Shown here: positions 1 through 64,000 of the stretch, piece after piece
How positions within the stretch are numbered: position 1 is the first letter of the stretch
Layout of the letters: the number at the start of each line of letters is the position of its first letter
Assembly (NCBI RefSeq): GCF_002735925.1
Contig: NZ_PEDL01000008.1
Coordinates: 62,001-126,000, forward strand
DNA length: 64,000 nt
Origin: Sporanaerobium hydrogeniformans
Lineage (GTDB): Bacteria > Bacillota > Clostridia > Lachnospirales > Cellulosilyticaceae
Direction: 5' to 3'
Position numbers and translations under genes: made by a program
The notes under the pieces: model-generated
The model's input: the letters and a program-made list of their open reading frames with translations, nothing else
What the model was told of the DNA's origin: nothing
Database searches by the model: none

Positions 1-2
1 AA

Positions 3-1535
3 TATGAGGAGCAATTAAAGGAGCTTAGTAATTTAAATTTTGAAGAAATAGAATACCATACATTAAAAATCTTAAAGAATATTGTGGGACAAGATGATCT
101 TAAGACAGTTAGAAAGAAAGAGTACTGTGGATTTATTAACAACATTAGTAGAGAACAATCCATTAATAGCAAGATAATAGAAGTTTTAAAGTCTACATTA
201 GAAATCTTAAATGATTTTAAAAAGGATAATGACTTATCCCTCTTAGACATAACTGGCACTAGTCTCTATAAGAGTAGCGATAAAATTAATTGGGAAATAG
301 TCATAGATAATCTAAAAAAAGCTAAAGAAATTTTTGAAGGTTATGAAAGTAAAAAAGTGCTTAAGGGAGTTAGAGACATTAGTGAACGTTTGGGTATGTT
401 ACATGAAAAGATTAATTCATTTTACATACATAAGGAGTTAGAACAATTACCTACGTATGCCGAAAAAAAGAAATATATTGATAAGTTATATGAAGGAAAA
501 GAGTCTCAAAATAAAGTAAGAACAAGTTATTTAGCTAATTATGATTTGGATCCAAGAGATTTTCATTGGAATGTATCATTTTTGGATGGAAAACAATATC
601 AAAATCAAGTTGATTTGTTTGTTGGAGGAAGTCCATGCCAATCTTTTAGTTTAGTTGGTAAACAAAGAGGTTTGGAGGATACAAGGGGGACTTTATTTTA
701 TGAGTATGCACGTTTAGTGAGTGAAATTAGACCAAAAGTGTTTATTTATGAAAATGTAAAGGCCATTTTAAGTAATGATAATGGTAAAACGTGGGAAACT
801 ATTAAGCAAGTTTTTACTGATTTAAATTACACATGGAGCTATCAAGTTCTCAATGCAAAAGATTATGGCGTTCCTCAAAATAGAGAAAGAGTATTTGTGG
901 TAGGATTTAGAAATGATTTATTTTTACAAAGACCGTTTGAATTTCCAGTTCCTATACCTTTAGAGAAAAAAATGCAGGATTTTTTATTAGATAATGTTTC
1001 CGGAAAGTATTATTTAAATAAAAAGGGCGTGGACTTTGTTACAAGTGAAAAAAATCTTACTAAAAAGTATACACAAATTGATGGAGAAATTCAGCTCTGC
1101 CAAAAGAAAAATCAGCAGTTTAATTGGCATGGTGATTTTGTATTCGAAGAAGAGAATAAAGATAAAGAAAAAACTATGAAGGATTTAGAAAAATATTTCT
1201 TATCCGAAAAAGTAAAAAAATATGTGCTTGCAAGTGGAACAAAAGGATTCTATTCTAAACCTGAAACAGATTTAGAAATAGCAAGACCGTTGTTAACAAC
1301 TATGCATAAGATGCATAGGGCAGGAGTTGATAATTATGTAACAACTGATGGTAGACTTCGTAAATTAGCACCAAGAGAATGTTTAAGATTAATGGGATTT
1401 TGTGATAGTTTTAAAATAGCTGTATCAGATACATCTATTTATCAACAGGCTGGTAATTCAATTGTTGTAGATGTACTAATAAATATTATGAAACAAATTA
1501 TATTAAGTTATCCAAACATACTAGATAATAATTAG
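3..1535 (+). CDS. DNA cytosine-C5 methyltransferase, 5'-truncated by window edge
   Basis: The enzyme methylates the C5 of cytosine using S-adenosylmethionine and would be the modification half of the restriction operon that follows. The catalytic Cys lies in a PCQSFS motif (about residue 184 counted from the GTG at 84), followed by an ENV motif near 224 and a QNRER motif near 264. A C-terminal QQAGNSIVVDV stretch matches the last conserved motif. The SAM-binding motif I (FxGxG) is absent, and the reading frame stays open leftwards from 84 to base 3, so the GTG at 84 is probably not the start and the gene begins outside the window. About 140 helical, charged residues come before the catalytic motif, more than usual, and may be a target-specific insertion. 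The next gene starts 14 bp after the stop. Confidence 0.9.
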   Translation, partial: YEEQLKELSNLNFEEIEYHTLKILKNIVGQDDLKTVRKKEYCGFINNISREQSINSKIIEVLKSTLEILNDFKKDNDLSLLDITGTSLYKSSDKINWEIVIDNLKKAKEIFEGYESKKVLKGVRDISERLGMLHEKINSFYIHKELEQLPTYAEKKKYIDKLYEGKESQNKVRTSYLANYDLDPRDFHWNVSFLDGKQYQNQVDLFVGGSPCQSFSLVGKQRGLEDTRGTLFYEYARLVSEIRPKVFIYENVKAILSNDNGKTWETIKQVFTDLNYTWSYQVLNAKDYGVPQNRERVFVVGFRNDLFLQRPFEFPVPIPLEKKMQDFLLDNVSGKYYLNKKGVDFVTSEKNLTKKYTQIDGEIQLCQKKNQQFNWHGDFVFEEENKDKEKTMKDLEKYFLSEKVKKYVLASGTKGFYSKPETDLEIARPLLTTMHKMHRAGVDNYVTTDGRLRKLAPRECLRLMGFCDSFKIAVSDTSIYQQAGNSIVVDVLINIMKQIILSYPNILDNN

Positions 1536-1549
1536 GGAGATGAGAGATT

Positions 1550-3247
1550 ATGGGGTTTGCACCATTAGTTAATTGGAGAAATTTTACAGTAGATAATTTG
1601 AAAGCTATGTTATCTGTATATCCTGACTTAGTATCACAAATAACGTCTAAAGAAGCTCAGGACTTAACACAAATCAACTTAAATAGCTATAAAAAAACGG
1701 CTTATCAATTTGCATGCCAATTAGGGCTAGAGGATAGAAGTAAAAATGAATTTAAGGTTCAAGATTATTTATATACATTTGAAGATGACTATTTAAGAAA
1801 ATATCTTGAATTTTGGTTTAAGATATATTACGCACCCAATCCTTTTGTGCGTTCAGAAGATAAAAGTATTTTATTGTATAGGCGAATTGCAGAAAAGATT
1901 TTAGTTAGTGATGATAAACAAATAGATTATACTGAATTCTTTGATAATGAAATCGGGGGACCTAGGAGCGATATTTTACTGAATTGTATCGAGGTTCATG
2001 GAGCACCTCTCAAAGTTAAGAATAAAAATCAAAAAACATATATTTATGTTGACCAAGAAGATGTGCTAGTATTACAAAAAGAAATTATTAAGATTGATAA
2101 GTTTCCAATGCCTTCAAACACACATGATAGACATGAATTTTTTACAAGATATTCATATGAGAATTTTTGCGAATTTTGGGATATTAGTAAAACTTTAAAT
2201 ATTTCACTTTTAACAACTAATAATGTAATAAAACATCCTCATAATAGGATAATTTTTGGTGCACCTGGAACAGGCAAAAGCTATAATATAGATAAGCAAC
2301 GAGTTGCTTTTGGAGAAAATTATCAGCGTGTCACATTTCATCCTAATTACTCATTTGCTCAATTTGTAGGGACATATAAGCCCGTTCCTACAAAGGATAG
2401 CAGTGAAAGTGAAATTATTACATATAAATATGTACCAGGTCCTTTTATGCGTATATATGCAAATTCTGTTAAATCAATGTATTGTTCAAATCCACAACCA
2501 TATCTATTAATAATAGAAGAAATTAACAGAGCTAATATTGCAGGTGTCTTTGGAGATGTTTTTCAATTATTGGATAGAAAGTGCGGAGTTAGTGAATATG
2601 AGATTGAGTCAAGTGAAGATATAAAACGTTATTTAGCAAGTGCTATTTTTGAAAAAGATTATGAGTCTTGTACGTTAGAGGAAAGAACAGCATGTGATAA
2701 GATGCGTATCCCTTCAAATATGTATATTTGGGCAACTATGAATAGTGCTGACCAAGGTGTATTTCCAATGGATACTGCATTTAAACGTAGGTGGAATTTT
2801 GAATATATAGGTGTTGATGATGAAGAAGCTGATATGGCAGAAATAGTGGTTACATTAGGGAGAGAGGAATATGAGACTACTATTAGATGGAATGATTTAA
2901 GACATGCCATTAATAATCAACTGGCGAAAAAGGTAAACGAAGATAAATTATTAGGACCATACTTTATATCCAAAGAGGTAATGCAAGATAGTAGTAAATT
3001 ATTAGAAGCAATAAGAAATAAAGTATTAATGTATCTTTTTGAAGATGCTGCAAGGCAATGTAGGGGGGATATTTTCAGGGTTGATGAAAATAATATAAGA
3101 AGATATTCAAGCATTTGTAATACCTTTGATTTATTAGGTCTAGCTTGTTTTCATGATGATATAATAAAAGAAGTTTCTAATAGGACTCCTATTACAGAAG
3201 TAAAACTAGAAGTAGCACCTACAGATGAAGAAGACAAGAAAGCGTAG
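1550..3247 (+). CDS. McrB-like AAA+ GTPase subunit of LlaJI-type restriction system
   Basis: This is the predicted NTP-driven motor of a methylation-linked restriction enzyme. An N-terminal part of about 230 residues has no motif I recognise and is likely the DNA-recognition region. The AAA+ core follows: Walker A GAPGTGKS at residues 237-244, Walker B LLIIEEINR at 319-327, and the McrB-type signature TMNSADQG at 396-403, followed by a FKRRW arginine-finger region. In E. coli McrB and in LlaJI R1 this core hydrolyses GTP; that it does so here is by family. A GGGAGAT Shine-Dalgarno sits just ahead of the ATG. The gene lies between the methyltransferase and the nuclease with only short gaps, so the three are probably one transcript. 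Confidence 0.9.
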   Translation: MGFAPLVNWRNFTVDNLKAMLSVYPDLVSQITSKEAQDLTQINLNSYKKTAYQFACQLGLEDRSKNEFKVQDYLYTFEDDYLRKYLEFWFKIYYAPNPFVRSEDKSILLYRRIAEKILVSDDKQIDYTEFFDNEIGGPRSDILLNCIEVHGAPLKVKNKNQKTYIYVDQEDVLVLQKEIIKIDKFPMPSNTHDRHEFFTRYSYENFCEFWDISKTLNISLLTTNNVIKHPHNRIIFGAPGTGKSYNIDKQRVAFGENYQRVTFHPNYSFAQFVGTYKPVPTKDSSESEIITYKYVPGPFMRIYANSVKSMYCSNPQPYLLIIEEINRANIAGVFGDVFQLLDRKCGVSEYEIESSEDIKRYLASAIFEKDYESCTLEERTACDKMRIPSNMYIWATMNSADQGVFPMDTAFKRRWNFEYIGVDDEEADMAEIVVTLGREEYETTIRWNDLRHAINNQLAKKVNEDKLLGPYFISKEVMQDSSKLLEAIRNKVLMYLFEDAARQCRGDIFRVDENNIRRYSSICNTFDLLGLACFHDDIIKEVSNRTPITEVKLEVAPTDEEDKKA

Positions 3248-3258
3248 GTATTTATATA

Positions 3259-4746
3259 GTGAGTGATTTAATTTCTGAATATGTTTATGAACAGCGTAGA
3301 TATAAGAAAGAAGAATTAATATCCTTGTTTAAACTGTCATCATCAAAAACAAGCATAGAGTTTCTTAAACAACTCAAATCCTATGGCATATTAAAAACAG
3401 TAAGAATTATATCTAACGAAAAGGATTTTAATGATTTAAGGGATGATGAAGTCGAAATTATTGATATAGATACATCTACGAATGAATGTCTCTATGTATT
3501 TACATTTGTGGGGGTACTTACTATAGGAAGACGAGTAATAAAAAGCTTACCTAAGTATATAAAGCGTACATCTAATTCAGTGTTAAAGCTAAAACAGGTT
3601 TTACGTGTACTAGAAAAGTATAATGCTAAACAACAACTGATTCCTATGTTAAACGGAGAGCAACAAGAAAATTCATTTAATACCTTGGGGATTATGATTT
3701 TCATGCTGAGGGATTATCATGAGCATGGAATCTATTCTAATCATCAAGACATTATTGAGACAAATGGCGAGGGTGAGATATTATGGGATCAAACAATAAA
3801 TGAAACTTTTGCATATATTAACAATAAGCGTCCTTACTATTTTGAGTTACAAACAAGAAATACTATTGACGATAGTGAAAACTATTTTAGACGATTGCAT
3901 CAATTCGTATTAACAGAATGTTCCAACTTATTAGAGGGGTATGATTTACTTTCGCTATTTGATATAGAGAGTGTTCAATTATCAGATGAAAATCTTAGTG
4001 ACTTTGGGGAAACAGAATATATCTTGTATAGATTGCAAAGTGAATTAAATGCTCAATTTATAACGAGTAAACAGACAATACTTATGACCTTATATACCTA
4101 TGTAGCGCACTCTAAGGCTTTTCAAAATATATCGGGCATTAACATGTTTGGAACAACAAGTTTTAACCTTGTTTGGGAAAAAGTTTGTGCCGAGGTATTC
4201 GATAATCAGCTAAAGACTTGTTTGCAAAATCTTAGGTATCCAAAGTTATTAGATAAAGATTATCAAAAAAAATCTAAGCATACATTATTGGAAATTATCG
4301 AAAAACCTAAATGGATATGTTATGCAGAAGATAGAAAGTTCGCTCATGATGCAAAAGACACACTTACACCTGATTTAATTTCTATATATGAAAATAATAA
4401 GGGAATGTGTTTTGGTATTTTTGATGCTAAATATTATAATATTGTCCTAAACAAGGAAAGGGTAGCAAATCAACCTGGAATTGGAGATGTAACAAAACAA
4501 TACTTATATCAATTGGCGTACCAAGATTTCATTAGTAGACATAAATTTGATTATGTTAAGAATGCTTTTCTCATGCCAATAGATGGTGAGATATGTATGC
4601 TAGGAAAGGTAGAGTTAGGAATATTACAGAAAATTACAGACCCTACTTTAGCCGATATTTTAATAATTCAACTACCTGCAACGAGTATGTTTAAATGGTA
4701 TATAGAAAATCAAAGAATAGATATATATAAGGAATTTAATATTTAA
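3259..4746 (+). CDS. LlaJI-family restriction endonuclease subunit
   Basis: This is the predicted DNA-cleaving partner of the McrB-like motor. The 495-aa protein ends in a PD-(D/E)xK-type nuclease domain with D372 in a TPD motif and D389-A-K391 on the next strand. The stretch QPGIGDVTKQYLYQLAY after it is typical of the LlaJI nuclease family as I remember it. The N-terminal half is mixed helical with no recognised motif. The start is GTG, 11 bp after the preceding stop, with only a weak ribosome site, so expression may depend on translational coupling. In LlaJI itself two methyltransferases accompany the two restriction subunits. Here one is visible and a second could lie to the left of the window. 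Confidence 0.85.
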   Translation: MSDLISEYVYEQRRYKKEELISLFKLSSSKTSIEFLKQLKSYGILKTVRIISNEKDFNDLRDDEVEIIDIDTSTNECLYVFTFVGVLTIGRRVIKSLPKYIKRTSNSVLKLKQVLRVLEKYNAKQQLIPMLNGEQQENSFNTLGIMIFMLRDYHEHGIYSNHQDIIETNGEGEILWDQTINETFAYINNKRPYYFELQTRNTIDDSENYFRRLHQFVLTECSNLLEGYDLLSLFDIESVQLSDENLSDFGETEYILYRLQSELNAQFITSKQTILMTLYTYVAHSKAFQNISGINMFGTTSFNLVWEKVCAEVFDNQLKTCLQNLRYPKLLDKDYQKKSKHTLLEIIEKPKWICYAEDRKFAHDAKDTLTPDLISIYENNKGMCFGIFDAKYYNIVLNKERVANQPGIGDVTKQYLYQLAYQDFISRHKFDYVKNAFLMPIDGEICMLGKVELGILQKITDPTLADILIIQLPATSMFKWYIENQRIDIYKEFNI

Positions 4747-4764
4747 GTAAAATAGTGTAATTTG

Positions 4765-4824
4765 AGGACTTTCGGGTCAGTTTGAAGTTTTATTATAAAT
4801 TTCAAGCCCTGAAAGTCCTTTTTG
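4765..4824 (+). terminator. Hairpin terminator formed by IS left end
   Basis: Arms AGGACTTTCGGG and CCCTGAAAGTCCT pair with a single bulged T, with a 30-nt loop and a T-run after the second arm. It lies 18 bp after the restriction endonuclease stop and probably also ends that operon. Confidence 0.6.
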
Positions 4825-4919
4825 TAAATGTTGTAAATTCCCAGTTTTTCTCCTCAAATTCTTGCGACCATATCCCGTTTCTTTTATAATCATTTTTTGA
4901 ATAAAAAACGACAGCCGAG

Positions 4920-6005
4920 GTGAAAATGACTAAGCATTACTTGAAGAAATTTATTAAATATGCGAAGAAAGTTTATCATATAGAAGATGGACTAAAATCG
5001 TTAAAAGATGGTAGAAAAAATCCCTTATATACTACTGGAGAGGCTATTCTGCCAGTATTTTTAGGTTTTTTATTGAGAATACAAAGCTTTAATGAACTTA
5101 AATATAAAATTAAAAGCAATGATTTTATAAATATTATTTCTAGAAAAATGAAGTTACCGCAAATAGACACTATTCGAGATACGCTTAAAGTTATTGATAA
5201 TCAAGGACTATATAAAATACATAATAAAATTATTAAGAAGGCTAAGCGAAATAAAGTATTAGAGGAAGGTACCATAGATGGCTATACAGTAGCGGCTATA
5301 GATGGTACTAAATTATTGGGAAGCTATAAGAAAAATTGCGTGGAATGTTGCAGTACAACTGTAAGAAATAATAAAACAAACTATTTTCATAGTGCTGGAT
5401 TTATGTCATTAATAGGTAGTGAACCTAGGCTGATTATAGACTTTGAGCTTTATAAAGGTTGTGAGGATAGTAGTAAAAAGGATGAGGGAGAACTAACAGT
5501 AGCCAAGAGATTATTAAGTAGAGTAATGAAAGAGCATAAACATGCAATAGAGGTAGTGGTATATGATGCCTTGGCTTGCAATAGTAGCTGGATTAATCAT
5601 TGCTTAGATCATAAAGTAATACCTATTGTCCATGTGAAGGATAATAATATTACTAGTATTAAGGAAGTCAAAACTAAAATTAACAAAGGTAATGTAAGAG
5701 AAGTATGGCAAGATGAGAAAAGAGAATGTGAAGTAAAAGCCTATGAAGAAACTTTTAAAATGGATGAAGTGATTGAGCCACTTAGGTTTGTAAAGTTTAG
5801 TAAGAAAAGGAAGCAAGGAAAATATAGTCAGGTTTTAATGGTGACAACTGATTTTAATATACCACTTCAAACTTTATATAAGATGATGCACATGAGATGG
5901 GATAATGAAATACAGAGATTAACGATAAAGGAAATAATAAGATTGTTACAAAAAGAGCTTTATCTATTGAAGTATAATAGGAAGTACATTTTTGATACGA
6001 CATAA
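4920..6005 (+). pseudogene. IS4-like DDE transposase, C-terminally truncated
   Basis: The 361-aa product shows the DDE transposase layout. A first Asp lies in AAIDGTKLLGS (about residue 123), a second in VVVYDALACNS (about 215), and the C-terminal YKMMHMRW block normally leads into the IENxxF helix carrying the catalytic Glu. Here that block is followed by unrelated sequence (DNEIQRLT...), whereas the fragment at 22.8 kb continues as IENGLFNLFNSYKKW in a shifted frame. Full-length relatives are usually above 430 aa. I infer that the end was lost by recombination and that the protein is inactive, although the reading frame is uninterrupted to 6005. Confidence 0.7.
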
Positions 6006-6104
6006 GGACATGATCTAATTGAATACTGAGATAAAGTTGGGGTAAGGGGGAACTATACCTATTTTTAGGAAAAACCACATAAATAGTATACAAGATAGTA
6101 GAAG

Positions 6105-6166
6105 TTAATTGAAAATTCTTTAACTATAGTATAAAATCAGGGTAGAAGCGAAAGTGCTCATAAATG
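6105..6166 (+). promoter_or_regulatory. Promoter of MATE gene, duplicated at 17023
   Basis: A -35 TTGAAA (6109-6114) and a -10 TAAAAT (6132-6137) are separated by 17 nt. About 60 bp around it, including 25 bp downstream of the -10, is nearly identical to the region before the AraC gene at 17126. This implies a shared regulator or a common origin. Confidence 0.6.
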
Positions 6167-6178
6167 GGGAGATAACAC

Positions 6179-7558
6179 ATGGGGAAAGATAAAAGAAAAT
6201 GGCAAGATTATACGTATATCTTACAAATAGCAATCCCGCTTATACTGGCAACAGGATATTTAGCGATTTTAGAGTTTTTTGACAGGATGTTTTTGGCATG
6301 GTATTCAAAAGAAGCTCTAGCAGCGGTAACACCAGCCAGTGCATTAGCTCTAACATGTACAAGCCTGTTTACTGGAATACTGGTTTATGTAGGAAATATT
6401 GTATCACAATATTATGGTGCAAAGATGGAGGAGAAAATAGGCAGCATTTTATGGCAGGGTATATGGCTTACAGTATTGAGCGGAGTGATATTAGTGATCA
6501 TTTCATGTTTTTCCGAGATGCTATTTAAAATGATAGGACATGATGGAGCACTGCAGCCTATGCAAATACTGTACTTCGAAATCATTACGAAAGGTGCTGT
6601 TTTTTCATTATTGACAACTTTATTTATGAGTTTTTATGCCTCAGTTGGTAAGTATGTAATCGTGGGAGTAACCATTGTCAGTTCTATGTTTATAAACGTT
6701 TTTTTAGATTACTGTATGATCTTTGGCAAGTTTGGATTTAAAGAAATGGGAGTTAAGGGTTCTGCGCTATCAACGATTATTGGCAGTGCTATAACAGCGC
6801 TTATTTTCATTATTTATTTGCTTTTTTCAAAATGCCGAAAGAGATTTCATATCACATCCGCAAAGCGTATAGATATTAAGCTGTTCCAGCATATTTTTAA
6901 GTATAGCCTATCAAACGGAGTTGTCTTTTTTCTGGATTCCATAGGATTTACCCTCTTTTTGTTATTAATAGGCCGTGCAGGGGTGAATGAATTAGCAGCT
7001 TCTAATGTTGCTGTGAACATCAGTAATGTGATATTTTTGCCGGTATTTGGATTCGGAATGGCCATTTCAATTATTGTAGGAGAATGTATGGGAAAAAAAG
7101 ATGCAGAGGCCGCTAAAAGGTATGTAAGGAAAGGATTTTGCTTAGTTTATCTTTATGTCATACCAGTTTGCCTTTTGTTCTGGTGTGTTCCAGAGCTGTT
7201 TGTAAATATGTTTGTCAGAAATTTGGCAACTGGACAAAGAGAAACCATTATGTCAGTGAGTTCAGATATCTTGAAAATTGTTGCAATCTATACATTATTT
7301 GATGCCATAGATATTAATTTAACCTCTTGTTTCAAAGGTGCTGGGGATGTAGTTTATGTCATGTACGCAACTGTTTTTGCAAATGTATTTTTACTGATGC
7401 TGCCTGTATATGTTTTAGTGTTAAGGTTAGGAATGAGTATATATGTGGGATGGGGTATTTTTGCACTGACCATTATAGCTATGAGCCTTGTCTATACTAT
7501 GAGGTATAAATCCTGTAAATGGCAAAAAGCAACGCTTGTTAAACCAGAACTGATATAA
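6179..7558 (+). CDS. MATE family multidrug efflux transporter
   Basis: This is a predicted cation-coupled exporter of drugs or toxic organic compounds in the cytoplasmic membrane. The 459-aa length and about twelve hydrophobic segments fit the MATE family, with the two-fold repeat visible as similar blocks near the N-terminus (LEFFDRMFLAWY) and after the middle (FFLDSIGFTLFLLLIGRAG). The usual inter-helix glycines and the FKGAGD segment near residue 386 are present. The ATG follows a GGGGAGA ribosome site. It stands alone behind the promoter at 6105, and the next coding remnant begins within 15 bp of its stop. Confidence 0.88.
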   Translation: MGKDKRKWQDYTYILQIAIPLILATGYLAILEFFDRMFLAWYSKEALAAVTPASALALTCTSLFTGILVYVGNIVSQYYGAKMEEKIGSILWQGIWLTVLSGVILVIISCFSEMLFKMIGHDGALQPMQILYFEIITKGAVFSLLTTLFMSFYASVGKYVIVGVTIVSSMFINVFLDYCMIFGKFGFKEMGVKGSALSTIIGSAITALIFIIYLLFSKCRKRFHITSAKRIDIKLFQHIFKYSLSNGVVFFLDSIGFTLFLLLIGRAGVNELAASNVAVNISNVIFLPVFGFGMAISIIVGECMGKKDAEAAKRYVRKGFCLVYLYVIPVCLLFWCVPELFVNMFVRNLATGQRETIMSVSSDILKIVAIYTLFDAIDINLTSCFKGAGDVVYVMYATVFANVFLLMLPVYVLVLRLGMSIYVGWGIFALTIIAMSLVYTMRYKSCKWQKATLVKPELI

Positions 7559-7572
7559 GAAAGTTGGTTAAA

Positions 7573-8350
7573 ATGAGGACAGGTAGAAAAAAACGCATTT
7601 TAATACTATATGGTGATTCAGGATATGGCGGATATAATATTGCACAAGCAATTAAAGAAAGCATAGAAAAGGAAAATACATCGAAAGTAAAAATATATTT
7701 GGTTAATCCCATAATGATGAGTGATAAAATATATCACATTTATATCAGATGCAAGTGATGACTTTATGAGTGCATGGATAAATCCAGAGATAGATGAGTT
7801 CTTAGTTAGTTCAAGAGAAAGTAGAAAACAATTGATAAAATCCTCCATTCCAAGGGAAAAGATAAGAAGCATAAAATTTCCTATAAGAAACTCCTTAAGA
7901 AAAAATGAAATAATAGAAGATAAGAAAATTCTCATTGTGTATTGCGCAAGAAAAGGAAGTGGATATTTTGCAAATGATGTAAAGAAGATATATCCGGATA
8001 ATCAAATAAAACTTGTTTTTATATGTGGACAATTTGGAGCTGTTTTGTATTTTGAATGTATACATAAAGGCGTTATACCTCTAATAGGCATCCGAAGAAA
8101 TATAATAAAACATGAGGCAGCATTATTTAAAGATATATGTTGCAAAGGACTAGGGTATATAATACATGATTCTAAGAACTTAAAAAAAGTAATAGAAAAA
8201 CTTACGGATTATAGCATATATAACCAAGGCTTAAAGCAATTATGCTTTAAGCCTTTTAGTGTGTTTATTGGTCTGAGCAAACATATTTACATGTTCCCAA
8301 ATGAGCAGGGGGGTACTAAAGCGCGTAATTCAGTTGGTTTTGCCAAATAG
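7573..8350 (+). pseudogene. Decayed MGDG/UgtP-type glycosyltransferase
   Basis: Two overlapping frames carry pieces of one protein. The first (to 7758) has an N-terminal Rossmann start, KRILILYGDSGYGGYNIAQA, as in diacylglycerol glucosyltransferases. The second (from about 7721) begins with FISDASDDFMSAWINPEID and SSIPREKIRSIKFPIR, which correspond to the middle of that family, so roughly 80 residues between the two are missing as well as the frame being shifted. The C-terminal part has a UDP-sugar-site-like KHEAALFKDI stretch. The second frame runs straight through a strong terminator at 8226-8255, showing that its natural stop is lost. Confidence 0.6.
8226..8258 (+). terminator. Rho-independent terminator inside the decayed gene's 3' end
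   Basis: A perfect 13-bp stem (AAGGCTTAAAGCA with its complement 8243-8255, 4-nt loop) is followed by TTTT. It lies inside the open frame of the glycosyltransferase remnant. Confidence 0.85.
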
Positions 8351-8437
8351 TATAGAGAATTGCGAAAAAAACAGAGGTGTATAAATAGTGTCTGTGCTAT
8401 AATTATTAGAAACCACATTGAATAAAGGAAATATCAT

Positions 8438-8995
8438 ATGAATAATAGAAAATGGATTTTGAAAGAAGCATTGAGAATTAACGCTATTGAAAATGAGCTA
8501 GATAAAAAAACTCAGCAGGACAAATTAGATGAAATCATCGAAAAGATAAATGAACTTGATTGTTTAGAATATGAGAGGCAATATTGCATAATGCAGCAAG
8601 ATATTAAGAGCAGAGGTATTGAAATTTGTGATTCACCTGTTTCAAGTACGAAATTAAAACAAAAATGGAGAGAAGTATTCTTAAGCAAATTAAATAAACA
8701 GGAGCAGAAGAAAATTTATATTAACCAATTTTTATGGCATGGATTTAGTTATGAAAAAATAAACTGCATATCAAAAGGCAAAGCTAGAAGAGCTTTAATA
8801 AATCACAAGAAAAATGAAGTTTTTGTTTTCTATCAACATAAGGAAGCAGCCTATATCTATAAGAATGCTTCTAAGATTAAAGCAAGCGATTTTGATATGG
8901 ATGATGATGTCTATGTAGTAGATAAAGATTTCCAATGGACTTATGTAAAAACACATGAAAAAATGTGTGGGCCTTATTTCACTAAAAGCAAATAA
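8438..8995 (+). CDS. DUF4275 family protein
   Basis: The 185-aa soluble protein has no known role. The C-terminal two thirds matches DUF4275 as I remember it: a WREVFLSKLNKQEQKK start, QFLWHGFSYEKINC, KNEVFVFYQ, and the closing DDVYVVDKDFQWTYVKTHE block with CGPYF. The first 60 residues are helical and charged. It starts at ATG 8438 behind a weak AAGGAAAT ribosome site and has its own small gap on each side, like a single-gene unit. The function is unknown and I do not propose one. Confidence 0.7.
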   Translation: MNNRKWILKEALRINAIENELDKKTQQDKLDEIIEKINELDCLEYERQYCIMQQDIKSRGIEICDSPVSSTKLKQKWREVFLSKLNKQEQKKIYINQFLWHGFSYEKINCISKGKARRALINHKKNEVFVFYQHKEAAYIYKNASKIKASDFDMDDDVYVVDKDFQWTYVKTHEKMCGPYFTKSK

Positions 8996-9079
8996 TATTT
9001 AATTTGAATAAAGGACTAGATGGGATAGCTATAATGGATAGGACAAAAAGAAATAGTTTAAGGCAGGGGTGTGAGGTAA

Positions 9080-9406
9080 TTGGAGTATAAATACTTACCT
9101 AAAGTAACAAAAGATTCTAAGATAGCAACTACCTATGAAATACTAGATGAAGTAGTAGGAGTATATCCTTGTTTATGTTGCGGCTACAAAACGTTGCCGG
9201 TTCCAAAGGAAGACGCTATAGCATATATATGCCCTGTATGCTTTTGGGAAAATGATGTTTTCATATCAAGTGATGATAACTCGAGTGATGAGAATAGTGG
9301 GATGTCACTAAATGAGGCAAAACAAAACTTTAAGATGTATAGAGCATGTAAAAAAGAATATCTTAGTAATGTAAGAGAGCCTTTTGAAAGTGAAATGCCA
9401 AAATAA
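9080..9406 (+). CDS. CPCC-family cysteine-rich protein
   Basis: This is a 108-aa protein with two CxxC-like knuckles: YPCLCCGYKTL near residue 31 and YICPVCFWENDVF near 50. These match the small CPCC cysteine-rich family, presumed zinc-binding and of unknown function. The tail MSLNEAKQNFKMYRAC is also typical. The start is TTG at 9080 behind GTGAGGT, because no ATG lies before the conserved part in frame. Confidence 0.75.
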   Translation: MEYKYLPKVTKDSKIATTYEILDEVVGVYPCLCCGYKTLPVPKEDAIAYICPVCFWENDVFISSDDNSSDENSGMSLNEAKQNFKMYRACKKEYLSNVREPFESEMPK

Positions 9407-9492
9407 AAACATACAAAAGAGATGGCTAAGCAACTTTAAGCGTGATAAAGTATAATTAAAAATCATTCATAGGTTAGGTGGAATTGAGTAAT

Positions 9493-9870
9493 ATGAAAAA
9501 GATTAATTCTATCAATGTAGGAACCAAAGTTTTATCTATTATTGCTGTTTTTCTTATAGTATTACCTATATGTTTTTTCGGCATGAAACAAATAGGGTTT
9601 ATTGTATTGGGTGATTTTTTAATAAAAGCAAGTTTAGTCGTAGGGAGTATTATTACAGTAATCTCACTTATTCTGCTAATAATAGAACTCAGACAGGATC
9701 GACAATTAGATAAATACTTTACAAACCATTGTAATACCAAACTATTATTAGCCAATAGTCTATGCGAATGCCAGAAGTATGGGAATAAGCTTGTTAGAGC
9801 AGAAGATACCTGTTGTAAAATATGTGGTATCCATTTTGAGAAATATTATGATTCTCCTCCCTATATATAG
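9493..9870 (+). CDS. Small membrane protein with C-terminal zinc-ribbon-like tail
   Basis: I do not recognise the family. The product (about 125 aa from the ATG at 9493) has two hydrophobic segments, near residues 13-30 and 37-62, then a cytoplasmic or exposed tail with six cysteines: a CECQKYG pair and TCCKICGIHF. The spacing suggests a metal-binding knuckle. The ATG at 9493 is preferred because TTAGGTGG lies just upstream; GTG 9478 is the alternative. It sits alone between the CPCC and YwbE genes. Confidence 0.55.
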   Translation: MKKINSINVGTKVLSIIAVFLIVLPICFFGMKQIGFIVLGDFLIKASLVVGSIITVISLILLIIELRQDRQLDKYFTNHCNTKLLLANSLCECQKYGNKLVRAEDTCCKICGIHFEKYYDSPPYI

Positions 9871-9950
9871 ATTTCTACGATTTATAAAAACCACTGAGTA
9901 ATAATTAGGTGAAAATAAGCATTATATTAAAATAATACAGGAAGTATAAA

Positions 9951-10142
9951 ATGGACGGGCAAAAAAGAAGTAACATTAAAATAGGGCAGGCGGTTCTAGT
10001 TGTTCAAAAGCAAGACCAGCAGACTGGAAAACTGACAGAAGGTATTGTGAAAAGGGTGCTCACCAACTCACCAGAGCATCATCACGGCATAAAAGTAATG
10101 CTTGAAAGTGGTATTGTAGGTAGGGTAAAAGAGATAAGGTAA
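9951..10142 (+). CDS. YwbE family protein
   Basis: This 63-aa protein matches the YwbE family over its whole length: IKIGQAVLVVQKQDQ, then KLTEGIVKRVLTNSPEHHHGIKV and a final GIVGRVKEI. It looks like a small KOW- or S1-like beta barrel, but no function is established. A GGAAG ribosome site sits ahead of the ATG. Confidence 0.8.
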   Translation: MDGQKRSNIKIGQAVLVVQKQDQQTGKLTEGIVKRVLTNSPEHHHGIKVMLESGIVGRVKEIR

Positions 10143-10206
10143 GATTTTCGTCAAAAGATACGTAGAAGAGTAATAATAGGCTTACTGGCAAGACTGAAGT
10201 TTAGAC

Positions 10207-10225
10207 TAACTATGACACGTTGAGT
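10207..10225 (+). repeat. 19-bp dispersed motif, copy 1
   Basis: CTAACTATGACACGTTGAG recurs at 11538-11556 with one mismatch. The two copies flank the acyltransferase gene in the same orientation. Confidence 0.6.
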
Positions 10226-10250
10226 GGGTATATTTTTCAACGAAGAGCCA

Positions 10251-10265
10251 AGGGCTTGGCCCTTA
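10251..10265 (+). repeat. Short perfect hairpin of unknown role
   Basis: AAGGGC-TTG-GCCCTT forms a 6-bp stem with a 3-nt loop in the gap after ywbE and has no T-run. It lies next to the repeated motif at 10207-10225. Confidence 0.4.
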
Positions 10266-10305
10266 GCTGGAAAGTAAGTTTAGGTGTGTTTTAACATGAA
10301 ATAAG

Positions 10306-10349
10306 AAAATCCTCTATCTTCCTATTAGAGGGGGATAGGGGATTTTTAC
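10306..10349 (+). terminator. Rho-independent terminator ahead of acyltransferase
   Basis: A 13-bp stem (10306-10318 with 10334-10346, one G-U pair) is followed by TTTTT. It separates the YwbE unit from the acyltransferase. Confidence 0.75.
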
Positions 10350-10372
10350 ATTGTATATATAATGAGGTGGGT

Positions 10373-11431
10373 ATGGAGAAAAACAGAAATTATTATTTGG
10401 ATTATTTAAGAATCATATCTATTATACTGCTATTTCCTGTCCATACATTGATGATTTGGAATGATTATGGACAAAAGTTTTATGTCTGGGGTGGAGGAAA
10501 TAGATTATTAAGTAGTTTGATTATACTGATTAATCCTTGGTTTATGCCAATCCTTTTCGTGATTGCAGGTATGTGTGCAAGATATTCCTTAGAAAAAAGA
10601 ACGATAAAACAATTTGTTTCTGAAAGAGTGGGAAAGTTATTCGTTCCGTTTGTAAGTGGTGTTATATTACTCGTGCCCTTTCAAACATTATATGCAAGAA
10701 AATATTTTTACAATTATAGTGGAAGCATATTCGGTAATATTATTTATTTCTTCACTCATTTTACAGATTTATCAGGATATGATGGTGCATTTACACCTGG
10801 ACAATTATGGTTCATTTTATTTCTCTTTGTAATTTCATTAATAGGTATATTGGTTACAAAATTTTTTTCATACAATAAAGTTCAAAACAATATTTCTGAT
10901 ATGAATATATATATTGTTATTGCTATGTTCATTCTTGTATGGGGAGGATACTATATAGGGAATTTTGGAGGATTTAGTATTGGAAAAAATCTTGTGTTAT
11001 ATTTATTAGGATATTATGTTTTAAGTAATGATAGTATATTGAGGTTACTAGAGAAGTATCGAATTTTATTAATGATTATGTTTTGTAGTAGTTTATTTTT
11101 GCTTGTTATTACATATTACAAATATTCATATTATGGAGATGCATTGGTTAATTTTGTAGCATGGATAGGCAGTTGTGCATTGATTTCATTTGCTATGAAA
11201 TGTTTAAATAAGAGAACCAAATTCTTGGATTATTTTAACAAATCATCATTTCCTATATATATTTTGCATCAATCCATTTTAGTAGCGGTAGCATATTATG
11301 TGTTGTTACATGTTAATGGTTTATATTTTCAGGTAGGAATTATAATGGTGATGAGTTTTATCGGGACTTTGTGTTTATATGAGATAATAAAAAGGATTCC
11401 TTATGTTAGATTATTATTAGGCATTAAGTAA
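10373..11431 (+). CDS. Acyltransferase 3 family integral membrane protein
   Basis: This family transfers acyl groups, commonly acetyl, to sugars or lipids at the membrane; the substrate here is unknown. The product is about 352 aa with around ten hydrophobic segments. The family's N-terminal YYLDYLRIISIILLFPVH block carries the conserved Arg and catalytic-type His of the first helix, and FTPGQLWFILFLF is the typical middle motif. The start is taken at ATG 10373 because the GTG at 10367 falls inside the GAGGTG ribosome site. Confidence 0.82.
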   Translation: MEKNRNYYLDYLRIISIILLFPVHTLMIWNDYGQKFYVWGGGNRLLSSLIILINPWFMPILFVIAGMCARYSLEKRTIKQFVSERVGKLFVPFVSGVILLVPFQTLYARKYFYNYSGSIFGNIIYFFTHFTDLSGYDGAFTPGQLWFILFLFVISLIGILVTKFFSYNKVQNNISDMNIYIVIAMFILVWGGYYIGNFGGFSIGKNLVLYLLGYYVLSNDSILRLLEKYRILLMIMFCSSLFLLVITYYKYSYYGDALVNFVAWIGSCALISFAMKCLNKRTKFLDYFNKSSFPIYILHQSILVAVAYYVLLHVNGLYFQVGIIMVMSFIGTLCLYEIIKRIPYVRLLLGIK

Positions 11432-11537
11432 TTTTATGATACAGTATTTGAGTATGACACGAATAATTATATAACTAAAATAGTGAATAGTTTGGAAGTT
11501 ATCATAGGCAGTAAAACGACATTTTATATAAAATAGC

Positions 11538-11556
11538 CTAACTATTACACGTTGAG
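11538..11556 (+). repeat. 19-bp dispersed motif, copy 2
   Basis: CTAACTATTACACGTTGAG lies 107 bp after the acyltransferase stop and is identical to the copy at 10207 except for one base. Confidence 0.6.
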
Positions 11557-11589
11557 GCTGTAGTTAAGCTGAGTAGATAAAGCCTAGAT

Positions 11590-11636
11590 ATATCAAGGCT
11601 TAGACCTATTTTTCATTCTAAACCTTGATATGTTTT
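11590..11636 (+). terminator. Rho-independent terminator after acyltransferase
   Basis: The 15-nt arms ATATCAAGGCTTAGA and TCTAAACCTTGATAT pair with one mismatch around a 12-nt loop, then GTTTTT. The tail TTGATATGTTTTTGGGCA resembles the tail of the terminator at 19363. Confidence 0.8.
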
Positions 11637-11915
11637 TGGGCACTTTTGAACTAAAAATATGTTCCCAAACAAGTGAGGGGGTGTTTTGCGTAATTAAGGT
11701 AAATGCGTAAAAGTATATAAGTCTCTGATGCACAAAGGGTTTTATATGTAACATGAGCTTTGCTTGAGTGAGTTATAAATAGTAGAAATAAATTTAGGCT
11801 ACTTACCATTACTTCTATCCATATTTATAAGGAAGAAGTACATGTTTATTGCTAATTGGAGAGTAATTATTTGAAAATCCTATGTTATGGGCTTAACGAT
11901 AATTCTAGTAATTAG

Positions 11916-12044
11916 ATGCCAACAGCTAAAGAATTTATTAATATGGGATATACAAATGTCTATGACTTTGGTGGCATTGCTGACTGTTCATGTGAAGTAG
12001 TTAAAGAATATCCTTTTTTAGAAAATGACTGCACAACATTATAA
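11916..12044 (+). pseudogene. Rhodanese-domain C-terminal remnant
   Basis: A 42-aa frame reads AKEFINMGYTNVYDFGGIAD and then EVVKEYP, matching the last helix and strand of rhodanese domains. The active-site Cys loop, which should lie just upstream, is replaced by stop-containing sequence, so only the tail survives. Confidence 0.5.
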
Positions 12045-12218
12045 GAATCTAAGAGATTTCTAAAAGCAAAGGTAGTATACTCAGATCCTTGGCCAGAATG
12101 AAATAGGAGACTTTATTTAATATGGCGACTTTTATAGGCCTTATTATAGTGATAAAACTATAAAAAATGATTAGGGAGATAATGGCAGAAATCGACGACA
12201 TTTAAAAAGTTTGGAAAG

Positions 12219-12246
12219 TTGACATTAGAAATTTTCAAGGTATAAT
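12219..12246 (+). promoter_or_regulatory. Sigma-A promoter of glutamate dehydrogenase gene
   Basis: TTGACA (12219-12224) and TATAAT (12241-12246) are perfect consensus boxes with a 16-nt spacer, 75 bp ahead of the start codon. Confidence 0.75.
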
Positions 12247-12320
12247 TAATGATATATTTTACAAAAAAATATAATTTTATTTTCAATTGGCAAAAATAAC
12301 AATTCAAGTGAGGAGATACC

Positions 12321-13607
12321 ATGGAAAAAAAATCTTACAATCCTTATGAAACAGCACAACTTCAATTTGACAATGTAGCAGATAAGCTTGATTTGAATCA
12401 AGCTACCCGTCAATTACTTCGTCAGCCAAGCCGCGAATATCATTTCACGATTCCGGTAAAAATGGATGATGGATCAACAGAGGTATTTAATGGTTATCGT
12501 ATTCAGCATAATGATGCAAGGGGACCTGCAAAGGGAGGAATTCGATTCCATCCTCAGGAAACCGTCGATACAATAAAGGCGCTTTCCATGTGGATGACAT
12601 GGAAATGTGCAGTAGTAGATATTCCTCTGGGAGGAGGGAAGGGCGGCGTTATTTGTGACCCACATAAACTTTCTTTGAGTGAGCAGGAGAGGTTATGCCG
12701 CGGTTATGTAAGACAGCTTTCCAGAAATATGGGACCGATATCTGATGTACCCGCACCAGACGTTATGACCAATGGACAGCATATGCTCTGGATGATGGAT
12801 GAATATGAAACGATTCTTGGTGGACACTATCCAGGAGCTATTACCGGTAAACCAGTGGGAATGGGTGGTTCTCTGGGACGTACAGAAGCTACAGGCTATG
12901 GTGTGATTTTTACATTAAGAGAAACGTTAAAAAATTTAAATATTGACATAACAACCAGTACAGCCAGCATTCAAGGGTTTGGTAATGTTGCGGAATACGC
13001 AGCTCGCTTATATTCCAGACTGGGTGGTAAAGTTGTGGCTGTTTCCAGTTGGGATAATAAGGATAAGAAGTCTTATACTTTCCGTAAACTTGATGGACTT
13101 GATATTCAAAAGATGGTTGACATCAAGGATTCCTTTGGAACCATTGATAAAGAAAAGGCTAAGGAGCTTGGATGTGAGGTCTTACCTGGTGAAGAGTGGA
13201 TTGCTCAGGAGGTAGATATTCTTCTTCCTTGTGCGTTAGAGAATCAGATTACACCGATTACTTTTGCCAAAATCAGCGATCGGGTAAAGGTGATATGCGA
13301 AGGAGCCAACGGCCCTACAACACCGGATGCAGATGAATTGATTAAAGCAAGAAATATTTATCTTATTCCTGACTTCTTATGTAATGCAGGTGGAGTTACT
13401 TGCAGTTATTTTGAGCAAATTCAATGTAATATGAATTATTTCTGGTCCAAAGAGGAAGTTATGGAGAAATTAGATTTCAAAATGACTAGCGCTTACCATG
13501 CGGTACATAACCTTGCGATAGAAAAAGGCTTATATATGCGAGAGGCAGCATATGTCATTGCCATTAATCGTGTTGTAGATGCAGTGAAGCTTCGCGGATG
13601 GGTATAA
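12321..13607 (+). CDS. Glu/Leu/Phe/Val-type dehydrogenase (glutamate dehydrogenase)
   Basis: This cytoplasmic enzyme interconverts glutamate and 2-oxoglutarate plus ammonia with NAD(P). The 428-aa length fits the short hexameric class. The N-terminal dimerisation domain contains RIQHNDARGPAKGGIRFHP and the catalytic-lysine loop PLGGGKGGVICDP (near residues 105-117). The Rossmann domain opens with IQGFGNVAEYAARL (about 216). Cofactor preference cannot be settled by eye. GAGGAG sits 7 nt before the ATG. Separate terminator-like and promoter signals on both sides make it a single-gene unit, and it may be catabolic (rocG/gudB-like). Confidence 0.9.
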   Translation: MEKKSYNPYETAQLQFDNVADKLDLNQATRQLLRQPSREYHFTIPVKMDDGSTEVFNGYRIQHNDARGPAKGGIRFHPQETVDTIKALSMWMTWKCAVVDIPLGGGKGGVICDPHKLSLSEQERLCRGYVRQLSRNMGPISDVPAPDVMTNGQHMLWMMDEYETILGGHYPGAITGKPVGMGGSLGRTEATGYGVIFTLRETLKNLNIDITTSTASIQGFGNVAEYAARLYSRLGGKVVAVSSWDNKDKKSYTFRKLDGLDIQKMVDIKDSFGTIDKEKAKELGCEVLPGEEWIAQEVDILLPCALENQITPITFAKISDRVKVICEGANGPTTPDADELIKARNIYLIPDFLCNAGGVTCSYFEQIQCNMNYFWSKEEVMEKLDFKMTSAYHAVHNLAIEKGLYMREAAYVIAINRVVDAVKLRGWV

Positions 13608-13642
13608 TATTTCCAAGAGATGTTGCAAAATGAATCAATATG

Positions 13643-13683
13643 CCTGATATTGTGGTGATAAGCAATTATATCACAATATTAGG
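13643..13683 (+). terminator. Stem-loop after gdh, weak T-tail
   Basis: CCTGATATTGTG and CACAATATTAGG form a near-perfect stem 36 bp after the gdh stop. No T-run follows directly, so it may stabilise the 3' end rather than terminate. Confidence 0.45.
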
Positions 13684-13818
13684 TACATATTTTTAATTTT
13701 GCCATAGTCCTTTTTTCATATAGGCCAATAGGATAGGTGGATAATCTGCCTATAAATTCATCTTGTATGATTTTTTAAAACATTTGCCAGGTAAATTTCA
13801 AATCAAGGGGTAATAGAA

Positions 13819-16800
13819 ATGAATCGATTTAAAGATCATGACTTGGATGTTTTGGTAGAAAGAGCTAAGGAACTGGAATGCTTTTATTTGGTGGATGAAG
13901 CTCTCGCCATCCCTTCTCTTTCGGATAGTTTATTGAAAATCACAGAAGTAACACCGGTGGGGTTTCACGATTATAAGAACTGCTCGGTTTACATTGTACT
14001 AGATGGACAAATGTATGCTACAAAACCTGTCATAGCAGATGGCTATACATTACAGTCTGAAATTATACTGAATGGAATATCTCACGGAACGATAAAAGCA
14101 ATATATCCGAAACATATTTTTATCAATACAGACAGCATTTTCCTTCCTGAAGAACAGAAGCTTTTAGATACCATTGCCAATCGTATTGCAGAAAGACTTT
14201 TTAAAGTAAATTTTCAGCCTAAGAACCGATTTCGAGGAGATTGGGAAGCGATTGTCACATTATTGAAGAATACAAATCGCAATATGCTTCTTTATGTATG
14301 TGAAAAAATGATTGCTCTTCTTGCCAGAACCAGTCCCAGCTTGGTGGATGATATTTTTGATAGAATGGACTGGAAAAAATATAGAATTCAAGGTGAAATT
14401 AATTTTCCCCTAGAAACCTTACCAGCTTTTGACGTTACACAATTAAGTCAGATACTATTTTCTTATGCGGGATCCTGCATGGAAGATGCTTCGATTTACA
14501 ATTACATCAATTTATGGATTTATCAGGGAACAACCTATGAACTCATCAAAAAAATTGATAAGAAGGATACTGATTTAAAAGATATTACCCATGCGCTGTC
14601 CCAATATATGAATACAGTCAAGGGCAATGAAATGGCAAGTGAGGCTACGAAACGGTGGCTGACAGTGGAATTGATACAAAGATTCCTGACTGATAAACCA
14701 ACCATGATTACGAATGCACAAAAGTACATATCCATAGAAGCCCTTTGTAACCTTCTTGATAATGTAATCTGTTCTCCAAAAAGCATTGGAAAAATAGGAG
14801 GCAAAGGCACCGGTTTCTTTATTGCAAATCAGATTGTAGCCTCTCACATTAAGGATAATCCAGAATTTTCCAAGATTAAAATTCCTAGAACCTGGTACAT
14901 TACCTCCGATGAATTGTCCAATCTGATTGAAAGAAATGGCTTAGATGAACTAAACGAGCATAAATATCGACATATTCTTGATATACGAACAAGTTATCCC
15001 AGGATTATACATATGATGAAGAATTCCAAGTTTTCTTCTTATATTATAAATGAATTGGGACAAATACTAGAGAGCTGCCAGGATAAGCCTTTAATTGTCC
15101 GATCTTCAAGTGTATTGGAAGATCAGGTGGATACCTCTTTTTCCGGAAAATATAAAAGTCTTTTTATAATCAATGCAGGGACTAAGGCAGAAAGACTTCA
15201 GCAATTGATAGAGAGTATTTTAGAAGTTTATGCCTCTTTGTTTAACCCGGATTCGATTCAATATCGAAAAGAGCGTAATTTAATCGACTGCGCCGAACAA
15301 ATGGGTATTATGATTCAGGAGGTAGTAGGAACCAGGGTGGGACCTTATTTCTTTCCACTCTATGCCGGAGTTGCTTTTAGCAATAATGAGCTCAGGTGGT
15401 CTCCCAGAATCAGGCGAGAGGATGGTCTGCTAAGAATGGTAATGGGACTGGGAACCAGAGCTGTGGACCGAATCGGAGATGATTATCCCATCTTGATTTC
15501 TCCAGGGCAACCAAACCTTCGGGTAAATCAGTCAGCAGTCGATTTAGTAAAGTATTCGCCTCAGATGATGGATGTATTAGATGTTGAAAATAACTGCTTC
15601 TTAACCCTTCCCATTGCTCAGATGATTAAGGAATATGGAAATCAAATCCCTCACATTAACTATGTCGCTTCTGCTCTGAAAGAGGACATTCTAGTTGGCG
15701 TGAATTCATTTACAACGAACTTTAAATCAGATGAACTTGTCATTACCTTTGATCATCTGATCAGAAACACATCCATGATAAAGCAAATTCAGTCTGTCAT
15801 GATCTTGCTGAAGGAGAAATTAGGTTATCCCGTAGACATTGAATTTGCCAGTGACGGTGATAATCTTTACCTGTTGCAATGCCGTCCACAAAGCAGAAAT
15901 TACGATAATAAACCCGTTGCCATTCCTCCTGATATACCTTATCAAAAAACTATTTTTACAGCAGATAAGTATATTTCCAATGGAAAGGTTACTGGAATTA
16001 AGACGATAGTGTATGTGGACCCTGTAGAATATGCAGCATTAGAAAAGTATGAGGATTTAGTGAATGTAGCATATGCAATCAGCCATCTGAACAGTATCCT
16101 TCCTCGGAAAAGCTTTATTTTAATGGGTCCAGGACGATGGGGTAGCCGTGGTGATATTAAGCTTGGAGTTCCTGTTGCCTATTCCGATATTAATAATACA
16201 GCCATGCTCATTGAAATTGCAGCAAAGGAGTCAAGGTTTCAGCCAGAGCTCTCCTTTGGCACACATTTTTTTCAAGATCTGGTGGAAGAAAATATCAAGT
16301 ACCTTCCCCTTTATCCAGAAGATAAGCACATTATTTTTAATAAATCCTTCTTTTCCAATAAGAACAATTTCCTAGAGGAGATGGTTCCGTCCTACTCCTA
16401 TCTAAGTCACGTGATTAAAGTAATTCGGGTAGAAAAAGTCGACTTCGATAAAGAACTAGTTATCTTAATGAATGCTGATTTGCAAAAAGCGATTGCCTAT
16501 CTCGATTCTCCTTCCAAGCCTACGGAGACATCTAGTTTTGAACAGCCAGGAGCAGAGAGCATAGAAGATAATAAGGAAGACTATGGCTGGAAATGGCGTC
16601 ACTATATGGCGGAACAAATAGCCGCAGGAATAGATATGCATACTTTTGGAGTAAAGGGCATCTATCTTTTTGGAAGTACTAATAATTGTTCGGCAAGGTG
16701 TAATAGTGATATTGATCTAATTCTTCACTTTGATGGTACCGATGCGCAGAAGGAGCAGCTTTCTAACTGGCTTGATGGCTGGAGTATGGCTTTATCCCGA

Positions 16801-16947
16801 ATGAATTATTTGAAAACAGGATATCAGTCCGATGGACTTTTAGATATCCATTATGTTACGGATCAAGACATTATGAATAAAACCTCCTATGCCATAAAGA
16901 TAAATTCTATCTATGACCCTGCTTTTCCCCTTCGTATTAGGGATTAG
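13819..16947 (+). CDS. PEP/pyruvate-binding domain protein fused to a nucleotidyltransferase-like domain
   Basis: This large cytoplasmic protein (1042 aa) has unproven function. Residues about 1-320 are unrecognised and mostly helical. Residues about 325-700 form an ATP-grasp domain of the pyruvate phosphate dikinase N-terminal type, with GKGTGFFIANQI near 330, IVRSSSVLED near 428, SFSGKY near 440 and LQCRPQSR near 690. The phosphohistidine swivelling domain and PEP-binding barrel of PEP synthase are not evident. A further conserved block with GPGRWGSRGD and ELSFGTHFFQDL spans about 770-830. At about 940-1042 there is a minimal nucleotidyltransferase motif, YLFGST then NSDIDLIL, followed by residues resembling the second half of that fold. 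The start has a weak AAGGGG site, and a strong terminator follows 1 bp after the stop. Confidence 0.75.
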   Translation: MNRFKDHDLDVLVERAKELECFYLVDEALAIPSLSDSLLKITEVTPVGFHDYKNCSVYIVLDGQMYATKPVIADGYTLQSEIILNGISHGTIKAIYPKHIFINTDSIFLPEEQKLLDTIANRIAERLFKVNFQPKNRFRGDWEAIVTLLKNTNRNMLLYVCEKMIALLARTSPSLVDDIFDRMDWKKYRIQGEINFPLETLPAFDVTQLSQILFSYAGSCMEDASIYNYINLWIYQGTTYELIKKIDKKDTDLKDITHALSQYMNTVKGNEMASEATKRWLTVELIQRFLTDKPTMITNAQKYISIEALCNLLDNVICSPKSIGKIGGKGTGFFIANQIVASHIKDNPEFSKIKIPRTWYITSDELSNLIERNGLDELNEHKYRHILDIRTSYPRIIHMMKNSKFSSYIINELGQILESCQDKPLIVRSSSVLEDQVDTSFSGKYKSLFIINAGTKAERLQQLIESILEVYASLFNPDSIQYRKERNLIDCAEQMGIMIQEVVGTRVGPYFFPLYAGVAFSNNELRWSPRIRREDGLLRMVMGLGTRAVDRIGDDYPILISPGQPNLRVNQSAVDLVKYSPQMMDVLDVENNCFLTLPIAQMIKEYGNQIPHINYVASALKEDILVGVNSFTTNFKSDELVITFDHLIRNTSMIKQIQSVMILLKEKLGYPVDIEFASDGDNLYLLQCRPQSRNYDNKPVAIPPDIPYQKTIFTADKYISNGKVTGIKTIVYVDPVEYAALEKYEDLVNVAYAISHLNSILPRKSFILMGPGRWGSRGDIKLGVPVAYSDINNTAMLIEIAAKESRFQPELSFGTHFFQDLVEENIKYLPLYPEDKHIIFNKSFFSNKNNFLEEMVPSYSYLSHVIKVIRVEKVDFDKELVILMNADLQKAIAYLDSPSKPTETSSFEQPGAESIEDNKEDYGWKWRHYMAEQIAAGIDMHTFGVKGIYLFGSTNNCSARCNSDIDLILHFDGTDAQKEQLSNWLDGWSMALSRMNYLKTGYQSDGLLDIHYVTDQDIMNKTSYAIKINSIYDPAFPLRIRD

Positions 16948-16948
16948 G

Positions 16949-16995
16949 AAAATGACCTTAATCAGTACAGTATGTACTGATTAAGGTCATTTTCT
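16949..16995 (+). terminator. Rho-independent terminator
   Basis: Two perfectly complementary 21-nt arms (16949-16969 and 16973-16993) enclose a 3-nt loop and end in TTTT. It can work in both directions. Confidence 0.9.
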
Positions 16996-17022
16996 ATATT
17001 AAATCCATTCAAGGAGAGGTAA

Positions 17023-17083
17023 TTGATTGAAAATTATTTAACTATAGTATAAAATCAAGTTAGAAGTGAAGGCGCTCAAATGA
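17023..17083 (+). promoter_or_regulatory. Promoter of AraC/VOC operon, copy of the 6105 region
   Basis: A -35 TTGAAA (17027-17032) and a -10 TAAAAT (17050-17055) have a 17-nt spacer. Identity with 6105-6166 extends well past the -10 (TAGAAGTGAAGGCGCTCA versus TAGAAGCGAAAGTGCTCA). Confidence 0.6.
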
Positions 17084-17125
17084 ATATAGTAAAATTTCAC
17101 TTTGGAAAGCAAGGAGGAAAACAAT

Positions 17126-17947
17126 TTGATTATCAAAAGAGATAAGCAATTCAATATATTGCCCTCACATGTTGGATTGAGAAAATATATTCTGTATTAC
17201 AATATTGTATTTCCAGAGAAAGGTATGTTCATGACACAATACACGCTCATGCCAAACGCTTGTGGAACCTTATCAATTGCTTTCGACGGTTCCTCTATAA
17301 TTGCCGAATTGTGGGGAGCAACTACAATACCTATTTCATTAGGTGCAGAGCCAAATAACTATCGTGTCCTCCTGCTTATCCAACTTTCGCCCTATGGCTT
17401 GTATCAAATTACACGTCAAAGCCAAGCTGAGCTTGCGGATAAACGCCTTTCGCTTGCGGATATTGACAATGAACTATTCAATTCCCTATGTCAGGCTTTT
17501 GTAATATCAAAAACTGTAATAGATTTGGCAAATACTTGTGAGAGAGTTTTATATAGACGTATGGAAAAGCACGTTATATCGGACGCTTTGTTATTAGCGT
17601 CCACTGTGATTTCTGATAGTCATGGACAAGTACAAGTGAAAGAAGTCGCCCGGCAATCCAGCTATAGTGAGCGACAGTTAAACCGCCTATTTCTTACACA
17701 AATCGGAATGAATATTAAAAGCTATGCACGCGTAATTCGCTTTAACTATGTGTTAAAGCACATTCAAAAATCCCCTTGCTTCTTTGCAACATTGTCGCAA
17801 CAAGCTGGATATTTTGACCAAGCCCATTTTGATAAAGATTTCAAGGCTATTAGTGGTGTTACCCCTCAAGAATATTTGAAAACTATGTCGGATTTTTACT
17901 ATGACGGAACGGAGATATACAATAGAATATCCTCAAAGGAGGAATGA
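17126..17947 (+). CDS. AraC family transcriptional regulator
   Basis: A predicted DNA-binding regulator of about 273 aa. The N-terminal half looks like the cupin-like sensor of short AraC proteins (LRKYILYYNIVFPEKG, MPNACGTLSIAFDG). The C-terminal two helix-turn-helix motifs follow, with VKEVARQSSYSERQLNRLF and then AGYFDQAHFDKDFKAISGVTPQEYL. The start is taken at TTG 17126 because AAGGAGG lies 8 nt before it; the in-frame TTG at 17102 has no such site. Only 3 bp separate it from the VOC gene, so they form one operon. Confidence 0.85.
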   Translation: MIIKRDKQFNILPSHVGLRKYILYYNIVFPEKGMFMTQYTLMPNACGTLSIAFDGSSIIAELWGATTIPISLGAEPNNYRVLLLIQLSPYGLYQITRQSQAELADKRLSLADIDNELFNSLCQAFVISKTVIDLANTCERVLYRRMEKHVISDALLLASTVISDSHGQVQVKEVARQSSYSERQLNRLFLTQIGMNIKSYARVIRFNYVLKHIQKSPCFFATLSQQAGYFDQAHFDKDFKAISGVTPQEYLKTMSDFYYDGTEIYNRISSKEE

Positions 17948-17950
17948 AAA

Positions 17951-18421
17951 ATGAAATATCAAGGTTGTCTTTTAGCGGTTAGAGATATCTTCGCCTCTAA
18001 GAACTTTTATGAAAAAGTGCTTCATCAAAACGCCGTAATGGATATTGGCTTACATGTAACCTTCGAGGGTTTTTCTCTACAACAAGGATATGCCGAACTC
18101 ATTGGGGGAGCAGTTGAGAGTGTGAAAGAACAGTCGCACAACTTTCAAGTCTATTTTGAAGTGGAAGATTTAGACAAAGTATATGTCGAAATGAAAAGCA
18201 TATCCGACTTGCAATGGGTACATGAAATCAAGGAATATCCATGGGGGCAGCGTGACATTCGAGTATATGACCCAGACAAGCATATTGTGGAGATTGCAGA
18301 GGACATGAATACGGTTATTAAACGCTTTTTTAATCAGGGCATGTCGGCTGAAGAAGTTGCCAAGCGCACTATGTTCCCTCTTGAAGTCGTGAAACAGTAT
18401 GCGTCATGCTTTGATATATGA
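17951..18421 (+). CDS. VOC/glyoxalase superfamily protein
   Basis: The 156-aa protein has the vicinal-oxygen-chelate fold seen in glyoxalases and bleomycin-type resistance proteins. It has the N-terminal AVRDIFASKNFYEKVLHQ strand-helix, a central VYFEVEDLDKVYVEMKS repeat and the closing YPWGQRDIRVYDPDKHIVEIAEDM strand. About 40 extra residues follow (SAEEVAKRTMFPLEVVKQY) and resemble a small helix-turn-helix. It is probably co-transcribed with the AraC gene, which may control it. The substrate is unknown. Confidence 0.8.
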   Translation: MKYQGCLLAVRDIFASKNFYEKVLHQNAVMDIGLHVTFEGFSLQQGYAELIGGAVESVKEQSHNFQVYFEVEDLDKVYVEMKSISDLQWVHEIKEYPWGQRDIRVYDPDKHIVEIAEDMNTVIKRFFNQGMSAEEVAKRTMFPLEVVKQYASCFDI

Positions 18422-18550
18422 CACCTGACATAGCGTCTTTGGTAAATCAAAGCTACTATTTTACTCTGAACATATAGGTCATTTACTATAATAAAATGGG
18501 TATTGTGCCTTGTATGTGCCAATAAAAACCCAATAATAAGGAGAGTGTCT

Positions 18551-19273
18551 ATGAACTGGGAGCCGTGGACAGGTTGTTACAAAATAAGTGATGGTTGTAC
18601 AAATTGTTATTTTTACGGACCACATGCGAAACGCTACGGTCAAAATACAATACAAAAAACAGATAAATTTGATTGGCCTATAAGGAGAACTGCAAAAGGC
18701 GAATACAACATTAAAGGAAACAAAATTCTTGCGACCTGTTTTGCAACGGACTTTTTTCTTCCCCAAGCAGATGAATGGCGTAAAGAAGTTTGGGCTATCA
18801 TCAAGGAAAGAACTGACATAGAATTTTTGATTTTGACAAAGCGAATTGACCGTTTTCTTGTATCACTTCCATCAGATTGGGGGGCAGGATATGACAATGT
18901 GAATATTGGATGTACTGTCGAAAATCAAAAGTTAGCTGATTATAGACTTCCATTATTTTTATCCTATCCGATAAAACGACGTTTTATTGCCTGTGCACCA
19001 CTTTTAGAAGCGATAGATTTAACACCGTATTTTCATGGGGTAGACCATGTTACAGTAGGCGGTGAAACGGGGCAGGAAGCTCGTGAGTGTGATTATGATT
19101 GGGTACTTCATATCCGTGAACAATGCATAAAAGCGAATGTAACATTTTGGTTCAAAAATACAGGTTCACTTTTCAAACGTGACGGCGTAGTGGAAAAAAT
19201 AAATCCATTTAAGCAAACCAGTATGGCGAAAGAGCTTGGTATAAATATTTTAGATGGAAAAAGATTGTTTTGA
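18551..19273 (+). CDS. DUF5131 (phage Gp37/Gp68-like) family protein
   Basis: The 240-aa protein belongs to the family once called phage Gp37/Gp68. The N-terminal NWEPWTGCYKISDGCTNCY carries the family's CxxxxxGCxxC-like cysteines, followed by FATDFFLPQADEWR, LTKRIDRFL and the VGGETGQEARECDYDWV block, with FWFKNTGSL near the end. The arrangement is radical-SAM-like but no activity is established. The start is taken at ATG 18551, which has AAGGAGAG in front. The frame extends back to 18503 without a ribosome site. Confidence 0.8.
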   Translation: MNWEPWTGCYKISDGCTNCYFYGPHAKRYGQNTIQKTDKFDWPIRRTAKGEYNIKGNKILATCFATDFFLPQADEWRKEVWAIIKERTDIEFLILTKRIDRFLVSLPSDWGAGYDNVNIGCTVENQKLADYRLPLFLSYPIKRRFIACAPLLEAIDLTPYFHGVDHVTVGGETGQEARECDYDWVLHIREQCIKANVTFWFKNTGSLFKRDGVVEKINPFKQTSMAKELGINILDGKRLF

Positions 19274-19320
19274 TAAAATACTTAATGCGTGGCAGCTTAT
19301 GGCTAGTCAAAATATACGAA

Positions 19321-19356
19321 GACTTTTGAATCAGCTTAAAGTTTTATTATAATTAG
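19321..19356 (+). repeat. IS left-end fragment
   Basis: This 36-bp stretch matches the inner left end of the IS at 4768-4803 at about 30 positions, including a shared AAGTTTTATTATAA. No transposase sequence follows, so it is a solo end. Confidence 0.45.
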
Positions 19357-19362
19357 TAATAC

Positions 19363-19404
19363 CAAGCCTTAGAATGATTATTCGTTCTAGGGTTTGATGT
19401 GTTT
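19363..19404 (+). terminator. Rho-independent terminator after DUF5131 gene
   Basis: CAAGCCTTAGAA and TTCTAGGGTTTG pair through G-U-tolerant 12-nt arms, followed by GTTTTT a few bases on. Confidence 0.65.
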
Positions 19405-19515
19405 TTAGGCATATTAAAAGTAAGTTTTATTTAAGTTATAATAAGTTTAATCAAGAATGTACAATAACGGCACTTAGCGTTAAATGAAATCAATTTTAGA
19501 TGGGGAGCTGGTAAA

Positions 19516-20058
19516 ATGATATTAGAAACAAGTAGGTTAATTTTACGTCCTTGGAAAGAGGAAGATGCACATTCGTTGTATGAATATGCAAAAAATCCTG
19601 AGGTAGGACCTATAGCCGGATGGCCAGTTCATACAGATGTTGAAAACAGTAGGCAAATTATTAGAGATGTTCTTTCGGCATCAGAAACCTATGCTGTTAC
19701 ATTGAAGAACCAAGATATGGCTATTGGTAGTATTGGTCTTATGATAGGTAAAAATAGTAATATCGCTATTGAAGCTGATGAAGGAGAAATAGGTTACTGG
19801 ATTGGTGTACCCTATTGGGGGAAAGGTCTAATTCCAGAAGCAGTTTATGAACTTATGCGTCATGGATTTGAAGACCTTAATCTAAAGACTATTTGGTGTG
19901 GTTATTTTGAGGGAAATGAAAAGTCTAGACGTGTTCAAGAGAAATGTGGTTTTAAATACCATCATACAGAAAAGGACAAAGAATGGCCTTTAATGAATGA
20001 TGTTAGAACAGAATATATTACTTGCATTACAAAAGAACAGTGGCATGAGATGTTATAA
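19516..20058 (+). CDS. GNAT acetyltransferase, RimJ/RimL type
   Basis: An acetyl-CoA-dependent N-acetyltransferase of 180 aa; the substrate is not evident. The N-terminal [20 protein letters not shown] is the hallmark of the RimJ/RimL subgroup. The acetyl-CoA pyrophosphate loop is [18 protein letters not shown] (about residue 95), and [16 protein letters not shown]-like sequence follows. GGGGAG lies 8 nt ahead of the ATG. Confidence 0.85.
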
Positions 20059-20240
20059 GCAATAGTATAGATTAGAGGGAAACATAAGGGATGGAATAAA
20101 GAGAAGTAAGGCATTAATATTGGCAGAAAAAATGTTATATATACTTGAAAAAATATATAGAATAACACTTAAAGAAATAAAAGTAGTACAGGACAAGATT
20201 AATGAAATTATAAAATAACTAGCATATAGGGGGAATTTTT

Positions 20241-20831
20241 TTGAAGATAAGGACTAAAGTGATAGGGTGGGGAATATTAGTTTTAATAATATGTATAACT
20301 ATGTACCTATTGGGAGTTAGGCAACAATTTATATACTATCTTAAAGAACAATATCCTAAGAAGTCTTTTAAGGTAGGTATGGTAGTTGTAGATATTCTTT
20401 ATGATAAATATTACGCAAATATCATTTGTAGGGAGGATCAAACGGAATTTTATATCCGAAAATATTTCTCAAATTCAAAAATAGATGATAATTATTGGGA
20501 AGCTAAGAGAAAAAAACAAAATACTGAGAAATCTAAAGCTTTATTTAAGGATACAATGATAGAGCAATATATTTCTCACGTGTCTTTGATAGAATCTAAA
20601 ATAGAGCTAACAGATAAATCATATGAAGAAATAAATATAAGTCTCGTAGAAAAATGTAATCATATAGACGTTATGGCAGAAATACTCAAAATGCTAACAG
20701 TGAGCAATATTAAAGTAGCTAATATACATTTTACTTATGAAAAAACTCAAAGTGTTTATGAAGTTCAACTTAATACGAGTGATGAGTTGACAAAAGAAGA
20801 TATTGAATCAAAAGTCATTAAAATAAAATAG
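20241..20831 (+). CDS. Hypothetical membrane-anchored protein
   Basis: I do not recognise this 196-aa protein. It has one N-terminal hydrophobic segment (residues about 8-24) acting as an uncleaved anchor. A charged, lysine-rich extracytoplasmic domain of about 165 residues follows, with IYYLKEQYPKKSFKVGMVVVDI and a late FTYEKTQSVYEVQLNT strand. The start is TTG at 20241, chosen because GGGGGA lies just upstream and no ATG precedes the anchor. Between 20120 and 20218 a 32-aa open fragment (LAEKMLYILEKIY...) lies before it but shows no support as a gene. Confidence 0.5.
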   Translation: MKIRTKVIGWGILVLIICITMYLLGVRQQFIYYLKEQYPKKSFKVGMVVVDILYDKYYANIICREDQTEFYIRKYFSNSKIDDNYWEAKRKKQNTEKSKALFKDTMIEQYISHVSLIESKIELTDKSYEEINISLVEKCNHIDVMAEILKMLTVSNIKVANIHFTYEKTQSVYEVQLNTSDELTKEDIESKVIKIK

Positions 20832-20897
20832 TAGCTTATGAAATTTTGGTATGAATATCTTTTATTATATAGTGACTGTTTTAGTCCAATTTGCTAG

Positions 20898-20933
20898 TGT
20901 ATCCCCTATAAAACTTGTCCCCCTAGGGGTACA
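20898..20933. promoter_or_regulatory. Cluster of three TGTA-CCCCTA-like sites
   Basis: TGTATCCCCTA (20898) and TGTCCCCCTA (20916) lie on the + strand, and TGTACCCCTA reads on the - strand (20933 to 20924). The last two together form an 18-bp palindrome with one mismatch. They stand out in AT-rich DNA upstream of the GNAT gene. Confidence 0.4.
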
Positions 20934-20996
20934 AACTATTTTTTAAAATTCATGTATTTTGCGAGGAAGTATAATTGTCAGAATATTTTTTGTATG

Positions 20997-21008
20997 ATAC
21001 CATGGTAT
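20997..21008. promoter_or_regulatory. 12-bp palindrome near the GNAT promoter
   Basis: ATACCATGGTAT is a perfect palindrome 32 bp ahead of the GNAT start codon. It overlaps a possible -10 region, so it may be an operator. Confidence 0.3.
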
Positions 21009-21040
21009 AAGCAGTAATTAGATTTTGTGAGGTGAAAGTT

Positions 21041-21478
21041 ATGGAGATAAAAAAATTGGCTAAAGATGATATTCTAATGGCATTAGACTTAGTTTTAAAT
21101 GTTTTTATGGAGTATGAGGTACCTGATTATTCCCAACAAGGAATTGAAACATTCCAAAAGTGTATTAAAGATGACCAATGGTTAAAGTCTCTTGAAATCT
21201 TTGGGGCTTATATGAACAATAGTCTTGTAGGTGTTATTGCAACTAGAAATAACGGTAATCATATCGCATTATTCTTTGTTAAAGGTAACTATCATAGACA
21301 AGGTATTGGAAGAAGATTATTTGATAGAGTAATTGAAAATTGTACAAATAATACAATTACTGTTAATTCATCCCCATATGCTATTAAAATTTACAGGCAT
21401 CTTGGTTTTGTTGAGACGCAAACTGAACAACTAACAGATGGAATACGATATACACCTATGTCATTTACAAAAATATAA
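21041..21478 (+). CDS. GNAT acetyltransferase
   Basis: A small acetyl-CoA-dependent acetyltransferase (145 aa) of unknown substrate. The acetyl-CoA loop is HRQGIGRRLFDRV (near residue 88), preceded by the ALFFVKGNYH strand and followed by VNSSPYAIKIYRHLGFVET, which carries the usual Tyr. The start is ATG 21041 with GTGAGGTG six bases ahead; the GTG at 21032 overlaps that ribosome site. Confidence 0.82.
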   Translation: MEIKKLAKDDILMALDLVLNVFMEYEVPDYSQQGIETFQKCIKDDQWLKSLEIFGAYMNNSLVGVIATRNNGNHIALFFVKGNYHRQGIGRRLFDRVIENCTNNTITVNSSPYAIKIYRHLGFVETQTEQLTDGIRYTPMSFTKI

Positions 21479-21784
21479 AGAGTAAAAGAGATAGTGGTCT
21501 AGAGGAACCTAGGGTTTTTTTGTTATACTGAAATTTATGTATTAGCTGCATAATTGGGGTCTTGCATAGCTGAAATAAGCAACTTTTTTGCTTGTACATA
21601 GTTCATAAAGCAACAACTCTTTAAAAGGTTAAGAAACAAAGAAGAAAGTCGTACGACAACATATTCAGGAAGGACGCACTATTTTAAGTTTAGTTGCAGA
21701 ATTTGGTGCTTCTCATGCTACTATTTCAAACTGATCAAGAATTATCGCCAAGAAAAAATAACGGTATTAAAAGGAGGAACGCAA
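21479..21784. other. 306-bp gap with transposase HTH scrap
   Basis: Apart from the IS3-type fragment at about 21639-21755 and a T-run at 21513-21519 after a weak hairpin, nothing can be supported here. Confidence 0.5.
21639..21755 (+). pseudogene. IS3-type OrfA helix-turn-helix fragment
   Basis: In frame one reads VVRQHIQEGRTILSLVAEFG then ASHATISN, the DNA-binding helix-turn-helix of IS3-family OrfA. The next codon is TGA where Trp is expected. Removing one missing base restores W-I-K-N-Y, so it is a frameshifted relic without OrfB. Confidence 0.6.
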
Positions 21785-22258
21785 ATGAACAAAGTATTAT
21801 TGAAGGAATTTTCTGATGACAATATTCCTCTCTTGAAAAAATGGTTATATATACCCCATGTTGCAGCATGGTATCACGCCCCTTTAGATTGGCTTGAGGA
21901 AGTAGAAAAGCGCAATGATGAGTTTTCATTTTTACATCATTTCATAGTTGAAGTTGGAAATCACACAATTGGATTTTGTCAGTTTTATGAATATCACTAT
22001 AGCGGTGAGGACTGGCATGGCAACACTGATGTTGATGGGACTTACAGTATAGATTATTTGATTGGTGATATCGAATATCTTGGTAAAGGGTATGGAACCG
22101 CAATCATTAAAGCTTTAATTGAAAAAATTAAAATGCAGAACAATGCAAAGCGTATTATTGTGCAACCCGAACCGGAAAACAAGGCATCTTGTAACACTCT
22201 GTTATCCTGTGGATTTTCTTTTGATAAATTCAATGAAATTTATATTTTGGATTTGTAA
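21785..22258 (+). CDS. GNAT acetyltransferase, AAC(6')-like
   Basis: The 157-aa protein resembles aminoglycoside 6'-N-acetyltransferase-type GNATs. The N-terminal LLKKWLYIPHVAAWYHAPLDW matches their W-L-x-x-P-H-V block. The centre has GFCQFYEYH and YSIDYLIGD, and the acetyl-CoA loop is YLGKGYGTAIIKALI (about residue 98), then VQPEPENKASCNTLLSCGF. Resistance activity cannot be claimed from sequence alone. AAGGAGG precedes the ATG. Confidence 0.8.
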   Translation: MNKVLLKEFSDDNIPLLKKWLYIPHVAAWYHAPLDWLEEVEKRNDEFSFLHHFIVEVGNHTIGFCQFYEYHYSGEDWHGNTDVDGTYSIDYLIGDIEYLGKGYGTAIIKALIEKIKMQNNAKRIIVQPEPENKASCNTLLSCGFSFDKFNEIYILDL

Positions 22259-22290
22259 AGCTGTTGCCTAAGGAGATGATCCATGAGTTT

Positions 22291-22870
22291 AGGACTTTCG
22301 GGACAAATTGAAGTTTTGTTGTAAATTTCAAAGGCTTGAGGTTCTTCTTGTAAATAATGTAAATTTGCAGTTTTTTACCTCAAATTCTTGCCTCTATACT
22401 CAAATTCTTTTATAATCATTTCTTGTATATAAAAGATGCCTTAAAAGTTTTAAGAATTGCTTTACTTATATTTGTATCCTTTTGTAATGGTTTCAATGAA
22501 GAGATGATAAAAGTATATAAATCATTTCAAGACCTGAAAGTCCTTTTTGTAAAATATTTAAATTCGTACTTTTGACTCTAGAAAAATGAAGTTGCCACAA
22601 ATAGATACAATTAGAGACACTCTTAGAATTATTGGTAATCAAGGACTATACAAAATACATAGCAAAGTTATTAAGAAAGCCAAACGACATAGAAAATCAA
22701 ACAAGAAAAATACACCCAGATCTTAATGGTCACAACTGATTTTAATATACCTCTCTACACTTTATATAAGATGATGCACATGAGATGGGTATTGAAAATG
22801 GCTTGTTTAATCTGTTCAACTCATATAAGAAATGGTACTATATATTTAAGGATAGTCAAAACTTACAGGA
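22291..22870 (+). mobile_element. Degenerate IS copy related to the 4.8-6.0 kb element
   Basis: It begins with the same AGGACTTTCGGG end. After extra sequence it repeats the CCTGAAAGTCCT arm (22532-22544). Transposase pieces follow: KMKLPQIDTIRDTLRII... (from about 22585), then an internal deletion of roughly 540 bp relative to the first copy, then LMVTTDFNIPLYTLYKMMHM (from about 22720). After MRW a single-base shift leads to IENGLFNLFNSYKKW, the catalytic-Glu helix the other copy has lost. Confidence 0.75.
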
Positions 22871-22882
22871 GGAGTGATAAGT

Positions 22883-23104
22883 ATGAAAAAGCTGTTGAAT
22901 TATGGTAATGAGTTTGTAAAACAATCTGATTGGAGAGACTTGGCCCTCGTTAAACTCTGTCTATGTGCCGTAGGGATGATGTGGGGAATGGCCCTTCCAA
23001 GAAAGGCACACAAGCCAGCAGCTTTTATTAGTGTAGCGGTATTTGTATGTACCTATATTCCACTTATGTTAAAACTATTTAGGATAATGGATAATGACAA
23101 ATAA
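22883..23104 (+). CDS. Small two-helix membrane protein
   Basis: This 73-aa protein resembles small permease-like proteins found next to chaperones in Firmicutes; the family has no known role. A basic N-terminus (MKKLLNYGNEFVKQSDWRD) is followed by two hydrophobic segments (LALVKLCLCAVGMMWGMAL and FISVAVFVCTYIPLMLKLF). ATG 22883 is preferred because AGGAGG lies 10 nt ahead, while the in-frame GTG at 22874 is too close to it. It sits directly behind the IS remnant. Confidence 0.6.
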   Translation: MKKLLNYGNEFVKQSDWRDLALVKLCLCAVGMMWGMALPRKAHKPAAFISVAVFVCTYIPLMLKLFRIMDNDK

Positions 23105-23276
23105 AATAGGGGGGACTTGGTGGTGGCTTCGGTCACCTGGTCGCGTTAATGTAAAGACCGTATATATCCATGGTGATGGTAATATAGGTATCCAAGGTAA
23201 TAATATATTGAAAGGTAATATCAGTGAAGGTGCCAATAAAGGCGGTGTTCGTCCTGCTTTGTGGTTGAAACTGTAA
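23094..23276 (+). pseudogene. DUF6273 C-terminal fragment
   Basis: The 60-aa frame reads GGTWWWLRSPGRVNVKTVYI and ends in GGVRPALWLKL, the hallmark closing blocks of DUF6273 surface-associated domains. These are normally far longer and preceded by a signal peptide or repeats. It overlaps the previous gene by 11 bp, so it appears to be a stranded 3' end rather than a functional gene. Confidence 0.6.
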
Positions 23277-23329
23277 TTCTATGCTATAGTCAAGCATTTT
23301 TGTAACATCATTTATTATGAGGAGAATGT

Positions 23330-23759
23330 ATGAATAAAAAAAAGTGAAAAAGCAGCTGAATTATTTAAGAAAGGGTTTAACTGTTCTCAAGCAATAATAG
23401 GGGCATTTTGTGAAGATTATGGCATTAAAATGCAAACCGGTCTTAAAATTGCTTCTGGTTTGGGGAGTGGTGTAAGAAGTGCTGAAATATGTGGAGCTGT
23501 TTCTGGTGCCGTTTTGGTAATCGGGTTGAAATATGGTTCTGATAATACTGATTCAAAAACATTGTGCAATACAAAAACAGAGGAATTCATTAAGATGTTT
23601 AGAGAAATAAATGGAAGTATTGTTTGTCGTGATATTTTAGGTTGTGATATTACTACACCACATGGGAAAGAAAAAGCATTGGCGGAACAATATTTTACTA
23701 CTGTTTGCCTTGATATGGTTGTTAGTGCAGCTCAAATACTTGAAGATTTATACTATTAA
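23330..23759 (+). pseudogene. C_GCAxxG_C_C family protein, frameshifted in an A8 run
   Basis: The family is a putative redox or metal protein with conserved Cys. A GGAGA ribosome site and ATG at 23330 open a frame that meets a stop at 23345. Removing one A from the eight-A run at 23336-23343 joins it to SEKAAELFKKGFNCSQAIIG and then to the long frame. That frame has the conserved GLGSGVRSAEICGAVSGAVL (near residue 45), an internal Cys in SIVCRDILGCD and a late VCLDMVVSAA. The alternative start ATG at 23430 would remove the NCSQA cysteine. It is a real mutation, a sequencing slip or transcriptional slippage. Confidence 0.7.
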
Positions 23760-23830
23760 TCTACAATCATAATAAATATAATTATACATATTACCACACA
23801 CTGTCTTATTTACATGTGTGCTCTCATAGG

Positions 23831-23856
23831 AGCTTAGAGAAATCTAAGCTTTTTTC
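23831..23856 (+). terminator. Rho-independent terminator
   Basis: A perfect 8-bp stem AGCTTAGA-GAAA-TCTAAGCT is followed by TTTTTT, 71 bp after the C_GCAxxG gene. Confidence 0.85.
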
Positions 23857-24038
23857 TTTATAGGAGTATTGCTAAGAGGTATAAAATAGAAGATAATTAA
23901 TAGAAGATAGAAGAAGGTAATCATATGATTAAATCAGGTAGATATAGACAAGGCGACTTATGGGTAAGGCAGTAAGCATGTAGAATGAAATTATTGAGAG
24001 AAATGGAAAAACATTTAGAAGGTTTGAGAGGATAGAAG

Positions 24039-24236
24039 ATGCAAAATAAAATTAACAAGCTAATGGAAGATTATTACGTGACATTTGGAGAGCTTGCTAT
24101 GCGTTTAGGAATCAGTAAACAAACACTTACAAGAAAGTTAAAGGGCACTACAGATTGGACTTATGCTGAAATGATACTCCTTGCGCAAGTATTCAATATT
24201 GAAGATATAGAAGAATTTTTCTTTGGAGGTAACTAA
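24039..24236 (+). CDS. Small XRE/Cro-type helix-turn-helix protein
   Basis: A 65-aa single-domain DNA-binding protein. The helix-turn-helix is FGELAMRLGISKQTLTRKLKG (residues about 16-36), followed by the third helix YAEMILLAQVFNIEDIEEFF. Such proteins are common cargo of phages and conjugative elements. Upstream (23925-24036) are scraps of coding-like sequence (KSGRYRQGDLWVRQ and IERNGKTFRRFERIEDA) that suggest a decayed mobile element, but no intact gene. Confidence 0.7.
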   Translation: MQNKINKLMEDYYVTFGELAMRLGISKQTLTRKLKGTTDWTYAEMILLAQVFNIEDIEEFFFGGN

Positions 24237-24341
24237 CGGATTATTTCAATAAAAAACATCAAATTACCTCTCTTTAACAAGTCGGAAAATGAGAGGTAGT
24301 AGTCTCTAAAATAGGGTATTTTATTGTTAGGAGCTGAAGAT

Positions 24342-25196
24342 ATGGAATGGATAGAACGATTAAATAATGCAGTTAATTATATCGAAGAGAATATAAAAGA
24401 AACTATTGATTTAGAAGAAGTTTCGAAGATTACATGTTGCTCAACCTATCATTTTCAAAGGATGTTTGCATATATAGCGGATATACCATTATCTGAGTAC
24501 ATACGCCGTAGGAGAATGTCCTTGGCAGCTGTAGATTTACAAAATGGCAATGAGAAAGTGATAGATATTTCGTTAAAGTATGGATATGATTCACCTACAG
24601 CATTTAACAGAGCTTTTAAAAACATACATGGAATAGCACCATCTCAGGCAAGGAAAGAAGGTATGAAATTAAAAGCATTTCCTCCTATCAGCTTCAAAAT
24701 AACAGTAAAAGGAGATAGTGGGATGAATTATAGAATTGAAAAGAAAGAAGCATTTAGAATTATAGGTATTTCTGAACCATTGGAAGTAGAGATTGAGAAA
24801 AACTTTAAAATAGTCCCTCTGATGTGGGGGCAAGCAGCAAGAAGTGGAACAATCTCAAAACTTGCTTCTATGATGGAAGGAATGCCAATGGGACTATTAG
24901 GAGTAAGCTCCTGTAATAAGTTAGAGCATTGGAAATATTATATTGCAGTTACAAGTAGTCAACCAATAGAAAATGATTTAGAAGAATATATTGTTCCCGC
25001 CTCTACATGGGCAATATTTTCAGGAGAAGGTAGTAATCAATCTATACAAGAACTAGAAAAAAGAATTATAACAGAATGGCTTCCTACTTCAGGTTATGAG
25101 TATGGAAATGCACCAGATATCGAAGTCTATTTAAATGCAGATCCAGAGCATGCTCAATATGAAATTTGGATTCCAGTTATAAAAAAGATGAATTAG
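24342..25196 (+). CDS. AraC regulator with GyrI-like effector-binding domain
   Basis: A two-domain transcriptional regulator of about 284 aa. The N-terminal 100 residues hold two helix-turn-helix motifs (VSKITCCSTYHFQRMF and VIDISLKYGYDSPTAFNRAF). The C-terminal 160 residues are a GyrI/Rob-type ligand-binding domain starting at YRIEKKEAFRIIGIS and ending in YEIWIPV. The ligand is unknown; relatives sense drugs or small hydrophobic molecules. The ATG at 24342 is chosen because TAGGAG lies 8 nt ahead; the in-frame TTG at 24324 precedes it. Confidence 0.85.
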   Translation: MEWIERLNNAVNYIEENIKETIDLEEVSKITCCSTYHFQRMFAYIADIPLSEYIRRRRMSLAAVDLQNGNEKVIDISLKYGYDSPTAFNRAFKNIHGIAPSQARKEGMKLKAFPPISFKITVKGDSGMNYRIEKKEAFRIIGISEPLEVEIEKNFKIVPLMWGQAARSGTISKLASMMEGMPMGLLGVSSCNKLEHWKYYIAVTSSQPIENDLEEYIVPASTWAIFSGEGSNQSIQELEKRIITEWLPTSGYEYGNAPDIEVYLNADPEHAQYEIWIPVIKKMN

Positions 25197-25505
25197 ATAC
25201 GTTATATTTAATATACTTTGATGATAAAGAAAGATTTTTTATGCTATTAATAAGGATTGAATCCTGTATTGCACAGGGCTCAGTCCTTTTATTTTGTCTT
25301 TGATTCGTTTGTTATTACACTAATTTATCTATTTTTCTAATTCCTTTTTAAATTCTTCAATAGATTTATTGGTATCAAGATTAACTGATCTAAAAAAACT
25401 TAAATTCAACCATGTTACTCTAGTAATATTTATAATATGACATATTGTAATCTTATTTATATGTTATAATCCAGTTAGATAAAATATAAATGGAGGCCCT
25501 TATGT
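25197..25505. other. 309-bp gap: terminator and minus-strand coding scrap
   Basis: It holds the terminator at 25252-25292. On the - strand from about 25425 down to 25329 an open stretch ends in NLDTNKSIEEFKKELEK and a stop, which looks like the tail of a lost gene, but there is no start or recognisable family. Confidence 0.4.
25252..25292 (+). terminator. Rho-independent terminator after AraC gene
   Basis: AAGGATTGAATCCTGT pairs with ACAGGGCTCAGTCCTT with minor mismatches around ATTGC, followed by TTTT. Confidence 0.7.
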
Positions 25506-26372
25506 ATGCATTATTCTGATTATAAAACCATACTATCCTCACAGAATGGCATTAACCTATATCGTGGTTGCACTCATGGTTGTATTTATTGTGATAGTCG
25601 AAGTAAATGTTATCAAATGAAGCACGACTTTGAAGATATAGAAGTAAAACGCAATGCCCCCTTTATTTTAGAGAGACAACTACGAGGAAAACGAAAGCCC
25701 TGTATGATTGGAACTGGGGCAATGTGTGACCCATATATTCATTTAGAGGAAGAACTGCAGCTTACTAGACAATGTATTTCTATTATTGAAAGATATGGCT
25801 TTGGATTATCCATTCTGACTAAGTCTTCTCGTATAATACGTGATTTAGATTTATTAAAGGCCATCAATAAAAAAACAAAGTGTGTTGTTCAAATGACACT
25901 AACAACTTATGATGAAAATTTATGTCGTAAAATTGAACCTAATGTATCTACTACTTTTGAACGTGTTCAGGTTCTTAACACTATGAAACAAGAGGAAATA
26001 CCAACAATAGTTTGGCTAGGGCCTATCCTACCTTTTATAAATGATATGGAAGAAAATCTAATAGGATTATTGAATTATTGTGCTGAAGTCAATGTACGTG
26101 GGATATTATGCTTTGGCTTTGGTGTCACTATGAGAGAAGGGAATAGAGAATACTTTTATGCGCAGATTGATCAGCTTTTTCCCGGTTTAAAAAAAGAATA
26201 TATTCAAACCTTTAAAGATGCCTATGTTTGTAATAGCCCTAATCATAATCACTTAATGTCTATTTTTAAAAATTTTTGTGAAAGGCACCAGATACTTTGG
26301 AAACCTAATGATATTTTCTCCTATTTGAAACAATTTGAAGAAAAAGAACAACAACTATCCTTTTTTTATTGA
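25506..26372 (+). CDS. SPL-family radical SAM protein
   Basis: A radical-SAM enzyme of 288 aa related to spore photoproduct lyase in name only. The [4Fe-4S]-SAM motif is YRGCTHGCIYCDSR (C23, C27 and C30 by my count), followed by GTGAMCDPYIHLE and SILTKSSRIIRDLDLL, both typical of this family. The substrate is unknown. The start is ATG 25506, with GGAGG nine bases ahead; the ATG four bases earlier is out of frame. The gene is isolated, and the next unit (hcp) begins 230 bp on with its own regulated promoter. Confidence 0.8.
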   Translation: MHYSDYKTILSSQNGINLYRGCTHGCIYCDSRSKCYQMKHDFEDIEVKRNAPFILERQLRGKRKPCMIGTGAMCDPYIHLEEELQLTRQCISIIERYGFGLSILTKSSRIIRDLDLLKAINKKTKCVVQMTLTTYDENLCRKIEPNVSTTFERVQVLNTMKQEEIPTIVWLGPILPFINDMEENLIGLLNYCAEVNVRGILCFGFGVTMREGNREYFYAQIDQLFPGLKKEYIQTFKDAYVCNSPNHNHLMSIFKNFCERHQILWKPNDIFSYLKQFEEKEQQLSFFY

Positions 26373-26455
26373 AGACGATCAATAAAGTGTCATATGAAAA
26401 GAATAGATGATTTATTTGCAAACTAATAAATTATTATTATAAAAATAATAAAAAT

Positions 26456-26497
26456 ATTGCAAATGCAACCGAAAATTCACTTTAAATAAGCTATACT
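26456..26497 (+). promoter_or_regulatory. hcp promoter with Crp/Fnr-type operator
   Basis: The palindrome TTGCAAATGCAA (26457-26468) is followed by exactly 23 nt and then the -10 TATACT (26492-26497). No good -35 box is present. If transcription begins near 26504 the palindrome centre falls close to -41.5, the class-II activator position. The same sequence with the same spacing faces the ferredoxin gene. Confidence 0.75.
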
Positions 26498-26546
26498 AAA
26501 ACTATCAACTTAAGAAAGGAAATAGGCTGTAAAAATTCCAATGAAC

Positions 26547-26578
26547 AGGTGTTAGAACCTATTATTGTTAAAACACCT
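26547..26578 (+). promoter_or_regulatory. Stem-loop in hcp leader
   Basis: AGGTGTT and AACACCT form a 7-bp stem around an 18-nt loop, about 25 nt ahead of the hcp ribosome site. There is no T-run. The role is unknown. Confidence 0.35.
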
Positions 26579-26605
26579 ACATCCTAAAATTAAAGGAGGT
26601 TTATA

Positions 26606-28234
26606 ATGAGTATGTTTTGTTATCAATGCCAAGAAGCAGCAAAGGGAACAGGTTGTCAAATTAAAGGGGTTTGTGGTAAAGATGAGGAAGTTGCTAGATT
26701 ACAGGATCTTTTGATTTATACTTTAAAAGGACTTGCAGAAATTGTAGTTAAGGGAAATTTAGAGATAGAAAACCTTAATGAAATCAATCATGAAGTTATA
26801 AAGAGTCTATTTATTACTATTACTAATGCCAATTTTGACAAAACAGCTATTGAAAAACAGATTGAAAAAATGCTTGGTTTTAGAAATGAACTAAAAAAGA
26901 GAATAGCTGAAATACCATTAGGAGATGCTACATACTTTGAAGTGACTGGTACTACCTCTATGCTTGAGAAGGCCTCAAAAGCAGGTGTACTTGCTACTGA
27001 AAATGAAGATATCCGTTCCTTAAGAGAGCTAGTTATTTATGGTATAAAAGGTATGGCTGCCTATGCTCATCATGCCCTTAATCTTGGAAAAGAAAATAGG
27101 GACATCTATACTTTCATCTACGAAGCACTCGCAGCAACGTTAGATGATGCATTATCAGTAGATGAACTGATTACACTTACCTTAAAAACGGGTGAATTTG
27201 GGGTTAAGACCATGGCACTTCTTGATGAGGCAAATACATCCAAATATGGTAATCCTGAAATAACACATGTAAATATCGGTGTTGGTAAAAATCCAGGTAT
27301 ATTAATTTCAGGTCATGACCTTACAGACCTTGAACAATTGCTTGAACAAACTAAAGGAACGGATGTGGATATATATACTCATAGTGAAATGCTCCCTGCT
27401 CATTACTATCCCTTCTTTAAAAAATATGAAAACTTTATAGGTAACTATGGTCATTCATGGTGGAAGCAGCTTGAAGAGTTTGAAACATTTAATGGTCCTA
27501 TCTTGTTTACAACTAACTGTATTGTTCCACCAAAAAACGAAAAAGTTAGAGACAGAATATTTACCTCAGGAGCATCTGGTTATCCTGGATGTATCCATAT
27601 CGAAGCAAATCAAGATGGCAAAAAGGATTTTTCACCGCTCATTGAGATGGCAAAAAAATGTAAGGCTCCAATAGAAATAGAAACTGGTAGCATCGTTGGA
27701 GGCTTTGCACATGCACAAGTACTTGCCTTAGCAGATAAGGTAATAGATGCTGTAAAATCAGGGGCTATAAAAAAATTTATTGTTATGGCAGGGTGTGATG
27801 GTCGAATGAAAGCAAGAGAATATTATACAGAGTTTGCTCAGAAGCTTCCTACAGATACCATTATTCTTACTGCAGGTTGCGCTAAATATAGATATAACAA
27901 ACTCGCTTTAGGGGATATAGATGGCATACCAAGAATACTTGATGCAGGACAATGTAATGATTCGTATTCCCTTGCCGTAATAGCCCTTAAACTAAAAGAA
28001 GTGTTTGGTTTAGAGGATGTAAATCAACTTCCAATTGTCTATAATATAGCCTGGTATGAACAAAAAGCTGTTATAGTACTTTTGGCTCTCCTTTATTTAG
28101 GAGTTAAAAATATTCATTTAGGACCCACACTGCCTGCTTTCTTGTCACCAAACGTTGCAAAAGTTCTTGTTGAAACTTTTGGAATAGCAGGTATAGATAC
28201 TGCTGAAGAAGATATACAATTTTTTATGGCATAA
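26606..28234 (+). CDS. hcp: Hybrid cluster protein (hydroxylamine/NO reductase)
   Basis: A cytoplasmic iron-sulfur enzyme that reduces hydroxylamine in vitro and nitric oxide under nitrosative stress. The 542-aa length is usual for the class with a C-x2-C-x8-C-x5-C N-terminus, seen here as C5, C8, C17 and C23. The hybrid-cluster ligands appear in [38 protein letters not shown] and [18 protein letters not shown] precedes the ATG. Electrons would come from the ferredoxin-type protein encoded convergently just downstream, and both genes carry the operator recognised by the adjacent Crp/Fnr regulator (inference). Confidence 0.95.
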
Positions 28235-28246
28235 AACATATAAAAT

Positions 28247-28292
28247 AAATAGCAACTCCTGATAATTGGTTAATTGTCAGGAGTTGCTATTT
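28247..28292. terminator. Bidirectional terminator between hcp and ferredoxin gene
   Basis: The 16-bp perfect arms AAATAGCAACTCCTGA (28247) and its complement (28277-28292) enclose a 14-nt loop. The A/T-rich flanks serve both converging genes. Confidence 0.85.
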
Positions 28293-28306
28293 CATAAAGG
28301 ATAAAT

Positions 28307-29005
28307 CTATAATTCAAGAATCCTACCATCTGTTGAAAGAGTTACAACTTGCCAAGGAATGAGTTTATCACACTCTTTTAAAGCAGTTTTAAAAGCCTTT
28401 TCAATTCCTCCACAGCATGGAACTTCCATTCTTACTACTGTTACTGATTTAATCGTATTCATTTTAAGAATAGCAGTAAGTTTTTCACTGTAGTCACCTT
28501 CATCAAGCTTGGGACATCCGATAAGGGTAATTTTGTTTTTCATAAACTGACTGTGAAAATCACCATAGGCATATGCTGTACAATCAGCTGCAATCACTAA
28601 GTGAGCATCATTAAGATAAGATGCATTAGATGGAACAAGTTTAATTTGTACTGGCCACTGATTCAAGTGGGTTTGCACAGTTAAAGGCTTTTCTGCTACA
28701 CTGCTATTACGCTTCAAAGTTTTAGACTGTGTACCAGGACAACCGCATGCTAAGTTTTTCGGGTGTTTGTTTTCCATATTTATTTTGACAGCCTCTTCAT
28801 CAAATGCTGCCGCTTCTCTTTCTTCAAAACTAATGGCATTAGTTGGGCAAACCGGCAAACAGTTCCCTAGTCCATCACAATAATCATCTCTAAGAAGTTT
28901 TGCTTTTCCATTTACCATGCCAATAGCTCCCTCATGACAAGCCGTTACACATAATCCACATCCATTACATTTATCTTCATCTATTTTTACAATTTGTCGA
29001 ACCAT
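28307..29005 (-). CDS. 4Fe-4S dicluster ferredoxin-like protein, Hcp-associated
   Basis: A predicted electron carrier or reductase partner of Hcp, 232 aa. The N-terminal ferredoxin domain has CNGCGLCVTACHEGA and CDGLGNCLPVCPTNA (two 4Fe-4S motifs). The C-terminal 170 residues include LACGCPGTQ, a VIAADCTAYAYGDFH segment, LIGCPKLDEGDYSEKL and VEVPCCGGI-like cysteines (here RMEVPCCGGIEKA). This pattern is common beside hcp in clostridia. The start is at 29005, where GGGAGG lies 8 nt ahead. The frame extends to 29113 across the operator, which would be inconsistent with a promoter there. Confidence 0.85.
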   Translation of the reverse strand: MVRQIVKIDEDKCNGCGLCVTACHEGAIGMVNGKAKLLRDDYCDGLGNCLPVCPTNAISFEEREAAAFDEEAVKINMENKHPKNLACGCPGTQSKTLKRNSSVAEKPLTVQTHLNQWPVQIKLVPSNASYLNDAHLVIAADCTAYAYGDFHSQFMKNKITLIGCPKLDEGDYSEKLTAILKMNTIKSVTVVRMEVPCCGGIEKAFKTALKECDKLIPWQVVTLSTDGRILEL

Positions 29006-29023
29006 TTTTAATACCTCCCTTGT

Positions 29024-29078
29024 TTTTAATACTTTTATTATAATATAATAATTATAAAGTTTATGTTGCATTTGCAAC
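29024..29078 (-). promoter_or_regulatory. Ferredoxin-gene promoter with Crp/Fnr-type operator
   Basis: On the - strand GTTGCAAATGCAAC (29078-29065) is followed by 23 nt and then TATAAT. The geometry is identical to the hcp promoter. On the + strand the same palindrome sits 15 bp ahead of the regulator's own ATG, a place suited to autorepression. Confidence 0.75.
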
Positions 29079-29092
29079 ACGAGAGGTGATTT

Positions 29093-29752
29093 ATGAAAAG
29101 ATATATTCAACAATTACAAAAAAATGATTTATTTAAAAATTTTAACTTAAATAATATAGAGATTATACTTAATTGCTTATCTGCAAAAATTGTGACATAT
29201 AATAAAAGAGAGAGGATATTCCTTCAAGGTGATCCTATTAATTTTGTTGGTATTATTTTATCAGGAAGTATTCGAATTATAAAAGAAGATATTGAAGGTA
29301 ACTGCAACATTCTTGCACATTTAGGTGTAAATGATATTTTTGCAGAGGCTTTTGCTTGTGCTGGTATTGATGAATGTCCTGTAACAATACAAGCTTTAGA
29401 AAATTGTGAAATACTTTTTATTGATTGTAAACGCATTATTAGGACATGCCATCAGGCTTGTACTTTTCATTCTAGCTTAATCCAAAATATCCTTTCTCTT
29501 ATTTCTAAGAAAAATATTTTATTAAATGAAAAAATAGAAATATTATCCAAACGTACTATAAGAGAAAAATTAATGGCTTATTTAAATATGCAAATTCAAA
29601 GTACACACTCAAAAAAATTTTCAATTCCTTATGATAGAGAAGGTCTTGCCAACTATCTTTGTATAGATAGGAGTGCTTTGTCACGTGAACTATGTAATAT
29701 GCGTAATGAAGGTGTGATTGCATTTAAAAAAAATGAATTTGAAATTCTATAA
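29093..29752 (+). CDS. Crp/Fnr family regulator, HcpR-like
   Basis: The 219-aa transcription factor has a cyclic-nucleotide-binding-like sensor at residues about 20-120 (IFLQGDPINFVGIILSGSIRI, then IFAEAFACAG). A dimer helix follows, then a C-terminal winged helix-turn-helix with YDREGLANYLCIDRSALSRELCNM at about 180-203. The recognition helix RSALSREL is typical. Several Cys (C77, C101 and C107 by approximate count) could hold a redox sensor. By position and operator content it probably senses NO or nitrosative stress and activates hcp, as HcpR regulators do. The divergent arrangement with the ferredoxin gene supports this. Confidence 0.85.
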   Translation: MKRYIQQLQKNDLFKNFNLNNIEIILNCLSAKIVTYNKRERIFLQGDPINFVGIILSGSIRIIKEDIEGNCNILAHLGVNDIFAEAFACAGIDECPVTIQALENCEILFIDCKRIIRTCHQACTFHSSLIQNILSLISKKNILLNEKIEILSKRTIREKLMAYLNMQIQSTHSKKFSIPYDREGLANYLCIDRSALSRELCNMRNEGVIAFKKNEFEIL

Positions 29753-29916
29753 TTTTATAGTTATTGCCTCTCAAGGCGAGCTATAACATGCATATTAATA
29801 GTATGCAACAGACAAAATAAGAAAAAGTTGATTGAAAACTTTAGAGTAACAGTGTAAGATTTAAATAAGAATCTATATACTTTATTCCTATAGATCAACG
29901 TACATAATTATACAAA

Positions 29917-29945
29917 TTGACAATATATATACAATTGTATATAAT
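29917..29945 (+). promoter_or_regulatory. Consensus promoter with an 18-bp palindrome in the spacer
   Basis: TTGACA (29917-29922), a 17-nt spacer and TATAAT (29940-29945) are perfect consensus. The spacer and the start of the -10 hold the perfect palindrome TATATACAATTGTATATA (29926-29943), ideally placed for a repressor to block RNA polymerase. This drives the ABC operon at 30041. Confidence 0.8.
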
Positions 29946-29973
29946 ATTAATTGTGATATTATGGTAAAAGATG

Positions 29974-30011
29974 GTTAAACCTTTCCATTAGAACATAGGT
30001 TTAGCTTTTTT
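29974..30011 (+). terminator. Leader attenuator before ABC operon
   Basis: GTTAAACCT and AGGTTTAGC form a 9-bp stem (one G-U) followed by TTTTTT, about 22 nt after the predicted transcription start and 30 bp ahead of the first gene. No competing helix was found. Confidence 0.65.
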
Positions 30012-30040
30012 AATTAATAAATTTTATATGGAGGGAAATA

Positions 30041-30850
30041 ATGATGAAAAAATTTTTAGCTTTAACCTTATGCACAGCCTTAATGACAGGTGTTGTATTA
30101 ACAGGATGTGGTTCTGCAAACAAGAAAGAGGCAGCTGACAACTCACCTAATGCTTCTAGTGGCACAACAAACGCCAAAACATGGATTATCGCTACAGATA
30201 CTGTATTTAAACCCTTTGAATACACCAATGAAAAAAATGAATTTGTAGGTATTGATGTGGATTTAGTTGCTGCTATTGCAGAAGATCAAGGATTTAAGTA
30301 TGACTTAAAAAGCCTTGGTTGGGATGCAGCAGTTGCAGCCGTTCAAGTTGGTCAAGCAGATGGTCTTATTGCAGGAGCAACCATCAAACAAGAGCGTATT
30401 GATTCTGGCTGGATCTTCTCAGAAGGTTATTACAATGCAACTCAAACCTTTGTAGTAGCAGAGGGAAGTGACATTAAGAGCTTTGAAGATCTTAAAGGTA
30501 AAAATGTTGCAGTTAAAAATGGTACAGCAGGTGCTGACTTTGCGAATAGCTTAAAAGATCAATATGGATTTACAGTAACTGTTTTTGAGGACTCACCCAC
30601 TATGTATCAAGATGTATTACTTGGAAACAGCGTAGCATGTGTGGAAGATACACCTATTATGGCAGCTTCTATTAAAGAAGGTGGTCTTAAACTTACAATC
30701 CCTGAGGGAATGGAAAGTGAAGGGGCTCCTTATGGTTTCGCTATTATGAACAAAGATAACCAAGAATTACTGGATATGTTCAATGCTGGACTTGCAAACA
30801 TTAAAGCAAACGGAAAATATGATGAAATTCTTAATAAATATTTAAAATAA
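30041..30850 (+). CDS. Polar amino-acid ABC transporter, substrate-binding lipoprotein
   Basis: The extracellular solute-binding protein (269 aa, family 3) is lipid-anchored. Its signal peptide ends in the lipobox LTGC (Cys about 24), then a Ser/Ala-rich linker. The mature part has FKPFEYTNEKNEFVGIDVDLVAAIA (the ligand-cleft start) and the LIAGATIKQERIDSGWIFSEGYY block. The substrate is probably a polar amino acid or cystine; it cannot be fixed by eye. Two adjacent ATGs (30041 and 30044) both suit the GGAGGG site. It is first in an operon with permease and ATPase. Confidence 0.9.
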   Translation: MMKKFLALTLCTALMTGVVLTGCGSANKKEAADNSPNASSGTTNAKTWIIATDTVFKPFEYTNEKNEFVGIDVDLVAAIAEDQGFKYDLKSLGWDAAVAAVQVGQADGLIAGATIKQERIDSGWIFSEGYYNATQTFVVAEGSDIKSFEDLKGKNVAVKNGTAGADFANSLKDQYGFTVTVFEDSPTMYQDVLLGNSVACVEDTPIMAASIKEGGLKLTIPEGMESEGAPYGFAIMNKDNQELLDMFNAGLANIKANGKYDEILNKYLK

Positions 30851-30869
30851 TAGTATATTAAAGCTGATT

Positions 30870-30907
30870 AAGGACGTGAGAAACTATTATAGGTCTCTCA
30901 CGTTCTT
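30870..30907 (+). promoter_or_regulatory. Intercistronic stem-loop after binding-protein gene
   Basis: AAGGACGTGAGA pairs with TCTCACGTTCTT (12 bp, one mismatch tolerated). It has no strong T-run. Such hairpins usually stabilise the upstream mRNA or cause partial termination, giving more binding protein than permease. Confidence 0.6.
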
Positions 30908-30946
30908 GCTGTCATCTTTAGATGCTAAGAATAAGGAGGTTTATTT

Positions 30947-31615
30947 ATGGTTGCAATACTTCAAACGTATGGTCCCATGCTCCTTCAGGGATTGGGCAAG
31001 ACTTTACTACTTACATTGTTATCATTGGTTTTTGCCATGATAATTGGTATGATTTTCTCATTGATGAACGTTGGCAAAAATCGATTTTTTAACTTTATAG
31101 GTACGGCATATGTGGATGCAGTTCGTGGTGTGCCACTGATTGTTTTAGCTTTTTATATCTATTTTGGCTTACCGTCTGGCATTAAGATGCTAGGAATACA
31201 GGATTTTAGGCTATCCGCACTTCAGGCTGGTACCATTGCACTTTCCATGAACTGTGGTGCTTATATGGCTGAGATTATACGAGCAGGTATTGAGAGTGTT
31301 GACAAAGGACAGATGGAAGCTAGTAGAAGCCTCGGTTTAAATTATAGTAAAAGCATGCGGCTAGTTGTGTTGCCACAGGCTATCCGTACAATGATTCCTT
31401 CTATTATCAATCAGTTTATCATTACCTTAAAAGATACCTCCATTCTTTCTGTTATTGGGTTCCCTGAGCTTACTAATCTGGGTAAAACCATTAGCGGTAA
31501 TACATTCAAGAGTTTGGAAACCTGGACAATCATAGGCCTTATGTATATGGTTGTCATCATTACCCTTAGTAAGGTTGCTAAGCGAATTGAAAGGAGGATT
31601 AGCCGTGACAGATAG
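30947..31615 (+). CDS. Polar amino-acid ABC transporter permease (HisM type)
   Basis: The inner-membrane subunit, 222 aa with about five hydrophobic segments. The N-terminal [20 protein letters not shown] and the [20 protein letters not shown] block are typical. The ATPase-docking EAA loop reads [20 protein letters not shown] (near residue 125). AAGGAGG precedes the ATG. Its last 11 bp overlap the ATPase gene start. Confidence 0.92.
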
Positions 31616-32345
31616 AAAAATTAAAATCCATGTTGAAAACTTAAAGAAAAGCTTTGGTAAATTAGAAGTTTTAAAAGATATGAGTATTGATATTTTTGAA
31701 GGAGAAGTTGTCGTTTTACTAGGACCTTCAGGAAGTGGTAAATCTACTTTCCTTCGTTGTCTTAATCAGCTTGAGGTAGCCACATGTGGCAATATCCTCA
31801 TTGATGGCAAGAACATTACAGATAAACATACAGATATCAATAAAGTACGTGAAAATATCGGTATGGTGTTTCAACACTTCAATCTTTTCCCACACAAGAC
31901 TGTTTTAGAGAATATCATGCTTGCTCCAGTAGAATTAAAGATTATGACTAAGGCTGCTGCTAAAGAAAAGGGTATGCAACTCTTAAAACGCGTTGGACTA
32001 GATACCAAAGCAGATACTTATCCTTCTCAGCTTTCTGGGGGTCAAAAGCAGCGTGTAGCTATTGCAAGAGCATTGGCTATGAATCCTGCTATTATGCTTT
32101 TTGATGAACCTACATCCGCACTAGACCCTGAAATGGTTGGAGAAGTTCTAGCAGTTATGCAGAAGCTTGCAGCTGAGGGCATGACTATGGTTATCGTAAC
32201 CCATGAAATAGGTTTTGCAAAAGAAGTGGCAGATAGAGTTGTATTTATGGATGATGGTTACATTGTAGAACAAGGTACACCACAAGAAGTTATTATGAAT
32301 CCAAAAGAACCCAGAACCATTGATTTTTTAAATAAAGTTTTATAG
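31605..32345 (+). CDS. Polar amino-acid ABC transporter ATPase
   Basis: The 246-aa cytoplasmic ATP-hydrolysing subunit. It has Walker [15 protein letters not shown]-loop [13 protein letters not shown], signature [15 protein letters not shown], Walker [13 protein letters not shown] and the switch His in IVTHEIGFA. The start is GTG 31605 with AAGGAGG seven bases ahead; the longer frame to 31551 lies inside the permease gene. The overlap implies translational coupling. Confidence 0.93.
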
Positions 32346-32366
32346 TCTGTTTTGGAGGATGAGCCT

Positions 32367-32969
32367 ATGAAAAAGATTATTACAATTAGCCGTGAGTTTG
32401 GAGCTGGTGGAGGAGAAATTGGAAGAAGAGTAGCTCAAGCTCTTAATTATGACTATTATGATAAAGAACTGATTTTGAAAGCTGCAAAAGAATCTAACAT
32501 TGACTTAGAAAGCCTATCAAAATGGGATGAAAAGGTTCCAATGAATTTTGGATTTGCCCAAAGCCTTTTTGACTTTTATAATAAACCCTTAAACGAAAAA
32601 CTTTTTAAAGCGCAGTATCAGGTTATTAAAGCCGTAGGTGAAAAGGGAAATTGTGTAATTGTTGGACGAAATGCAAATACTATCTTAAAAGAGTATGATC
32701 GTGCCCTCCATGTCTTTGTACATGCAGAGTCTTATTGGCGACTAAAGCGTATGGCAGCTAAAATGCCTGAGGCAACTGAAGCTAAAATCAGTGAGCAAAT
32801 TCGTGCGATAGATAAAATGAGAAGAAAATATTGTACTTATTATACCAATACCGAATTTGGCGTTGCTGATTACTATGACATTAGTTTTAATACTTCTAAA
32901 TTGGGTATTGATGCTTGTGTAAAAATCATCTGTGATTTGGCAAAAAGTGATGACTTAGATCTCGAATGA
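32367..32969 (+). CDS. Cytidylate kinase-like family protein
   Basis: The 200-aa P-loop-type protein of the cytidylate-kinase-like family opens with KKIITISREFGAGGGEIGRR, in place of a classic Walker A. Then come LNYDYYDKELI, the GNCVIVGRNANTIL strand-turn and a basic RLKRMAAKMPEAT lid. The true substrate in this family is unknown. GGAGG lies 8 nt before ATG 32367. It follows the ABC ATPase by only 21 bp and may share its transcript. Confidence 0.75.
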   Translation: MKKIITISREFGAGGGEIGRRVAQALNYDYYDKELILKAAKESNIDLESLSKWDEKVPMNFGFAQSLFDFYNKPLNEKLFKAQYQVIKAVGEKGNCVIVGRNANTILKEYDRALHVFVHAESYWRLKRMAAKMPEATEAKISEQIRAIDKMRRKYCTYYTNTEFGVADYYDISFNTSKLGIDACVKIICDLAKSDDLDLE

Positions 32970-33059
32970 AATAAGTGACATTATCATTTTTTAAAGATGT
33001 GGTATACTAATATCAATAAGTTTAAATCATTCTATTTAAAGCTAGAAGGAGAGGACAAA

Positions 33060-33380
33060 ATGGCAGGAAATAAAATTGTTTGTCACTGTAAACAAGTGGA
33101 TTATATTACAATTCGTAAAGCAATGATTGACGGTGCACGTACAATCGAAGAAATCAAGGAAAAAACGGGTGCAGGCACAGGGTGTGGGGGATGTATCCCT
33201 GCAATTGAAGAAATTTTAGCCTCTGTTTGTGGCTGTAAAGGGACTTCTCTTCAAAGTGTTATTGATGCCGTTAAAAAGGGTGCTGATACCGTAGAAAAGG
33301 TAGGGCAGATAACCGGGGCTGGTACTGAATGCGGTAGATGTAAGGCTCTTATTCAAAATGTTATTGATCTTGGAAAATAA
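33060..33380 (+). CDS. Tandem BFD-like [2Fe-2S] protein
   Basis: This 106-aa protein carries two consecutive bacterioferritin-associated-ferredoxin-like domains. Domain 1 has VCHCKQV and GAGTGCGGC; domain 2 has VCGCKGT and GAGTECGRC. Each has C-x-C and C-x2-C, so both can bind a [2Fe-2S] cluster. A stand-alone tandem is less usual than the single BFD domain seen in nitrite reductase or NifU. ATG 33060 is chosen, with GGAGAGG just upstream; the longer frame from 32997 has none. The role is probably electron or cluster transfer. Confidence 0.85.
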   Translation: MAGNKIVCHCKQVDYITIRKAMIDGARTIEEIKEKTGAGTGCGGCIPAIEEILASVCGCKGTSLQSVIDAVKKGADTVEKVGQITGAGTECGRCKALIQNVIDLGK

Positions 33381-33400
33381 AAAAGTATCATTCCAAATAC

Positions 33401-33445
33401 AGACCTATGAAGCTGGTTTAGAATTTCTAGCTTCATAGGTCTTTT
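33401..33445 (+). terminator. Rho-independent terminator after BFD gene
   Basis: The 14-bp perfect arms AGACCTATGAAGCT (33401) and complement (33429-33442) are followed by TTTATT. Confidence 0.85.
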
Positions 33446-33555
33446 ATTATTAGTGGTTTATACTAGTAATCCATTGTCCTCCTTAAATAGTTTATTGAAA
33501 CTTATTGGGATTAAGTATACAATGGGTAAGAAAATAATAGACATAGGAGATAAAT

Positions 33556-34323
33556 ATGCACCCTTTACTTACTCAACTATTTATTATCTGCCCTTTAGTT
33601 TTTATGGCTGGTTTTATAGATGCCATAGCAGGAGGAGGCGGTATTATTTCTATTCCAGCTTATCTTTTTGCAGGACTCCCTATCCATAATGCATTAGGAA
33701 CTAATAAAATGGCTATGTGTTTTGGAACCAGTGTAGCAACAGCCAATTATATCCGTTCAGGAAAAATCTATTTTAAAATTGCTCTTGTAGCTGCTCTAGG
33801 CTCTTTTCTAGGAGCAGCTATAGGTTCTAGTCTTGCGCTTTTTATCAGTGAAATTATCTTAAAAATTACCATTATGACACTATTGCCCCTTGTAGCCGTT
33901 TTTTTAGCTACTCAAAAGGGTTTTGGCCGACATTCTCATACTAAAATTCTCACACCTGTAATGCAGTTTCTTTTATCTTTTTTCATTGGCTTCTTTATTG
34001 GTATATATGATGGACTTATTGGACCAGGAACAGGAACTTTTTTTATTCTAGCTTTTACAGGCTTCTTAGGTTTTGACCTTATTACTTCTTCAGGCTGCGC
34101 TAAAATCTCAAATTTAGCTTCCAATTTAGCTTCTATGCTTATTTATACTTTTAGTGGAAAAGTTCTTTTTGCTATTGCACTTCCTTCAGCTGCTTGCGCA
34201 ATGCTAGGTGGGCATCTTGGTGCCCAACTAGCCATTAAAGGTGGAACAAAATGGATTCGCCTTTTTATTTTTTTAGTTCTTATCTTATTGTTTATTAAAA
34301 CAGCCTATGAATTTTTTATTTAA
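33556..34323 (+). CDS. TauE/SafE family sulfite/organosulfonate exporter
   Basis: A membrane transporter of 255 aa with about eight hydrophobic segments. The N-terminal GFIDAIAGGGGIISIPAYLFAGLP and ALGTNKMAMCFGTSVA are the family repeat, mirrored in the second half by GFFIGIYDGLIGPGTGTFFIL and SGCAKISNLASNLASM. The substrate (sulfite, sulfonates or others) is unknown. AGGAGA lies ahead of the ATG. It is followed by the hydrogenase-maturation leader with no terminator that I could see. Confidence 0.85.
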   Translation: MHPLLTQLFIICPLVFMAGFIDAIAGGGGIISIPAYLFAGLPIHNALGTNKMAMCFGTSVATANYIRSGKIYFKIALVAALGSFLGAAIGSSLALFISEIILKITIMTLLPLVAVFLATQKGFGRHSHTKILTPVMQFLLSFFIGFFIGIYDGLIGPGTGTFFILAFTGFLGFDLITSSGCAKISNLASNLASMLIYTFSGKVLFAIALPSAACAMLGGHLGAQLAIKGGTKWIRLFIFLVLILLFIKTAYEFFI

Positions 34324-34387
34324 ATTCTACAACACTATGGATTTATTCATATTTTATTTCAAAAAATACATATTATTATATGTTTTA

Positions 34388-34416
34388 TTGACTTTTATAA
34401 GCTAGCATGGTACGTT
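34388..34416 (+). promoter_or_regulatory. Possible promoter of hydrogenase-maturation operon
   Basis: TTGACT (34388-34393) is a good -35. At a 17-nt spacing the -10 candidate is TACGTT, which is poor. The leader would begin near 34423. The call rests mainly on the leader structure downstream. Confidence 0.4.
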
Positions 34417-34422
34417 TAAATA

Positions 34423-34570
34423 AAGTGTGCGCTGTTAAGTTGCCAATTCTTCTTGCAGTAAACCGTATCTCAACTCACCGATTCTGACACCTAAAGCTTA
34501 GGCTGAAGGGGAAGACGAGCTTAGTTAAGTAGTCAAACACAAGCTACGTCTTTTGACGTGGCTTTTTTTA
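34423..34570 (+). ncRNA. Structured leader RNA with alternating antiterminator/terminator (riboswitch-like)
   Basis: The terminator arms AGCTACGTC (34542-34550) and GACGTGGCT (34555-34563) are followed by TTTTTT. The first arm can instead pair with AAGACGAGCTT (34512-34522) through 11 bp with one bulged A, an antiterminator. That upstream strand can in turn pair with CTAAAGCT (34491-34498), an anti-antiterminator. TGAC (34485) and GTCA (34532) can close the domain. About 90 nt of G/C-richer sequence comes before it. I recognise no known riboswitch motif (no T-box, SAM, FMN, cobalamin, TPP or lysine signature). The start position is approximate. Confidence 0.6.
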
Positions 34571-34598
34571 TGGATTTTGATAATAGGGAGGTTGAAAA

Positions 34599-34853
34599 AT
34601 GGAAACACGTGTTGCATTAATCGGTATTGTAGTTGAAGATCTAAACTCAATCGATCAGTTAAACCAATTACTTCATGAGCAAAATAAGTACATCATTGGA
34701 CGTATGGGTATTCCTTATAGCAAAAGAGATATTTCTGTCATTAGCATTGTGCTAGATGCACCAATGAACGTAATTAGCGCTTTATCCGGTAAACTGGGGA
34801 TGCTTCCTGGCATTAGCACTAAAACACTTTATTCTAAAATAAAAGGGGAATAA
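34599..34853 (+). CDS. TM1266-family iron-only hydrogenase system putative regulator
   Basis: This 84-aa protein of the TM1266 family has an ACT-like/NikR-C-like ferredoxin fold. The N-terminal strand RVALIGIVVED is followed by the YIIGRMGIPYSKRDISVISIVLDAP core and a closing GKLGMLPGISTKTL. The family is encoded with HydEFG in many anaerobes and is thought regulatory, with no proven ligand. GGGAGG precedes the ATG. It is the first gene after the structured leader and 17 bp ahead of hydE. Confidence 0.85.
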   Translation: METRVALIGIVVEDLNSIDQLNQLLHEQNKYIIGRMGIPYSKRDISVISIVLDAPMNVISALSGKLGMLPGISTKTLYSKIKGE

Positions 34854-34870
34854 CCAAAGAAAGGAAGGCT

Positions 34871-35923
34871 ATGAAACAATTTATAGAGCAGTTAGAACAT
34901 GAAAATAAACTTCCACCCGAAACTTACAAGGCATTATTAGAAGGCTATACATCAGAGCTTGCTGAATTTGTATTTTCACGTGCTCAAGCTACACGTGAAA
35001 AGTATTATGGACGAACGATCTATTTAAGAGGTCTTATTGAATTTACTAACCATTGCCAAAATGATTGCTACTACTGTGGGATCCGTAAAAGTAATAGGGA
35101 TCTTACACGTTATCGCCTGACTCCAGAAACTATCCTAGCTTGTTGCCATAAAGGTTATCAGTTAGGTTTTCGTACCTTCGTTTTACAAGGTGGAGAAGAT
35201 GGCTATTTCCAGGATGAAAAATTGATTCCACTTATAGAAGCTATTAAAACAGCTTATCCTGACTGTGCTCTTACCTTATCCATTGGCGAAAAAAGTTATT
35301 CAAGCTATTTGGCTTATTATAAAGCTGGAGCAGACAGATATCTTTTACGTCATGAAACAGCTAACACGCTACATTATAGTAAACTGCATCCTAAAAGTTT
35401 AACTCTTTCAAAACGCCTTCAATGCCTAAATGACTTAAAAGATATTGGTTATCAAGTAGGCATGGGCTTTATGGTAGGGTCACCTTATCAAAGCATAGAC
35501 TGCTTGGTAGAAGACCTTTTGCTCATCGAACGCTTTAAGCCTGAAATGGTGGGTATCGGTCCTTTTATTCCACATCATGCTACACCCTTTGCTAAAGAAG
35601 TAGCAGGCAGTATCGAACTTACTTTCTATCTTATCGGATTGATTCGCCTTATGCATCCTCGTGTTTTGCTTCCGGCTACTACTGCACTAGGCACATTAGA
35701 TCCTAATGGAAGAGAGAAGGGTATTTTAGCTGGAGCCAATGTTCTCATGCCTAATCTATCACCTGTAGATGTACGTAAGAACTATCTGCTTTATGATAAT
35801 AAAATATGTACAGGTGAGGAAGCAGCAGAGTGTCAACAGTGTCTTAAAAACCGCATGGAAAACATCGGCTATCAAATAGTTGTTTCAAGAGGCGACTATA
35901 CGACTAGTCCTAGTGTTTCATAA
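34871..35923 (+). CDS. hydE: [FeFe]-hydrogenase maturase, radical SAM HydE
   Basis: Radical-SAM enzyme that helps build the dithiomethylamine-bridged diiron subcluster of the H-cluster. The 350-aa length is typical. The cluster motif is FTNHCQNDCYYCGIRKSN (C-x3-C-x2-C, near residues 63-70), followed by FVLQGGEDGYF and the LSIGEKSYSSYLAYYKAGADRY barrel strands. The GMGFMVGSPYQS and IGIGPFIPH-type (here GIGPFIPHHATPF) blocks complete the barrel. AAGGAAGG precedes the ATG. It is followed 23 bp later by hydG. Confidence 0.95.
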   Translation: MKQFIEQLEHENKLPPETYKALLEGYTSELAEFVFSRAQATREKYYGRTIYLRGLIEFTNHCQNDCYYCGIRKSNRDLTRYRLTPETILACCHKGYQLGFRTFVLQGGEDGYFQDEKLIPLIEAIKTAYPDCALTLSIGEKSYSSYLAYYKAGADRYLLRHETANTLHYSKLHPKSLTLSKRLQCLNDLKDIGYQVGMGFMVGSPYQSIDCLVEDLLLIERFKPEMVGIGPFIPHHATPFAKEVAGSIELTFYLIGLIRLMHPRVLLPATTALGTLDPNGREKGILAGANVLMPNLSPVDVRKNYLLYDNKICTGEEAAECQQCLKNRMENIGYQIVVSRGDYTTSPSVS

Positions 35924-35946
35924 CCTAGAGAAAAGAGGATAAGTGT

Positions 35947-37365
35947 ATGTATAATGTCAAATCACCTCATGCTGAGGAATTTATTAATGATCAAGAAATT
36001 CGAGATACCTTAGCCTATGCAAAGGCTAATCAAACAAATGCTCCCTTAATTACTGCCATTTTGGAAAAGGCTAAAGCACGTAAAGGCCTCACTCATCGTG
36101 AAGCTGCTGTTTTATTAGATTGTGCACTAGAGGATAAAAATCAAGAAATTTATGCTTTAGCTGAACAAATAAAAAAAGATTTTTATGGTAATCGTATTGT
36201 TTTATTTGCTCCACTTTACTTATCTAATTACTGCGTGAATGGCTGTGTCTATTGTCCTTATCATGGTCAAAATAAACATATTTTACGTAAAAAATTAACT
36301 CAAGAAGAAATACGTCAGGAAGTTATCGCCCTTCAAGATATGGGGCATAAACGCCTTGCTATTGAAGCTGGTGAAGATCCCCTACACAATCCTATCGATT
36401 ACATTTTAGAGTCCATTAAAACCATTTATAGTATTCAGCATAAAAATGGAGCTATTCGCCGTGTCAATGTCAATATTGCAGCCACTACTGTTGAAAATTA
36501 CAAAAAGCTTAAGGAGGCAGGTATTGGTACCTATATTTTATTTCAAGAAACCTACCATAAACAAAGCTATGAAAAACTCCATCCCACAGGTCCTAAACAT
36601 CATTATACCTACCACACAGAAGCCATGGATCGTGCCATGGAAGGAGGTATTGATGATGTAGGCCTAGGAGTTCTCTTTGGTCTTGAGCTTTATCGTTATG
36701 AATTTACAGGTCTCTTGATGCACGCTGAACATCTTGAAGCTACTTACGGTGTAGGTCCTCACACCATTAGTATGCCACGTATCCGTCCAGCAGAAGATAT
36801 TGACCCCAATACCTTTACTCATGGCATCAGCGACGACATTTTTGCTAAATTAGTAGCCTGTACGCGTATTGCTGTTCCTTATACAGGCATCATTGTTTCT
36901 ACGAGAGAAAGTCAAGCCTGTCGCGAAAGGGTATTACACTTAGGTGTCTCTCAAATTAGCGGTGGGTCTCGTACCAGTGTAGGTGGCTATGTAAATCCCG
37001 AAGTTGAAGAAAAAAGCACTGCTCAATTTGATATAAGTGATACACGTTCTTTAGATGAAGTGGTTCACTGGCTTATAGAAAAAGGCTATATTCCTAGCTT
37101 TTGTACAGCTTGTTATAGGGAAGGGCGAACAGGCGACCGCTTTATGAGCTTGTGTAAAAACGGACAAATTCAAAACTGTTGTTTGCCTAATGCTTTGATG
37201 ACTCTACAAGAGTACTTAGAAGACTATAGTAGTAGTTCTACCAAGGAACTTGGAAAAAAACTAATTCACTCTGAACTCAGTCATATTCCTAACGAAAAGA
37301 TAAAAAATTTTGTTGAAACTCATTTAAGGGAAATTGAAGCCGGTCAAAGAGATTTTCGTTTTTAA
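35947..37365 (+). CDS. hydG: [FeFe]-hydrogenase maturase, radical SAM tyrosine lyase HydG
   Basis: Cleaves tyrosine to make the CO and CN ligands delivered as an Fe(CO)2CN synthon. 472 aa. The radical-SAM cluster motif is LSNYCVNGCVYCPYHGQN (near residues 96-106). The HydG-specific C-terminal auxiliary cluster ligands lie in SFCTACYREGRTGDRFM and a further Cys about 20 residues on (NCCLPNAL). GAGGAT precedes the ATG. It lies between hydE and hydF on one transcript. Confidence 0.95.
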   Translation: MYNVKSPHAEEFINDQEIRDTLAYAKANQTNAPLITAILEKAKARKGLTHREAAVLLDCALEDKNQEIYALAEQIKKDFYGNRIVLFAPLYLSNYCVNGCVYCPYHGQNKHILRKKLTQEEIRQEVIALQDMGHKRLAIEAGEDPLHNPIDYILESIKTIYSIQHKNGAIRRVNVNIAATTVENYKKLKEAGIGTYILFQETYHKQSYEKLHPTGPKHHYTYHTEAMDRAMEGGIDDVGLGVLFGLELYRYEFTGLLMHAEHLEATYGVGPHTISMPRIRPAEDIDPNTFTHGISDDIFAKLVACTRIAVPYTGIIVSTRESQACRERVLHLGVSQISGGSRTSVGGYVNPEVEEKSTAQFDISDTRSLDEVVHWLIEKGYIPSFCTACYREGRTGDRFMSLCKNGQIQNCCLPNALMTLQEYLEDYSSSSTKELGKKLIHSELSHIPNEKIKNFVETHLREIEAGQRDFRF

Positions 37366-37388
37366 TTTAAATTTGAAAGGAGAAGCTT

Positions 37389-38609
37389 ATGGGACTTAAT
37401 CATACCCCTCAAGCCGAACGTCTGCATATTAGCTTATTTGGCAAACGTAACGCCGGCAAATCCAGTCTTATTAATGCCATTACCAAGCAACAGCTTGCCA
37501 TTGTTTCCCCTGTTAAGGGTACCACTACAGACCCTGTTTATAAGGCCATGGAGCTTTTACCTTTAGGTCCTGTTGTCTTGATTGATACCCCTGGCTTAGA
37601 TGATGAAGGCGATTTAGGACAACTACGTATCCAAAAAACTTATGAAGTACTTCATAAGACAGATGTAGCTCTTTTGGTCATAGACAGTACAGTTGGATTA
37701 ACAAAAGAAGATTTAAAAATGCAACAGCTTCTTGAAGAGCAGAACATCCCCTACCTTATCGTTATGAATAAATGTGACTTATTATCTGATACACAGAGCG
37801 TTTTAAAAAAAGATAAGAAACTTTGGGTAAGCTCTCAACAAGGCATCCATATTGAGGAGCTTAAGGAAGCTATTATTTGCAAAGCACCTACAGAAGAAAT
37901 AAAATTACCATTGGTCGCAGACCTCATTGAGCCTTCTGATTTTGTAGTGCTTGTAGTACCTATTGATAAAGCTGCACCTAAAGGACGTCTTATCTTACCT
38001 CAACAACAAACCATACGTGATATTTTAGAAGCAGATGCTACAGCTATTGTCGTTAAAGAATACAAGCTCTATGAAACACTTAGTCAGTTGGGTAAGAAGC
38101 CCAAATTAGTCATTACAGATAGCCAAGTTTTTGGAAAGGTTGCTGCTGATACTCCTCATGATATTTTACTAACATCCTTTTCTATTTTATTTGCGCGCTA
38201 TAAAGGGAACCTTCCTCAATTTATCGAAGGTATAAAAGCATTAGAAACCCTTCCAGAAGGTGCACGAGTGCTCATTGCAGAAGGATGTACCCATCATCGT
38301 CAATGTGATGATATCGGCTCCGTGAAATTGCCCTGTTGGATCAGGGAGCATACGGGTAGAACTTTACACTTTGATTTTTGCAGCGGAGTCAGTTTCCCTG
38401 AAGATTTATCACCTTATCAACTCATTGTTCACTGTGGTGGATGCACACTTACCTCACGTAGCATGCATTATCGTTTAAAAGAGGCCCAAAGGCAAGGCAT
38501 TCCTATAACTAATTATGGTATTTTGATTGCCTTTATGCAAGGCATCTTAAAACGTAGTCTTGCACCTTTTCCTACCTTGATTTCCCTGTTAGAAGAAGCT
38601 AGTAATTAA
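37389..38609 (+). CDS. hydF: [FeFe]-hydrogenase maturation GTPase HydF
   Basis: The scaffold protein that carries the assembled [2Fe] unit to the hydrogenase. 406 aa. The N-terminal GTPase has P-loop FGKRNAGKSSLI (near residue 20), the switch DTPGLDDEGD and MNKCD. The C-terminal part has a dimerisation middle domain and the cluster ligands EGCTHHRQCDDIG then HCGGCTL. AAAGGAG precedes the ATG. With hydE and hydG it forms the full maturation set, but no hydA structural gene lies in the window. Confidence 0.95.
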   Translation: MGLNHTPQAERLHISLFGKRNAGKSSLINAITKQQLAIVSPVKGTTTDPVYKAMELLPLGPVVLIDTPGLDDEGDLGQLRIQKTYEVLHKTDVALLVIDSTVGLTKEDLKMQQLLEEQNIPYLIVMNKCDLLSDTQSVLKKDKKLWVSSQQGIHIEELKEAIICKAPTEEIKLPLVADLIEPSDFVVLVVPIDKAAPKGRLILPQQQTIRDILEADATAIVVKEYKLYETLSQLGKKPKLVITDSQVFGKVAADTPHDILLTSFSILFARYKGNLPQFIEGIKALETLPEGARVLIAEGCTHHRQCDDIGSVKLPCWIREHTGRTLHFDFCSGVSFPEDLSPYQLIVHCGGCTLTSRSMHYRLKEAQRQGIPITNYGILIAFMQGILKRSLAPFPTLISLLEEASN

Positions 38610-38617
38610 ATTGTATA

Positions 38618-38664
38618 AGAGATTGCCATGAAACTATGAAATAATTTTATGGCAATCTCTCTAT
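38618..38664 (+). terminator. Rho-independent terminator after hydF
   Basis: AGAGATTGCCAT (38618-38629) and its complement (38649-38660) form a 12-bp stem with a 19-nt loop and a T-rich tail. Confidence 0.75.
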
Positions 38665-38702
38665 TTTTATATAAAAATAATAGTTTTTCTGCAAAGCATA
38701 AT

Positions 38703-38731
38703 TTGACAAGAAAACATCCAAACTATATAAT
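38703..38731 (+). promoter_or_regulatory. Consensus promoter of RNase J gene
   Basis: TTGACA (38703-38708), a 17-nt spacer and TATAAT (38726-38731) are perfect. The predicted leader is about 137 nt and includes the imperfect hairpin AAGAAATCTTC with GAAGGTTCTT (38780-38818), separated by a G-rich loop. Confidence 0.8.
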
Positions 38732-38874
38732 AGATTCTATCATGACAATGATCGGTATAAAAATAATTTTTAACTTGAAAAGAAATCTTCGTGGTGCGGG
38801 CAAACAGAAGGTTCTTTTAGAGTAATAAACATTAAAACAAAACGATAGCATAGAAATAAATGGAGGAGCAACAC

Positions 38875-40545
38875 GTGGCTATAAAAAAACAAAAAAATAA
38901 TATGAAAGTGATTTCTTTAGGTGGACTAGGTGAAATCGGAAAGAACATGACAGTCTTTGAATACAAAGAGGACATCGTTGTAGTAGACTGTGGGCTTGCT
39001 TTCCCCACAGAAGAAATGTTAGGAATTGACCTAGTTATCCCAGATATTACTTATCTTAGAAAAAACAAAGAACGTATAAGAGGAATCGTTCTTACCCATG
39101 GACATGAGGACCACATTGGTGGCCTACCTTATGTCTTAAAAGAACTAAATGTTCCAGTCTACGGAACAAAACTCACTATCGGTTTAGTAGAAAATAAACT
39201 TCGTGAGCATAATCTATTAGCGTCTACTGAACGTATTAATGTTATGCCAGGAGAGACTATTAAATTAGGTACTCATTTTAAAATAGAATTTATCGCATCA
39301 AATCATAGTATTGCCGACGCTGTCATGTTAGCATTTTTTACACCAATAGGTACACTTCTTCATACAGGAGATTTTAAACTCGATTATACACCTATTCGTG
39401 GTAAGACTTTAGATTTACATCGTTTAGCCCAATTAGGACAAAAAGGTGTATTAGCTCTTTTTGCGGATAGTACAAATGCTGAAAGACCAGGTCATAATCC
39501 TTCCGAACGTATGGTGGGCCGCACTATTGACAATGTTTTTCATAAATATAATGATAGACGTATCATGGTAGCAACCTTTGCTTCCAATATTGATCGTGTA
39601 CAACAAGTCATCCATGCTGCTTATGAGCATAACCGTAAAGTAGCTGTACTAGGACGTAGTATGGTGAATGTAGTGCGTACAGCCAGCGAATTAGGTTATT
39701 TAGAAATCCCTAAAAATACATTAATTGAAGCGAATGAAATTAAGCGTTATAAAGATAATGAAGTTGTTACCATCATGACCGGAAGTCAAGGTGAACCTAT
39801 GGCTGCCTTATCACGCATTGCTGTGTCTGAACATAAGCAAATTGATCTTAAACCAGGAGATGTCATTATCTTAAGTTCGACACCTATTCCTGGGAATGAA
39901 AAAACTGTTTCCAAAGTAGTTAATGAACTCATAAAAAAAGGAACAATTGTTATCCGTGAAGATACTCACGTTTCAGGTCATGCAACTCAGGAAGAACTCA
40001 AACTCTTACATGCGTTGGTTCGTCCCAAATATTTCATACCTGTACATGGTGAGTATAGACACTTACAAAAGCATGTAGAGCTAGCCGTTAGTTTAGGTCT
40101 TGATAAACAAAATGCCCAAATTCTTTCTATCGGCGATGTTTTGGAATTAAATCGTCACACCTGTCAGGTGACAGGCACTGTACCTTCTGGTCAAATCCTT
40201 GTAGATGGCTTAGGTGTAGGTGATGTTGGTAACATTGTTCTTCGTGACCGTAAAGCTCTTTCACAGGATGGTCTTGTGATTGTGGTCATGACTATTGAAA
40301 AGGAATCACGTCTTATTGTATCTGGTCCAGATATTATTTCTAGAGGATTTGTATACGTACGTGAAGCCGAGGGCTTAATGGATGAAGCCAAAAAAGTCAT
40401 CCAAAAAGCTTTAGAGCGTTGCGAGGAAGAGCGTATTCGTGAATGGGCTCAGATTAAAGTACTTGTACGTGATGAACTTAAAAACTTTATTTGGAAAAAA
40501 ACAAAACGTAATCCAATGATTCTCCCTATTATTATGGAAGTTTAA
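38875..40545 (+). CDS. rnj: Ribonuclease J
   Basis: A metallo-beta-lactamase/beta-CASP ribonuclease with 5'-3' exonuclease and endonuclease activity, central to mRNA turnover in Firmicutes. About 556 aa. The zinc-binding motif is LTHGHEDHIGG (near residue 76), followed by HTGDFKLD and the beta-CASP block FADSTNAERPGHNPSE, with VHGEYRHL at the end of the core. The C-terminal domain after about residue 450 is the oligomerisation part. The start is GTG 38875 because GGAGGA (38862) precedes it; the ATG at 38860 overlaps that site. Confidence 0.93.
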   Translation: MAIKKQKNNMKVISLGGLGEIGKNMTVFEYKEDIVVVDCGLAFPTEEMLGIDLVIPDITYLRKNKERIRGIVLTHGHEDHIGGLPYVLKELNVPVYGTKLTIGLVENKLREHNLLASTERINVMPGETIKLGTHFKIEFIASNHSIADAVMLAFFTPIGTLLHTGDFKLDYTPIRGKTLDLHRLAQLGQKGVLALFADSTNAERPGHNPSERMVGRTIDNVFHKYNDRRIMVATFASNIDRVQQVIHAAYEHNRKVAVLGRSMVNVVRTASELGYLEIPKNTLIEANEIKRYKDNEVVTIMTGSQGEPMAALSRIAVSEHKQIDLKPGDVIILSSTPIPGNEKTVSKVVNELIKKGTIVIREDTHVSGHATQEELKLLHALVRPKYFIPVHGEYRHLQKHVELAVSLGLDKQNAQILSIGDVLELNRHTCQVTGTVPSGQILVDGLGVGDVGNIVLRDRKALSQDGLVIVVMTIEKESRLIVSGPDIISRGFVYVREAEGLMDEAKKVIQKALERCEEERIREWAQIKVLVRDELKNFIWKKTKRNPMILPIIMEV

Positions 40546-40559
40546 GAAATAGCTTTATA

Positions 40560-40607
40560 AAAAACCCCTATATATGTGCGATAAATCGTACATATATAGG
40601 GGTTTTT
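40560..40607. terminator. Bidirectional terminator between rnj and fructokinase
   Basis: A long, nearly perfect stem (AAAAACCCCTATATATG with its complement) around ATAAAT has A/T tails on both sides and serves both converging genes. Confidence 0.9.
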
Positions 40608-40625
40608 AGTTGGAGGAAAGCTTAT

Positions 40626-41495
40626 TTAAGCTAAAGCTCTTACAGCTAACTGTAAGCATCCCATGATCCCTTGATTGCCTTGCAAGCTAGCTGGAACAAT
40701 ATAATTCTCAATATTTTGAAGTTCCTTGGTTACAATATAGCCATTTAAAAGTTCGACTACTTTTTGACGAATAAGAGGGAAAAGCTGTGCTTGATGCATA
40801 ACACCACCTCCTAAAATAATCTTATGAGGAGCTAATGTTAAGATATAATTCACTAAAGCTTGAGCAATATAGTAGGCTTCTAATTCCCATACTTCTTGTG
40901 AATCAGCCAATTCTTTAGCTTTTCTTCCCCAACGTTCTTCAATAGCAGGTCCTGCTGCTAATCCTTCCAGACAGTTTGGGTGATAAGGACATTTCCCTTC
41001 ATAGGTATCTAAAGGATGCTTAGGTAGTAGGATATGACCTGCTTCGGGATGGAGCATTCCATGTAAAAGTTCACCTTTTTGATAAATGCCTACTCCTACA
41101 CCTGTTCCAATTGTAATATAAATACTACATTCTAATCCCTTTGCACATCCCCAAGTGGCTTCCCCTAAGATGGATCCATTTACATCTGTATCAAAACCAA
41201 TAGGACATCCTAAACTTTGCTTAAAGGCACCTACTATATTATAATCTCTCCAAGCTTTCTTGGGTGTAGAGGTGATATAGCCATATGTAGATGAATAAGG
41301 ATCTAAATCAATAGGCCCAAAACAACCTATTCCCAAACTTTCAATTTTCTTCTCCTTAAAGTAAGCAATTAATTGCGGCATTGTTTCTTCAGGTGTAAGA
41401 GTAGGAATAGAAACTTGTTCAAAAATTTCTCCTTTCTCATTTCCAATGGCACAAACCATCTTTGTTCCACCTGCTTCAAGTGCACCTAATCTCAT
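40626..41495 (-). CDS. ROK family fructokinase
   Basis: Phosphorylates fructose, or a related hexose, with ATP. 289 aa. The N-terminal LGALEAGGTKMVCAIG is the phosphate loop, GCFGPIDLDPYSS the sugar contact, and ITIGTGVGVGIYQKG the second phosphate motif. The family zinc-binding motif is HPNCLEGLAAGPAIEERWG (with CPYHPNC). This combination marks the fructokinase (ScrK/GmuE) group rather than glucokinase. GGAGGG precedes the ATG. It is alone on the - strand between rnj and an ABC operon. Confidence 0.85.
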   Translation of the reverse strand: MRLGALEAGGTKMVCAIGNEKGEIFEQVSIPTLTPEETMPQLIAYFKEKKIESLGIGCFGPIDLDPYSSTYGYITSTPKKAWRDYNIVGAFKQSLGCPIGFDTDVNGSILGEATWGCAKGLECSIYITIGTGVGVGIYQKGELLHGMLHPEAGHILLPKHPLDTYEGKCPYHPNCLEGLAAGPAIEERWGRKAKELADSQEVWELEAYYIAQALVNYILTLAPHKIILGGGVMHQAQLFPLIRQKVVELLNGYIVTKELQNIENYIVPASLQGNQGIMGCLQLAVRALA

Positions 41496-41605
41496 GTTGT
41501 AAGCCCTCCTTTAATTTTTATTCTTCTTTCTTTGATTCTAGCTTATCTTTAATAGAAAAGAAAGAAAAATACTTATATATAATTTAAAATTTTTGCTAAT
41601 AAGTC

Positions 41606-41634
41606 TTGTCCTCGAAGATAAACAATGATAAAAT
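41606..41634 (+). promoter_or_regulatory. Promoter of second amino-acid ABC operon
   Basis: TTGTCC (41606-41611) and TAAAAT (41629-41634) have a 17-nt spacer, 86 bp ahead of the binding-protein start. Confidence 0.5.
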
Positions 41635-41719
41635 AACTCAATTAATAAGTATAGACTATTTAAATATTTCATAATAATATCTATATTTAAAACACTATAA
41701 AACAAGAGGGGGCATGTAT

Positions 41720-42553
41720 ATGAAAAAAAATAGAATTTTAATAGTCACTTTATTTTTAGTGACGGCTTTAGCTTTTACAGGATGTGGTGCTAAAAATAAA
41801 GAGAAAGAAGAGCTTACTAAAAATACGTTTAAAGTGGGGTTAGAATGTGGTTATGCACCATTTAACTGGACACAAATGGATGATTCTAAAGGTGGTGTTC
41901 CTATTGATGGAAACGCTGAATTTGCAGGTGGATATGATGTAGAAATTGCTAAAAAAATTGCAGAAGGACTAGGTAAAGAATTAATTATTGTTAAAACAGA
42001 ATGGGATGGTCTTGTACCTGCACTTATATCTGGTAAAATTGATGCCATTATTGCAGGTATGTCTCCTACTGCAGAGCGTGCTAAAACCATCGATTTTAGC
42101 GATAACTATTATAAATCAGATTTGGTTATGGTTGTTAAAAAGGGAGGAATCTATGAAGGAGCTACTTCTATTCAGGATTTCAGTGGTGCAAAAATAACAG
42201 CTCAGCTCAATACTTTCCACTATACTGTTATTGACCAAATTAATGGGGTACTTGCACAACCTGCTATGGATAATTTTCCAGCTATGCGCGTAGCTCTTGA
42301 ATCTGGAATCATAGATGGTTATGTATCTGAGCGCCCAGAGGGTGTAAGTGCAAGTGCTGCTAATAAAAACTTTGCTATAGTTGAATTTAAAGATGGTTTC
42401 CAAACCTCTGATGAAGATACCGCTATTGCTGTAGGTCTTCCCAAAAATAGTCCACTTAAAGACAAAATTAATGAGGTTTTAGCAGGTATTTCTGAAGAAG
42501 AACGTATGCGTATTATGGATGAAGCTATTACTAATCAACCTGCTGCCCAATAA
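41720..42553 (+). CDS. Amino-acid ABC transporter, substrate-binding lipoprotein
   Basis: The family-3 solute-binding protein, about 277 aa. The signal peptide ends in lipobox FTGC (Cys near 22 from ATG 41720). The mature part has KVGLECGYAPFNWTQ, a FAGGYDVEIAKKIAEGLGKEL cleft strand and IAGMSPTAERAKTIDFSDNYYKS. ATG 41720 is preferred to 41714 because GAGGGGG then lies 7 nt ahead. The product differs clearly from the protein at 30041, so the two operons probably import different amino acids. Confidence 0.9.
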   Translation: MKKNRILIVTLFLVTALAFTGCGAKNKEKEELTKNTFKVGLECGYAPFNWTQMDDSKGGVPIDGNAEFAGGYDVEIAKKIAEGLGKELIIVKTEWDGLVPALISGKIDAIIAGMSPTAERAKTIDFSDNYYKSDLVMVVKKGGIYEGATSIQDFSGAKITAQLNTFHYTVIDQINGVLAQPAMDNFPAMRVALESGIIDGYVSERPEGVSASAANKNFAIVEFKDGFQTSDEDTAIAVGLPKNSPLKDKINEVLAGISEEERMRIMDEAITNQPAAQ

Positions 42554-42571
42554 TAAAAGAAAATGAACTAA

Positions 42572-42599
42572 AAACCGAATGCTGCTATGCATTCGGTTT
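42572..42599 (+). promoter_or_regulatory. Intercistronic stem-loop after binding-protein gene
   Basis: AAACCGAATGC pairs perfectly with GCATTCGGTTT around a 6-nt loop, with only a short T-run. It occupies the same place as the hairpin at 30870 in the other ABC operon. Confidence 0.65.
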
Positions 42600-42623
42600 C
42601 ATGACGCCTAGAGGAGGAATACT

Positions 42624-43421
42624 ATGAGTTTAGATTGGCTGATTATTATATTACAAAATAATTTACCAATGTTTCTAAGAGGTGCAGGGGTTACTCTCTA
42701 TATCTCTATTATTGGTACCTTATTAGGTTCCCTTATTGGTTTATTAATTGGTATTATTCGAACAATCCCACTTCCAGAAAAGGGGATACAAAAAATCCTC
42801 TTAAAAGTTATTAACGGACTTCTTTCTGCTTATATTGCATTTTTTAGAGGTACTCCCATGATTGTACAAGCTATGGTCATTTACTATGGTTCTGCCGCAG
42901 CCTTTGGTATAGATATGAACCGTATAGTAGCTGCCATTTTTATTGTTTCCATCAATACAGGTGCCTACATGGCTGAAATTGTGCGTGGAGGAATTATTTC
43001 CATTGATAGAGGACAATTTGAAGCTGCTCATGCTATTGGCATGAATCATTTACAAACGATGCTGCATGTAGTGCTTCCTCAAGTTATTCGTAATATTTTA
43101 CCCGCTACAGGCAATGAATTCGTTATTAATATTAAAGACACTTCTGTTCTTAATGTCATTTCTGTTACAGAGCTTTTTTTCCAAACAAAATCCATTGCCG
43201 GTAATAACTTCCACTATTTTGAAACTTTCTTTGTAGCCTGCATTTTATATTTCATTATGACCTTTAGTGTAACGTGTATTCTCCGCTTTATCGAAAGACA
43301 TTTAGATGGTCCTGATAACTACACTCTAATAGGAAATCAAATGCAAGTACAGCGTCCTGAAGATCAAACGTTGCACGAGAAAAATGCTGGTATTTATCAT
43401 TTAAATGAAGGGAGCAGATAA
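42624..43421 (+). CDS. Amino-acid ABC transporter permease (HisM type)
   Basis: Membrane subunit of 265 aa with about five hydrophobic segments. It has [40 protein letters not shown], and the EAA loop [20 protein letters not shown], then [28 protein letters not shown] site lies ahead of the ATG. The C-terminal tail after the last helix (about 35 residues, charged) is longer than in the other permease. Its stop lies 1 bp before the ATPase ATG. Confidence 0.92.
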
Positions 43422-43422
43422 A

Positions 43423-44163
43423 ATGGAACAAGTAATTGCTATTCAACATTTAAATAAAAGTTTTGGTCAACATGAAGTTTTAAAGGATATTAATTTTTCC
43501 GTTTATAAAGGGGAAGTAGTTTGCATTATTGGCTCTTCTGGTTCGGGTAAATCAACTTTGCTACGTTGTGTTAACCTCCTTGAAAAGCCTACAGGTGGTC
43601 AAATTATTTATCAAGCTAAAAATATCCTAGATGATAATCACAACTTGACTGCTTATCGCACCAAGTTGGGTATGGTCTTTCAACAGTTTAATCTTTTTAA
43701 TAATCATACCGTTCTCGGAAACTGTACCATTGGTCAGATGCAAGTTCTTAAACGAACAAAAGCTGAAGCTGAAGAAATTGCTATGCATTATTTAAAGGTT
43801 GTAGGGATGGAAAACTATATCCACGCACGTCCTAGACAACTCTCTGGAGGGCAAAAGCAACGTGTCGCTATTGCTAGAGCTCTTTCTATGGAGCCTGATG
43901 TTATGCTTTTTGATGAACCTACCTCTGCACTTGATCCTGAAATGGTGGGTGAGGTGTTAAAGGTTATGAAAGAACTCGCCGAATCAGGTCTAACTATGTT
44001 AGTAGTTACTCACGAAATGGGCTTTGCCAAAGAAGTAGCAGACCGGGTTGTTTTCATGGATAAGGGAGTTATTGCAGAAGAAGGGAATCCTGAACAAATC
44101 TTTAACACACCTATTCAAGAACGTACACGTGAATTTTTAAAGCGTACTTTAGAAAAGGGTTAA
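43423..44163 (+). CDS. Amino-acid ABC transporter ATPase
   Basis: The 246-aa cytoplasmic subunit: Walker [15 protein letters not shown]-loop [13 protein letters not shown], signature [15 protein letters not shown], Walker [13 protein letters not shown], switch [12 protein letters not shown] 43423 has GAAGGGAG ahead; the frame back to 43405 overlaps the permease. It is translationally coupled to the permease. Confidence 0.93.
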
Positions 44164-44300
44164 ATGTTTTTAATGGAATTATTTGTTTGAAGGTGGTTAT
44201 ATTTGCCGACTTCTTTAAGGAGTATAGCAAACAATTCGGTGTATGATATATGATAGGCTTAGTCAGAAACCTGAAAAAATTCTGTAAGGAGAGATAAAAT

Positions 44301-46697
44301 ATGAACTATGGTTATTTCGACGAGCAAACTAAAGAATATGTAATTACACGCCCTGATACACCTGCCCCTTGGGCTAACTATTTAGGTTCACCCGAATATG
44401 GTGCTATTATTTCTAATAATGCAGGTGGCTATAGCTTTGTTAAATCCGGTGCAAATGGCCGTCTTATTCGTTATCGTTTTAATGCGATTCATTCTGATCA
44501 ACCTGGCCGCTATATCTACATACGCGATGATGAAAGTAAGGACTTCTGGTCTGGCTCTTGGCAGCCTGTTGGTAAAAGCTTAGAAACCTATGAAAGTCGT
44601 TGCCATCACGGGACTGCTTATACCAAAATGGTAGCTCGCTATGCCAAAATTACATCTGAAACTCTCTATTATGTTCCTCTTGGTAAAACCTATGAAGTTT
44701 GGCGTACACGTATTACTAATCAAGATACTAAACCCCGTCACCTCTCTCTTTTTGGTTATGTGGAATTTACAAATGATAGTAATTATGAGCAAGATAGTGT
44801 CAATCTTCAGTACACCCAATTTATCACACGTACTTATTTCAAAAAGAATAAAATTCTTCAAACCATTAATGAAAATGTGAAAGAGCAAATCAATGGTTCC
44901 AATGCCAAAGAACGCTTTTTTGGAGTAGTGGGAGAAACTGTTTCCCATTATGATGGTGACCGTGAAGTTTTTGTAGGAAGATATCGTAGCTATGCCAATC
45001 CTATTGCTGTAGAAGGTGGTACTTGTTCAGATTCTTTAAACTTCAATGGTAACTCTTGTGGTGCCTTACAACTTACCTTTACTTTAGCACCCGGTGAAAC
45101 TAAAGAAGTTGCTTTTCTTTTAGGTGCTTATGGTGATGAAGTCGCTTCTCAACTTTTAGCAAGCTATGAAAACTTTGAACTTATTCAAAAAGAAATAGAA
45201 GAGCTTAAAAATTATTGGCATAGTAAGCTGAATCGTTTCCAAATTAAAACACCGGATGTCGCTTTTAATCATATGATGAATACTTGGAATGCTTATCAAT
45301 GCTTCATTACCTTTATTTGGTCACGTGCAGCTTCTTTCCAATATTGTGGCCTACGTAATGGCTATGGTTATCGTGATACGGTACAAGATATTCAGGGTAT
45401 TATCCACCTTGAACCTGACCTTGCATTAGAAAAAATTCGTTTTATGCTTTCTGCACAAGTGGATAATGGTGGGGGACTACCTCTTGTAAAATTTAATCAT
45501 CATGCTGGGCATGAAAATACTCCAGATGATCCCTCTTATGTTGCAGAAACAGGACATCCTTCTTATCGTGCAGACGATGCTCTTTGGTTATTCCCTACAG
45601 TACTCAAATACATCAATGAGACGGGACATATAGATTTTCTAGATGAAGTCATTGTTTTTGCTAATGGAGGAGAAGCAACTGTCTATGAACATCTTAAGCG
45701 TGCCATTGACTTTAGCATGAAGCGTTTAGGTGCACATGGTATGCCTGCTGGACTTCATGCCGATTGGAATGATTGTCTACGTATGGGTAAAAAAGGAGAG
45801 TCTACTTTTGTTGCCTTCCAACTTTATTATGCCATGACTATTTTAAATAAATGGGCTAAAGATAAACAGGATATAACTTATAGCACTTATCTTACAAAGC
45901 AATTAGCAATCCTCCATGAAACCCTTCAAAATTGTTGGGAAGATGACCAATTCATCCGTGGTATCAAGGAAAATGGAGAAGTGGTTGGCTCCAAAAAGGA
46001 TCCAGAGGCAAATCTTTGGTTAAATCCTCAATCTTGGGCAGTCATAAGTGGTTGTGCAACAAAAGAGCAAGCCCAAAAAGCTTTAGATAAGGTTTATCAA
46101 AAACTTAACACACCTTATGGTGCTGTACTTTTGGATCCACCTTATAAAGAGCATGCCTTTGATGGGGCTCTTATGCTTCTTTTTAATGCTTCTACCAAAG
46201 AAAACGGTGGTATTTTCTCTCAGTCACAGGGCTGGATTATTTTAGCAGAGGCATTAATGGGGAATGGTAATCGTGCCTTTGAATACTATCAAAAATGTAA
46301 TCCTGCACAGATGAATGATCAAGCGGATATTCGTCAATTAGAACCTTATGCACATGGCCAATTCATTGAAGGGAAACGAAGTCCTTTTCATGGTAGGGCA
46401 CATGTACATTGGTTAACTGGAACAGCCTCTACTGTTATGGTAGCCTGTGTAGAGGGGATTCTAGGGATGCGTCCTCAAGTAGATGGCCTTCTTATTTCAC
46501 CAAGTATCCCTTCTGATTGGAAAACCTTTGACATTACTAAAACTTTTAGAAATAAACAGCTCTCTATGCATTTTCATAATGAAGAAGGTCATGAAAGCGG
46601 TGTACAAAAAATATTCTTGAATGGTCAGCTCCTTAAAGATAATTTTGTCCCTGTTCATTTGCTAGAAGCTGAAAATACGCTTGAGATCTATATGTAG
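44301..46697 (+). CDS. GH94 family cellobiose-type phosphorylase
   Basis: Splits cellobiose, or a related beta-glucoside, with phosphate into glucose and glucose 1-phosphate, saving ATP during cellulose use. The 798-aa length is right for the cytosolic enzyme. The N-terminal beta-sandwich starts with YGYFDEQTKEYVITRPDTP. The catalytic (alpha/alpha)6 barrel has GLRNGYGYRDTVQD and the HADWNDC motif at residues 486-492, whose Asp (D488 or D491) is the proton donor of the family. The phosphate-site segment near the end includes GRAHVHWLTGTAS. Chitobiose phosphorylase is the main alternative. GGAGAG precedes the ATG. Confidence 0.88.
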   Translation: MNYGYFDEQTKEYVITRPDTPAPWANYLGSPEYGAIISNNAGGYSFVKSGANGRLIRYRFNAIHSDQPGRYIYIRDDESKDFWSGSWQPVGKSLETYESRCHHGTAYTKMVARYAKITSETLYYVPLGKTYEVWRTRITNQDTKPRHLSLFGYVEFTNDSNYEQDSVNLQYTQFITRTYFKKNKILQTINENVKEQINGSNAKERFFGVVGETVSHYDGDREVFVGRYRSYANPIAVEGGTCSDSLNFNGNSCGALQLTFTLAPGETKEVAFLLGAYGDEVASQLLASYENFELIQKEIEELKNYWHSKLNRFQIKTPDVAFNHMMNTWNAYQCFITFIWSRAASFQYCGLRNGYGYRDTVQDIQGIIHLEPDLALEKIRFMLSAQVDNGGGLPLVKFNHHAGHENTPDDPSYVAETGHPSYRADDALWLFPTVLKYINETGHIDFLDEVIVFANGGEATVYEHLKRAIDFSMKRLGAHGMPAGLHADWNDCLRMGKKGESTFVAFQLYYAMTILNKWAKDKQDITYSTYLTKQLAILHETLQNCWEDDQFIRGIKENGEVVGSKKDPEANLWLNPQSWAVISGCATKEQAQKALDKVYQKLNTPYGAVLLDPPYKEHAFDGALMLLFNASTKENGGIFSQSQGWIILAEALMGNGNRAFEYYQKCNPAQMNDQADIRQLEPYAHGQFIEGKRSPFHGRAHVHWLTGTASTVMVACVEGILGMRPQVDGLLISPSIPSDWKTFDITKTFRNKQLSMHFHNEEGHESGVQKIFLNGQLLKDNFVPVHLLEAENTLEIYM

Positions 46698-46762
46698 GAA
46701 TAATTTTTAAAAAAGTGAACACACTAACTCCGTAAAACCTATCTTTTATTGGAGGAATACGG

Positions 46763-47302
46763 ATGAAAAAATTTGTATGTACTGTCTGTGGGTATATTCA
46801 TGAAGGTGATACCCCTCCTGAAAAATGTCCTATTTGTAACGCACCCGCTAAAGCCTTTAAAGAACAATCTGGGCAACTAGAATGGGCTGACGAACATCGC
46901 ATTGGTGTAGCAGAAGGAGTAGACTCAGAGATTTTAGAAGACTTGCGTGCGAACTTCTTAGGAGAATGCACAGAGGTTGGCATGTACCTCGCTATGAGCC
47001 GTCAAGCTGACCGAGAAGGCTACCCTGAAATTGGGGAAGTCTACAAACGAATTGCCTATGAAGAAGCTGATCATGCCTCTCGCTTTGCTGAACTTTTAGG
47101 TGAAGTAGTAAAGGCCGACACACGCGCCAATCTGCAAGTGCGTGTTGATGCTGAATTTGGTGCTTGTGAAGGTAAAAAGAAACTAGCTACGCTTGCCAAA
47201 GCACAAAATCTTGATGCCATTCATGACACTGTTCATGAAATGGCAAAAGATGAAGCAAGACATGGACGTGCTTTTAAAGGACTATTAGACCGTTATTTCT
47301 AG
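46763..47302 (+). CDS. Reverse rubrerythrin (N-terminal rubredoxin, C-terminal diiron)
   Basis: A peroxide/oxygen-scavenging iron protein of obligate anaerobes, 179 aa. The rubredoxin domain comes first (CTVCGY ... CPICNAPAK), the reverse of classical rubrerythrin. The four-helix diiron domain follows with EAD and EARHGR-type ligands ([24 protein letters not shown]). GGAGG precedes the ATG. It lies 17 bp ahead of the DUF1540 gene and near fprA, an oxygen-defence grouping. Confidence 0.92.
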
Positions 47303-47319
47303 AAGGAGGAGAAAAGAAT

Positions 47320-47643
47320 ATGACACAAGTAAACTGTGCTGTTAAAGGATGTTCTTATAATCATAATGAAATCTGTTATGCCAAACGTGTGGCCATTGGT
47401 GGTAAAGGTTCTACAGAAATAAAGGGAACTTGCTGTGGCACTTTCTTAAATGAAGACGTTTACAGCAACTTGGCAGAGCATACAGACTATCTTTCACCTT
47501 GTGATGCTGTAACGTGTACGGTAGCTATCTGTAGATATAATGCAGAAAATCTTTGTCAACTTCAAGCCATTCAAGTAAGTGGGGCAGAGGAGACTAGTCT
47601 TTATACCCAAACAGATTGCCTAAGCTTTAAAAAACAACAATAA
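47320..47643 (+). CDS. Protein with two DUF1540 domains
   Basis: A 107-aa cysteine-rich protein. Each half repeats the DUF1540 pattern, C-AVKGCSYN ... CYAKRVAIGG and C-DAVTCTVAICRYN ... CQLQAIQVSG, which suggests two small metal-binding knuckles. Function unknown. GGAGGAG lies ahead of the ATG. It probably shares the rubrerythrin transcript, so a redox or metal role is plausible but unproven. Confidence 0.8.
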   Translation: MTQVNCAVKGCSYNHNEICYAKRVAIGGKGSTEIKGTCCGTFLNEDVYSNLAEHTDYLSPCDAVTCTVAICRYNAENLCQLQAIQVSGAEETSLYTQTDCLSFKKQQ

Positions 47644-47650
47644 TAGACTT

Positions 47651-47693
47651 AAAAAGCTAGACTTCTCACTTTTAAGAAGTCTAGCCTTTTTAG
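47651..47693. terminator. Bidirectional terminator
   Basis: AAAGCTAGACTTCT and AGAAGTCTAGCCTTT form a long stem with an 8-nt loop and A/T tails on both sides, between the DUF1540 gene and fprA on the - strand. Confidence 0.85.
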
Positions 47694-47708
47694 GTAATCT
47701 GTCGTACC

Positions 47709-48917
47709 CTATTTAATAGAGTTTGCAAACTCTTTTGCAAAAGTAGTAGCTTTCATTAAATCAGCTTCACTTGGTTTAAAGACAACGCCTAGTGGTTCCA
47801 GTGGCACCTGACATTTAAGCTGTTTAAGGCGTTCTTGCATATGAGGCAGAGCTTCTCCGCTCCAACCATAAGCTCCAAAGCAACCTGCTACTAATTTCCT
47901 ATCTAAAATAGGATTTAAAAGGCCAAGAAGTTGCCAGATAGGAGGAAGTGCATCGGCTAGAAGAGTGGGAGAACCTACTAAAAGCCCTTGCGCATTATGA
48001 ATAGCACCTGCTACTTCATTGATATCACTTTCTACAAGATCATAAAGCTTTATTTCTAAATCAGAGTTTGCTTCCTTTAAACCTTTAGCTAATGTCTGTG
48101 CTATTTCTGCTGTATAGCCATAAGCTGAAACATATGGAATAATAACGGTAGGGTGTGTTATTTCCTGTGCTTTAGACCATTCATCATAAAGGTCTATATA
48201 TTCTTTCATATTAGATTCTTCTAAGATCATCCCATGACCTGGACAAATATATTGAAGAGGCAAATCTTTAATTTTAGCTAAAGCTTTTTGTACATAGGGT
48301 TTAAACGGTCCCATAATCATATCGAAATAATAACGGTATGCTTCTTTAAACATCCCTTCTTTTTCGGGTTCAAGTTTACTTTTAAAGAGACGTTCATCAC
48401 AATAGTGCTCACCAAAAGAGTCACAAGTTACTAAAACCTGTTCTTCTTCAATATAAGTATACATGGTATCTGGCCAATGAAGACAGGGTACACTAAGGAA
48501 ACGTAATGTTTTATCACCTAAAGAAATTTGATCACCTTCTTTTACAACTTTACTTTTAAAAGGCTTATTAGCTATTGCTGCCATATATTTAATAGCTAAA
48601 CCACTTCCTACAACCGTAGCTTGTGGTGCGTAATCTAAAAGTTTAGCAACAGAACCTGCATGATCTGGTTCTGTGTGATTAACAACAATATAAGTAATAT
48701 CTTCTAAAGCTGTTAAACTTTTAATATTTTCTAAGTACTCCTCAAAAAAACGTTCTTTAACAGTTTCAAAAAGAACAACACCTTCTTTCCCTTTTAATAA
48801 GTAGGCATTGTAAGTTGTACCAAATTGAGTTTCCATGATAATATCAAAAACTCTTAAATGAGGGTCAAGAGCTCCTAACCAAAATAAACTGGGGGTAATG
48901 TTTTGAACTTTAGACAT
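47709..48917 (-). CDS. fprA: FprA-type flavodiiron protein (A-type flavoprotein)
   Basis: A cytoplasmic oxygen or NO reductase. 402 aa: an N-terminal metallo-beta-lactamase-like diiron domain with the HTEPDHAGS ligand motif (H-x-E-x-D-H) near residue 80, a later His in CLHWPDTMY and a further one in YICPGHG. The C-terminal flavodoxin domain (from about residue 250) opens with IPYVSAYGYTAEIAQ, the FMN phosphate loop. Together with the reverse rubrerythrin it removes O2 and peroxide. AAGGAATG lies ahead of the ATG. Confidence 0.93.
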   Translation of the reverse strand: MSKVQNITPSLFWLGALDPHLRVFDIIMETQFGTTYNAYLLKGKEGVVLFETVKERFFEEYLENIKSLTALEDITYIVVNHTEPDHAGSVAKLLDYAPQATVVGSGLAIKYMAAIANKPFKSKVVKEGDQISLGDKTLRFLSVPCLHWPDTMYTYIEEEQVLVTCDSFGEHYCDERLFKSKLEPEKEGMFKEAYRYYFDMIMGPFKPYVQKALAKIKDLPLQYICPGHGMILEESNMKEYIDLYDEWSKAQEITHPTVIIPYVSAYGYTAEIAQTLAKGLKEANSDLEIKLYDLVESDINEVAGAIHNAQGLLVGSPTLLADALPPIWQLLGLLNPILDRKLVAGCFGAYGWSGEALPHMQERLKQLKCQVPLEPLGVVFKPSEADLMKATTFAKEFANSIK

Positions 48918-48965
48918 AGGTCATTCCTTTCTGAGGCTTTTAATAATTACTATCATATAAAACAA

Positions 48966-48993
48966 ATTATAGATTATTTCTACAACATGTCAA
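48966..48993 (-). promoter_or_regulatory. Promoter of fprA
   Basis: On the - strand TTGACA (48993-48988) and TATAAT (48971-48966) are separated by 16 nt and are perfect boxes. Confidence 0.75.
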
Positions 48994-49063
48994 GAGTTGA
49001 GGGAGGATGTTTTTAAAAAGATACAATCATACACAAAATCTTCTGAATTAATTTTATTGCTTC

Positions 49064-49092
49064 TTGCAACCTAAAAAAAAGTATGCTATAGT
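49064..49092 (+). promoter_or_regulatory. Promoter of chemoreceptor gene
   Basis: TTGCAA (49064-49069) and TATAGT (49087-49092) have a 17-nt spacer. It lies back to back with the fprA promoter. Confidence 0.6.
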
Positions 49093-49130
49093 ATTCACAT
49101 ATTCTAATAATACTATTATTTTAAACAATG

Positions 49131-49177
49131 GCGTTTAAAAATCCTCTTTTAGGGGTTTTTAAACGCTTATTTTTTTA
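49131..49177 (+). terminator. Leader attenuator before chemoreceptor gene
   Basis: GCGTTTAAAAATCC and GGGTTTTTAAACGC form a 14-bp stem (one G-U) followed by TTATTTTTTT, all between the promoter and the ribosome site. Read-through must be allowed for expression. No alternative helix was identified. Confidence 0.7.
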
Positions 49178-49190
49178 GGGGGGTATCTAT

Positions 49191-50738
49191 ATGAAAAAAA
49201 CAGCGCTATGTCTTGGTTTATTAATGGCATGGATAGGAGGCACTTTAGGAACTGTTATGCTTTATGGGCAGCATTCTATATGGAGTGGAAGTATTCTCTT
49301 ACTTATTGTAGGTGTTTTTCAATTTTATACGATTCAAAAATTTTTTCAGTATTTCACCTATTTAGATGACAAGCTAAGAAACTATGAGCAAACATTTAAA
49401 CAATTAGGCTATAACCTATCTGTAGCCTCTAGTCAAGTCTTTTCTGTCTCCAAAAGTCTCTCCCTTACACTAGAAGAAAATAATGCCTTCACACAAGAGC
49501 TTTTTTCCCAAACAGAAGAAATGTCAACCTTAAATAAAAAAGAAAGTTTAACAATACAAGAAACCCTTTTATCCATTAAAGCTGTATTAAGCGGTCTCAA
49601 ACAAATAGAGGAAACAACAACTCAGCTTCAAAATTTAAGTGATACTTCTCAAGGCATTATTCATGAAAGCCTTAGTGAAGTTTTAGAAGTTTTGGTGACT
49701 ATTCAAGAAATGAAAGCTTCTTCCTCTACTACCATTACTTCAGTCAAAAAACTTACAGGTATTTCACAAGAAATCCTTAACCTTTTAGGTACTGTAAATG
49801 CTATTTCTGATCAGACACATTTGCTTGCACTTAATGCCTCTATTGAATCTGCAAGAGCAGGTGAAGCGGGTAAAGGCTTTGCTGTGGTAGCAGAAGAAAT
49901 TCGTAAGCTTTCTACTAGCACCTCTTGTGCAGTAAAGGATGTCAATACCCTTATTGATAGTATTCAACATGCTCTAGAAGGTGTTAATTGTGAGGTGCTT
50001 AAAAATTTCCAAAAGGTAGAGCTAGGTGTTCTAAAATCTAAACACATAGAAGAAAGCTTAGAAAAAATGAAACTTTCCTTTGGAGAAGTCGTTACTTTAG
50101 TAGGGACTATTTCTGAACTTTCAAAAGAAGAAATGCTTCTGGTAGAAAAAGCTGGTGAAAATATTAATTTAGTAGAAAACTCCATGGAACAAACTGCCTC
50201 AAGTGTAGAAAATGTTTCACATTCTGTCTCTAATCAAAAAACAAATATGGAAGAAGTTGCAGAAATGGGAGTACGTTTAAATCAATCTGCACAACTTCTT
50301 TCTTTACTTTTAAAAGATTATAATTTAGGTGATCTTTCTTGTTTACAAACAAAAGGTTTAGAAGATGCTTTAGCTCACTTTAAAGAAATGGTCAATAAAC
50401 TTTCTAAGGCAACTGCCTTTGTACAGCTTGATACAGCTTTCCATCGTCAAGCCCTTCAGGATTTAAAGGATACTTATCCTTTTATTGAAGCCATTTGGAC
50501 GAATGAGTGCCACGGACGCTTTATCGTCTCTTTGCCTCCAGCTGGTATTGCTAATGCTTCTGTGAGAGAATGGTTTCAAAAAAGCATCGCTGGTGAACTT
50601 TATGTGTCCTCTCCTTATATTTCTGCCATTACTCGTATGCCTTGTATCACTTTATCTGCACCTATTTGTGAAGGCTCTGGCCGTATTTGTGGTGTAATAG
50701 GGTTAGATATTACCTTAGAATCAAATGAAGGCTATTGA
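49191..50738 (+). CDS. Methyl-accepting chemotaxis protein with C-terminal Cache-like domain
   Basis: A 515-aa chemoreceptor. Two hydrophobic segments at the N-terminus (residues about 5-45) have almost no periplasmic loop. A helical signalling region follows, with the kinase-contact hairpin tip [35 protein letters not shown]-type motif (near residues 205-240; the sequence holds [18 protein letters not shown]). The C-terminal 125 residues ([13 protein letters not shown] ... [10 protein letters not shown]) look like a PDC/Cache fold, which normally lies outside the cell ahead of the signalling helices. Here it would be cytoplasmic. TAGGGGGG precedes the ATG. Confidence 0.8.
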
Positions 50739-50747
50739 TTGTATAAA

Positions 50748-50788
50748 GCGCCTAGCGAGTGGTTTCACTCACAAAGGCGCCTTTTATT
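50748..50788 (+). terminator. Rho-independent terminator after chemoreceptor gene
   Basis: GCGCCT and AGGCGC enclose an inner GAGTG/CACTC stem, followed by TTTTATT. It may also serve the converging small gene. Confidence 0.75.
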
Positions 50789-50798
50789 CAGTAAAGTA

Positions 50799-50954
50799 TT
50801 AGTTAATATGAGGACTTTGAAAACCTTCACGCTTTACGGAATGTTTTTTTGCTGTTGCATTGTGATTTTTCCCTTCCTCAGAAGTAAGGGGTGTTTGTCC
50901 ATTACATTTTTTCATACGTACTTCTTTAGGGTCGATTTGACTATCTTTTGACAT
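50799..50954 (-). CDS. Small hydrophilic protein, 51 aa
   Basis: An unrecognised small gene on the - strand. The frame MSKDSQIDPKEVRMKKCNGQ... is rich in Lys, Ser and Asn, has one Cys, and ends in GFQSPHIN. AAAGGAG lies 9 nt before the ATG at 50954; another ATG six bases upstream is in frame but only 3-4 nt from the same site. It converges on the chemoreceptor gene and shares the terminator region. Coding is supported by the ribosome site and the spacing, not by any family I know. Confidence 0.55.
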   Translation of the reverse strand: MSKDSQIDPKEVRMKKCNGQTPLTSEEGKNHNATAKKHSVKREGFQSPHIN

Positions 50955-51047
50955 TTGCATTCGCTCCTTTCTTTTCTTAGTTTGGGTGTTTTTTTACTTT
51001 TATAATCTGTTAAATTTTGCTTTATAAACTTCGTAATAGAGCGTCTC

Positions 51048-51076
51048 TTGAAACTCTAAGTCAATTCATGTAGAAT
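51048..51076 (+). promoter_or_regulatory. Promoter of miaB-mutS-mutL-miaA run
   Basis: TTGAAA (51048-51053) and TAGAAT (51071-51076) have a 17-nt spacer, 39 bp ahead of the miaB start. Confidence 0.65.
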
Positions 51077-51114
51077 GGTAAAGAAGTTAAATAGCTAGGA
51101 GGATAAAAACATCT

Positions 51115-52524
51115 ATGAGTAAGCGACAAGTTGTCCATGTTACATCGGAAGAGGCACTTCGCCAAACCACCATTATTCATAAATTAGCCGAGCGCCAAGC
51201 TGGCAAACATCTCAAATATTGTATAAGTACCTTTGGCTGTCAAATGAATAGCCGCGATTCTGAAAAAATCGAAGGTATGTTAGAACAAATAGGTTATACA
51301 AAAACAGAGATTGAAAAAGAAGCTGATTTTATTCTTTATAACACCTGTTGTGTACGTGAAAATGCAGAACTAAAAATCTACGGTCGTTTAGGTGCTTTAA
51401 AGGGTATAAAACGTAAAAACCCCAATCTTATTATTGCCTTATGTGGTTGCATGATGCAACAAGATATTGTTTTAGATACCTTAAAGAAAAAATATAATTT
51501 CGTAGATATTATATTCGGAACCTATAATATTTATAAATTACCTGAACTTTTACAAACGCGTTTAGAAACCAATAAAAGCGTGATAGATATTTGGGATTCT
51601 TATCAAGATATCGTAGAAGATTTACCTAATGCTAGAAAGTATGATCATAAAGCATGCGTTAACATTATGTATGGTTGCAATAATTTTTGTACCTACTGTA
51701 TTGTACCTTATGTACGTGGAAGAGAACGAAGCCGTGAAATGAGTGATATTCTTCATGAAATACAGGGATTAGTTGCTGATGGTGTAAAAGAAGTCATGCT
51801 CCTTGGCCAAAATGTTAATTCTTACGGTAAAAACTTAGAAACCCCTGTTAGCTTTGCTGAGCTTTTAAAAGCTATTGGTGACATAGAAGGTCTTAAACGT
51901 ATCCGTTTTATGACCTCTCATCCCAAAGATTTAAGTGATGAGCTTATTGAAGTAATGGCTAGCTGTGAAAAAGTATGTAAAAGTATTCATTTACCTGTTC
52001 AAGCAGGTAGTTCACGCTTGCTTGCTAAAATGAATCGCCATTATACAAAGGAAAGTTATTTAGAGGTTGTTCGTAAATTACGCCAAGCTATGCCAGATAT
52101 CGAAATCACTACAGACCTTATTGTTGGTTTTCCTGGAGAAACAGAAGAAGATTTTCTTGATACCTTAGATCTTGTTGAAAAGGTTGGCTATGCAAGTGCC
52201 TTTACTTTTATTTATTCTAAGCGCACAGGTACCCCTGCTGCTACTATGGAAGAGCAAGTTCCAGAAGAAGTTACCAAAGAACGTTTTAATCGTCTACTTA
52301 AGGTAACTAATCAAACTGGATTAAAGGTAATGGAGCGTCAAGTGGGTAAAACATTAGAAGTTTTCTTCGAAGAAGTAAGTAAACAGGATGAAACTGTATT
52401 AAGTGGACGTACGGAAAGTGGCCTCCTTGTTAATACAAAGGCATCAAAAACCCTTTTAGGTGAATTTGCACAGGTGAAAATAATAGGAACCAAAACTCAC
52501 TATCTCATCGGTGAGCTGGTTTAG
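51115..52524 (+). CDS. miaB: tRNA-2-methylthio-N6-dimethylallyladenosine synthase
   Basis: Radical-SAM methylthiotransferase acting on A37 of tRNAs reading UNN codons, after MiaA. 469 aa. The N-terminal UPF0004 domain has FGCQMNSRDSEKIEG with its cluster Cys; the radical-SAM motif is YGCNNFCTYCIVPYVRGRERSR (C-x3-C-x2-C, near residue 188). The C-terminal TRAM domain begins near GKTLEVFFEEVS. AGGAGG lies ahead of the ATG. The substrate-forming miaA lies three genes downstream on the same strand. Confidence 0.96.
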   Translation: MSKRQVVHVTSEEALRQTTIIHKLAERQAGKHLKYCISTFGCQMNSRDSEKIEGMLEQIGYTKTEIEKEADFILYNTCCVRENAELKIYGRLGALKGIKRKNPNLIIALCGCMMQQDIVLDTLKKKYNFVDIIFGTYNIYKLPELLQTRLETNKSVIDIWDSYQDIVEDLPNARKYDHKACVNIMYGCNNFCTYCIVPYVRGRERSREMSDILHEIQGLVADGVKEVMLLGQNVNSYGKNLETPVSFAELLKAIGDIEGLKRIRFMTSHPKDLSDELIEVMASCEKVCKSIHLPVQAGSSRLLAKMNRHYTKESYLEVVRKLRQAMPDIEITTDLIVGFPGETEEDFLDTLDLVEKVGYASAFTFIYSKRTGTPAATMEEQVPEEVTKERFNRLLKVTNQTGLKVMERQVGKTLEVFFEEVSKQDETVLSGRTESGLLVNTKASKTLLGEFAQVKIIGTKTHYLIGELV

Positions 52525-52530
52525 GTAAGG

Positions 52531-55197
52531 ATGATGAAGATGAATGTCACACCTATGATGAAACAGTATTTAGAAATGAAAGAAGCCCATAAAGAGTGTA
52601 TTCTTTTTTTTCGTTTAGGTGATTTTTATGAAATGTTTTTTGATGATGCCTTAACCGCCTCTCGTGAATTAGAAATCACATTAACAGGACGTGATTGCGG
52701 TCTAGAAGAAAGAGCCCCCATGTGTGGGGTTCCTTTTCATGCTGCTGACACCTACATCTCTCGACTTGTAGAAAAGGGTTATAAAGTAGCTATTTGTGAG
52801 CAAGTAGAGGACCCTAAAGCTGCTAAAGGCTTAGTTAAAAGAGATATTGTTCGTATTGTGACGCCTGGAACACTTTTAGAGGGAAACTCAGTTGCTGAGG
52901 GTAAAAATAACTATATTGCAGCTATTGTCTCTTCAGAAGCTGCTTATGGTCTTAGCATCAGTGATGTGACGACAGGTGAGTGGCGCACTACACTTATTCA
53001 GGGTGAAAATGATCTACGTAAGCTATTAGATGAACTTGCTAAATTTGCACCTGTAGAATGTCTTATATCAGAAAATTGCCCTCATTATGAAGATCTTTGT
53101 ACTTTTTTACAAACACGTTTCAATGCCTTAGTTGAGAAGATTCCCCCTCACTGTTTAGATGAAACACTTTCTTATCAGCTTCTTGCAAAGCATTTTGGTG
53201 TGCTGTCATTAGAAGGAATAGGTCTTTATCCTAAAGAAGCTAACACCCTTGCAGCTTCTTGTCTACTCCATTATTTAAAAGAAACACAAAAAAATGAACT
53301 GAGTCATATGCATAGTATAGAACTCTATAATGTGGACACGTATATGCTTCTTGATCTTTCCACCCGTCGTAACCTAGAACTTACAGAGACCTTACGTGAA
53401 AAACGTCGCAAAGGTTCTTTACTTTGGGTATTGGATCAAACCCAAACAGCCATGGGGGCTCGTTTTTTAAGAAAGTCCATTGAACAACCTCTCATCAATG
53501 CCGGTGAGATTAATAGGAGGCTGGAAGCCACTAAAGAACTTGTAGAAAATGCTTTATTAAGAGAAGATTTAATGGAGGCACTTAAAGGGATCTATGACCT
53601 TGAAAGGCTGATGAGTAAAGTTGCCTACGGTACCTGTAATGCAAAAGACTTACTTGCTATTAAGCAATCACTTGGACAATTACCTCTTATAAAAACTCTT
53701 CTTTCATCTACAAGTTCTTTAAAATTAAAGGATTTAGGTAAACGATTTGATTTATTAGAGGATATTTTTAGGTTGATTAATCATGCTATTCATGAAGAGG
53801 CGCCTCTTTCTTTAAGAGAGGGGCATCTTATTAAAGAAGGGTATCACCAAGACGTAGACCATCTTAGGCAAATTAAAGCCCGTGGTTCCTCTTGGCTTAT
53901 GGATATTGAAACCCGTGAAAAAGAAAAAACAGGGATTAAAAATCTTAAAATCAAATACAATAAAGTATTTGGCTATTTCTTAGAGGTCACCCAGTCCTAC
54001 AATCACTTAGTACCTGACTATTTTATTCGTAAGCAAACCCTTGCTAACTGTGAACGGTATATTACAGAAGAACTTAAAAAAGTAGAGGATGAGGTGCTCG
54101 GAGCAGATGATAAACTAACAACTCTTGAATATCAAATCTTTACCCAAATTCGTGAGGATGTATTAAAGGAAATGAATCGCCTTCTAGCTGTTTCAGCAGT
54201 TATTGCTGAGTTAGATCTTTATTGTTCTTTTGCAGAAGTAGCTCATCAATATGATTATACATGTCCAACAATTAATGAAGGCTCTCGCATCACTATTGAA
54301 ATGGGTCGACACCCTGTAGTAGAAAAAATGATGGGGGATCAAAATTTTATTGCCAATGATGTGGAGCTTGACGGACAAGGCGAACAAATTATGCTCTTAA
54401 CAGGCCCTAATATGGCAGGTAAATCTACTTATATGCGTCAAGTAGCCCTTATTGTCTTAATGGCACAAATGGGTTCCTTTATTCCAGCTAAGTCAGCAAC
54501 TATTGGTGTAGTAGATCGTATTTTTACACGTGTAGGTGCATCAGATGACTTAGCTTCTGGACAAAGTACGTTTATGGTAGAAATGATGGAGGTTTCAAAT
54601 ATTCTCCATAATGCTACTCCTCATAGCCTTTTGATTTTAGATGAAATTGGACGGGGGACAAGTACTTTAGATGGTCTTAGTATTGCGTGGTCAATTATTG
54701 AACACATTAGTTCAAAGCTTTTAGGAGCAAAAACCCTTTTTGCCACCCACTATCACGAGCTAACAGCACTTGAAAGTACGTTATCTAACATTAAAAACTA
54801 TTGTGTTGCAGTTAAAGAAGTAGGAGAAGATATTATTTTTCTTCATAAAATTATAGCAGGAAGTGTGGATCATAGCTACGGTATTCAAGTAGCTAAATTA
54901 GCTGGTGTTCCCTCTATGGTACTAGACCGAGCTAAAGCTATTTTAAAAGAACTTGAACAAGATACCTCTGTAGGACTTCCAAGTACAGTACCTTTACCGC
55001 TTGGCCAAACCTCCCTTTTTCAAATAGCAGAGCCTCCTACTAAGGGGGTAGGGCGCAAATCCCACAAGGAAGGGGAGCTAGATACTAATAAATTAGCAGT
55101 TTTAGAAGAGTTAAAAGGTCTTGATATCATGGAACTTACACCTCTTAAAGCCATGCAAGTTCTCTACGATTTACAAAAGAAAGTTAAAGCTTACTGA
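52531..55197 (+). CDS. mutS: DNA mismatch repair protein MutS
   Basis: Recognises mispairs and starts repair. 888 aa. The mismatch-reading Phe-x-Glu is in RLGDFYEMF (near residue 31). The ATPase has Walker A GPNMAGKST (near 620), the ST-motif ASDDLASGQSTF, Walker B LLILDEIGRGTS and TLFATHYHEL. The C-terminal tail is charged and ends in LKAMQVLYDLQKK. The start follows miaB by 6 bp. Translation probably begins at the first or the third Met codon of MMKMN. It is coupled to mutL. Confidence 0.96.
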   Translation: MMKMNVTPMMKQYLEMKEAHKECILFFRLGDFYEMFFDDALTASRELEITLTGRDCGLEERAPMCGVPFHAADTYISRLVEKGYKVAICEQVEDPKAAKGLVKRDIVRIVTPGTLLEGNSVAEGKNNYIAAIVSSEAAYGLSISDVTTGEWRTTLIQGENDLRKLLDELAKFAPVECLISENCPHYEDLCTFLQTRFNALVEKIPPHCLDETLSYQLLAKHFGVLSLEGIGLYPKEANTLAASCLLHYLKETQKNELSHMHSIELYNVDTYMLLDLSTRRNLELTETLREKRRKGSLLWVLDQTQTAMGARFLRKSIEQPLINAGEINRRLEATKELVENALLREDLMEALKGIYDLERLMSKVAYGTCNAKDLLAIKQSLGQLPLIKTLLSSTSSLKLKDLGKRFDLLEDIFRLINHAIHEEAPLSLREGHLIKEGYHQDVDHLRQIKARGSSWLMDIETREKEKTGIKNLKIKYNKVFGYFLEVTQSYNHLVPDYFIRKQTLANCERYITEELKKVEDEVLGADDKLTTLEYQIFTQIREDVLKEMNRLLAVSAVIAELDLYCSFAEVAHQYDYTCPTINEGSRITIEMGRHPVVEKMMGDQNFIANDVELDGQGEQIMLLTGPNMAGKSTYMRQVALIVLMAQMGSFIPAKSATIGVVDRIFTRVGASDDLASGQSTFMVEMMEVSNILHNATPHSLLILDEIGRGTSTLDGLSIAWSIIEHISSKLLGAKTLFATHYHELTALESTLSNIKNYCVAVKEVGEDIIFLHKIIAGSVDHSYGIQVAKLAGVPSMVLDRAKAILKELEQDTSVGLPSTVPLPLGQTSLFQIAEPPTKGVGRKSHKEGELDTNKLAVLEELKGLDIMELTPLKAMQVLYDLQKKVKAY

Positions 55198-55219
55198 GCT
55201 TTATGAAAGGCGTGAAAAA

Positions 55220-57151
55220 GTGAGTGAAATTAAACTATTAGATACCCATACCATCAATAAAATTGCAGCGGGTGAAGTAGTAGAGCGACCTTGCTCAGTG
55301 ATTAAAGAATTGGTAGAAAATAGCATTGATGCCAAAGCAAGCTCTATTACCTTAGAAATTAAACAAGGTGGCATTGATTTTATCCGTGTTACGGATAATG
55401 GAGTGGGCATTCCCAAAGAAGAAGTGGAAGTTGCTTTTCTACGACATGCAACAAGCAAAATCGAAACAGCAGAAGACTTACAAAAGGTATTAACTCTAGG
55501 TTTTCGTGGAGAAGCTTTAGCTAGCATTGCGGCTGTGTCTCATGTAGAGCTCTTAACAAAAACTTCACAAGATTTGACGGGCAAACGTCTAGAAGTAAGT
55601 GGAGGTAAGATAGGGATAAGTGAAGAAGTAGCTTGTCCTAATGGAACGACCTTTATGATGCGTCACCTTTTTTACAATGTTCCTGCACGTAAAGAATTTC
55701 TTGGAAGTAGTAGTTCAGAAGGAGCTAAGATTACAGATTATATTAGTCGTCTTGCCCTAGCCCATCCTGAGATTTCTTTTAAATACATTCAAAACAACAA
55801 GCTCCTTTTTACCACCTCTGGTAATCACGATTTAACACAAGCCGTACTTCAGGTCTATGGCAAAGAAGCTGCTAAAAATGTCATGCCTTTATATGATGAA
55901 GAAGAGGGCATTACCTGTACGGGGCTTTTAGGAAATACCCTCCTTACTAGAGCCAATCGTAACTACGAGCATTTCTTTATTAATGGACGTACAATTAAAA
56001 GTACTCTCTTGCAAAGAGCTGTAGAAGATGCTTATAAAACATTAGTGATGGTGGGTAAATTTCCGTTTGTACTCCTACACCTTACTTTAGATCCTGCCAC
56101 TATTGATGTAAACGTCCATCCTACTAAGATGCAAGTACGCTTTCGTGAAGAAGAGCGCATTTATCAAATGGTTTATAAAGCTATTACTAAAGAGCTTCGT
56201 AAAAACCATTTAGTTCCTGAGGTACTTAAAAATCAATTATTACCTACTACACCTCTAAGGCCTTCTAAGGAAGAGCTAAAAGCTACGGAGCAACTTTTTG
56301 TAGAGACCTTCTTTGCTCCCCAAAAATCTCTTGAAACACCTACACCAGAAAGCTTATTAGGTACTACTCACTCTTCTTATTTAAAAGAACCTATACATCT
56401 TACCAAAGAAGAGCGTTTTTTTGGTAGCACTAATAGTGAAAAGACTTTCCTACCAGATTCTTCTGACCATTCCTATATAACAACTATGCAAGAAAGACGA
56501 GAAGGTGTAAGCGAAAAAATCTGTTCTTCTGTTACAGATGGCACATCTCAAGAAAAGGTGGAAACGAGTCCTGTTCGGTCTTATCGTATTGTAGGACAAT
56601 TCTTTAATACCTACTGGCTCATAGAGTATGAAGGAAAGATATACATTATTGACCAGCATGCAGCTCACGAGAGACTTTTATATGAACGCTTTATGTGCCA
56701 GTTTAAAAAAGGTGAGAGCCCTTCACAGCTTCTTCTTATTCCTGAAACTCTCCACTTAACACCTTCTGAAAGAGCCCTTTTTGAGCAGGAAGCTGGACTT
56801 TTTCAAAAACTTGGTTTTCAAATTGAGGGCTTTGGTGAAACAGATCTGGTTATTCGGGAAGTTCCCTTTATACTGAATCAGCCTTTATCTCCTTCTATCG
56901 TAAGAGATCTCTTAGATCAATTAGAGGAAATAAAACCTAAGGATTTAACTGTTTTTAAAGAAGGGACTATTATTAAAATGGCTTGTCGCAGTGCTGTTAA
57001 AGCCCATGATAAGCTTACACCCCTAGAATGTCAAAAGCTTATTGAAGAATTAATGGATTTAGAAAATCCCTTTACCTGTCCTCATGGGCGCCCTACATTA
57101 GTAGCACTTACTCAAATGGATATTGAAAAAATGTTTAAAAGGATAACCTAG
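55220..57151 (+). CDS. mutL: DNA mismatch repair protein MutL
   Basis: The matchmaker between MutS and downstream repair, about 643 aa. The GHKL ATPase motifs are ELVENSIDA, RVTDNGVGIP and LGFRGEAL. The C-terminal endonuclease motif DQHAAHERLLYE (D-Q-H-A-x2-E-x4-E) and CPHGRPT are present, so this is a nicking MutL, as expected where no MutH exists. The start is GTG 55220, with GAAAGG nine bases ahead; the frame extends back into mutS, which is not used. Confidence 0.95.
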   Translation: MSEIKLLDTHTINKIAAGEVVERPCSVIKELVENSIDAKASSITLEIKQGGIDFIRVTDNGVGIPKEEVEVAFLRHATSKIETAEDLQKVLTLGFRGEALASIAAVSHVELLTKTSQDLTGKRLEVSGGKIGISEEVACPNGTTFMMRHLFYNVPARKEFLGSSSSEGAKITDYISRLALAHPEISFKYIQNNKLLFTTSGNHDLTQAVLQVYGKEAAKNVMPLYDEEEGITCTGLLGNTLLTRANRNYEHFFINGRTIKSTLLQRAVEDAYKTLVMVGKFPFVLLHLTLDPATIDVNVHPTKMQVRFREEERIYQMVYKAITKELRKNHLVPEVLKNQLLPTTPLRPSKEELKATEQLFVETFFAPQKSLETPTPESLLGTTHSSYLKEPIHLTKEERFFGSTNSEKTFLPDSSDHSYITTMQERREGVSEKICSSVTDGTSQEKVETSPVRSYRIVGQFFNTYWLIEYEGKIYIIDQHAAHERLLYERFMCQFKKGESPSQLLLIPETLHLTPSERALFEQEAGLFQKLGFQIEGFGETDLVIREVPFILNQPLSPSIVRDLLDQLEEIKPKDLTVFKEGTIIKMACRSAVKAHDKLTPLECQKLIEELMDLENPFTCPHGRPTLVALTQMDIEKMFKRIT

Positions 57152-57159
57152 GTGATGTT

Positions 57160-58137
57160 ATGAAAAAACCACTTGTTTTAATTGCTGGTCCTACTGCCTC
57201 TGGTAAAACGAGCAGTAGTGTTTGTCTAGCTAAAAAGTTAGATGGAGAAATTATTTCAGCCGATTCTATGCAGGTCTATAAAGGCATGGATATAGGTACA
57301 GCAAAAGTAAAACCTGAAGAAATGGAAGGTATTCCTCATTATATGCTTGATGAATGCCTGCCTGCCGAAGGGTGCGATATTGCTTTTTTTAAAGAAAAAG
57401 TACAAAATTATATCGCAGCTATTCATGCAAAAGGCAAAGTACCTATCTTAGTAGGTGGCACAGGGTTTTATATCAATGCCATTTTGTTTGATACAGAATT
57501 CGAAGAAACAAACAATGATTTTACTTTACGTGAAAATCTTTTTGCTTTAGCTGAAAAAGAAGGTGTAGAAAAACTACACAAACGTCTTGAAAGAGTAGAC
57601 CCTATAAGTGCCAAAGCTATTCATCCTAATAACGTCAAAAGGGTTATACGCGCTTTAGAATATTATGAACAAACAGGTCTTCCTATTTCTTCTCATAATG
57701 AGAAAGAAAAAAGTAAGCGTTTAGAAAATAGTTCGCCCTATGACTATACATTCTTTGCGTTAACAATGAAGCGTGAGACACTCTATAGTCGGATTAATCA
57801 AAGAGTTGATCAAATGCTTTCAGAAGGGCTTGTTGAGGAAGTCCGCTCTTTTTATGAAGCAGGCTTAAGAGAAGATGCTGTAGCTATGAAAGCTATTGGC
57901 TATAAAGAATTTTTTCCTTATTTCAGAGGAGAGGCCTCTCTTGAAAACTGTGTTCTTAAACTGAAACAACACACAAGAAACTATGCTAAGCGCCAACTCA
58001 CTTGGCTAAAGCACCAAGCAAATCCACACTTTATAGAAGTTGATCAGTATCATTTTGATACTTCTCGTATTACAGAAGTCATGTTGAGCTATTTAGGGAA
58101 GCTAACAAAAAAAGAGTCTAAAATCCGTATAGAATAA
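57160..58137 (+). CDS. miaA: tRNA dimethylallyltransferase
   Basis: Adds the dimethylallyl group to A37 of tRNA, the substrate of MiaB. 325 aa. P-loop AGPTASGKTSSS (near residue 9), the SADSMQVYKGMDIGTAK motif, then VGGTGFYINAILF and the MKAIGYKEFFPYF block. It lies 8 bp after mutL, so it is coupled. Confidence 0.96.
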   Translation: MKKPLVLIAGPTASGKTSSSVCLAKKLDGEIISADSMQVYKGMDIGTAKVKPEEMEGIPHYMLDECLPAEGCDIAFFKEKVQNYIAAIHAKGKVPILVGGTGFYINAILFDTEFEETNNDFTLRENLFALAEKEGVEKLHKRLERVDPISAKAIHPNNVKRVIRALEYYEQTGLPISSHNEKEKSKRLENSSPYDYTFFALTMKRETLYSRINQRVDQMLSEGLVEEVRSFYEAGLREDAVAMKAIGYKEFFPYFRGEASLENCVLKLKQHTRNYAKRQLTWLKHQANPHFIEVDQYHFDTSRITEVMLSYLGKLTKKESKIRIE

Positions 58138-58260
58138 CCAGTTTTTGGATAAATTAAAGCTATAAAGCCACACTTTTTTTTATAATCTATGGACAAGGTG
58201 GCAAATATACTATACAATAAAATCAATGAACAAGCGCCTTATAGGAGGGGAAATAGGAGA

Positions 58261-58491
58261 ATGAGTAAAGCAATCAATTTACAAGACGTATTATTAAATC
58301 AACTTCGCAAGGATAAAATCGCCATTACAGTTTTCTTAACAAATGGTTTTCAATTAAAGGGTATTATCAAGGGCTTTGATAACTTTGTGGTTATCTTAGA
58401 AAGTGAAGGTAAACAGCAAATGATTTACAAGCATGCCATCTCTACGCTTATCCCTGCTAAGATGGTTAATTTAAATACTTCTGGGGAATAA
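58261..58491 (+). CDS. hfq: RNA chaperone Hfq
   Basis: Sm-like hexameric RNA chaperone of 76 aa. The Sm1 part is [30 protein letters not shown] and the Sm2 part is the signature [12 protein letters not shown] (here IYKHAISTL). ATG 58261 follows AGGAG; the frame back to 58189 has no ribosome site. It lies 123 bp after miaA, as in many Firmicutes. Confidence 0.95.
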
Positions 58492-58525
58492 TCGAATACT
58501 TTTGAGCAAATAGAATGAACTCATT

Positions 58526-58554
58526 AAGCCCTCTTTATGAAAGAGGGCTTATTA
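58526..58554 (+). terminator. Rho-independent terminator after hfq
   Basis: AAGCCCTCTTT and its complement (58540-58550) form an 11-bp perfect stem with a 3-nt loop and a short T-rich tail. Confidence 0.75.
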
Positions 58555-58579
58555 ATTGGAATAAAATAAGGAGAAAAAC

Positions 58580-59854
58580 ATGAACACATTATATGACTTA
58601 TTTGGAATTGAAAAAGAAACAGAAGACTTTTGTCAAGAAATAGAAAAAAGCTTAAAGGGAACCTTTGAGCATATAGATGCCATCATGCATCATTGTGGTG
58701 CAAAGGTCTTACATGCTATGCAAAAAAATAAACTCAGTGATATTCATTTTGCAGCCACAACAGGATACGGCTATAATGACTTAGGCCGTGACGTAGTCGA
58801 ACAAATTTACGCAGATGTCTTTGGGGCAGAAGCAGGTCTTGTACGTCCACAGCTTATGTCCGGCACACATGCTTTAACGGTTGCACTCTTTGGTAATTTG
58901 CGTCCAGGAGACGAGCTCCTTTCTCCTGTTGGAAAGCCTTATGATACCTTAGAGGGAGTTATAGGGATACGTCCTACCAATGGGAGTTTAGCAGAGTATG
59001 GCATCACTTATAAACAAGTGGATCTAAAAGAAGATTTTAGCTTTGATTATGAAGGTATTCGCAAGGCTATTACACCTAAGACGAAATTAGTCACTATTCA
59101 ACGCTCAAAGGGATATAGCTACCGTCCAACTTTTTCTGTAGCCCAAATTGGTGAGCTTATTGCTTTTATTAAAGGAATTAATTCAGAGATTATTTGTATG
59201 GTTGATAACTGCTATGGTGAGTTCGTAGATACACTTGAACCCACACAAGTGGGTGCAGACCTCTGTGTAGGCTCTCTCATAAAAAATCCTGGTGGCGGTC
59301 TAGCACCTATTGGAGGCTATATTGTAGGCAAAGAAAAATATGTTGAAAATGCTGCTATGCGTCTTACCGCACCAGGTCTTGGCAAAGAAATCGGAGCCAC
59401 CCTAGGCCTCAATCAACCCATTCTTCAAGGACTTTTTTTAGCACCTGAGGTAGTTGCCAATGCCTTAAAAGGTGCCATTTTTGCTGCTGCTATTTTTGAA
59501 AAGCTAGGCTTTGAAGTTATGCCTACTGCTACTGAAAAGCGCCATGACATTATTCAAGCAATTAATATGCGTACACCTGAAAATGTTATTGCTTTTTGTG
59601 AAGGGATTCAAAAGGGCGCCCCTGTAGATAGCTATGTTACACCTGAACCTTGGGATATGCCTGGATATGATGCACAAGTTATCATGGCTGCAGGAGCCTT
59701 TGTACAAGGTGCTTCCATAGAATTAAGTGCAGATGCACCTATTAAACCTCCTTATACTGTCTTTTTTCAAGGAGGACTTACGTTTTATCATGCCCGCTTA
59801 GGAGTTATGCAAGCTTTACAAACGATGAAAAATAAAGGACTTATTACTCTCTAA
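58580..59854 (+). CDS. YnbB-like PLP enzyme (methionine gamma-lyase family, aluminium-resistance type)
   Basis: A fold-type I pyridoxal-phosphate enzyme of 424 aa related to the protein called aluminium resistance or YnbB; the true reaction is not established. The cofactor Lys is in VGSLIKNPGGGLAPIGGY (near residue 240), the phosphate-side glycines are in MSGTHALTVALFGN, and the Asp of the ring contact is in MVDNCYGEFVD. AGGAG lies 8 nt before the ATG. It is placed after hfq in this order in many Firmicutes. Confidence 0.88.
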   Translation: MNTLYDLFGIEKETEDFCQEIEKSLKGTFEHIDAIMHHCGAKVLHAMQKNKLSDIHFAATTGYGYNDLGRDVVEQIYADVFGAEAGLVRPQLMSGTHALTVALFGNLRPGDELLSPVGKPYDTLEGVIGIRPTNGSLAEYGITYKQVDLKEDFSFDYEGIRKAITPKTKLVTIQRSKGYSYRPTFSVAQIGELIAFIKGINSEIICMVDNCYGEFVDTLEPTQVGADLCVGSLIKNPGGGLAPIGGYIVGKEKYVENAAMRLTAPGLGKEIGATLGLNQPILQGLFLAPEVVANALKGAIFAAAIFEKLGFEVMPTATEKRHDIIQAINMRTPENVIAFCEGIQKGAPVDSYVTPEPWDMPGYDAQVIMAAGAFVQGASIELSADAPIKPPYTVFFQGGLTFYHARLGVMQALQTMKNKGLITL

Positions 59855-59876
59855 AAATCTTTTATTAAAGATGCTA

Positions 59877-59942
59877 AATAAAAGCCTAGAAGTCTTTAAA
59901 AGAAGCAGTGCTTTCTTGTAAAGACTTCTAGGCTTTTATTCA
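59877..59942. terminator. Bidirectional terminator
   Basis: AATAAAAGCCTAGAAGTCTTT pairs almost perfectly with the sequence ending at 59940 through a loop of about 22 nt. It lies between the PLP enzyme and nadE on the - strand. Confidence 0.85.
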
Positions 59943-59963
59943 TTCTAACTCTATTCTTTCTCT

Positions 59964-61913
59964 CTATTTAGAGAATTCTTCAGAAAGACGTTCACATTCA
60001 TCTAACCAAATACGGCTACTGGCGTCTGATGGCATACGCCAATCACCACGTGGAGAAAGGCATACAGACCCTACTTTAGGACCATCTGGCAAACAAGAAC
60101 GTTTGAATTGCTGCGTAAAAAAACGACGATAGAAGGTTTTTAACCATTTAAGAAGAGTGGCATCATCATAAATCCCTTTAAAGGCTTGCTTTGCTAAATA
60201 ATAATTTTTAGAAGGAGAGTAACCACAGCGCAAAACATAATAAAGGTAAAAATCATGAATTTCATAAGGACCTACAATATCTTCTGTGATTTGAGCAATT
60301 TCTCCCTTTTCATCTGGTGGCAAAAGCTCTGGACTTACGGGTGTAGCTAATATATCTAATAAAATATCCTTTACTTCTTGTTTACTTTCTTCTTGTGCGA
60401 CATAGTCAATAAGATAACGTACCAATGTCTTGGGAATAGAGGCATTGACACCATACATAGACATATGATCTCCATTATAAGTAGCCCATCCAAGAGCAAG
60501 CTCTGATAAGTCACCTGTTCCTACAACAATGCCATTATACTTATTAGATAAATCCATCAGAATCTGTGTCCGTTCTCTAGCCTGTGCATTTTCATAGGTT
60601 ACATTATGCTGCTCAATAGGATGCTCTATATCTAACAGATGCTGTTTCACAGAAGGAACAATAGAAATTTCCTTCATGGTTACGCCTAGGTACTTCATTA
60701 GATTAAGGGCATTATTATACGTACGATCAGTTGTACCAAATCCTGGCATAGTCACACCTATAATCTGCTCAGGGGATTTACCTAAAATGGCAACAGCCTT
60801 TACACAGACAAGAAGGGCAAGGGTCGAATCAAGACCTCCAGATATACCCAAAACAAGACTTTCACTCTTTGTGTGTTCCATACGACGCGCTAAACTATGG
60901 GCTTGAATAGCAAAAATTTGTTTACAACGTGCATGACGCATCCTTTTATCTTTTGGTACAAAAGGATGGGGATCTACAAATCTATCTAATTCAAAAGAAG
61001 GAGGCTGTAAAGTAAATTCTATCGTTTGATAACCTAATTGCTTAAGAAGAGAGGAGTGTTTAAAGTTATTTTGTTTCATACGTTCTTTATAGATACGCTC
61101 TAAGTCAATAATGCCATAAAGCAGAGAATTATCTCTTTCAAAAAGCTGTGATTCAGCAATTTTATAGCCATTTTCGTAAATCAAACGATGACCACTAAAG
61201 GCTAGATCTGTTGTTGACTCATAAATACCAGAAGAAGTATAAATATAAGCACACATAGTACGAGCAGACTGACTTGCAATTAAATCACGTCTATAACTTT
61301 CTTTCCCAACAATTTCATTGCTAGCAGAAGGATTCACCAAAACAGTTGCTCCGCTTAAAGCATGGTAAAGACTTGGTGGCATAATAGCCCATAAATCTTC
61401 ACAAATTTCAACTCCTAACGTAAAATAATCAATATCCTTCGACTTAAAAAGAATATAAGGTGAGAAAGGAACTATAAAACCACAATAAGTAATAGTTGTC
61501 TCTTGAATATCATGCGCTGAGTGAAACCAACGCTTCTCATAAAATTCACCGTAGTTAGGTAAATAGGTTTTAGGTACAATTCCCAATAGCTCACCCTTTA
61601 AAATAACAAGGGCTGTATTATATAAATTGTCCTCATACCCAATGGGTGCACCAATAACAATGAGCATATCATGTGCGTGAGACTCTTTTAAAATCCGTTT
61701 AACACTTTCTTTTGTTTCTTCAAGCAGTGTACTTTGAAAGAAAAGGTCGGCACACGTATAACCTGTAATACAAAGCTCTGGAAAGACAATAAGCCCTACC
61801 TTTTGCTTAGCTGCTTCACGGATACAGGTAATGATTTGCTCAGTATTGTAATGGCAATCGCCAATGGCTAACTTAGGGGTAGCAGCACAAACCTTAAAAA
61901 AATGGTGATTCAT
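59964..61913 (-). CDS. nadE: Glutamine-dependent NAD+ synthetase
   Basis: Makes NAD from deamido-NAD using glutamine and ATP. About 649 aa. The N-terminal nitrilase-type glutaminase has Glu in LIVFPELCITGYTC, Lys in VPKTYLPNYGEFYEKRWF and Cys in GVEICEDLW. The C-terminal synthetase has the ATP-pyrophosphatase loop LGISGGLDSTLALL, GTGDLSELALGW and YGDHMSMYG-like sequence (here YNGDHMSMYGV). ATG at 61913 is preferred because AGGAG lies 8 nt ahead; the GTG at 61922 overlaps it. Confidence 0.94.
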   Translation of the reverse strand: MNHHFFKVCAATPKLAIGDCHYNTEQIITCIREAAKQKVGLIVFPELCITGYTCADLFFQSTLLEETKESVKRILKESHAHDMLIVIGAPIGYEDNLYNTALVILKGELLGIVPKTYLPNYGEFYEKRWFHSAHDIQETTITYCGFIVPFSPYILFKSKDIDYFTLGVEICEDLWAIMPPSLYHALSGATVLVNPSASNEIVGKESYRRDLIASQSARTMCAYIYTSSGIYESTTDLAFSGHRLIYENGYKIAESQLFERDNSLLYGIIDLERIYKERMKQNNFKHSSLLKQLGYQTIEFTLQPPSFELDRFVDPHPFVPKDKRMRHARCKQIFAIQAHSLARRMEHTKSESLVLGISGGLDSTLALLVCVKAVAILGKSPEQIIGVTMPGFGTTDRTYNNALNLMKYLGVTMKEISIVPSVKQHLLDIEHPIEQHNVTYENAQARERTQILMDLSNKYNGIVVGTGDLSELALGWATYNGDHMSMYGVNASIPKTLVRYLIDYVAQEESKQEVKDILLDILATPVSPELLPPDEKGEIAQITEDIVGPYEIHDFYLYYVLRCGYSPSKNYYLAKQAFKGIYDDATLLKWLKTFYRRFFTQQFKRSCLPDGPKVGSVCLSPRGDWRMPSDASSRIWLDECERLSEEFSK

Positions 61914-62022
61914 AGTCTTCACTCCTGTCTTTTATCGTTATACATACTATAATATAACACAATTTTTTAATTTTATCATAGCTTCTCATTTTTTATATGC
62001 AAAAATAACATTTTTCTATTTA

Positions 62023-62154
62023 GGACAGCATCAACAAGATAATGGCTATGTTACTAGAGATAACCCAAAAGAAAACTATATTAATGGTATTTGAAATAAA
62101 GAAAATCCTGAGAATTGGCTTACAGAACTTCAGATTCTAGTTTCTGAAAAATAA
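62023..62154 (+). pseudogene. Short coding remnant with an internal stop
   Basis: In frame the + strand reads GQHQQDNGYVTRDNPKENYI, then a TGA, then NKENPENWLTELQILVSEK and a stop. The composition is protein-like, and the TGA sits where Trp would fit. The family is not recognised and there is no start codon. Confidence 0.4.
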
Positions 62155-62203
62155 AAAATACTCAGTTTATTTCTTAAAATGAAATAAACTGAGTATTTTT
62201 ATA
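62154..62203. terminator. Bidirectional terminator after lexA
   Basis: AAAAATACTCAGTTTATTTC and its complement (62181-62200) form a 20-bp perfect stem with a 7-nt loop. Confidence 0.85.
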
Positions 62204-62214
62204 ACTATCCCTTT

Positions 62215-62826
62215 TTAGAATTCTCTAAAAAGCCCAATGACTTTACCTAGAATATTAGCTTCCCGTGTACAAATAGGGGCCATTGCATCATTTTCTGGTT
62301 GAAGACGAATATAGTCTTTTTCTTTAAAAAAGCGCTTGATTGTTACCTCGTCACTTAGAAGAGCAACTACAATATCCCCATTTTGAGCATTTTCTTGCTT
62401 CCTAACAATAATTTTATCACCATCTAATATACCGGCATTAATCATGCTTGTGCCAGACACCGTAAGCATATAAATATCTTCGTGACGCGCAATATGATTA
62501 GGAAGAGGAAAGTATTCTTCAATATTTTCTACAGCTAAAATAGGGATACCTGCTGTGACCTTACCTAATAGAGGTACAGGACTTACATGATTGGCTAGCC
62601 AGTCTTCAGTTTCATCTAATACCTCGATTGTACGAGGCTTAGTTGGGTCACGTCGTATATAGCCCTTTTTTTCAAGGGTGCTTAAATGACTATGCACCGT
62701 TGAGGTAGAGCTTAGGGAAACCGCCTGACAGATTTCTCTTACGGAAGGTGGATAACCCTTACTTTTTAGTTCAGCTTTAATAAAAGCCAGTATTTTTTCT
62801 TGCTTAGCAGTTAATGTATAATCCAT
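62215..62826 (-). CDS. lexA: SOS repressor LexA
   Basis: Represses DNA-damage genes and cleaves itself when RecA is activated. 203 aa. The N-terminal winged helix has [21 protein letters not shown] (the recognition helix). The self-cleavage bond lies in the Ala-Gly of [10 protein letters not shown], the catalytic Ser is in [14 protein letters not shown] and the Lys in [10 protein letters not shown]. An SOS box overlaps its promoter, so it is likely autoregulated. Confidence 0.96.
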
Positions 62827-62861
62827 AATATCCCTCTGTCTCTACATATTCTATGTTCTTA

Positions 62862-62901
62862 ATTATAGCACATTCTCAAACATTAAGCAAACATATGTTC
62901 T
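62862..62901 (-). promoter_or_regulatory. lexA promoter with overlapping SOS box
   Basis: On the - strand the -35 TTGCTT (62890-62885) and -10 TATAAT (62867-62862) have a 17-nt spacer. GAACATATGTTTG (62900-62888) fits the Gram-positive LexA box CGAAC-N4-GTTCG with small deviations and covers the -35. Confidence 0.8.
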
Positions 62902-62902
62902 C

Positions 62903-63961
62903 TCAAGGCGTTTCGCGTAGTTTGATGATAGATGCTGCATGCCTTTTGCGTGTATCGTCCATCTGAGCATAATGTTTTTTAGTAGTATTAACATCTTTAT
63001 GCCCTAATACATCTGCTACTAAATAAATATCTCCTGTCTCTTGATAAAGTTGAGTTCCAAAAGTGGCTCTTAACTTGTGAGGAGTGATTTTTTTAATAGT
63101 TGTCACCAAAGCACTATATTTCTTCACTAAAAGTTGAATACTACGAACGGAAAGTCTTTTATGCTGTAAAGATAAGAAGAGTGGAGTATCTAATTCTTTA
63201 CAAGGCATTTCTTTGCGCTCGTTTATGTAATCTCTTAAAAGTCCTTCTACCTCTTTACTAAAATAAACAATTGTTTCATTTCCACCTTTTCTAGTGATGC
63301 GTAATCCATTGTGATTAAAATCGACATCCTCTAAATTAAGACCTGCACATTCTGATACACGAATACCTGTGCCTAAAAGGAGGGCAATAAGAGCTAAATC
63401 CCTTTTTTTTGTAAATTGATGATAAACCTTCTGTTTTTGGGTAAGTGCTTCACCCGATTCTACTGTATCTAAAAGTTTGGCTATTTCATCTACATCTAAT
63501 TTAACAATCGGCTTTTCATAAATTTTTGGCATATCTACAAGGGCAGAGGGATTGTTTTTCAGGCGTTCTTGACGATAAAAGTAGTGATAAAGTGTTTTTA
63601 AAGAAGCCAGCTTACGCGCTTTACCATTCTGTCCATTTTGATAGGCTTGCATTTCTTCATTACCTTCTTTTTCATAGTAAGACAAGTACTCTAAATAGCC
63701 CTCAATTTCACGTGGTGCCATCTCATCTAGGTCTTCAAGCGTCATGTCACATAAAGAAGTCCGATTTTGAAAGCGAGGAATCTCTTTATGACAGTATTCT
63801 AAAAAAACACGAATGTCATAGGCATAAGCCATACGTGTATTCACACTGGTTGTATGTTCTATCCCTCTAAAAAAATCAAACATATAATCAGGAAGTTCTT
63901 GTAAAAGTTCTCTTGTTTTAAGGGTAATATACTTTTTACGATTATCTTGGTAACTGGACAT
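62903..63961 (-). CDS. Tyrosine recombinase, XerC/XerD type
   Basis: A site-specific recombinase of about 352 aa. The N-terminal SAM-like core-binding domain spans about residues 15-160. The catalytic domain has Arg in LLGTGIRVSECAGL, HKLR in TPHKLRATFGT, the GHKDVNTTKKHY motif with His, and the nucleophilic Tyr in HYAQM. It may be the chromosome-dimer resolvase, or an element integrase; the lexA neighbourhood favours the first. ATG 63961 has AAGGAGG ahead; the frame goes on to 63994 without a better site. Confidence 0.88.
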   Translation of the reverse strand: MSSYQDNRKKYITLKTRELLQELPDYMFDFFRGIEHTTSVNTRMAYAYDIRVFLEYCHKEIPRFQNRTSLCDMTLEDLDEMAPREIEGYLEYLSYYEKEGNEEMQAYQNGQNGKARKLASLKTLYHYFYRQERLKNNPSALVDMPKIYEKPIVKLDVDEIAKLLDTVESGEALTQKQKVYHQFTKKRDLALIALLLGTGIRVSECAGLNLEDVDFNHNGLRITRKGGNETIVYFSKEVEGLLRDYINERKEMPCKELDTPLFLSLQHKRLSVRSIQLLVKKYSALVTTIKKITPHKLRATFGTQLYQETGDIYLVADVLGHKDVNTTKKHYAQMDDTRKRHAASIIKLRETP

Positions 63962-64000
63962 GTCTATTTCCTCCTTGATTTTCCCATCCCTCAAGCTGGC

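What the first reader, a model, noticed from the sequence alone, without database searches (positions are those of the whole stretch)
34423..34570. Unrecognised riboswitch-like leader ahead of the [FeFe]-hydrogenase maturation operon
The leader can form two mutually exclusive folds. The terminator stem (34542-34550 with 34555-34563, then six T) competes with an 11-bp antiterminator (AAGACGAGCTT at 34512-34522 with 34541-34552, one bulged A). The same upstream strand can be sequestered by CTAAAGCT (34491-34498), and TGAC/GTCA can close the domain. This is the standard logic of a ligand- or protein-controlled attenuator. No known riboswitch core is visible. A metabolite linked to H-cluster assembly, iron, SAM or redox state would make sense.
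Basis: partly seen in the sequence, partly recalled or inferred. Interest (0 to 1): 0.68.

Follow-up and report, generated by a model that had tools for sequence, protein, structure and literature searches.

The report
RNA switch ahead of hydrogenase-cofactor genes
A small RNA hairpin, not in the RNA-family library I searched, sits ahead of the genes that build the active site of hydrogen-handling enzymes in many anaerobic bacteria and most likely turns them down, perhaps by binding a small protein of unknown function encoded beside it.

Summary
The finding is real and larger than described. The terminator and 11-bp antiterminator are present as stated. Relatives show strong covariation in it, and the antiterminator covaries with each terminator. 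Of 75 strong copies read in their surroundings, 74 lie directly before TM1266, hydE, hydG, hydF or aspA-hydF. In some genomes the motif's 3' strand overlaps or abuts a ribosome-binding site instead of feeding a terminator; both layouts predict OFF when the hairpin is held folded. No Rfam family matches. In the order, 45 of 295 genomes carry it, all 45 with a TM1266 match; none of 30 genomes with hydE but no TM1266 does. TM1266 has the fold of the NikR sensor domain but no DNA-binding part. Best reading: TM1266 binds the hairpin and represses H-cluster assembly genes, its own operon included. Main rival: a metabolite riboswitch. Binding, effector and termination are all untested.

The parts
34388..34416 (+). 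Possible promoter: TTGACT (34388-34393), 17 nt, TACGTT (34411-34416) with TG at 34408-34409; would start the transcript near 34423
   Evidence: Read from the sequence only; weak second hexamer, and the promoter scan did not list it. Inference.
34431..34459 (+). Upstream hairpin GCTGT..GCAGT, shared by the window and three genomes of the same family
   Evidence: Alignment A1 of 4 leaders. Four sequences are too few to show covariation; role unknown.
34483..34515 (+). Conserved hairpin (core motif): P1 34483-34485/34513-34515; GA/GA 34486-34487/34511-34512; P2 34488,34490-34492/34507-34510 with A34489 bulged; AA/GA 34493-34494/34505-34506; P3 34495-34497/34502-34504; loop 34498-34501
   Evidence: R1 match 34480-34520, 30.1 bits (E 4.3e-4 for the whole genome). 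Its MFE fold alone (-10.8 kcal/mol) is this structure. Covariation in relatives. The window row was itself among the 25 seeds of R1.
34512..34522 (+). Antiterminator 5' strand (AAGACGAGCTT); overlaps the 3' side of the hairpin
   Evidence: (-14.5 kcal/mol with the terminator 5' arm).
34541..34552 (+). Antiterminator 3' strand, which is also the terminator 5' arm plus part of its loop
34541..34569 (+). Intrinsic terminator: stem 34541-34550/34555-34564, loop TTTT, T run to 34569
   Evidence: (10 pairs, 5 G-C).
34585..34591 (+). Ribosome-binding site AGGGAGG of the TM1266 gene
   Evidence: Read from the sequence.
34599..34853 (+). TM1266-family gene (84 aa): NikR-sensor-like fold, putative regulator; candidate reader of the hairpin
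   Evidence: TIGR03959 110.4 bits, cut-off 60.8; PF21699 105.8 bits; AlphaFold2 pLDDT 94.8; 2nzc Z 15.7, NikR chains Z 11.8-13.6.
34871..35923 (+). hydE, radical SAM maturase of the [FeFe]-hydrogenase H-cluster
   Evidence: TIGR03956 577.7 bits, cut-off 254.6.
35947..37365 (+). hydG, radical SAM maturase
   Evidence: TIGR03955 911 bits, cut-off 312.
37389..38609 (+). hydF, maturation GTPase
   Evidence: TIGR03918 572.8 bits, cut-off 325.6.

Best explanation
The leader is a transcription attenuator read by a small conserved hairpin (34483-34515). Shown by comparison: the hairpin exists as RNA (covarying stems P2 and P3, fixed G/A internal loops), and its 3' strand has an alternative partner, the 5' arm of the terminator, with which it covaries. 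Inferred: when the hairpin is held folded, its 3' strand cannot form the antiterminator, the terminator forms and TM1266-hydE-hydG-hydF is not transcribed; when it is not held, the antiterminator can form and RNA polymerase reads on. In other operons the same 3' strand overlaps or abuts the ribosome-binding site of hydG, hydE or TM1266, so holding the hairpin would block translation: again OFF. Most likely holder (inferred): the TM1266 protein, first gene of this operon, acting as an RNA-binding sensor that represses its own operon and, in trans, other H-cluster assembly genes (hydE, hydG, hydF, aspA). The signal TM1266 would sense (H-cluster intermediate, iron or redox state) is unknown.
For: Hairpin: 87.6% of cells paired in 25 seeds, covariation score 0.545 against 0.143 shuffled; 64 distinct rows 90.6%, 0.633 against 0.188; 53 distinct rows from loci picked by protein only, 87.6%, 0.573 against 0.169. 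Pairing-blind check on 80 protein-picked loci: 29 sequence-anchor matches in the 350 nt upstream of TM1266, 15 with 4 of 4 and 9 with 3 of 4 complementary P2 bases; 0 on the other strand, 2 elsewhere upstream. Antiterminator covariation: 0 of 5000 permutations. Position: of 54 R2 hits (E up to 1) in those 80 loci, 39 lie within 450 nt upstream of TM1266 (37 loci), 11 lie 4-13 nt before hydG, 4 elsewhere. TM1266: all 45 motif genomes of the order (R1 E<=1e-3) have a TM1266 match; 41 of 116 genomes with hydE and TM1266 have the motif, 0 of 30 with hydE and no TM1266 (Fisher p 1.8e-5); 65 of 69 motif genomes of class and phylum have TM1266. TM1266 has a NikR-sensor fold with no DNA-binding part and keeps basic residues at positions 4 (99%), 35 (100%), 65 (90%) and 75 (96%). 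The motif is pseudo-two-fold symmetric, as a homodimer could read it (sequence reading).
Against: No binding, termination or expression data exist here. Co-occurrence with TM1266 is partly plain operon linkage and shared ancestry; Fisher's test ignores relatedness. Four of 69 motif genomes lack a TM1266 match: G308 and G481 (motif before hydG), G925 (motif before hydE), G407 (motif not inspected); G813 has only a sub-cut-off TM1266 match and an unconvincing motif; in G016 the TM1266 match is broken by a stop. About two thirds of the TM1266 genomes of the order showed no motif at E<=1e-3 under strict filters (92 of 137), so TM1266 does not need it. Three copies precede an ABC transporter and one (27.4 bits) a NifH-like gene. 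The ferredoxin-like fold is shared by metal, amino-acid and RNA binders, so fold says little. Outermost P1 pair is mostly unpaired (27 of 64, 33 of 53 rows). The broader model R2 did not list the window's own copy at E<=0.05 under strict filters.
Confidence: 0.5

Rival explanations
1. A metabolite-binding riboswitch: the hairpin itself binds a small molecule tied to H-cluster assembly (a HydG/HydE product, the diiron precursor, ammonia donor, iron or redox cofactor) and shuts the maturation genes off; TM1266 is merely another member of the pathway.
For: Same hairpin, antiterminator and gene-context evidence as above. Regulon is one biosynthetic pathway, including aspA-hydF, and AspA supplies ammonium for the bridging ligand (PMC11736057, passages). 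Tandem copies (L247, L280, L336) are a riboswitch habit. A few motif genomes have no TM1266 match.
Against: Absent from all 30 hydE genomes without TM1266 in the order. One imperfect 33-nt hairpin without junction or pseudoknot is small for an aptamer (general knowledge, not a test).
Confidence: 0.3
2. Another RNA-binding protein (not TM1266) or a ribosome/translation-coupled event holds the hairpin; TM1266 co-occurs because it shares operons with the target genes.
For: The hairpin looks like a protein site: short, symmetric, conserved loops. TM1266 has no demonstrated RNA binding.
Against: No leader peptide was sought or seen as conserved; no other protein was tested for co-occurrence. The copy before hydE, hydG or aspA in genomes where TM1266 lies on another contig (G156, G207, G577) still comes with TM1266 in the genome.
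Confidence: 0.13
3. A plain constitutive terminator with fortuitous alternative pairing; the hairpin has no regulatory role.
For: Single-sequence folding is not unusual (z -0.66); the terminator plus hairpin is the overall MFE.
Against: Covariation of hairpin and antiterminator, one-strand placement, and gene specificity.
Confidence: 0.03

Closest known systems
Protein-read transcription attenuators with autogenous control (PyrR of the pyr operon; LicT/SacY binding RAT hairpins) - recalled, not from a call
   Same: Regulator gene first in its own operon, hairpin in the leader, terminator/antiterminator choice, pseudo-symmetric hairpin that a dimer could read (RAT).
   Different: Different hairpin and protein fold (NikR-sensor-like); predicted OFF by holding a hairpin that competes with the antiterminator, whereas LicT/SacY stabilise an antiterminator; RNA binding unproven.
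Metabolite riboswitches with an expression platform (e.g. Moco/Wco class, tandem copies before ferredoxin hydrogenase genes according to one passage of PMC9481103)
   Same: Leader RNA ahead of cofactor-assembly genes, terminator or ribosome-binding-site platform, occasional tandem copies.
   Different: No Rfam match in the window or in the 24 relatives scanned; one small hairpin; no ligand known.
TM1266 / TIGR03959 / PF21699 'iron-only hydrogenase system regulator, putative'; structure 2nzc
   Same: The window protein is a member.
   Different: The family is called a putative regulator; no RNA target was found for it in the searches.
Kink-turn and UAA/GAN internal loops (recalled)
   Same: Sheared G/A pairs next to short helices.
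   Different: Here the loops are symmetric, without the three-base bulge of a kink-turn; UAA/GAN-like only in the copies that read CUAAC.

Membership tests
Metabolite riboswitch | Conserved covarying RNA structure in a leader | tested here: met
Metabolite riboswitch | Expression platform coupled to the conserved structure | tested here: met
   Antiterminator covariation; overlap with ribosome-binding sites before hydG. Computed pairing only.
Metabolite riboswitch | Direct, selective binding of a small molecule by the RNA alone | not testable with these tools
   Needs in-line probing or similar.
Any RNA family of Rfam 15 | Score above the family's gathering threshold | tested here: not met
   0 matches in the window and in 14 relatives; with relaxed thresholds only chance-level matches in 34320-34620 and in 10 relatives.
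Autogenous protein-read attenuator | Regulator co-occurs with the RNA element | tested here: met
   45 of 45 in the order (G016's match broken by a stop), 65 of 69 in class and phylum.
Autogenous protein-read attenuator | Element absent where the regulator is absent | tested here: inconclusive
   0 of 30 hydE genomes without TM1266 in the order (from 146 of the 156 hydE genomes shown in the capped list), but G308, G481 and G925 carry it without a TM1266 match.
Autogenous protein-read attenuator | Protein binds the RNA and changes termination or translation | not testable with these tools
   Needs a bench experiment.
TM1266 family (TIGR03959) | Score above the curated cut-off | tested here: met
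   110.4 bits against 60.8.
NikR | C-terminal sensor fold | tested here: met
   Z 11.8-13.6 to NikR chains over 76-83 residues.
NikR | N-terminal ribbon-helix-helix DNA-binding domain | tested here: not met
   The 84-residue protein is filled by the sensor fold.
Kink-turn | Three-base bulge followed by tandem G/A pairs | tested here: not met
   Symmetric two-by-two loops in the consensus.

The most novel reading that the evidence does not exclude
The hairpin is the target of TM1266, making TM1266 a stand-alone NikR-type sensor that acts on RNA instead of DNA and reports H-cluster supply; or, bolder still, the hairpin itself binds an organometallic precursor of the H-cluster, which would be a riboswitch for an iron-carbonyl-cyanide cofactor intermediate. 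The evidence excludes neither; the probability given is for either form together, the first much likelier.
Probability: 0.55. Interest if true: 0.88.

Novelty: new variant of a known kind. Interest (0 to 1): 0.76.

Why it matters
How cells regulate assembly of the [FeFe]-hydrogenase H-cluster, and what the TM1266 protein found beside the maturases does, I found no account of in the papers searched. A short RNA tied to hydE, hydF, hydG, aspA and TM1266 across Clostridia and some other Bacillota gives both questions one test: mix TM1266, or pathway intermediates, with a 40-nt RNA. It would also mark unknown genes (an SsuA/NMT1-like ABC transporter, a nitrogenase-like pair) as possible members of the pathway, and give a handle for tuning biological hydrogen production.

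Tried and rejected
Single-sequence folding gave no support. Known Rfam classes: no match. Kink-turn: not met. I looked for the motif elsewhere in the window's own genome: only two weak hits, 20.9 and 16.5 bits, before unrelated-looking genes; taken as chance. Weak R1 hits of the order search were largely false: of 20 regions inspected (L161-L163, L166-L170) lie in or near unrelated coding sequence; L160 lies before a trpD-like gene with TM1266 about 2.6 kb on. L230 (phylum search) has no fitting gene.

Biases: the 25 seeds of A3 came mostly from a script scan that required 3 of 4 P2 pairs, so P2 pairing there is partly by selection; P3 was not selected. A4, A5 and A7 were fitted to the model structure. 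Against this stands the pairing-blind count. On A4 and A7 the two measures that count pairs and pair types do not exceed shuffles (247 and 54 of 500; 147 and 191 of 500), the others do (0 of 500). Rows dropped: L011 left out after it misaligned in A2; L072 and L086 left out of the seeds for their longer loops; L045 left out of A5 because one of its hits lies inside hydE. A7 kept four hits that are not at a hyd leader. Fold searches cannot tell metal, amino-acid and RNA binders of this fold apart. Papers: PMC11736057, PMC9481103, PMC6239172, PMC5640608 and PMC7039931 seen as passages; PMC11109978, PMC8632094, PMC6429828 and PMC8040213 by word search of the main text (no hydE/hydG/maturase), supplements not searched; PMC2864571 and PMC10043782 by listing only. 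The 2017 survey of 224 candidate RNAs is not held (id recalled), so an earlier description in it, in supplements or in subscription journals is not excluded.

Full report
Locus. The leader lies between a TauE-like gene (33556-34323; its only NCBIfam match is well under the curated cut-off) and an operon of TM1266, hydE, hydG and hydF. Rfam has no match, and the leader folds no better than shuffles, so comparison had to decide.

Relatives. TM1266 was found in 18 of 59 relatives, in 9 of 24 genomes of the family and in 137 of 295 genomes of the order. Their upstream regions share a short pattern: CU-GA-N4-RAA ... U-GA-N4-RA-AGG, where the two N4 pair. A scan and MAFFT gave 25 seeds (A3). With the structure P1 (up to 3 bp), G/A loop, P2 (4 bp), G/A loop, P3 (3 bp), 87.6% of cells pair, 8 of 10 pairs change on both sides, and the covariation score is 0.545 against 0.143 shuffled and at most 0.176 for slid versions. 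The scan had required P2 pairing, so this number is biased for P2, not for P3.

Independent check. I searched named genomes with TM1266 proteins only (80 best loci kept of 596 found). Model R2, built from 65 other copies, hits these loci 54 times at E up to 1, 51 on the coding strand. 39 hits lie within 450 nt upstream of TM1266 (37 loci), 11 lie 4-13 nt before hydG, 4 elsewhere. A pairing-blind anchor matched 29 places in the 350 nt upstream of TM1266; P2 was complementary at 4 of 4 positions in 15, 3 of 4 in 9, 2 of 4 in 1 and 1 of 4 in 4; there were 0 matches on the other strand. On the fitted alignment of these hits the covariation score is 0.573 against 0.169 shuffled.

Window copy. R1 scores it 30.1 bits, E 4.3e-4 in its genome, the next hit being 20.9 bits; the window was one of the seeds. 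Folded alone, 34480-34520 takes exactly the consensus structure, with A34489 bulged. The A at 34515, where most copies have G, pairs with U34483. Against this, the stricter R2 search did not list the window's genome at E<=0.05.

Gene context. All 30 loci of the best R1 hits of the order stand before TM1266, hydE or hydG: 28 by script, and L125 and L152 by coordinates (in L125 the hydG frame opens a little earlier, and L152 is cut at a contig end). Of 45 class and phylum loci, 42 stand at TM1266, hydE, hydF or hydG; L202 and L210 stand before aspA-hydF (aspartate ammonia-lyase); L230 has no fitting gene. AspA supplies ammonium for the dithiomethylamine bridge and is linked to hyd genes (PMC11736057, passages). 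In 20 further regions chosen from lower or second hits, 16 stand at these genes, 3 before an SsuA/NMT1-like ABC transporter (a fourth such transporter follows motif and TM1266 in L243), and 1 before NifH-like and nitrogenase-component-like genes. Overall R1 at E<=1 finds 101 of 295 genomes of the order, many of them weak and some false; R2 at E<=0.05 finds 70 of 391 of the class and 16 of 299 of the phylum.

Switching. In 70 distinct motif-terminator pairs, the motif's 3' strand pairs with its own terminator arm at -11.6 kcal/mol on average, with others' at -8.3; 0 of 5000 permutations reach the matched mean. The window's AAGAC/GTCTT replaces the usual AAGGC/GCCTT. Nascent window RNA up to 34560 prefers the antiterminator; from 34563 hairpin plus terminator wins. 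Before hydG the copies have no terminator and end 4-13 nt from the start codon; in several (L043, L157, L331) the motif's own AAGG is part of the ribosome-binding site. Both layouts predict OFF when the hairpin is held. This is inference from anatomy.

Who holds it. In the same 295 genomes, 45 have R1 hits at E<=1e-3; all 45 have a TM1266 match (in G016 a broken one), against 137 of 295 overall. Among hydE genomes visible in the capped list (146 of 156), 41 of 116 with TM1266 carry the motif and 0 of 30 without do. Of 69 motif genomes of class and phylum (53 of the 68 class genomes outside the order, those with E<=0.005, plus all 16 of the phylum), 65 have TM1266; G308, G407, G481 and G925 do not. 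Relatedness and operon linkage inflate this. TM1266 is a single ferredoxin-like domain (pLDDT 94.8), closest to 2nzc (Z 15.7) and then to the NikR sensor domain (Z 11.8-13.6), with ACT domains and ribosomal proteins S6 below. In 166 distinct relatives plus the window it keeps basic residues at positions 4, 35, 65 and 75 and Asn22, Gly37, Pro39. The hairpin's two halves repeat the same word, UGA-N4-RAA, so it is pseudo-two-fold symmetric, which suits a dimer. I therefore put TM1266 first, a metabolite second, another protein third.

Novelty. No Rfam family; no mention of a leader RNA for hydrogenase maturation in the papers found, with the limits named under Tried and rejected.

Noticed in passing
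L247 (G365), L280 2339 and 2388 (Desulfosporosinus hippei), L336 2332 and 2383: Two copies of the motif in tandem, about 10 nt apart, ahead of TM1266.
   Followed up: partly
L242, L246, L250; L243 with TM1266 in between: Motif before an SsuA/NMT1-like ABC transporter gene (scores under the NCBIfam cut-offs); substrate unknown, possibly tied to H-cluster assembly.
   Followed up: partly
L249 (G361:C59:8521): A 27.4-bit motif copy before a NifH-like and a nitrogenase-component-1-like gene.
   Followed up: partly
L160 (G277:C69:14509): Motif and terminator before a trpD-like gene and a lipoprotein gene, with TM1266 about 2.6 kb downstream.
   Followed up: no
window 34431-34459; also L003-L005: A second hairpin upstream of the motif, shared with three genomes of the family; other genera (L054, L056, L089) have a different-looking upstream hairpin ending in a similar AAATC.
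   Followed up: no
L037, L046, L007, L055, L286: A subclass with a GGGUUCGUCCC apical stem that the models score poorly.
   Followed up: no
L155, L157, L188-type genomes (G156, G188): hydE stands alone with its own motif copy, TM1266 lying elsewhere in the genome.
   Followed up: partly
window 32997-33380: A 127-aa protein with two BFD-like [2Fe-2S] stretches, matching NirB and NifU models under the cut-offs, two genes upstream of the hyd operon.
   Followed up: no
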